Shown here: positions 1 to 20,174 of the stretch, piece after piece
How the letters are laid out: each line of letters starts with the position of its first letter
Numbering within the stretch: the stretch's first letter is position 1
Virus record (IMG/VR): IMGVR_UViG_3300046009_008277
Span: 1 to 20,174 of that record
DNA from: a virus
DNA: 20,174 nt
Direction: 5' to 3' (one strand)
Notes under the pieces: model-generated
What the model was told of the DNA's origin: nothing
The model's database searches: none
Seen by the model: only the letters and a program-made list of their open reading frames with translations
Program-made: the position numbers and the translations under genes

Positions 1-3000
1 GGAAGAACCAGTTACTCCTAATGCGCCCTGAATACCCGTAGATCCTGTTGTACCTTGAATACCTGTAGTACCTTGAAGACCCTGAGAACCTGTAGCTCCT
101 TGTGTACCCGTTTGCCCAGTTGTTCCTTGTAAGCCAGTCTGCCCGGTTGTACCTTGAGAGCCTGTAGTTCCCTGAAGACCTCTTGTCCCTTGTAATCCTT
201 GAGAGCCCGTAGTTCCTTGGCTTCCTGTATTACCTGTTGAACCTGTAGTTCCTTGTGTGCCTTGAGATCCAACAACTCCTACTGAACCTTGGGCTCCTGT
301 TGAGCCTGTAGTTCCTTGAATTCCTATTGTACCCTGCGTGCCTTGACTTCCTGTATTTCCAGTAAAACCTTGAAGACCTATTGTTCCAGTAGAACCTTGA
401 GATCCCGTTGAGCCAGTAGATCCTTGTAATCCTGTATTACCAGTAGAGCCTTGTGCTCCTACGGAACCTGCGAAACCCTGTACACCTGTTGAACCTGTTG
501 TTCCTTGAGATCCTGTTGCTCCTGTAAAGCCCTGGGTACCTTGTATACCTGTAGCTCCTTGTATACCTGTTGTGCCTTGTGGGCCTTGGATACCCTGTAT
601 ACCCTGGTTACCTTGAGAACCTGTAAAACCTACTGTGCCTTGTCTTCCTTGTACACCTTGAACTCCTTGTATACCATGATCTCCTGTAAATCCTTGGAGA
701 CCTCTCGTACCCTGAGTTCCCTGAGTTCCTTGAGTTCCTTGAGAGCCGATTGTGCCTTGGGTGCCCTGAGTTCCTTGAGGGCCAATTGCACCTTGTATTC
801 CTAAAAATCCTTGAATTCCTGTTGTACCTTGAATTCCTTGAGCTGCAAAAGCTCCGTTTAATCCTTGCAGACCTTGCAGACCTTGAGTTCCTTGAGCTCC
901 TTGGGCTCCATCTCCTCCTATTATTCCGTCCGAACCTTTTAGGCCTTGTGTACCCTGTATACCTTGAGCAGCAAAAGCTCCATCTAATCCTTGTGTACCT
1001 TGTGGACCCGTAGCCCCTTGAGTACCTATATTACCTTGAATACCCGTATTTCCTTGAGTACCTTGTCTTCCTTGTATACCTTGTGTGCCCTGCGCCCCCG
1101 TATTTCCCGTTGTTCCTTGAAGTCCTTGAGTACCTTGAGAGCCTGTTGAGCCTTGAATTCCTGTTGTACCTTGAGTTCCGGTTGTACCCTGTATACCCTG
1201 AGAGCCTGTGTTACCTACCGTACCTTGTACACCTTGCGAACCTTGTATACCCGTAGTACCTTGTAAACCCTGTAGTCCTTGGGTACCTGTCTGACCTACT
1301 GAACCTTGTATACCTACAAAACCTTGTGTGCCCTGAGAACCTGTAAATCCTATAGTACCCTGTGTTCCAGTAGAACCAGTAGAGCCAGTTGCGCCTGTTG
1401 TGCCTTGTGAGCCTTGAATACCTGTTTGCCCAGTTGTACCTTGAGATCCATTTAAACCAGAAGAACCTGTTATTCCTTGGGGTCCAGTTGAGCCTATCGT
1501 TCCTTGGCTTCCTGTATTACCTGTTGTTCCTTGTGTTCCTGTAGATCCGATGGCACCCTGTGTACCCGTTTGTCCAGTAGTTCCTTGAGAACCTGTTGTA
1601 CCTTGAATTCCGTTGGAACCTGCGGTACCTTGGCTTCCTGTTTGACCCGTGGTGCCTTGGGTACCTTGAGTTCCTGTTGTTCCTTGAGAACCGATTGTGC
1701 CTTGGATACCTCTTGTTCCTTGTAACCCCTGAGCTCCTGTAGTTCCTTGTAAACCCGTTTGTCCAGTTGTTCCTTGAGTACCTGTATTTCCAGTTGTTCC
1801 TTGAGAGCCTGTAGAACCGATAGAACCTTGAGTACCAACTTGACCTGTAGTACCCTGAATTCCAGTTGTACCTTGTGTTCCGTTGGAACCAGCTGTTCCC
1901 TGAATACCTTGAGCTCCAATAGAGCCTTGAGTTCCTTGAGTACCTAAACTGCCTTGAATACCTGATGCACCCTGTGTTCCAGTTGTACCCTGTATACCCT
2001 GAGCCCCGATTGTACCCTGTAAACCCGTTTGTCCAGTTGTACCTTGAGTACCTGTATTTCCAGTTGTTCCTTGTGTTCCTGTGGATCCGATGGCACCCTG
2101 TGTACCAACCTGCCCTGTTGTACCTTGCGTACCCGTAGCTCCTTGTGTTCCGTTAGAACCAGCTGTACCTTGAGTACCTTGTGCTCCAATAGAGCCTTGA
2201 GTACCCTGTGTTCCCAATGAACCTTGAATACCAGATGCACCTTGTATTCCGGTAGTACCTTGAATACCCTGCGGACCTGTTGTGCCTTGACTTCCTGTCT
2301 GTCCAATCGTTCCTTGGCTTCCTGTATTTCCAGTAGTTCCTTGAGTTCCCGTAGATCCAATCGAACCTTGAGTACCTGTTTGTCCAGTCGTACCCTGAGT
2401 TCCTATTGCACCTTGTGTTCCATTAGATCCAGCTGTACCCTGTGTGCCCTGAGAGCCATTTGTTCCTGAAGTGCCTTGACTGCCTGTTGTACCCTGAGTT
2501 CCAGTAGCGCCCTGAGTTCCTGTTGAACCTTGAGTTCCTGTTGAACCTTGAGCTCCGGTAGTACCCTGAGCACCAACTGCTCCTTGAAGACCATTAGCGC
2601 CCTGTGTTCCAGTTGCACCTTGAATACCCTGTGGACCAATAGGTCCTATAAATCCCTGGAGCCCCGTTGTTCCTTGAGAACCATCTATACCAGAAGTGCC
2701 TTGTGTCCCGTTAACTCCTTGAGAACCTGTTACACCTTGAGTACCTTGTGGTCCTGTAGAACCTTGGGTTCCTAAAAATCCCTGAATACCTGTTGTACCT
2801 TGAATTCCTTGTGGACCTATCCCACCTTGCAATCCTATTTGGCCAGTTGTACCTTGGCTACCTGTATTTCCTGTTGCTCCTTGTATACCTGTTGAACCTA
2901 TAGCCCCTTGAGCACCTGTTAGCCCTAATGACCCAGTTGCTCCTTGTACACCGTCTGATCCAGATGCTCCTTGAGGACCTGAAGTTCCTTGAAGTCCGTT

Positions 3001-3828
3001 TTGACCAGCTGTTCCTTGAAGTCCGTTTTGACCCGCAGAACCTTGTGCTCCATTTAAACCTGAAGCGCCTTGAGTACCTGTGGTTCCTTGTAAGCCTTGT
3101 GGCCCAGTTGTTCCTAATATACCCTGTGAACCCGTTTGTCCAGTTGCTCCTTGTATACCTGTTGGTCCCGTTGGTCCGAAGGGACCAGTTGCCCCTTGAG
3201 GCCCTGTTGATCCAGTTGCTCCAATAACACCCTGAGACCCTGTAGATCCTGTTGTACCCTGAGACCCTGTAGATCCTGTTGAACCAGTTGTTCCTTGTAA
3301 TCCTATGTGACCTGTAGCTCCTTGAATACCTGTAGGGCCTGTTGGTCCTGTTAAACCTATACTACCTTGAGGTCCTGTTAAGCCTGTAGGTCCTATAGGT
3401 CCTTGTGAGCCTGTAGCTCCTGTTGCACCCGTTGTACCTTGGGCTCCCGCAGGTCCTAATGGACCTGTAGCTCCTACAGAACCTTGAGCTCCTGTAGCAC
3501 CAGATATGCCGATAGAGCCCTGTGCCCCTTGCGCTCCAGGTGTACCTGCCGTACCTTGTATACCTAAGCTTCCTTGTATTCCAGTAGGACCTTGAATGCC
3601 TGTTGGTCCTACTGTACCTTGAGTGCCTTGAGAACCTGTACCTGCATTACCTATATAAGTATTTGAAGTGTCATCCCAAACGTATACGTTACCTGTAGAT
3701 TGGTCAACATTAAGCACCTTCTGTTCTCCTGGGATAGGAAAGTCAGACATATCCACATAATATCGTGTTTTATCACAACATTCTGGATCTATTAGAATAT
3801 TCTTGCAGTTAGAAAGTACTCCTGACAT
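1..3828 (-). CDS. Giant collagen-like virion protein, C-terminus beyond window
   Basis: The gene starts at the ATG at 3828 and stays open for 1276 codons to the left edge, where it is cut. Residues 1-64 are a non-collagen head containing ECCDK and a [11 protein letters not shown] segment like those that precede repeats in phage fibres. From about residue 65 the protein is an almost unbroken Gly-X-Y repeat dominated by [12 protein letters not shown] and GST triplets. Charged residues are very rare (about a dozen), and proline lies mainly in the N-terminal third. Such repeats form collagen-type triple helices, so a long trimeric fibre or appendage on the virion is likely; the host target is unknown. 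In two places (about 842-860 and 963-981) a Gly is replaced by Ala in the form GAF-AAQ, keeping the register. Bases 1480-2470 hold a 270-nt higher-order repeat. I checked the reading frame line by line in the left quarter and at both repeat regions and saw no break. It is last in a run of appendage genes, 55 nt after the previous stop. Confidence 0.9.
1480..2470 (-). repeat. 270-nt (90-aa) higher-order tandem repeat, about 3.7 copies
   Basis: Within the collagen-like gene, segments beginning at 1501, 1771, 2041 and 2311 align column by column with an exact spacing of 270 nt, that is 30 Gly-X-Y triplets. Each copy carries the same order of triplets, including a Ser-Asn-Gly interruption of the GTQ pattern and a GQTG element (cccgtttgtccagt at 1754, again at 2024). 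Copies differ mostly at third codon positions and at X/Y residues. The pattern indicates segmental duplication above the basic 9-nt periodicity. Confidence 0.85.
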
Positions 3829-3883
3829 TTAATTTAATTCTAAATCTTAGTAGATGTAGATATGTTGTATTGTTCTTATTTAC

Positions 3884-5509
3884 TTAGAGAGGTGGACCTG
3901 CGTGATATACTACATTAGAGTATACATCACAACAACCGGGTCTTCCTGATATTTCAACCCTGTAGTATCCTGGGTCTGTTATTGATAATAGCCCTATTGG
4001 GCTTGGCTGCGGGTCTAAGTCCACCCAAGACCCTTCCCCATATACTTGCCATCTAACAGTAGCTGCCTCTAAGTTACACTCTGTAAATAACAAAGCATTA
4101 TTTGTAGGAGATTCTGCTGACTCGGTTAGAACTACACTTGCCCAACAACAACAAGCTAGACTTGCTCCAACTCCTTGAATACCTTGAATTCCTTGGAGTC
4201 CAGTTGCACCTGTATAACCCTGAAGACCTTGTGCGCCTGTGGCACCTGTAGCTCCTTGTGCTGCTGCCTCCCCTGATGTACCTTGTGCCCCAACGGGCCC
4301 TGTTGCACCTGGAGGGCCTTGAATACCTTGAATACCCTGGGCTGCAAATAATCCGTTTAGACCTTGCAATCCTTGTATACCCTGTGTACCCTGTACAGTG
4401 GTAATATCTTGAAGTGCGAAATAAGGTGCTCCATCTGAACCTAAGGTAAGAGCATTACCTTCGTCTTGTGATATTTTATATACGCAGCCACAAGCCCATC
4501 TGCTCCATGAAGACCCACCCCATGTCCAAACAGAAGTTGCATTTGCGTGATAGATTACAATCGTATCTCCTTTTTCTTCGTCATATCCTACTGGTAGTTG
4601 AGAAACTACATCTGCTGGAAGGTCTGTTGTTAAACACGGACAATCTTCGTCCGCCGGGGAACAATTAGATTCAGAGCAGAAAAAGAATGTTCTTGTATCT
4701 ATTTCTTCATCGCAGTCTACTGGTTCACCACTTGTAGTTACTCCATCTCCGTTCTTAAGAACTCTCCAACAATACTCGGAAAGAGATAGAGCTGGGTACT
4801 GTGCAGACAATGTTACTATCTGTTGAGGAGATAGTGCAGAGTATGGTACTGTTTCGATTGTGTGGTCAAAAATATTTTTGTTGTCGAGTTGTGGGTAAAT
4901 CGTAAAATCTACGCCGCAGGATTTTGTAAATGTATCTACTCCTACAATACACTCGATATCGTACTTACCTGTAATTGGTAGTGTTGGGTCTATTGGAGTA
5001 AATCCTGCTTCTCCTGTATTTTCATCCCAATATTGCTTTACGCCGTTTACGACTGAGGCTTCATCTAATACCCATTTTGTTGTTCCGAAGGTACATGGTG
5101 TGTCATTCGCCGCCACGTTTAAACAAAGACAAGATGTGAAGTCATCTATTCCGCCCGCGTCAGGCGCACAGTTTGATTGTGTTGCTGTAAGAGTCTTTGT
5201 ATTATCGGATAAGTTGGGGTCGTTAAGTGTGCCGTTTGTAGTGTACGTAATTGAGAACGGGCCCTCTGATACATCTGTAACAGTTACCCAAAGCTTCAAA
5301 GATGTAGTACTTTTGCCGGGCATAGAAGGAATAGTCCAAGTAAGTGTACCTGAATTGAAAGTTCCTTGTGTTTTTTCTACGTGGTCAAAAGTTAATCCTG
5401 CTGGAAGACCCCCCGTAATAACAGTTACTATATTTGTGTCCGTATAAGAAGATAGGTTGGAAACTACAATGTTGTAGTAAAATTTATCTCCGTTTTGATT
5501 ATATTGCAT
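3884..5509 (-). CDS. Multidomain appendage protein: DUF11-like domain, Cys-rich middle, collagen stretch, C-terminal beta domain
   Basis: This 541-aa protein has four parts. Residues 1-112 look like a DUF11 beta-sandwich, with a VVSNLSSYTDTNIVTV strand, GGLPAGLTF, a TLTWTIPSMPG turn and a closing DPNLSDNTKTLTAT. Residues about 113-370 are Cys-rich (SCLCL, FFFCSESNC, EDCPCL, CGC). Residues about 371-450 are a Gly-X-Y collagen-like stretch rich in GIQ, GLQ and GAT, with Ala replacing Gly at LFAAQG and EAAAQG. Residues about 451-541 begin with ACCCW and form a compact beta-rich end with a GYYRVEISG strand like an Ig or bacterial adhesin domain. No signal peptide is visible, as expected for a phage virion protein. 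It shares the [12 protein letters not shown] module with the larger collagen-like gene next to it. A role as fibre or head/tail appendage is inferred from composition and position; the exact virion location cannot be told. Confidence 0.8.
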   Translation of the reverse strand: MQYNQNGDKFYYNIVVSNLSSYTDTNIVTVITGGLPAGLTFDHVEKTQGTFNSGTLTWTIPSMPGKSTTSLKLWVTVTDVSEGPFSITYTTNGTLNDPNLSDNTKTLTATQSNCAPDAGGIDDFTSCLCLNVAANDTPCTFGTTKWVLDEASVVNGVKQYWDENTGEAGFTPIDPTLPITGKYDIECIVGVDTFTKSCGVDFTIYPQLDNKNIFDHTIETVPYSALSPQQIVTLSAQYPALSLSEYCWRVLKNGDGVTTSGEPVDCDEEIDTRTFFFCSESNCSPADEDCPCLTTDLPADVVSQLPVGYDEEKGDTIVIYHANATSVWTWGGSSWSRWACGCVYKISQDEGNALTLGSDGAPYFALQDITTVQGTQGIQGLQGLNGLFAAQGIQGIQGPPGATGPVGAQGTSGEAAAQGATGATGAQGLQGYTGATGLQGIQGIQGVGASLACCCWASVVLTESAESPTNNALLFTECNLEAATVRWQVYGEGSWVDLDPQPSPIGLLSITDPGYYRVEISGRPGCCDVYSNVVYHAGPPL

Positions 5510-5528
5510 TTTTATGTATATTTTATTG

Positions 5529-6029
5529 TTATATAACTGTCAAAACATTTGTTCCGTTTAATGCAGATCCGCCGACTCCTATATCTCCATCTATATCTAC
5601 ACAATTACCTGTACATTTGTCACATATCTTGTTTGTAGGACAAATAACGCTTGCACATAGATTCTTAAGTATTATCGTTGCTGTAGCTGTAGAGGCATAT
5701 TTTCCACAGGATACTGCATACTCTATAATACCGAAAGTATCGTTAGATTCAGTAGCTGCTGTTGTAAATGTAATCCCTGTTGAATTAATACTTACGTTTG
5801 TAAATATGTTAGACGCGGATAGTATAGTATACGTTGGTGTATTTAATCCACAAAGTGAAGTATTTATGCCAGTGTCTGCAAAAGGAATGAGTCCTGTTTC
5901 GCCGCAAGGTCCTACAGAATTATCTGCACCTACTAATAAGTGCGGTATCCTAAGGCAATTTCCGTCAGGGCACTTTGGCGTTGGTGGTGTATGTGTGCAT
6001 ACCGTAGGGTAGCAAAGGCAACATGACAT
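5529..6029 (-). CDS. Small Cys-rich beta protein, likely virion appendage
   Basis: I do not recognise this 166-aa protein. It has 14 cysteines: a cluster at the N-terminus (MSCCLCYPTVC), several in the middle and a knot-like C-terminal run (CASVICPTNKICDKCTGNC). The middle (about 70-125) is Ser/Thr/Ile-rich with alternating hydrophobic residues, typical of a beta sandwich such as an Ig-like fold. It has no signal peptide and no transmembrane segment. It lies 19 nt upstream of the 541-aa appendage gene and 19 nt downstream of another Cys-containing gene, so it is almost certainly co-transcribed with them. A small structural or adhesive virion component is the best inference. Confidence 0.7.
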   Translation of the reverse strand: MSCCLCYPTVCTHTPPTPKCPDGNCLRIPHLLVGADNSVGPCGETGLIPFADTGINTSLCGLNTPTYTILSASNIFTNVSINSTGITFTTAATESNDTFGIIEYAVSCGKYASTATATIILKNLCASVICPTNKICDKCTGNCVDIDGDIGVGGSALNGTNVLTVI

Positions 6030-6048
6030 GGTTTATATTTTTATTTTT

Positions 6049-6546
6049 TTAACAATCGCATTTGAGAGCATCTATTAGTTTTTTCGCCATCTTATAATAT
6101 TCGACAGCTTTTTGGGGTTGGTTGAAAGATGCTGTTACCCGCGCCCCGTCTAAAAGCCTTTGGGCTTCTTTGTGTTTATTTTTGTCGTATTCTTCAGACG
6201 CAAAATATTTGTCCAAACAACACTGTAATTTCGGCATAATAGCAACCCACTTCTTGTATGTATTTTGGCAGGAAGTAGTCTGTATTTCGTATATACCGTC
6301 TTTTAACGAAGAAAGTGACTTAGATATATCCGTGATACCTAAGCCACTAACCTGTGTTTTGCCAATTAATAAACCATTCTCTGTAGTGTCTAAATTATAA
6401 AAACTTATTTCGTAGGTGGAGGGAATAGAATAATTTTCACCTTCCATCCATAGAGAAGAATCTTGATATAATATTTTATCGCAATTAACTTCGTTTATAT
6501 AAAAGTCGTACTTACCTTTTATACAACTACAAGAGGATTGATTCAT
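6049..6546 (-). CDS. Hypothetical virion-module protein, beta N-half and helical C-half
   Basis: This 165-aa protein is not one I recognise. Residues 1-110 look beta-rich (YEISFYNLDTTENGLLIGKTQVSG, then a DGIYEIQTTSC strand), like a small domain that binds or caps a fibre. Residues 111-165 look helical (KHKEAQRLLDGARVTASF, KAVEYYKMAKKLIDAL) and resemble a single TPR-like helix pair. Cysteines come in pairs near both ends (SCSC at the start, QCC in the middle, KCDC at the end), eight in all. It sits in the tight gene run with spacers of 16-19 nt on both sides, so it belongs to the same transcript as the appendage genes. Function is unknown. Confidence 0.7.
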   Translation of the reverse strand: MNQSSCSCIKGKYDFYINEVNCDKILYQDSSLWMEGENYSIPSTYEISFYNLDTTENGLLIGKTQVSGLGITDISKSLSSLKDGIYEIQTTSCQNTYKKWVAIMPKLQCCLDKYFASEEYDKNKHKEAQRLLDGARVTASFNQPQKAVEYYKMAKKLIDALKCDC

Positions 6547-6563
6547 AATGAATTATTTGTTTC

Positions 6564-7091
6564 TTAGTCTGCTAAAACTAGTAAATTACAAGTAGCTGTA
6601 AAGCCTCCATCTGTCGATGTAAATGTTATTATCGCAGATCCTGGTGCTACAATTGTAACAACTCCTGAAGAGTTAACTGTAGCTACTCCTGTTGCACTTG
6701 AAGACCATGTTCCTGTTTGTAAAGCGCCTGTTGGATTAACTGTAGCTGTAAGTTGGAATGGAGATACTGTTTCTAAAATCGCCGCGGGAGGACATCCTGT
6801 AAGAGTTACTCCTGTTGCTGAAACAAATGCGTTGTTGCAGAAGTTTTTAATCTCTGTTCTTGCGTCTTCTACTGAATCTATTGTTATTTCTCCGTCCACA
6901 ATATATAATGCATAATATCCATCTATATCTCCTGATTCAGAGTTGAAATTTGGTAGAGCAATAAAACCTTCTTTACAATTTATTCCGCAGCCGCATTTTG
7001 TATCGTTGGCAAGTGCATCTTGGAGAGTGGTAAACTGCTTACCTTTTCCATCATGGACTACGCCGCCTTTGATTAATGTTTTGCTAGCCAT
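6564..7091 (-). CDS. Virion protein with C-terminal Big_2-like Ig domain
   Basis: In this 175-aa protein, residues about 98-175 match the pattern of a bacterial Ig-like group 2 (Big_2) domain: an FQLTATVNPTGA strand, then TWSSSATGVATVNSSGVVT and a closing GSAIITFTSTDGGFTATC. The N-terminal part (1-95) is of unknown type and includes CGCGINC and an acidic IDSVEDARTEIKNF helix. Big_2 domains are widespread on phage capsid and tail proteins, where they are thought to bind surface carbohydrates weakly. It is the first gene after the hairpin terminator at 7122-7152; the spacer has no visible promoter, so it is probably reached by read-through. The start is well supported by an A-rich leader followed by ATGGC, the same context as at other starts here. 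Confidence 0.8.
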   Translation of the reverse strand: MASKTLIKGGVVHDGKGKQFTTLQDALANDTKCGCGINCKEGFIALPNFNSESGDIDGYYALYIVDGEITIDSVEDARTEIKNFCNNAFVSATGVTLTGCPPAAILETVSPFQLTATVNPTGALQTGTWSSSATGVATVNSSGVVTIVAPGSAIITFTSTDGGFTATCNLLVLAD

Positions 7092-7121
7092 TTTTATTTT
7101 TGTTTATTTTGTTTTCTATCT

Positions 7122-7152
7122 TAAAAATGGGAGCCAGCCCGCGCTGACCCCC
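7122..7152 (-). terminator. Rho-independent terminator after the 537-aa gene
   Basis: Read on the minus strand, arm GGGGGTCAGC (7152-7143), a GCGG loop and arm GCTGGCTCCC form a 10-bp stem with two G-T pairs. It is followed at once by ATTTTT (7128-7123). It lies in the 124-nt gap 7092-7215; the rest of that gap is A/T-rich with no other feature I can support. Confidence 0.75.
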
Positions 7153-7215
7153 GTGAAAGACAAGTTGTTGATGGGAAGAAGAAAGGTTGTTACACCTTCA
7201 CTTTATCTTTTATTT

Positions 7216-8829
7216 TTAGTCTATTGCATTTCCGTTACAACCGTATGCTGTAAGAAGTTTACATGAACCGCCGCTAAGAGAAGCAAGCTTAATGGCTAGA
7301 TCTTCTACTGCTGTTGTTGTTACTGTATCTCCTTGTGGTACGAATACTTTTGTTTTTATTGGACGATTAACGAACTCATTTACCGCCCCGAATTCACGCT
7401 GGAATCTTCCGTCGAATTCGTACAAGCAGTAAGACTTCTCACACTTAGCAGTAACCGCCTTTCTGATTCTTGCATCAGGACCTGGAAGACCTAAGCCGTC
7501 AGGACGTGGGTTGTTACCGTTAGAGTAATCGTATCCTGAGTAACCTGCTGCTTGTCTGTATTCCTCTAGCTGTACTTCCGAACCGAATCCTGAAGGAACT
7601 CGACCTTCCTGAAGTGTAGCAAACTTAGTATACTTAGCAATATCAGTACCGCTGTTTACTTCGATTGTAATGCTTCTACCTGTAAATGCAGGTGTATGCT
7701 TCATAAAGCAGTCACACTCCAAAGTATCCTGATCTGCAATGATTGCAAGACCGCAAGTTCTATTGTCTGGAGTTGTAGTTGAATCACACTGCTCACAAAC
7801 ACCTTTTACTGTAAATTCAGTGTAAGGGTTAACTGCATCTTCACAAGGAATAAGACCGTCAATTGCAAATGTATCGTCGCAAGTTACAACGTGAAGTTGT
7901 GCGCCACAGCAATTACCGATACCTCTTGTAACAATTGCCCAACCTGCATGCTTACCAAGTTCTTCGTGAATTTTGTTCTCGATTTGCTGTGCAGCATACT
8001 CAAGCTGAGTTACAAGAGTATAATAATCTTCTACTCCGTCGAAAACTGTAACTCCTTCGAAGTTATACTCAACTCCACCTACTGTAAATGTAGTAAGGGA
8101 GCCTATTTTGAAGCAGTCTTTGCAAGTTGTGCTTTCTGGTACAATACAATAAGAGTTCCAGTTTGAGTGTAGTTTCACCGCGCGGAAAGGTCTTTTTACT
8201 GTATCTCCCATATAGTCTGGGTAAAGACTGTCGCCAATCTTGTATGTCTGCTCGCCGTTAAGTTGGTCTACAAGACCGCAGATGTATTCGTCGCAAGAAA
8301 CTGTCTTTTCGCAGTCGCCGCAAGTTGCACAGTCAGGAGTGTAAGATGCAACAAATTCTGCATCGTCCAAGTGCCAAGGTGCAAATGATCGGGTAGCTGC
8401 GTCTGATACTTTCACTTTAACAGTAAGAGAATCGCAAGACAAACAACCTGGATAAATAGCTTTAATTTCTGGCATACCACACTGAGGTGCGGCTGCATTG
8501 AATCCTGTAACAGCACAAGCTTCTGCATGGTCAGGTCCGAACTGTCGGATACCCTCAACGATGCCATCGCCATTTCCGTCGTAACCTACACCGATGTGAA
8601 GGAAAGGAAGGTCAGCTGCTATAATAGTAGCAGGAGTTTTTGTAAGTGGAATAGTTCCATCTTTTTTATCAACCCAAGCGACAAGTCCCTTTGGAGGAAC
8701 ATTGTATACAAGGCTAGCCCTGTAGTCGCTTTTTTTGATAACAGTGTAAAGTGGTGTACCATTGGTAACAAATCCCAAGTTACCGTCAGTTACAAGCACT
8801 TTCTGAACGTAAGGTACATTGCTGCTCAT
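7216..8829 (-). CDS. Cys-rich virion protein (537 aa), probably abundant; function not recognised
   Basis: No family is recognisable by eye. The protein has 25 cysteines, many as CxxC or CxC pairs (GCLSC, CATCGDC, CKDC, GNCCG, CEQC, ECDC), while the capsid protein of the same window has one. Residues 84-92 (DGNGDGIVE) look like a calcium-binding EF-hand or dockerin-type loop. The composition is beta-rich with no signal peptide or membrane segment. A strong terminator follows it and the gene is well separated, which suggests a highly expressed virion component, for example a tail or head-surface protein. The pairs could be disulfides formed in the finished particle or zinc sites; the sequence alone does not decide. 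It starts 14 nt after the stop of the 243-aa gene. Confidence 0.75.
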   Translation of the reverse strand: MSSNVPYVQKVLVTDGNLGFVTNGTPLYTVIKKSDYRASLVYNVPPKGLVAWVDKKDGTIPLTKTPATIIAADLPFLHIGVGYDGNGDGIVEGIRQFGPDHAEACAVTGFNAAAPQCGMPEIKAIYPGCLSCDSLTVKVKVSDAATRSFAPWHLDDAEFVASYTPDCATCGDCEKTVSCDEYICGLVDQLNGEQTYKIGDSLYPDYMGDTVKRPFRAVKLHSNWNSYCIVPESTTCKDCFKIGSLTTFTVGGVEYNFEGVTVFDGVEDYYTLVTQLEYAAQQIENKIHEELGKHAGWAIVTRGIGNCCGAQLHVVTCDDTFAIDGLIPCEDAVNPYTEFTVKGVCEQCDSTTTPDNRTCGLAIIADQDTLECDCFMKHTPAFTGRSITIEVNSGTDIAKYTKFATLQEGRVPSGFGSEVQLEEYRQAAGYSGYDYSNGNNPRPDGLGLPGPDARIRKAVTAKCEKSYCLYEFDGRFQREFGAVNEFVNRPIKTKVFVPQGDTVTTTAVEDLAIKLASLSGGSCKLLTAYGCNGNAID

Positions 8830-8843
8830 TTGTTTTATTTAAT

Positions 8844-9575
8844 TTAAGTTAAGTTTTCTAATGCTAAAATTTTTCCTAATTGTGTTTGGTATCCTTCTGC
8901 GTCTCTTATATCTCTATGTGCCATTAATACAGCTACATCTACTACTTTCCGCGCCAAATATGTAGAATCTACATCGAAAGGTGAATCTAATATTACTGCG
9001 CTTCCATCGTAATTGTAGTATTCTGAAATTGAACACTTGATAAGAGAGGGGGCTTCGATGCGAGAAATCTTTCTGTAGTAATCTACAAACATCTCACATA
9101 TTTCCATCTCTCCGTCTGTATAAAGATAGAGACCATCTCCCGCCTCGTCTATTGGTAGTTGCCTCCAAGAGAAGTTGGCTTTGCGATAAGGATTCTGTCT
9201 GTTTTGGTGTAAATCGTCAGATTGTGTTATTCTTGGCACAATCATCTTGCATTCCGTACATCCTTTGTTCGTGCACTTGGCTGTTACATAATGTCCCAAT
9301 CTCGTGTGCAGGTCAGCCGGGTACTTTGCAAATACGATGTTACTATCTAATTGCTGTAGTTGGAGCTTTACGTTTTTCTTTTCCAACTGCCGCAAGTTAT
9401 TTCTATATTTAGAATCTACTTCAGCTAATTTGACGTTGTTCTCAAAAACTACTTGCCACGCCTCGTTTAAAATATTGATAGCATCGACAACCTGATAGGA
9501 CTGACCTTGGAATGTGTTTAAGCTGTTTAGCTTTCTTTCGAAATCACCTACTAATTGTCGGGCCGATACTGGCAT
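8844..9575 (-). CDS. Putative connector or tail-completion structural protein (243 aa)
   Basis: I assign this only tentatively. The first 90 residues look helical, with a heptad-like run around SKYRNNLRQLEKKNVKLQLQQL. A CTNKGCTEC cluster follows at about 103-111. The C-terminal half mixes strands and helices and ends in a helical RKVVDVAVLMAHRDIRDAEGYQTQL segment that resembles head-to-tail connector or ring proteins of podoviruses. Its place two genes after the capsid gene fits such a role, as connector proteins usually lie just downstream of the capsid gene. It begins five bases after the stop of the 323-aa gene, so translation of the two is probably linked. Other structural roles are equally possible. 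Confidence 0.6.
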   Translation of the reverse strand: MPVSARQLVGDFERKLNSLNTFQGQSYQVVDAINILNEAWQVVFENNVKLAEVDSKYRNNLRQLEKKNVKLQLQQLDSNIVFAKYPADLHTRLGHYVTAKCTNKGCTECKMIVPRITQSDDLHQNRQNPYRKANFSWRQLPIDEAGDGLYLYTDGEMEICEMFVDYYRKISRIEAPSLIKCSISEYYNYDGSAVILDSPFDVDSTYLARKVVDVAVLMAHRDIRDAEGYQTQLGKILALENLT

Positions 9576-9580
9576 TGCTA

Positions 9581-10552
9581 TTATTTTTTAAATAAGTCGT
9601 CTGTGGAAGTAAGATAATTTTCTAACTCGTTTCTAGCCTCTACATTCTTCATATTGAGATAATAGTCGTGAAGTTGCTTTTCTGTTCGAACAGAACCTCC
9701 TTCTATTGGATCTCCGTTGAAAGTGTAACCGTTTGATCTTGCTACAATTCCGCCGCGGTCTCTTGCAGTCTGAACTTTAGTTAAAATATTTAACTTGTCG
9801 TTGTGCATTTCCGCAAGCTCGATAAACCTGTCTTGATAACTAACCTCTGCACCGTACTTGAAAACCTTGTTTAGATTATTTACTGCGTTGTTAAGTAGTA
9901 GGTTGAATAAGATTTCGCTATCTTTTTCGTCAGGTCTATATCCTGGTAATTGCATAAGATAAGAGATACAGTTCATCTTTTCTAAGCCCATCTTGTCTAA
10001 TAAGACGTTTGCTTTTACTTGTTTTTTGCCGCCTCTGTTTTGTGCCTCTATCTCCGCCCGTGGGGAGACAAGCTCTAAACTTGATTCTGCTAAAACATAT
10101 GGGCTTTGCTCTGATCCACTCTTAACAAAGGAATTACCCCTGTGTACGCGGATAAGAAGCTCATCTAAAGGATTTTTTGAATTTAGGGAAGTAGATCCCT
10201 CATCCATTATTCTGCTGTTCCACAAAGTCTTGTGTCCCCAAAAAGAATCGTGGCGGTTAGATAAAGAATCCTCACTGATTTCAATTAGCCTTCCGTCTTC
10301 GTCCCGGAGTTTTAGCCTTGATTGAATTCTTCTAAGGTCTTCTATCTCTCCATCAAACGCCCACTGATCTTTTAAGGTATCCCATGTTGGAGCAACATTC
10401 CTCTTAGAGCCTAAAAGTGTATTGCCTTTATATACTCCATCTAATTCGCCGTCCTCATCCATATTGTTTGAGTTTAGCTTGTAGAGATTTGGAGATACTT
10501 TTAACTGTTCTAGTTTGTTAATTTTCTTTAAAATTACAATTTCTTCTGCCAT
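9581..10552 (-). CDS. Hypothetical phage structural-module protein (323 aa)
   Basis: I do not recognise this protein. It is highly charged and mostly helical, with no signal peptide or membrane segment and only one cysteine (NCISY). The N-terminal part contains acidic stretches (NNMDEDGELDG, LRDEDGRLIEISEDS), and the C-terminal part has helices around LFNLLLNNAVNNLNKVF and ends in a Lys pair. It is the first gene after the capsid terminator, and no TAnnTTTG promoter is visible in the 97-nt gap before it, so read-through is likely. It is tightly followed by the 243-aa gene. Candidates are a head-completion, adaptor or internal cargo protein; I cannot choose among them. Confidence 0.6.
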   Translation of the reverse strand: MAEEIVILKKINKLEQLKVSPNLYKLNSNNMDEDGELDGVYKGNTLLGSKRNVAPTWDTLKDQWAFDGEIEDLRRIQSRLKLRDEDGRLIEISEDSLSNRHDSFWGHKTLWNSRIMDEGSTSLNSKNPLDELLIRVHRGNSFVKSGSEQSPYVLAESSLELVSPRAEIEAQNRGGKKQVKANVLLDKMGLEKMNCISYLMQLPGYRPDEKDSEILFNLLLNNAVNNLNKVFKYGAEVSYQDRFIELAEMHNDKLNILTKVQTARDRGGIVARSNGYTFNGDPIEGGSVRTEKQLHDYYLNMKNVEARNELENYLTSTDDLFKK

Positions 10553-10592
10553 CTTTTTGTTATTTAATAATTTAACTTGCTTGTCTTCTTCT

Positions 10593-10634
10593 AAAAAAGA
10601 GCGGGGAGTTTTCTATTTTCCAACCCCCCGTTCT
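10593..10634 (-). terminator. Rho-independent terminator after the capsid gene
   Basis: On the minus strand, arm AGAACGGGGGG (10634-10624) pairs with CTCCCCGCTCT (10608-10598) across a 15-nt A-rich loop, with one A-C mismatch and one G-T pair. A run of six T follows (10598-10593). It begins 16 nt past the capsid stop codon. The remaining gap bases 10553-10592 are A/T-rich and show nothing else. Confidence 0.8.
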
Positions 10635-10649
10635 GTGTTTTCATAGTTA

Positions 10650-12200
10650 TTAGTCTACCGCAGGGATGAATCTCAAAATCTTCTGAGTATTCTGAACCGC
10701 AAGTCCGAACTGCTCGGAGTGGGAGACTTTATATGTATAACCTAAAGATGGATTACCAACCTTAAATACTGGGTTGTCGATTCCTACGTGTCCGTAAGGA
10801 GACCATCTTCCTGGCTCGATATTTCTATCAAATGTTGCATTTCTTGTTAACAACTGTACGTTAGGCTTGCCCGCACCGTAGTCCATTGCGATAAACTCGA
10901 ATGACTTAACAGTGTAGTGAGAACCTGGCATAGTCTTGTAGTTAACAATCTTGTCGTCAAGTACAGGCCAGTGAGCAATAGCAACAGAACCGAATGTATC
11001 TGGCAACTTGTACTCAGTGAATGAGTAGTTGTTAAGAGCATAAGCTTCTTTGTTAGGATCAATTCTATTTGACTTAGTCAAGATAAAGTCGATTCCTGTA
11101 CCAGTAACAGTTCCGTTAAACTTCTCCATTACCCATCTGTTGAACAACTGATAACCAGCTTCACCAGTGTAAAGAACAAGTTTTCTTCTGTTGATTGGAA
11201 CTTTGTCATACCAGAATGAAGAGATGATTTCTACAATCTGGTCGATTGAGTTAACCCAAGGGTTGTACTTGTAAACATTACCTTCTTCAAGAAATGCAAA
11301 TAGACCCGGAGAAGTGTGAATTGGCTTACCACTTGTTCTGTCTATGTGATGTGTAGACATAGAACCCCAGGTAAGATACATTTCTTTTTCTCTCTTGATT
11401 TCTGAGTCGAATACCATTTCCAATACGTTGGTGATATTCTGATCCAAAATTTTGTCGTTAACGTCGCACCTGGATACTCTCAAGTTACCCTGACGAAGGT
11501 GAGTTTCTCTATCTACAGAGTACTCCTTCTTCATAGTAGTAAGAGGAACTTGGAATTCCAAATATGAATAACCGAAACCTGCATTGAATGAACCTGCTGT
11601 GTCAGGAGCAAGTGCAGAAGTTACACCACCAAGAATCTTAGTCCAATACTTACCGGATGCGAAATACTCAGCAGGAAGGAATGCATCTGCTTCCAAGGTT
11701 ACAGCCTCGTACTCGTAACCTCCAGGCACCTGTCTTGGGAAAGACTGGAGGAGTATTTGAGCCCTAAGGTTCTCTACAGGGGCGATGATTTCTTGTGGCT
11801 TATACCAATCTGTATCAAGTTGAATTTTGAATGTTACGCCGCCCGCGCCAATCATTGTGTTTTGTCCGTTCGGGTTACCTACAGAGAATGTTCTTCTGTC
11901 TGGCTTACCGAATACTTTCCATCTTGCAAAGTTACTGTCGATATTCTTTGTACCGCCGTTACCTACAAGCCAGTCGTAAAATGGAGAGCTACCGTGAACA
12001 GAACCTTCTGACAAAGACATAGAGTCGTAGAACTCATTCTTTGCAAGTACAGTAATATCATCGTAGTCCATAATTTTGTCTCCTTTCAAAATAAGGAGGT
12101 CTTCGTAGCGGAAATCGCCTTTGAAGAACTTTTCCTTCGTAAAGTATTGTCTGTCGATTATATACTTCGAAGGGAATGCATAGTTGTTTAATGCTGCCAT
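10650..12200 (-). CDS. Major capsid protein, HK97-fold type expected
   Basis: At 516 aa, this protein is the expected size for a crAss-like or similar Bacteroidota-phage capsid protein. It contains one cysteine and no coiled coil, and its mix of aromatic-rich strands (FGYSYLEFQVPL, SHYTVKSFEFIAMDYG) and long loops is typical of capsid subunits. Position supports the call: it follows terminase, portal and an acidic scaffold-like protein, and a strong terminator comes directly after it, as is usual for the most heavily expressed phage gene. Segments such as KLVLYTGEAGYQLFNRWVMEKF (an axial-domain-like helix after a strand) agree with an HK97 fold, but fold assignment needs structure prediction. 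The leader ends with AAGAAAGGAATC before ATGGC, the only start here with a fair Shine-Dalgarno-like AGGA. Confidence 0.85.
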   Translation of the reverse strand: MAALNNYAFPSKYIIDRQYFTKEKFFKGDFRYEDLLILKGDKIMDYDDITVLAKNEFYDSMSLSEGSVHGSSPFYDWLVGNGGTKNIDSNFARWKVFGKPDRRTFSVGNPNGQNTMIGAGGVTFKIQLDTDWYKPQEIIAPVENLRAQILLQSFPRQVPGGYEYEAVTLEADAFLPAEYFASGKYWTKILGGVTSALAPDTAGSFNAGFGYSYLEFQVPLTTMKKEYSVDRETHLRQGNLRVSRCDVNDKILDQNITNVLEMVFDSEIKREKEMYLTWGSMSTHHIDRTSGKPIHTSPGLFAFLEEGNVYKYNPWVNSIDQIVEIISSFWYDKVPINRRKLVLYTGEAGYQLFNRWVMEKFNGTVTGTGIDFILTKSNRIDPNKEAYALNNYSFTEYKLPDTFGSVAIAHWPVLDDKIVNYKTMPGSHYTVKSFEFIAMDYGAGKPNVQLLTRNATFDRNIEPGRWSPYGHVGIDNPVFKVGNPSLGYTYKVSHSEQFGLAVQNTQKILRFIPAVD

Positions 12201-12245
12201 TTTTTGATTCCTTTCTTTTTTGTTTTTAAATTTACTCTATCTTTT

Positions 12246-12276
12246 TCCGCCCCGATTCACCTAATCTCAGAGCGGA
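12246..12276 (-). promoter_or_regulatory. Stem-loop in the leader just upstream of the capsid gene
   Basis: On the minus strand TCCGCTC (12276-12270) can pair with GGGCGGA (12252-12246), seven pairs with one G-T. Inside it, GATT and AATC can pair around an AGGTG loop. A-rich sequence follows, so it is not an intrinsic terminator for this strand. It sits 46 nt before the capsid start and 5 nt after a small gene's stop. It could stabilise or delimit the capsid message; that is inference. Confidence 0.4.
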
Positions 12277-12280
12277 GCGA

Positions 12281-12382
12281 TTATCTTTTTACTTTTCCGC
12301 CGCAGGCGTATGTTTTAACTTTTGATCCGTTTACCATTTTAATAATGGGAGAGCAAGATTTTACTTTGGTATTCTTTGCCAT
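12281..12382 (-). CDS. Small basic peptide (33 aa) upstream of the capsid gene
   Basis: A short frame runs from ATGGCAAAG at 12382 to TAA at 12281. The peptide begins MAKNTKVKSC, ends YACGGKVKR, is strongly basic and has two cysteines. Its start context, ATGGC, is the same as at several certain genes in the window, and it begins two bases after the stop of the 52-aa gene. Both small peptides share the MAK start and a GGK motif near the end, which hints at a common role or origin. Length alone gives weak statistical support. If real, a nucleic-acid or capsid-binding peptide is a reasonable guess. Confidence 0.5.
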   Translation of the reverse strand: MAKNTKVKSCSPIIKMVNGSKVKTYACGGKVKR

Positions 12383-12384
12383 GA

Positions 12385-12543
12385 TTACATGCCTTTTTTC
12401 ATCTTGGAAGTCTTACCGCCGTACATCATCTTTGCAGGCTTCTTCATTTTGGTTTTTCCGCCGTACATCATGCCAGTAACTGCTTCTGCTTTCATACCAG
12501 ATTTAGGACCTGCCTTTGTAACTTTAACGGATTTTTTAGCCAT
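12385..12543 (-). CDS. Met/Lys/Gly-rich peptide (52 aa) with duplicated MMYGGKT motif
   Basis: The frame starts at ATGGCT at 12543 (a second in-frame ATG lies six bases upstream at 12549; ATGGC matches the start context of the neighbouring genes) and ends at TAA at 12385. The peptide has a basic N-terminus (MAKKSVKVTKAGPKSG) and then two copies of MMYGGKT separated by KMKKPAK, ending SKMKKGM. It has about 15 lysines, no tryptophan or cysteine and only one acidic residue. The repeat and the location between the scaffold-like and capsid genes argue that it is a real gene. A capsid-lining or DNA-binding minor head peptide is plausible. I recall similar Met/Gly/Lys-rich short proteins in other phages but cannot verify homology here. 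Confidence 0.7.
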   Translation of the reverse strand: MAKKSVKVTKAGPKSGMKAEAVTGMMYGGKTKMKKPAKMMYGGKTSKMKKGM

Positions 12544-12571
12544 TTTCATTTTGTATAAGTTTTTTTAGTTT

Positions 12572-13705
12572 TTAAATTGATATTACTTTTGCGTTTTTAG
12601 ATATTTCATAAGTGCGACCGTCCGCACCTCGCTTTGTTGTTTGTTTTTGTTGTCTTACATTTCCGCCACTTTTAACAATCCTTGTTCTTAAGTTTTGGAA
12701 TAAGTCGTCTTCAGCTTTAGATACAGCCTCCTGAGATATAATCTTTCTATCCATATCCCTGAAAGTAAGAAGCTTAAATGCTAAAAGTTGCATCTCGAAA
12801 TCGTTTTGGAAATCGTTGATGAACTTGTCGAACTTACTTACTCTATAAGGTTGGCCGTTTACTTCTACTACTTCATCTTGTATGTATAGGCCTTTTCTAA
12901 AGTCTTCTAATTGGGCTTGATTCATTTTCTCCCCCGCGATTTGACCTGTAGTTTCTATAGATGCTAAAAGATCTCTGTTTCTCTTTTGAACTTCAAGCAT
13001 TTGTCTTTCTCTCTGTAAAGCAAACTCTCTGTTTTGGCTTTCGAACTCTTTATACTTATTTCCAAAGAACTCTGTTGCTCTGCTGAAATCCGTTTGAAAT
13101 TTATCGTCGTTCAAATCCAAGTCAGACATTCTGTCGTCAATCTCGTCTTCCATTAAGCCTCTTGACCTGTGGAATTCTCTGATTACAGTTTCCTGAAGAT
13201 TCCTGTCTACCTCTTCTTCGTTGGACAAATTAGCGAAAGCTCTGTACCTGTTTTGCTCTAATAGAAATTCAGGAGAGTACCCGTTCTGTATTGCCATTGC
13301 ATACTGTAAGTTCTCTTCTGTTATTCCTCTTGCTTCTAAGGCAAGTGCTATCTTGTTTTCTTCTTCTATCCTTATCCTATCCGCATGAGCTTGTTCGTAT
13401 AGATACAGAACTTCTTCATCGGTAATGTCTTCTCTTAATTCTCCTTCAGGTATTATACCTTTTTCCTTTAATGCATTTGCGAGGAAGAACGTTACGTTTA
13501 TGTCATCTTCCTCTATCTCTTCCCCGCCGTCTTGAATTTCTGGTTCAGATTCGTTTACAGTATCGTTACTGTCAAAATCATCGTCTGAGTTATCCCGAAA
13601 ATCTTGCGAGTCTTCCTCCATACCCTCGTAGGGAAAGTCTGGTGTTTCCTCTTGAATTTCTACGTCCGCCCAAGGGTTGTAATTGTCTACTCCTTCAATA
13701 TCCAT
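12572..13705 (-). CDS. Putative scaffolding protein
   Basis: This 377-aa protein has no cysteine. Its first 75 residues are extremely acidic (runs such as MEEDSQDFRDNSDDDFDSND and GGEEIEEDD). The middle, about 75-300, is helical and coiled-coil-like, rich in Glu, Gln, Asn and Arg (for example NKYKEFESQNREFALQRERQ). The C-terminus is basic (RIVKSGGNVRQQKQTTKRG), a common arrangement for scaffolds, whose basic tail binds the capsid protein. Position between portal and capsid genes is the classic location for a scaffold. A candidate promoter lies about 70 nt upstream. It could instead be an internal head protein; no protease gene is visible in the window. Confidence 0.6.
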   Translation of the reverse strand: MDIEGVDNYNPWADVEIQEETPDFPYEGMEEDSQDFRDNSDDDFDSNDTVNESEPEIQDGGEEIEEDDINVTFFLANALKEKGIIPEGELREDITDEEVLYLYEQAHADRIRIEEENKIALALEARGITEENLQYAMAIQNGYSPEFLLEQNRYRAFANLSNEEEVDRNLQETVIREFHRSRGLMEDEIDDRMSDLDLNDDKFQTDFSRATEFFGNKYKEFESQNREFALQRERQMLEVQKRNRDLLASIETTGQIAGEKMNQAQLEDFRKGLYIQDEVVEVNGQPYRVSKFDKFINDFQNDFEMQLLAFKLLTFRDMDRKIISQEAVSKAEDDLFQNLRTRIVKSGGNVRQQKQTTKRGADGRTYEISKNAKVISI

Positions 13706-13772
13706 CTTGTCTGTTTTTAAATAATTTAATGTTTTTTAACAGCAGACTCTGACGGCGTATAAAAATACTTTG

Positions 13773-13780
13773 CAAATATA
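13773..13780 (-). promoter_or_regulatory. Candidate Bacteroidota-type promoter (TATATTTG)
   Basis: In the 141-nt gap 13706-13846, the minus strand holds TATATTTG, a perfect match to the TAnnTTTG -7 box of the Bacteroidota primary sigma factor. It would start transcription about 60 nt before the scaffold-like gene. The matching -33 TTTG is not present at the right spacing (a TTTTG lies only about 5 nt upstream), so activity may be weak or need a phage factor. Confidence 0.4.
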
Positions 13781-13833
13781 CGACACAAAATCTACTACTT
13801 CTTGTTTTTTATATGATAAAAATTTTAATTTGA

Positions 13834-13843
13834 ATACATGTAT
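13834..13843. repeat. Perfect 10-bp palindrome ATACATGTAT
   Basis: A perfect dyad lies about 54 nt upstream of the candidate promoter box, just past the portal stop codon. Its lack of a loop makes it more like a protein-binding site than a hairpin, but short A/T-rich palindromes also occur by chance. Confidence 0.3.
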
Positions 13844-13846
13844 CCG

Positions 13847-16327
13847 TTATTTTGATCCGAGTTTTTGCCTTTCAAGCTCCATTTTGTCTTCATGAATCTT
13901 AAGTTGAAGCTGTCTATCTAATTCTGCCTTCTCAAAACTATCATTTAGCTTATTATTATTGACATCGTTTGCCATTTGGAATGACCTTGATTGTATATCC
14001 GCGCGGGCAAGAGATGCTTGCATGGATTCTCTTTGCTTCTGTAACTGGAATTGGTACTCCTGTTGCTTGAGCTGAAGTTCAAGTTGTGCCTTCTGTTGTT
14101 CCATCGCCGCCTGAAATTCTTGAGCCTGTGACTGCTGATCTTGTATTCTCTTAGTTCCCTTCTTAATGATATTCATAATATCGGAAGTAGAGTTTGCAAG
14201 GAGAAGCTCGATAGATGCTTCGGGGCCGAAAGAGTTCTGAATAAGAGCTTGAACGTTTGCTTTGATAAGCTCTATTTGTCTTAGAGTTCTTCCTGAGTTG
14301 TCGAAAGACACCCCGATTTCGGTGTACCAAAAAGCAAGACCTGCCTCAAGTTCTGCGTAAGAAGATGGAGATAAAATATTTCTTATCTTCTCCGGGTGCT
14401 CTTTGTAGAATAATCTTGCCTTGTTTACTAAAGCAGCTACTGCCTTTTCTACAATCTGTCTGTGCATGTCGTAGAATGGCTCTATCTGTATTGAAGATGC
14501 TGCCTGCTGGGATCCTATGTTTCCGTTTGTTGCATACTGTCCTACTTGACCGAGTGTTGCTTCGTTGGATAACATAGCCCTGTAAAGGTTCTGTCTTATA
14601 TTTTCGAGTAGTTGTATCCGCGCCGCAATTTCAGGCATCTTGGAAGCATCTACACTCTTGATAAGATTTGGATCTAACGAGTTGATACCTTTTTGATTTG
14701 TATCAGCAAGTACAATACCAAAGTCTTTTATGTTTGTCATAAACTCCTGCCAGGTCTGCTCTTGTGGCTTTAAACCTTTTAGGAATATAAATATCCTACC
14801 TATGTTCGTACCTAAGTCATGCTTTAATGCATGCATCTCAATATCGTATTCCTGCTGATAAGGCTTACCTAAATCTATAAGAGATACGTTCTTAGACATA
14901 CCTCTGTGAGTATTGTAAGCCCTACCGTAGATAGGAAGCTCTACTTTGTAATTTGTGAGTGATCGGAACTGATATTGAACAGGTTCTACTTTTACATAGA
15001 TGTTATTCTTTGTTCCTAATTTTACCACCCGCCAAACTTCGTCTACCCAAAATTCTACAACTTCTAAGTCATCTTCCACGGGTTTATAGTTCTCACCTAA
15101 AATAAAGGTCTTTACTTGGCCGTCCTCGAATCTTTTTACTTTCTTGAGCATCATCTTGTCTCGGAAGTAGATCGTGCATTCTCGCACGCCAAAATCGCTC
15201 ATACGGGATCCTGGGCCGTACTGCTGAAGTATTCTACTATAGATGTTAGTCAAATTAGAAGAGCCCTCCATTGTTTTGTAATTCTTGGAACCTTCTACAT
15301 TTCTAACCCAATAAGAACCATTCTCAGCAAGTTCGTACATCACTCTTCTTGTTTGATAAGAAGTAGGATCGTCTGCAAATACTCCGTTCTTTTTACCTGA
15401 TCCCCAAACAGGTTCTACAAATTCGTAAAGCTCTTGCCAATCCTTTTCTGATAAGTATTCAGCATATTTCTGAGTAGCCTCTTCTACTGAAAGCCATCGC
15501 TCGATTTTTGCCCACGACATGTCTTGCACCCATTCGGTTTCAGCAGAACCGCCGTAAGTAACACTCGAAGGAAGTAAGCACTCAAAAGCCAAATCATCAT
15601 TATGGGTATCGACCAAGTAGTACTCTTCTCCAGTACAAATAGCATGTTTAGCACCCTCGTCTTGTTTTACTTTTATTTCTAATTGGTCTATTAAATAGTC
15701 CGTAAGTTCTTGCGCTTGCTTGGCTACAGGAGTTCTGTAGTCGTTTTCCATATACTCGTATATCTCCTGAGGATTCATTGCTTTTACTTGAAGGTCTACT
15801 TGACCTTGTAGTTGCTGCATCTCTTCTGGGGATAGTCCTTGTGTTTGTTCTGGTGGGATTATTTGCGCTATCTTATCCTGTATCATTTTCTCCGCCGGGG
15901 CAATGAAGTTCAGCTGAATATACTGATCAACTAACTTCCTGTACTCCCTTTGCTCGAATGATTCTTTTAAAGGTGTTTGGTCTTTAACAGACATTACAAA
16001 AGGCATACTGATAAGTTCCCCAAGCTTCGCTTTGGCTACCTGCGATATTAGGGGATAATGTGTTATTGCCTTGTTGTTCAACTTTATCTCCTCCCCGAGG
16101 ATAGTGTAGCACGTATCGTCATCATATAAAGAAACATCTAACCTACCGTTGAAAAGGTCATAGTTTATCTTGTGCTTCTCGATACGAGAGTCATCCCTAT
16201 ATGCTGATAAATATCCGAAGTCTATCGCCTCGGCAATATCTATTTGTCTCTGAAAATTGTTTTTCTCTTTGTTGTATCTCTTTTCTCTGACTTTTACGTC
16301 CGATAAAGGAACTGTACTATTTACCAT
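13847..16327 (-). CDS. Portal protein
   Basis: At 826 aa, this protein is close to the size of portals in crAss-like phages. The portal is a dodecameric ring at one capsid vertex through which the terminase pumps DNA. The N-terminal region is alpha/beta with conserved-looking elements (FNGRLDVSLYDDDTCYTILGEEI, HYPLISQVAKAKLGELISMPF). The middle is strand-rich (AKIERWLSVEEATQKYAEYLS, VEFWVDEVWRVVKLGTKNN), and a long helix-rich segment (SKMPEIAARIQLLENIRQNLYRAML) fits a portal stem and crown. Residues about 722-826 are a Gln/Glu/Lys-rich coiled coil (QQKAQLELQLKQQEYQFQLQ), a trait I recall for this phage group. It starts 10 nt after the terL stop, a typical terL-portal pair. The family call rests on position and architecture rather than on a diagnostic motif. 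Confidence 0.85.
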   Translation of the reverse strand: MVNSTVPLSDVKVREKRYNKEKNNFQRQIDIAEAIDFGYLSAYRDDSRIEKHKINYDLFNGRLDVSLYDDDTCYTILGEEIKLNNKAITHYPLISQVAKAKLGELISMPFVMSVKDQTPLKESFEQREYRKLVDQYIQLNFIAPAEKMIQDKIAQIIPPEQTQGLSPEEMQQLQGQVDLQVKAMNPQEIYEYMENDYRTPVAKQAQELTDYLIDQLEIKVKQDEGAKHAICTGEEYYLVDTHNDDLAFECLLPSSVTYGGSAETEWVQDMSWAKIERWLSVEEATQKYAEYLSEKDWQELYEFVEPVWGSGKKNGVFADDPTSYQTRRVMYELAENGSYWVRNVEGSKNYKTMEGSSNLTNIYSRILQQYGPGSRMSDFGVRECTIYFRDKMMLKKVKRFEDGQVKTFILGENYKPVEDDLEVVEFWVDEVWRVVKLGTKNNIYVKVEPVQYQFRSLTNYKVELPIYGRAYNTHRGMSKNVSLIDLGKPYQQEYDIEMHALKHDLGTNIGRIFIFLKGLKPQEQTWQEFMTNIKDFGIVLADTNQKGINSLDPNLIKSVDASKMPEIAARIQLLENIRQNLYRAMLSNEATLGQVGQYATNGNIGSQQAASSIQIEPFYDMHRQIVEKAVAALVNKARLFYKEHPEKIRNILSPSSYAELEAGLAFWYTEIGVSFDNSGRTLRQIELIKANVQALIQNSFGPEASIELLLANSTSDIMNIIKKGTKRIQDQQSQAQEFQAAMEQQKAQLELQLKQQEYQFQLQKQRESMQASLARADIQSRSFQMANDVNNNKLNDSFEKAELDRQLQLKIHEDKMELERQKLGSK

Positions 16328-16337
16328 AAATTGTAGT

Positions 16338-19300
16338 TTACACGGTCTCTAAAAACTTTGAACGCTTTTTAATTCCGTAATCAATTTGTGAATATTTAGA
16401 ATATTTGCTCTTGTTTATATCCTCGAAATCATCTACAATTTCTATACTCTCGTCGCTTATTTCTAATAATAGAGGCATTAAAAGCATGGCAGATGACATG
16501 TGGTCGAATTCTGTTTTTCTTTCCATTTTAAAGTTTATTGCTTCATCTAATAATCTTAGGGAGTACATAGATTGAAATCTAAACTTTATTGGTGTACCAT
16601 CTTCATCTTCCATTATTGGGTCTCTTAACCATTCCCCCAACTTTGTTATATTCCATTTGTTTATTGCATCATCTGTTCTTATACCTTTCCGCCCCGAATA
16701 TTTTACAGGCTGTCTTCTTACTTCTGTAAGTACTCTCGTAGGCTCGTTTAACAAAAGATGATAATATCCTTTTGACTCACACCACTCTGAAAAACCAGGA
16801 ACGTTTCTTTCTACAAGTATCTTAGCATTGTAGTATAAAGCTGCTCTGATTATTTCTTCGTAGTTCTGTTCTAGTTTTGGTTTACGTCCGATAAACTCTG
16901 CGATAAATGTTTCTTGTAAAGATTTATTTCCGCCCGTGAATCTATGTTTGTAAACTAACGCTGAGTGTAATGAAGTACCTTCACCTCCTTGCGCCGCGGG
17001 GTCATATAAGATATAGTATAAATTATCAGGTCTATTTTCCATCACATCCTCATACATAATCCAAGCCCCTTCCCGGTTATGTAATTCTTTATCTTTCCCC
17101 CAATCGTTAATTGGATACATTTTCTGTTCTACATCCCGCCGCCAGGAAACTTTCGCTACAGCTGTAGGGTCCCACCTAAAAGTACCAATAGAAGAACGAT
17201 GCTTCCAAATATCAGTCATCATAAGTACTCCTCTATGCTCTGTCATTTCGATAACAGGAAGAACACTCTTGCTTGACGGACGAAGCATTTCCCTTGGATA
17301 AAGAGGGTTGAATGCAACAAATTCCCAAAATGAAGTAGAATCCGAATTTTCAAATTCTCTTTCACGTTGATCTATTACATCCCCTAATGCCTGCTCGTAT
17401 ATTGTATTTCCGTTCTCATCCTTAAATTCTTCTGATTGTAAACATGCAGATAAAAATAAACCTGTACTACCTGCCCTGTTTTTGTCGAAGTAATTAGGAA
17501 GTGCATATATTTCAAAACCATCAGGAGACTCAAACATTTCTTTGGAATCCTGAATTGCTTCCATATCACCCCCGGTACCCAAATATATGGCTTTACCTAT
17601 CTTCTTCTTACCTACTCGAAGGGAGTTTCTAAATGCACTTCTTACTCTCTTGACATAAGATAAAAACCCCACCTCTTCTATGATAATCATTGCCATCCTA
17701 TCTCCCGCAAGAGATGTAATTGCATCAGGGGTAATTACAGAAAGTTGCATTACGTTTCCTGATATTGCAATTGTATTATCTGTGTTAGGTACTTTGTGTT
17801 CTACTTTTGTTCCTACATCCCATGTACCTACTATTGACTTGTATAGGAAGCCAAATACTTTATCTTCTTTTCCTTTATCGTCCACGCCGTAAGTATAGTT
17901 ACCAGGCATAGAGTTGTAGAACCTTTTTACTATTGACATGGATCTTTCTAATTGATCCTTTCTTACTGAACCCGCCGCGAATAACTTTTGTGTTGAACCA
18001 TCTTTAATAAAATCCTGCACACTCTTTGCACCGTTAGTTAACCACTCGTGCATGAAATTACCCCCAAATGTAAAAAACGAATTGTGAGTAACAATAAAAT
18101 CTTTTGTAATATATGTACGATCTTCATTATCAACTGCTATACAAACACCATCGTGATTATCTATCTTCTCTATACCTATAATACCAACTCTTTCAAATCT
18201 ACCTGCACCAACTTTGCCTTTAGGTTTTTGAGATGTATGTAAACTATGTTTTCTTTCTAGATTAAAAATTTTTTGGGTAGTCTTTAAGCTAACTTTATAA
18301 CATATCTTTTTTTCAACTCCATAAAGCTTTGCTTGTTTTTTAAAAATAGTTGTGTATATTCCTAAAGATCTCGATAGTTCTACAAAATCGTCAACAACAT
18401 TTTTATTTGAGTTGGAAAACACTGCATGCCTAGAACTTGCTGTACCATCTGAATCCATTAGACCTCTCAAAAGTTCAAGTCTTTGTTCTATGCTCGATTC
18501 TAAATAAATTCTCGGTATGTGTTTATTATTTAACAGATTTAATTCTATAAACTTATCTAATAAAGTTCTATCTTCTCTCTTGCAAAATCTACCTTTTGTT
18601 ATATGATAAGATGATGCTTTATTATCTGGTTTAGTAGAGACTGTAACTTTATGTTTCCACTCTTCTGCTATTTTGTAACAGTAATCCCTAATCTCTTCGT
18701 CCTCAGTTGTAATTTCTGGTCTATGAGAATGGCCATCTCCAATCCACAAACCTAAAAAATATGGGTCTATTGGCAAATCTTTTTCAGAGTATTCGATAGG
18801 ACTATTTAATGGTAAAAAATATTTAGACTCTATAATTCTTTTTATTTCACCATGTCTTTTTTTATATTTTGAATCTATCCTATCGTATACAGGATTTTCA
18901 AAAATATCTTTTGTAGATAGTACAGAATAGTGGTTCTTCTCTCCTTTCCTATTTAAGTTTTTATCCCATACTTTCCAAAGGTGGTCTTCACAAGAATCTA
19001 TTTCTCTACCGTCCCTCAACTTTATTTTATACATGTTGAGGTTTTTTTGTATACCTGTTGTTTGAGTTACATTACAAAGTTTTCCATCTGATCCGTATAC
19101 TCTATCTCCTACTTTAATATTCTTTATCTTTTCCCACCCATATTGTGTTAAAACAAGTTCATCTGGTTTTAGAGCTTTGGCCGCCGCGCGGCATGCCAGA
19201 ATCATCTCGTCACTTTTGTTATTTTCGTACAAAGCACTGCCTAATGGCTTGTCTGCTTTATGCGTAATAAGATAGTGTTCTGTTAAGTATTCCCACGCAG

Positions 19301-19850
19301 GGATAAACTTCTTATATGTTCCGTCTTCTCTTAATATTGCAGTTGAAGAATCTAATATCTTTTTTTCAAATTCCTTTATCTCATCAGGATTCTTATCTCC
19401 TTGTTCTTTCTGTCTTTGTATTTTCTCTATCTTTCCCACTAGTTCGTGGCATGTATATTCTTCATCTAATTCAAAGCCTGAGAATCCTTCTGCACATAAG
19501 TCGTAGTATGACATTATCCACTCGTTGTCTCTAAGCCGCGGCGGAATCTTCTTTCTATCTTCGTCAACTATAATCATATAATTGATATAGAAGTCTAATT
19601 TCGGCGGCATAAAAACCCAAGTATCTACATCATATATCCACCTGCCTTCTAAATAATTCTTTAATCTTTCGCCCCAGTAAAGTTCATACTCAAAAGATTC
19701 AGGAGATATATTTATAGGATGATTCCTGTCGTAGAATAATTCTCTGTTCTGTATTTTATACGGAAAAAGATCTACAGCAAAATCACCGTTAGATGCTTCT
19801 ATTATCCTATTAACACTCCCATCTTGATTAAATTTTGTCCTTGCTTTCAT
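16338..19850 (-). CDS. terL: Terminase large subunit interrupted by an intein
   Basis: The 1170-aa product becomes about 805 aa after removal of a 365-aa intein (residues 226-590). TerL is the packaging motor: an N-terminal ATPase pumps DNA through the portal and a C-terminal RNase H-like nuclease cuts the concatemer. Visible motifs: a Walker A-like CRAAAK-S loop (220-225 plus Ser591), split between Lys and Ser by the intein; Walker B AMIIIEEV at 720-727 with the Glu pair; nuclease acids at D950 (YILYDPAAQ), E1014 (ILVERN) and D1116 (FDHMSSAM). The start at 19850 overlaps the stop of the upstream gene (ATGA), pointing to translational coupling. Portal follows after 10 nt. The Walker A loop lacks the usual second Gly (AAKS rather than GKS), a deviation seen in some phage terminases. 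Activity should depend on splicing, as the loop is not continuous before it. Confidence 0.95.
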   Translation of the reverse strand: MKARTKFNQDGSVNRIIEASNGDFAVDLFPYKIQNRELFYDRNHPINISPESFEYELYWGERLKNYLEGRWIYDVDTWVFMPPKLDFYINYMIIVDEDRKKIPPRLRDNEWIMSYYDLCAEGFSGFELDEEYTCHELVGKIEKIQRQKEQGDKNPDEIKEFEKKILDSSTAILREDGTYKKFIPAWEYLTEHYLITHKADKPLGSALYENNKSDEMILACRAAAKALKPDELVLTQYGWEKIKNIKVGDRVYGSDGKLCNVTQTTGIQKNLNMYKIKLRDGREIDSCEDHLWKVWDKNLNRKGEKNHYSVLSTKDIFENPVYDRIDSKYKKRHGEIKRIIESKYFLPLNSPIEYSEKDLPIDPYFLGLWIGDGHSHRPEITTEDEEIRDYCYKIAEEWKHKVTVSTKPDNKASSYHITKGRFCKREDRTLLDKFIELNLLNNKHIPRIYLESSIEQRLELLRGLMDSDGTASSRHAVFSNSNKNVVDDFVELSRSLGIYTTIFKKQAKLYGVEKKICYKVSLKTTQKIFNLERKHSLHTSQKPKGKVGAGRFERVGIIGIEKIDNHDGVCIAVDNEDRTYITKDFIVTHNSFFTFGGNFMHEWLTNGAKSVQDFIKDGSTQKLFAAGSVRKDQLERSMSIVKRFYNSMPGNYTYGVDDKGKEDKVFGFLYKSIVGTWDVGTKVEHKVPNTDNTIAISGNVMQLSVITPDAITSLAGDRMAMIIIEEVGFLSYVKRVRSAFRNSLRVGKKKIGKAIYLGTGGDMEAIQDSKEMFESPDGFEIYALPNYFDKNRAGSTGLFLSACLQSEEFKDENGNTIYEQALGDVIDQREREFENSDSTSFWEFVAFNPLYPREMLRPSSKSVLPVIEMTEHRGVLMMTDIWKHRSSIGTFRWDPTAVAKVSWRRDVEQKMYPINDWGKDKELHNREGAWIMYEDVMENRPDNLYYILYDPAAQGGEGTSLHSALVYKHRFTGGNKSLQETFIAEFIGRKPKLEQNYEEIIRAALYYNAKILVERNVPGFSEWCESKGYYHLLLNEPTRVLTEVRRQPVKYSGRKGIRTDDAINKWNITKLGEWLRDPIMEDEDGTPIKFRFQSMYSLRLLDEAINFKMERKTEFDHMSSAMLLMPLLLEISDESIEIVDDFEDINKSKYSKYSQIDYGIKKRSKFLETV
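18081..19175 (-). mobile_element. Intein with LAGLIDADG endonuclease in the terL P-loop, class 3 signature
   Basis: The 365-aa element begins at Ala226 of the host protein (ALKPDELVLT, splicing block A) and ends at VTHN before Ser591. Intein numbering gives Ala1; CEDH-L-W with His65 and Trp67 in block B; endonuclease motifs LGLWIGDG near 141-148 (Asp147) and LLRGLMDSDG near 235-244 (Asp241, Asp243); Cys345 in block F (DGVCIAV); and Thr363-His364-Asn365 in block G. Trp at B:12, Cys at F:4 and Thr at G:5 are the WCT triplet of class 3 inteins, which lack a nucleophile at position 1 and start splicing from the F:4 Cys. All residues for splicing and for DNA cutting look intact, so it is probably active and mobile. 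Class 3 members in phage terminases and DnaB helicases are known. Confidence 0.93.
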
Positions 19851-20174
19851 ACTTCTACTTTAGTGGACATTTTTTCCGCCGGGGAAAGTCGGTAACCACC
19901 TTTGTATCTTTTTTCTCTAATCTCGTCTTTCACGAGGGACTCACAGTCCTTATACTTTTTGTAATACTCGTCTGCTATTTTATAAATACTGGATTTAACT
20001 TGTGCTTCTTCTTCGTCTTCCCAGGATAATCTTCTTAAATAGTTTTGAAATCCTACAACATCTTCTTCAAATAACTCTAATGCTTTTTGTACTTTTGTTT
20101 TACATTTTTCCTTATATGCATCTATTATTTCTTTATATTCGCCCCAAACAAATTCGGGTTTCTTTAGGAAGTCC
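19847..20174 (-). CDS. C-terminal part of an unidentified helical protein, possible small terminase
   Basis: Reading from the right edge, 108 codons are open and end in TGA at 19849-19847, overlapping the terL start as ATGA. The visible part is Lys/Glu/Tyr-rich and helical (KEIIDAYKEKCKTKVQKALE, IYKIADEYYKKYKDC) and ends LSPAEKMSTKVEV. The N-terminus is outside the window. The gene directly before terL is often the small terminase subunit, which recognises DNA for packaging, and the size and helical nature would allow this. There is no diagnostic motif such as a helix-turn-helix in the visible part, so the identity is inferred from position only. Confidence 0.7.
   Translation of the reverse strand, partial: DFLKKPEFVWGEYKEIIDAYKEKCKTKVQKALELFEEDVVGFQNYLRRLSWEDEEEAQVKSSIYKIADEYYKKYKDCESLVKDEIREKRYKGGYRLSPAEKMSTKVEV

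Follow-up and report, generated by a model that had tools for sequence, protein, structure and literature searches.

In a phage classed as crAss-like, the TerL gene is interrupted within its Walker A loop by an insert that we read, from its residues, relatives and predicted fold, as a cis-splicing intein of class 3 that is parasitic on this loop and carries a LAGLIDADG homing endonuclease of active appearance (probability about 93%). The gene lies on IMG/VR virus record IMGVR_UViG_3300046009_008277, a 20-kb fragment analysed over its 20,174 bases (hereafter, the window). New here are a natural intein-free TerL allele in a relative, an intein dS less than half that of the extein, a clustering of shared alleles in the flanks of the insertion, and an intein dN/dS of about 0.1.

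An interrupted Walker A loop in a crAss-like TerL

On translation, positions 16338–19850 (minus strand) form a single uninterrupted frame of 1170 aa encoding TerL with its insert. Residues 226–590 constitute a 365-aa intein between Lys225 and Ser591, bordered by ...LACRAAAK of the N-extein and SFFTFGG... of the C-extein, and the flanks without it sum to 805 aa, the length of the intein-free allele on contig L010. Its block residues read Cys62-Glu-Asp-His65-Leu-Trp67 and Asp-Gly-Val-Cys345. The coordinates and residues given in the original prediction (Ala1, His65, Trp67, Cys345, Thr-His-Asn, and Ser+1) were exact on retranslation (Table 1).

Table 1 Features of the interrupted TerL gene in the window.
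Feature	Position	Strand	Evidence
TerL N-extein, 225 aa, C-terminal ACRAAAK	19176..19850	-	Alignment; phrog_6681 on the intein-free allele
Deviant Walker A, residues 1–7 (ACRAAAK)	19176..19196	-	Aligns with crAss-like TerL ARGGGK and SRGKGK
Intein of class 3 signature, 365 aa, with LAGLIDADG homing endonuclease	18081..19175	-	Residues, Pfam, relatives, model
Intein residue 1, Ala (no nucleophile)	19173..19175	-	
Cys62, B:7 (class 1 counterpart: Thr of TxxH)	18990..18992	-	
Block B His65 (B:10), Leu66, Trp67 (B:12)	18975..18983	-	Residues and relatives
LAGLIDADG motif 1, LGLWIGDG (Asp147)	18732..18755	-	Conservation
Endonuclease block D Lys218 (NKHIP)	18522..18524	-	Conservation
LAGLIDADG motif 2, LLRGLMDSDG (Asp241, Asp243)	18444..18473	-	Conservation; Pfam matches
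Cys345 (F:4), predicted to start splicing as nucleophile and to carry the branch	18141..18143	-	Residues and relatives
Thr363 (G:5)-His364-Asn365, intein C-terminus	18081..18089	-	
+1 Ser (TCG), shared with Walker A	18078..18080	-	Alignment
TerL C-extein, 580 aa, starts SFFTFGG; contains Walker B-like IIIEE	16338..18080	-	

The major capsid protein of the window phage matched PF23898 (E = 2e-30), its portal phrog_6547 (8e-57), and its TerL phrog_6681; hits for these three proteins were to Cellulophaga phage phi14:2, Flavobacterium phages, and gut cr phages. By these markers the phage is assigned to the crAss-like (Crassvirales-like) phages, and since the identities were only 22–28%, it is distant from the named members. 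ACRAAAK/S (slash, insertion point) aligned with the Walker A motifs ARGGGKS in phi14:2 and SRGKGKS in cr85_1, which bears out that the intein splits the P-loop between Lys and Ser and that the +1 Ser doubles as the Walker A Ser. The window Walker A retains this Lys and Ser and is without the usual glycines. Because the intein-free allele L010 reads ACRAVAKS, the missing glycines are a trait of the host protein and not an effect of the intein. The intein-free TerL, searched by sequence against the PDB, had no match. Elsewhere in the window, an open-ended ORF (1–3828, minus strand) encodes at least 1276 aa, 1206 of them in collagen-like Gly-X-Y runs (the longest of 296 triplets), and the ORF at 3884–5509 combines a DUF11 domain with a short collagen stretch.

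Pfam searches with the window intein detected Hom_end (E = 1e-13) and LAGLIDADG_3 (E = 2e-9), and its motifs LGLWIGDG, NKHIP, and LLRGLMDSDG were intact and conserved over 55 sequences. An AlphaFold2 model of the intein (mean pLDDT, 91.6) had PI-SceI as its best PDB match (E = 2e-21), with I-DmoI and gp41-1 lower down. Taken with relatives in several hundred phage records (counted below), these matches lie well outside what chance would give. Two motifs with acidic residues, the block D Lys, and the matching fold of a LAGLIDADG endonuclease are all present, in agreement with the predicted intact homing endonuclease, and the enzyme looks active.

Class 3 signature and nearest relatives

Class 3 inteins are defined by Trp at B:12, Cys at F:4, and Thr at G:5 (PMC3196547). 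All three are present in the window intein as Trp67, Cys345, and Thr363, and the characterised class 3 inteins Msm, Mle, and Bvi have the same His65/Trp67 numbering (PMC5222942). Relatives spanning at least 80% of the window intein occurred in 716 phage records. Among the 85 distinct viral relatives, Trp was found at B:12 in 84/85, Cys at F:4 in 84/84, and THN in 84/84; Lys occupied −1 in 82/84, and +1 was Ser or Thr in all those scored. In the relatives from bacterial genomes, Trp, Cys, and THN were each found in 80/80, with the Thr count biased by the THN-containing motif used to gather this set and the Trp and Cys counts unbiased. The F:4 Cys was invariant across all 164 viral and bacterial relatives scored, and residue 1 was Ala in 63/84 viral and 68/80 bacterial relatives, as it is in the window intein; class 3 requires no nucleophile at this position. 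The junction of Lys with Ser or Thr within the P-loop is the usual insertion site of this group. The signature residues and the uniform Trp-Cys-Thr of close relatives support the class 3 assignment. The accompanying description of class 3 as a small group is outdated: 1701 such inteins were known by 2020, 82.5% of them with LAGLIDADG motifs (PMC7891396).

The bacterial class 3 inteins (L117–L196) came from many phyla, mostly with CxxH and Lys at −1 and apparently in P-loop proteins. Natural departures from the Trp-Cys-Thr triplet were seen in the TerL inteins of Vibrio phages JA-1 (L103) and 1.238.A (L105) and of L072, which have Ala1, the F:4 Cys, and THN but Asn at B:12. Lactococcus phages LW81 (L102) and 949 (L104) form a natural pair at the boundary of class 1 and class 3, their TerL inteins (from locus base 2501) having identical C-terminal regions, the F:4 Cys, THN, and Ile at B:12.

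We also built the kind of block tree that the original prediction proposed as a check, from 102 inteins, including eight class 1 references, with most of the others collected by similarity to the window intein. The references included Ssp DnaB and Mxe GyrA, both checked against PDB chains, as well as Npu DnaE, Mtu RecA, and gp41-1. With all columns, a class 3-like set containing the window intein was split from the class 1 references at 100/87. When the five signature columns were removed, the split disappeared and the alternative was not rejected (AU test, p = 0.25); the reduced tree, having no power, was dropped as independent proof of class. The class assignment therefore rests on the signature residues and the uniform nearest kin. 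Without those columns, seven class 1 references (all but gp41-1) were the least similar to the window intein among 99 sequences, most of the non-reference ones having been chosen for their similarity to it.

The Cys of the CxxH in block B had been called unusual. At B:7, the 85 viral relatives had Asp (40), Cys (23), Ser (13), Gly (5), Asn (3), or His (1), and Cys remained in 15/77 when sequences bearing the Cys-containing search motif were set aside. Among the bacterial relatives, a set in which no sequence has the search motif CEDHLWK, Cys occurred in 53/80. The Cys state required 13 changes on the block tree, and no residue is conserved at B:7 in class 3 inteins (PMC7891396). These results indicate that Cys at B:7 is a common, recurrent class 3 variant, and the census corrects the notion that it is odd. 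Cys62 itself is invariant among the closest relatives of the window intein; as the first nucleophile it was ruled out, since B:7 varies freely whereas the F:4 Cys is invariant.

Intein-free allele and probable sequence exchange at the insertion

Three contigs proved to be close relatives of the window: L2 (L002/L011) and L3 (L003/L012), with the intein, and L010, without it. A wider TerL search by C-extein alignment yielded no contigs beyond these. The L2 and L3 inteins were 90–92% identical to the window intein, and the uninterrupted TerL of L010 was 91% identical to the window TerL. Between the window and L2, dS was 0.51 in the intein (bootstrap range, 0.39–0.64) and 1.20 in the extein (0.85–2.02), ranges that do not overlap, with the caveat that the AT-richness of the intein (GC 0.30; extein, 0.37) could pull its dS down. 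No 365-codon stretch of the extein had a dS below 0.97 in either comparison. Between L2 and L3, the dS values of intein and extein were alike (0.28 and 0.35). The GC content of the intein, below that of its host gene, also favours the reading as a mobile element.

Positions that distinguish the window from L010 then served as diagnostic sites. Where these lie no more than 60 nt from the insertion, L3 had the window allele at 9/18 sites versus 25/365 elsewhere (p = 3e-6) and L2 at 10/18 versus 64/365 (p = 5e-4), in a test of few sites and three other contigs. Away from the insertion, L2 and L3 mostly follow L010; L2 is a mosaic farther downstream. Window-type alleles beside the insertion form a co-conversion-like tract, such as flank co-conversion in homing would leave. 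The dN/dS of the intein was 0.08–0.11 (0.07–0.13 over the splicing and endonuclease parts) and that of the extein about 0.05. Since dN/dS was low across both parts, the function of the intein appears to be kept. The empty allele, the dS gap, and the flank tract, all directly observed, together with dN/dS, suggest that homing was recent and that function has been maintained; the intein is probably mobile.

Predicted splicing and comparison with known inteins

If the window intein follows the chemistry of the characterised class 3 inteins, Cys345 would attack the peptide bond between Lys and Ala1, producing a branched intermediate on block F. Transfer of the N-extein to Ser+1 would come next; Asn365 would then cyclise, and the exteins would be joined into an 805-aa TerL with the ...AAAKS loop restored. 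In unspliced TerL the P-loop would be broken, so that packaging is predicted to wait for splicing. The endonuclease is predicted to cut intein-free TerL alleles during co-infection, by which the element would spread.

In one rival reading, splicing starts from a nucleophile other than Cys345, by a class 1-type or mixed mechanism. This would fit with the class 1 intein gp41-1, which likewise ends in THN and adjoins the class 3 clade in the tree, and with the LW81 and 949 inteins, which are closely similar yet begin with Cys and Ala, respectively, so that the boundary between the classes is porous. However, Ala1 of the window intein cannot be a nucleophile, Trp67 and Thr363 are in place, and the F:4 Cys is invariant among the relatives scored; we consider such a mechanism highly improbable. 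TerL is required for DNA packaging, which counts against a decayed intein that is inactive in splicing, as do two further points: all catalytic residues are retained, and the dN/dS of about 0.1 in the intein stands beside about 0.05 in the extein. We therefore regard decay as extremely unlikely, although one decayed class 3 intein, the Arthrobacter Arth_1007 pseudogene, is known (PMC3196547).

Alternatively, the intein may have been recruited to delay packaging, for example in response to redox state, and not be mainly selfish. Its position in the P-loop and the invariance of Cys62 in its closest relatives are compatible with this, and redox control of the class 3 intein DnaBi1 operates through a disulfide that involves the catalytic Cys (PMC6195587). 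In the window intein, however, Met48 stands where DnaBi1 has its partner Cys48, and the intein-free allele of a close relative and the signs of recent homing also count against recruitment, which we consider very improbable. A version for the CxxH branch of class 3, that Cys62 and Cys345 might be near enough for a reversible disulfide by which redox would gate splicing and hence packaging, is very unlikely.

Read as a class 3 homing element, the window intein has nothing unusual about it: it belongs to a large, known family that occupies the P-loop site in many phages and bacteria. TerL P-loop inteins have been published, with the Lys/Thr junction termed the classic site; among mycobacteriophage terminase inteins, all five that were assayed spliced, and TerL DNA lacking the intein was cut by two (PMC5050341). 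Like the window intein, TerL1-a lies in the TerL ATPase domain, where it separates the invariant Walker A Lys from the Thr, and TerL1-c, -d, and -e are class 3 (Kelley et al. 2016, PMC5050341). These inteins occur in other TerL families and hosts and have about 30% identity to that of the window, whose host TerL differs in having a deviant Walker A. The Msm DnaBi1 class 3 mini-intein (6bs8) has identical His65/Trp67 numbering but lacks an endonuclease, has Asp62 instead of Cys62, and resides in another host protein (PMC6195587). According to the intein passages of Yutin et al. (2021, PMC7886860), TerLs of Delta-group crAss-like phages typically carry an intein, which shares its crAss-like TerL host with the window intein; the example described there is of the 'Hint-Hop' type.

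In the cultured crAss-like Bacteroides phages DAC15 and DAC17, the homologous TerL site (ATRGAGK/SFSC) is likewise occupied by a class 3 intein, whereas the related phage cr126_1 (L199) has an uninterrupted ATRGASKSFSC. The ORF of these phages (L198:3383–6715 in DAC17; host, Bacteroides thetaiotaomicron) is annotated 'hypothetical protein', and the intein passages of three non-subscription papers naming DAC15 contain no description of this intein. It shares Ala1, HLW, the F:4 Cys, THN, and two LAGLIDADG motifs with the window intein but is 35% identical to it, 346 aa long, and has Ser at B:7. Because DAC15 and DAC17 are cultured, the TerL intein can be tested in the laboratory, and these phages offer a system for intein splicing in the packaging motor. 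The empty allele and the conversion-like tract point to movement of class 3 inteins between the TerL alleles of crAss-like phages.
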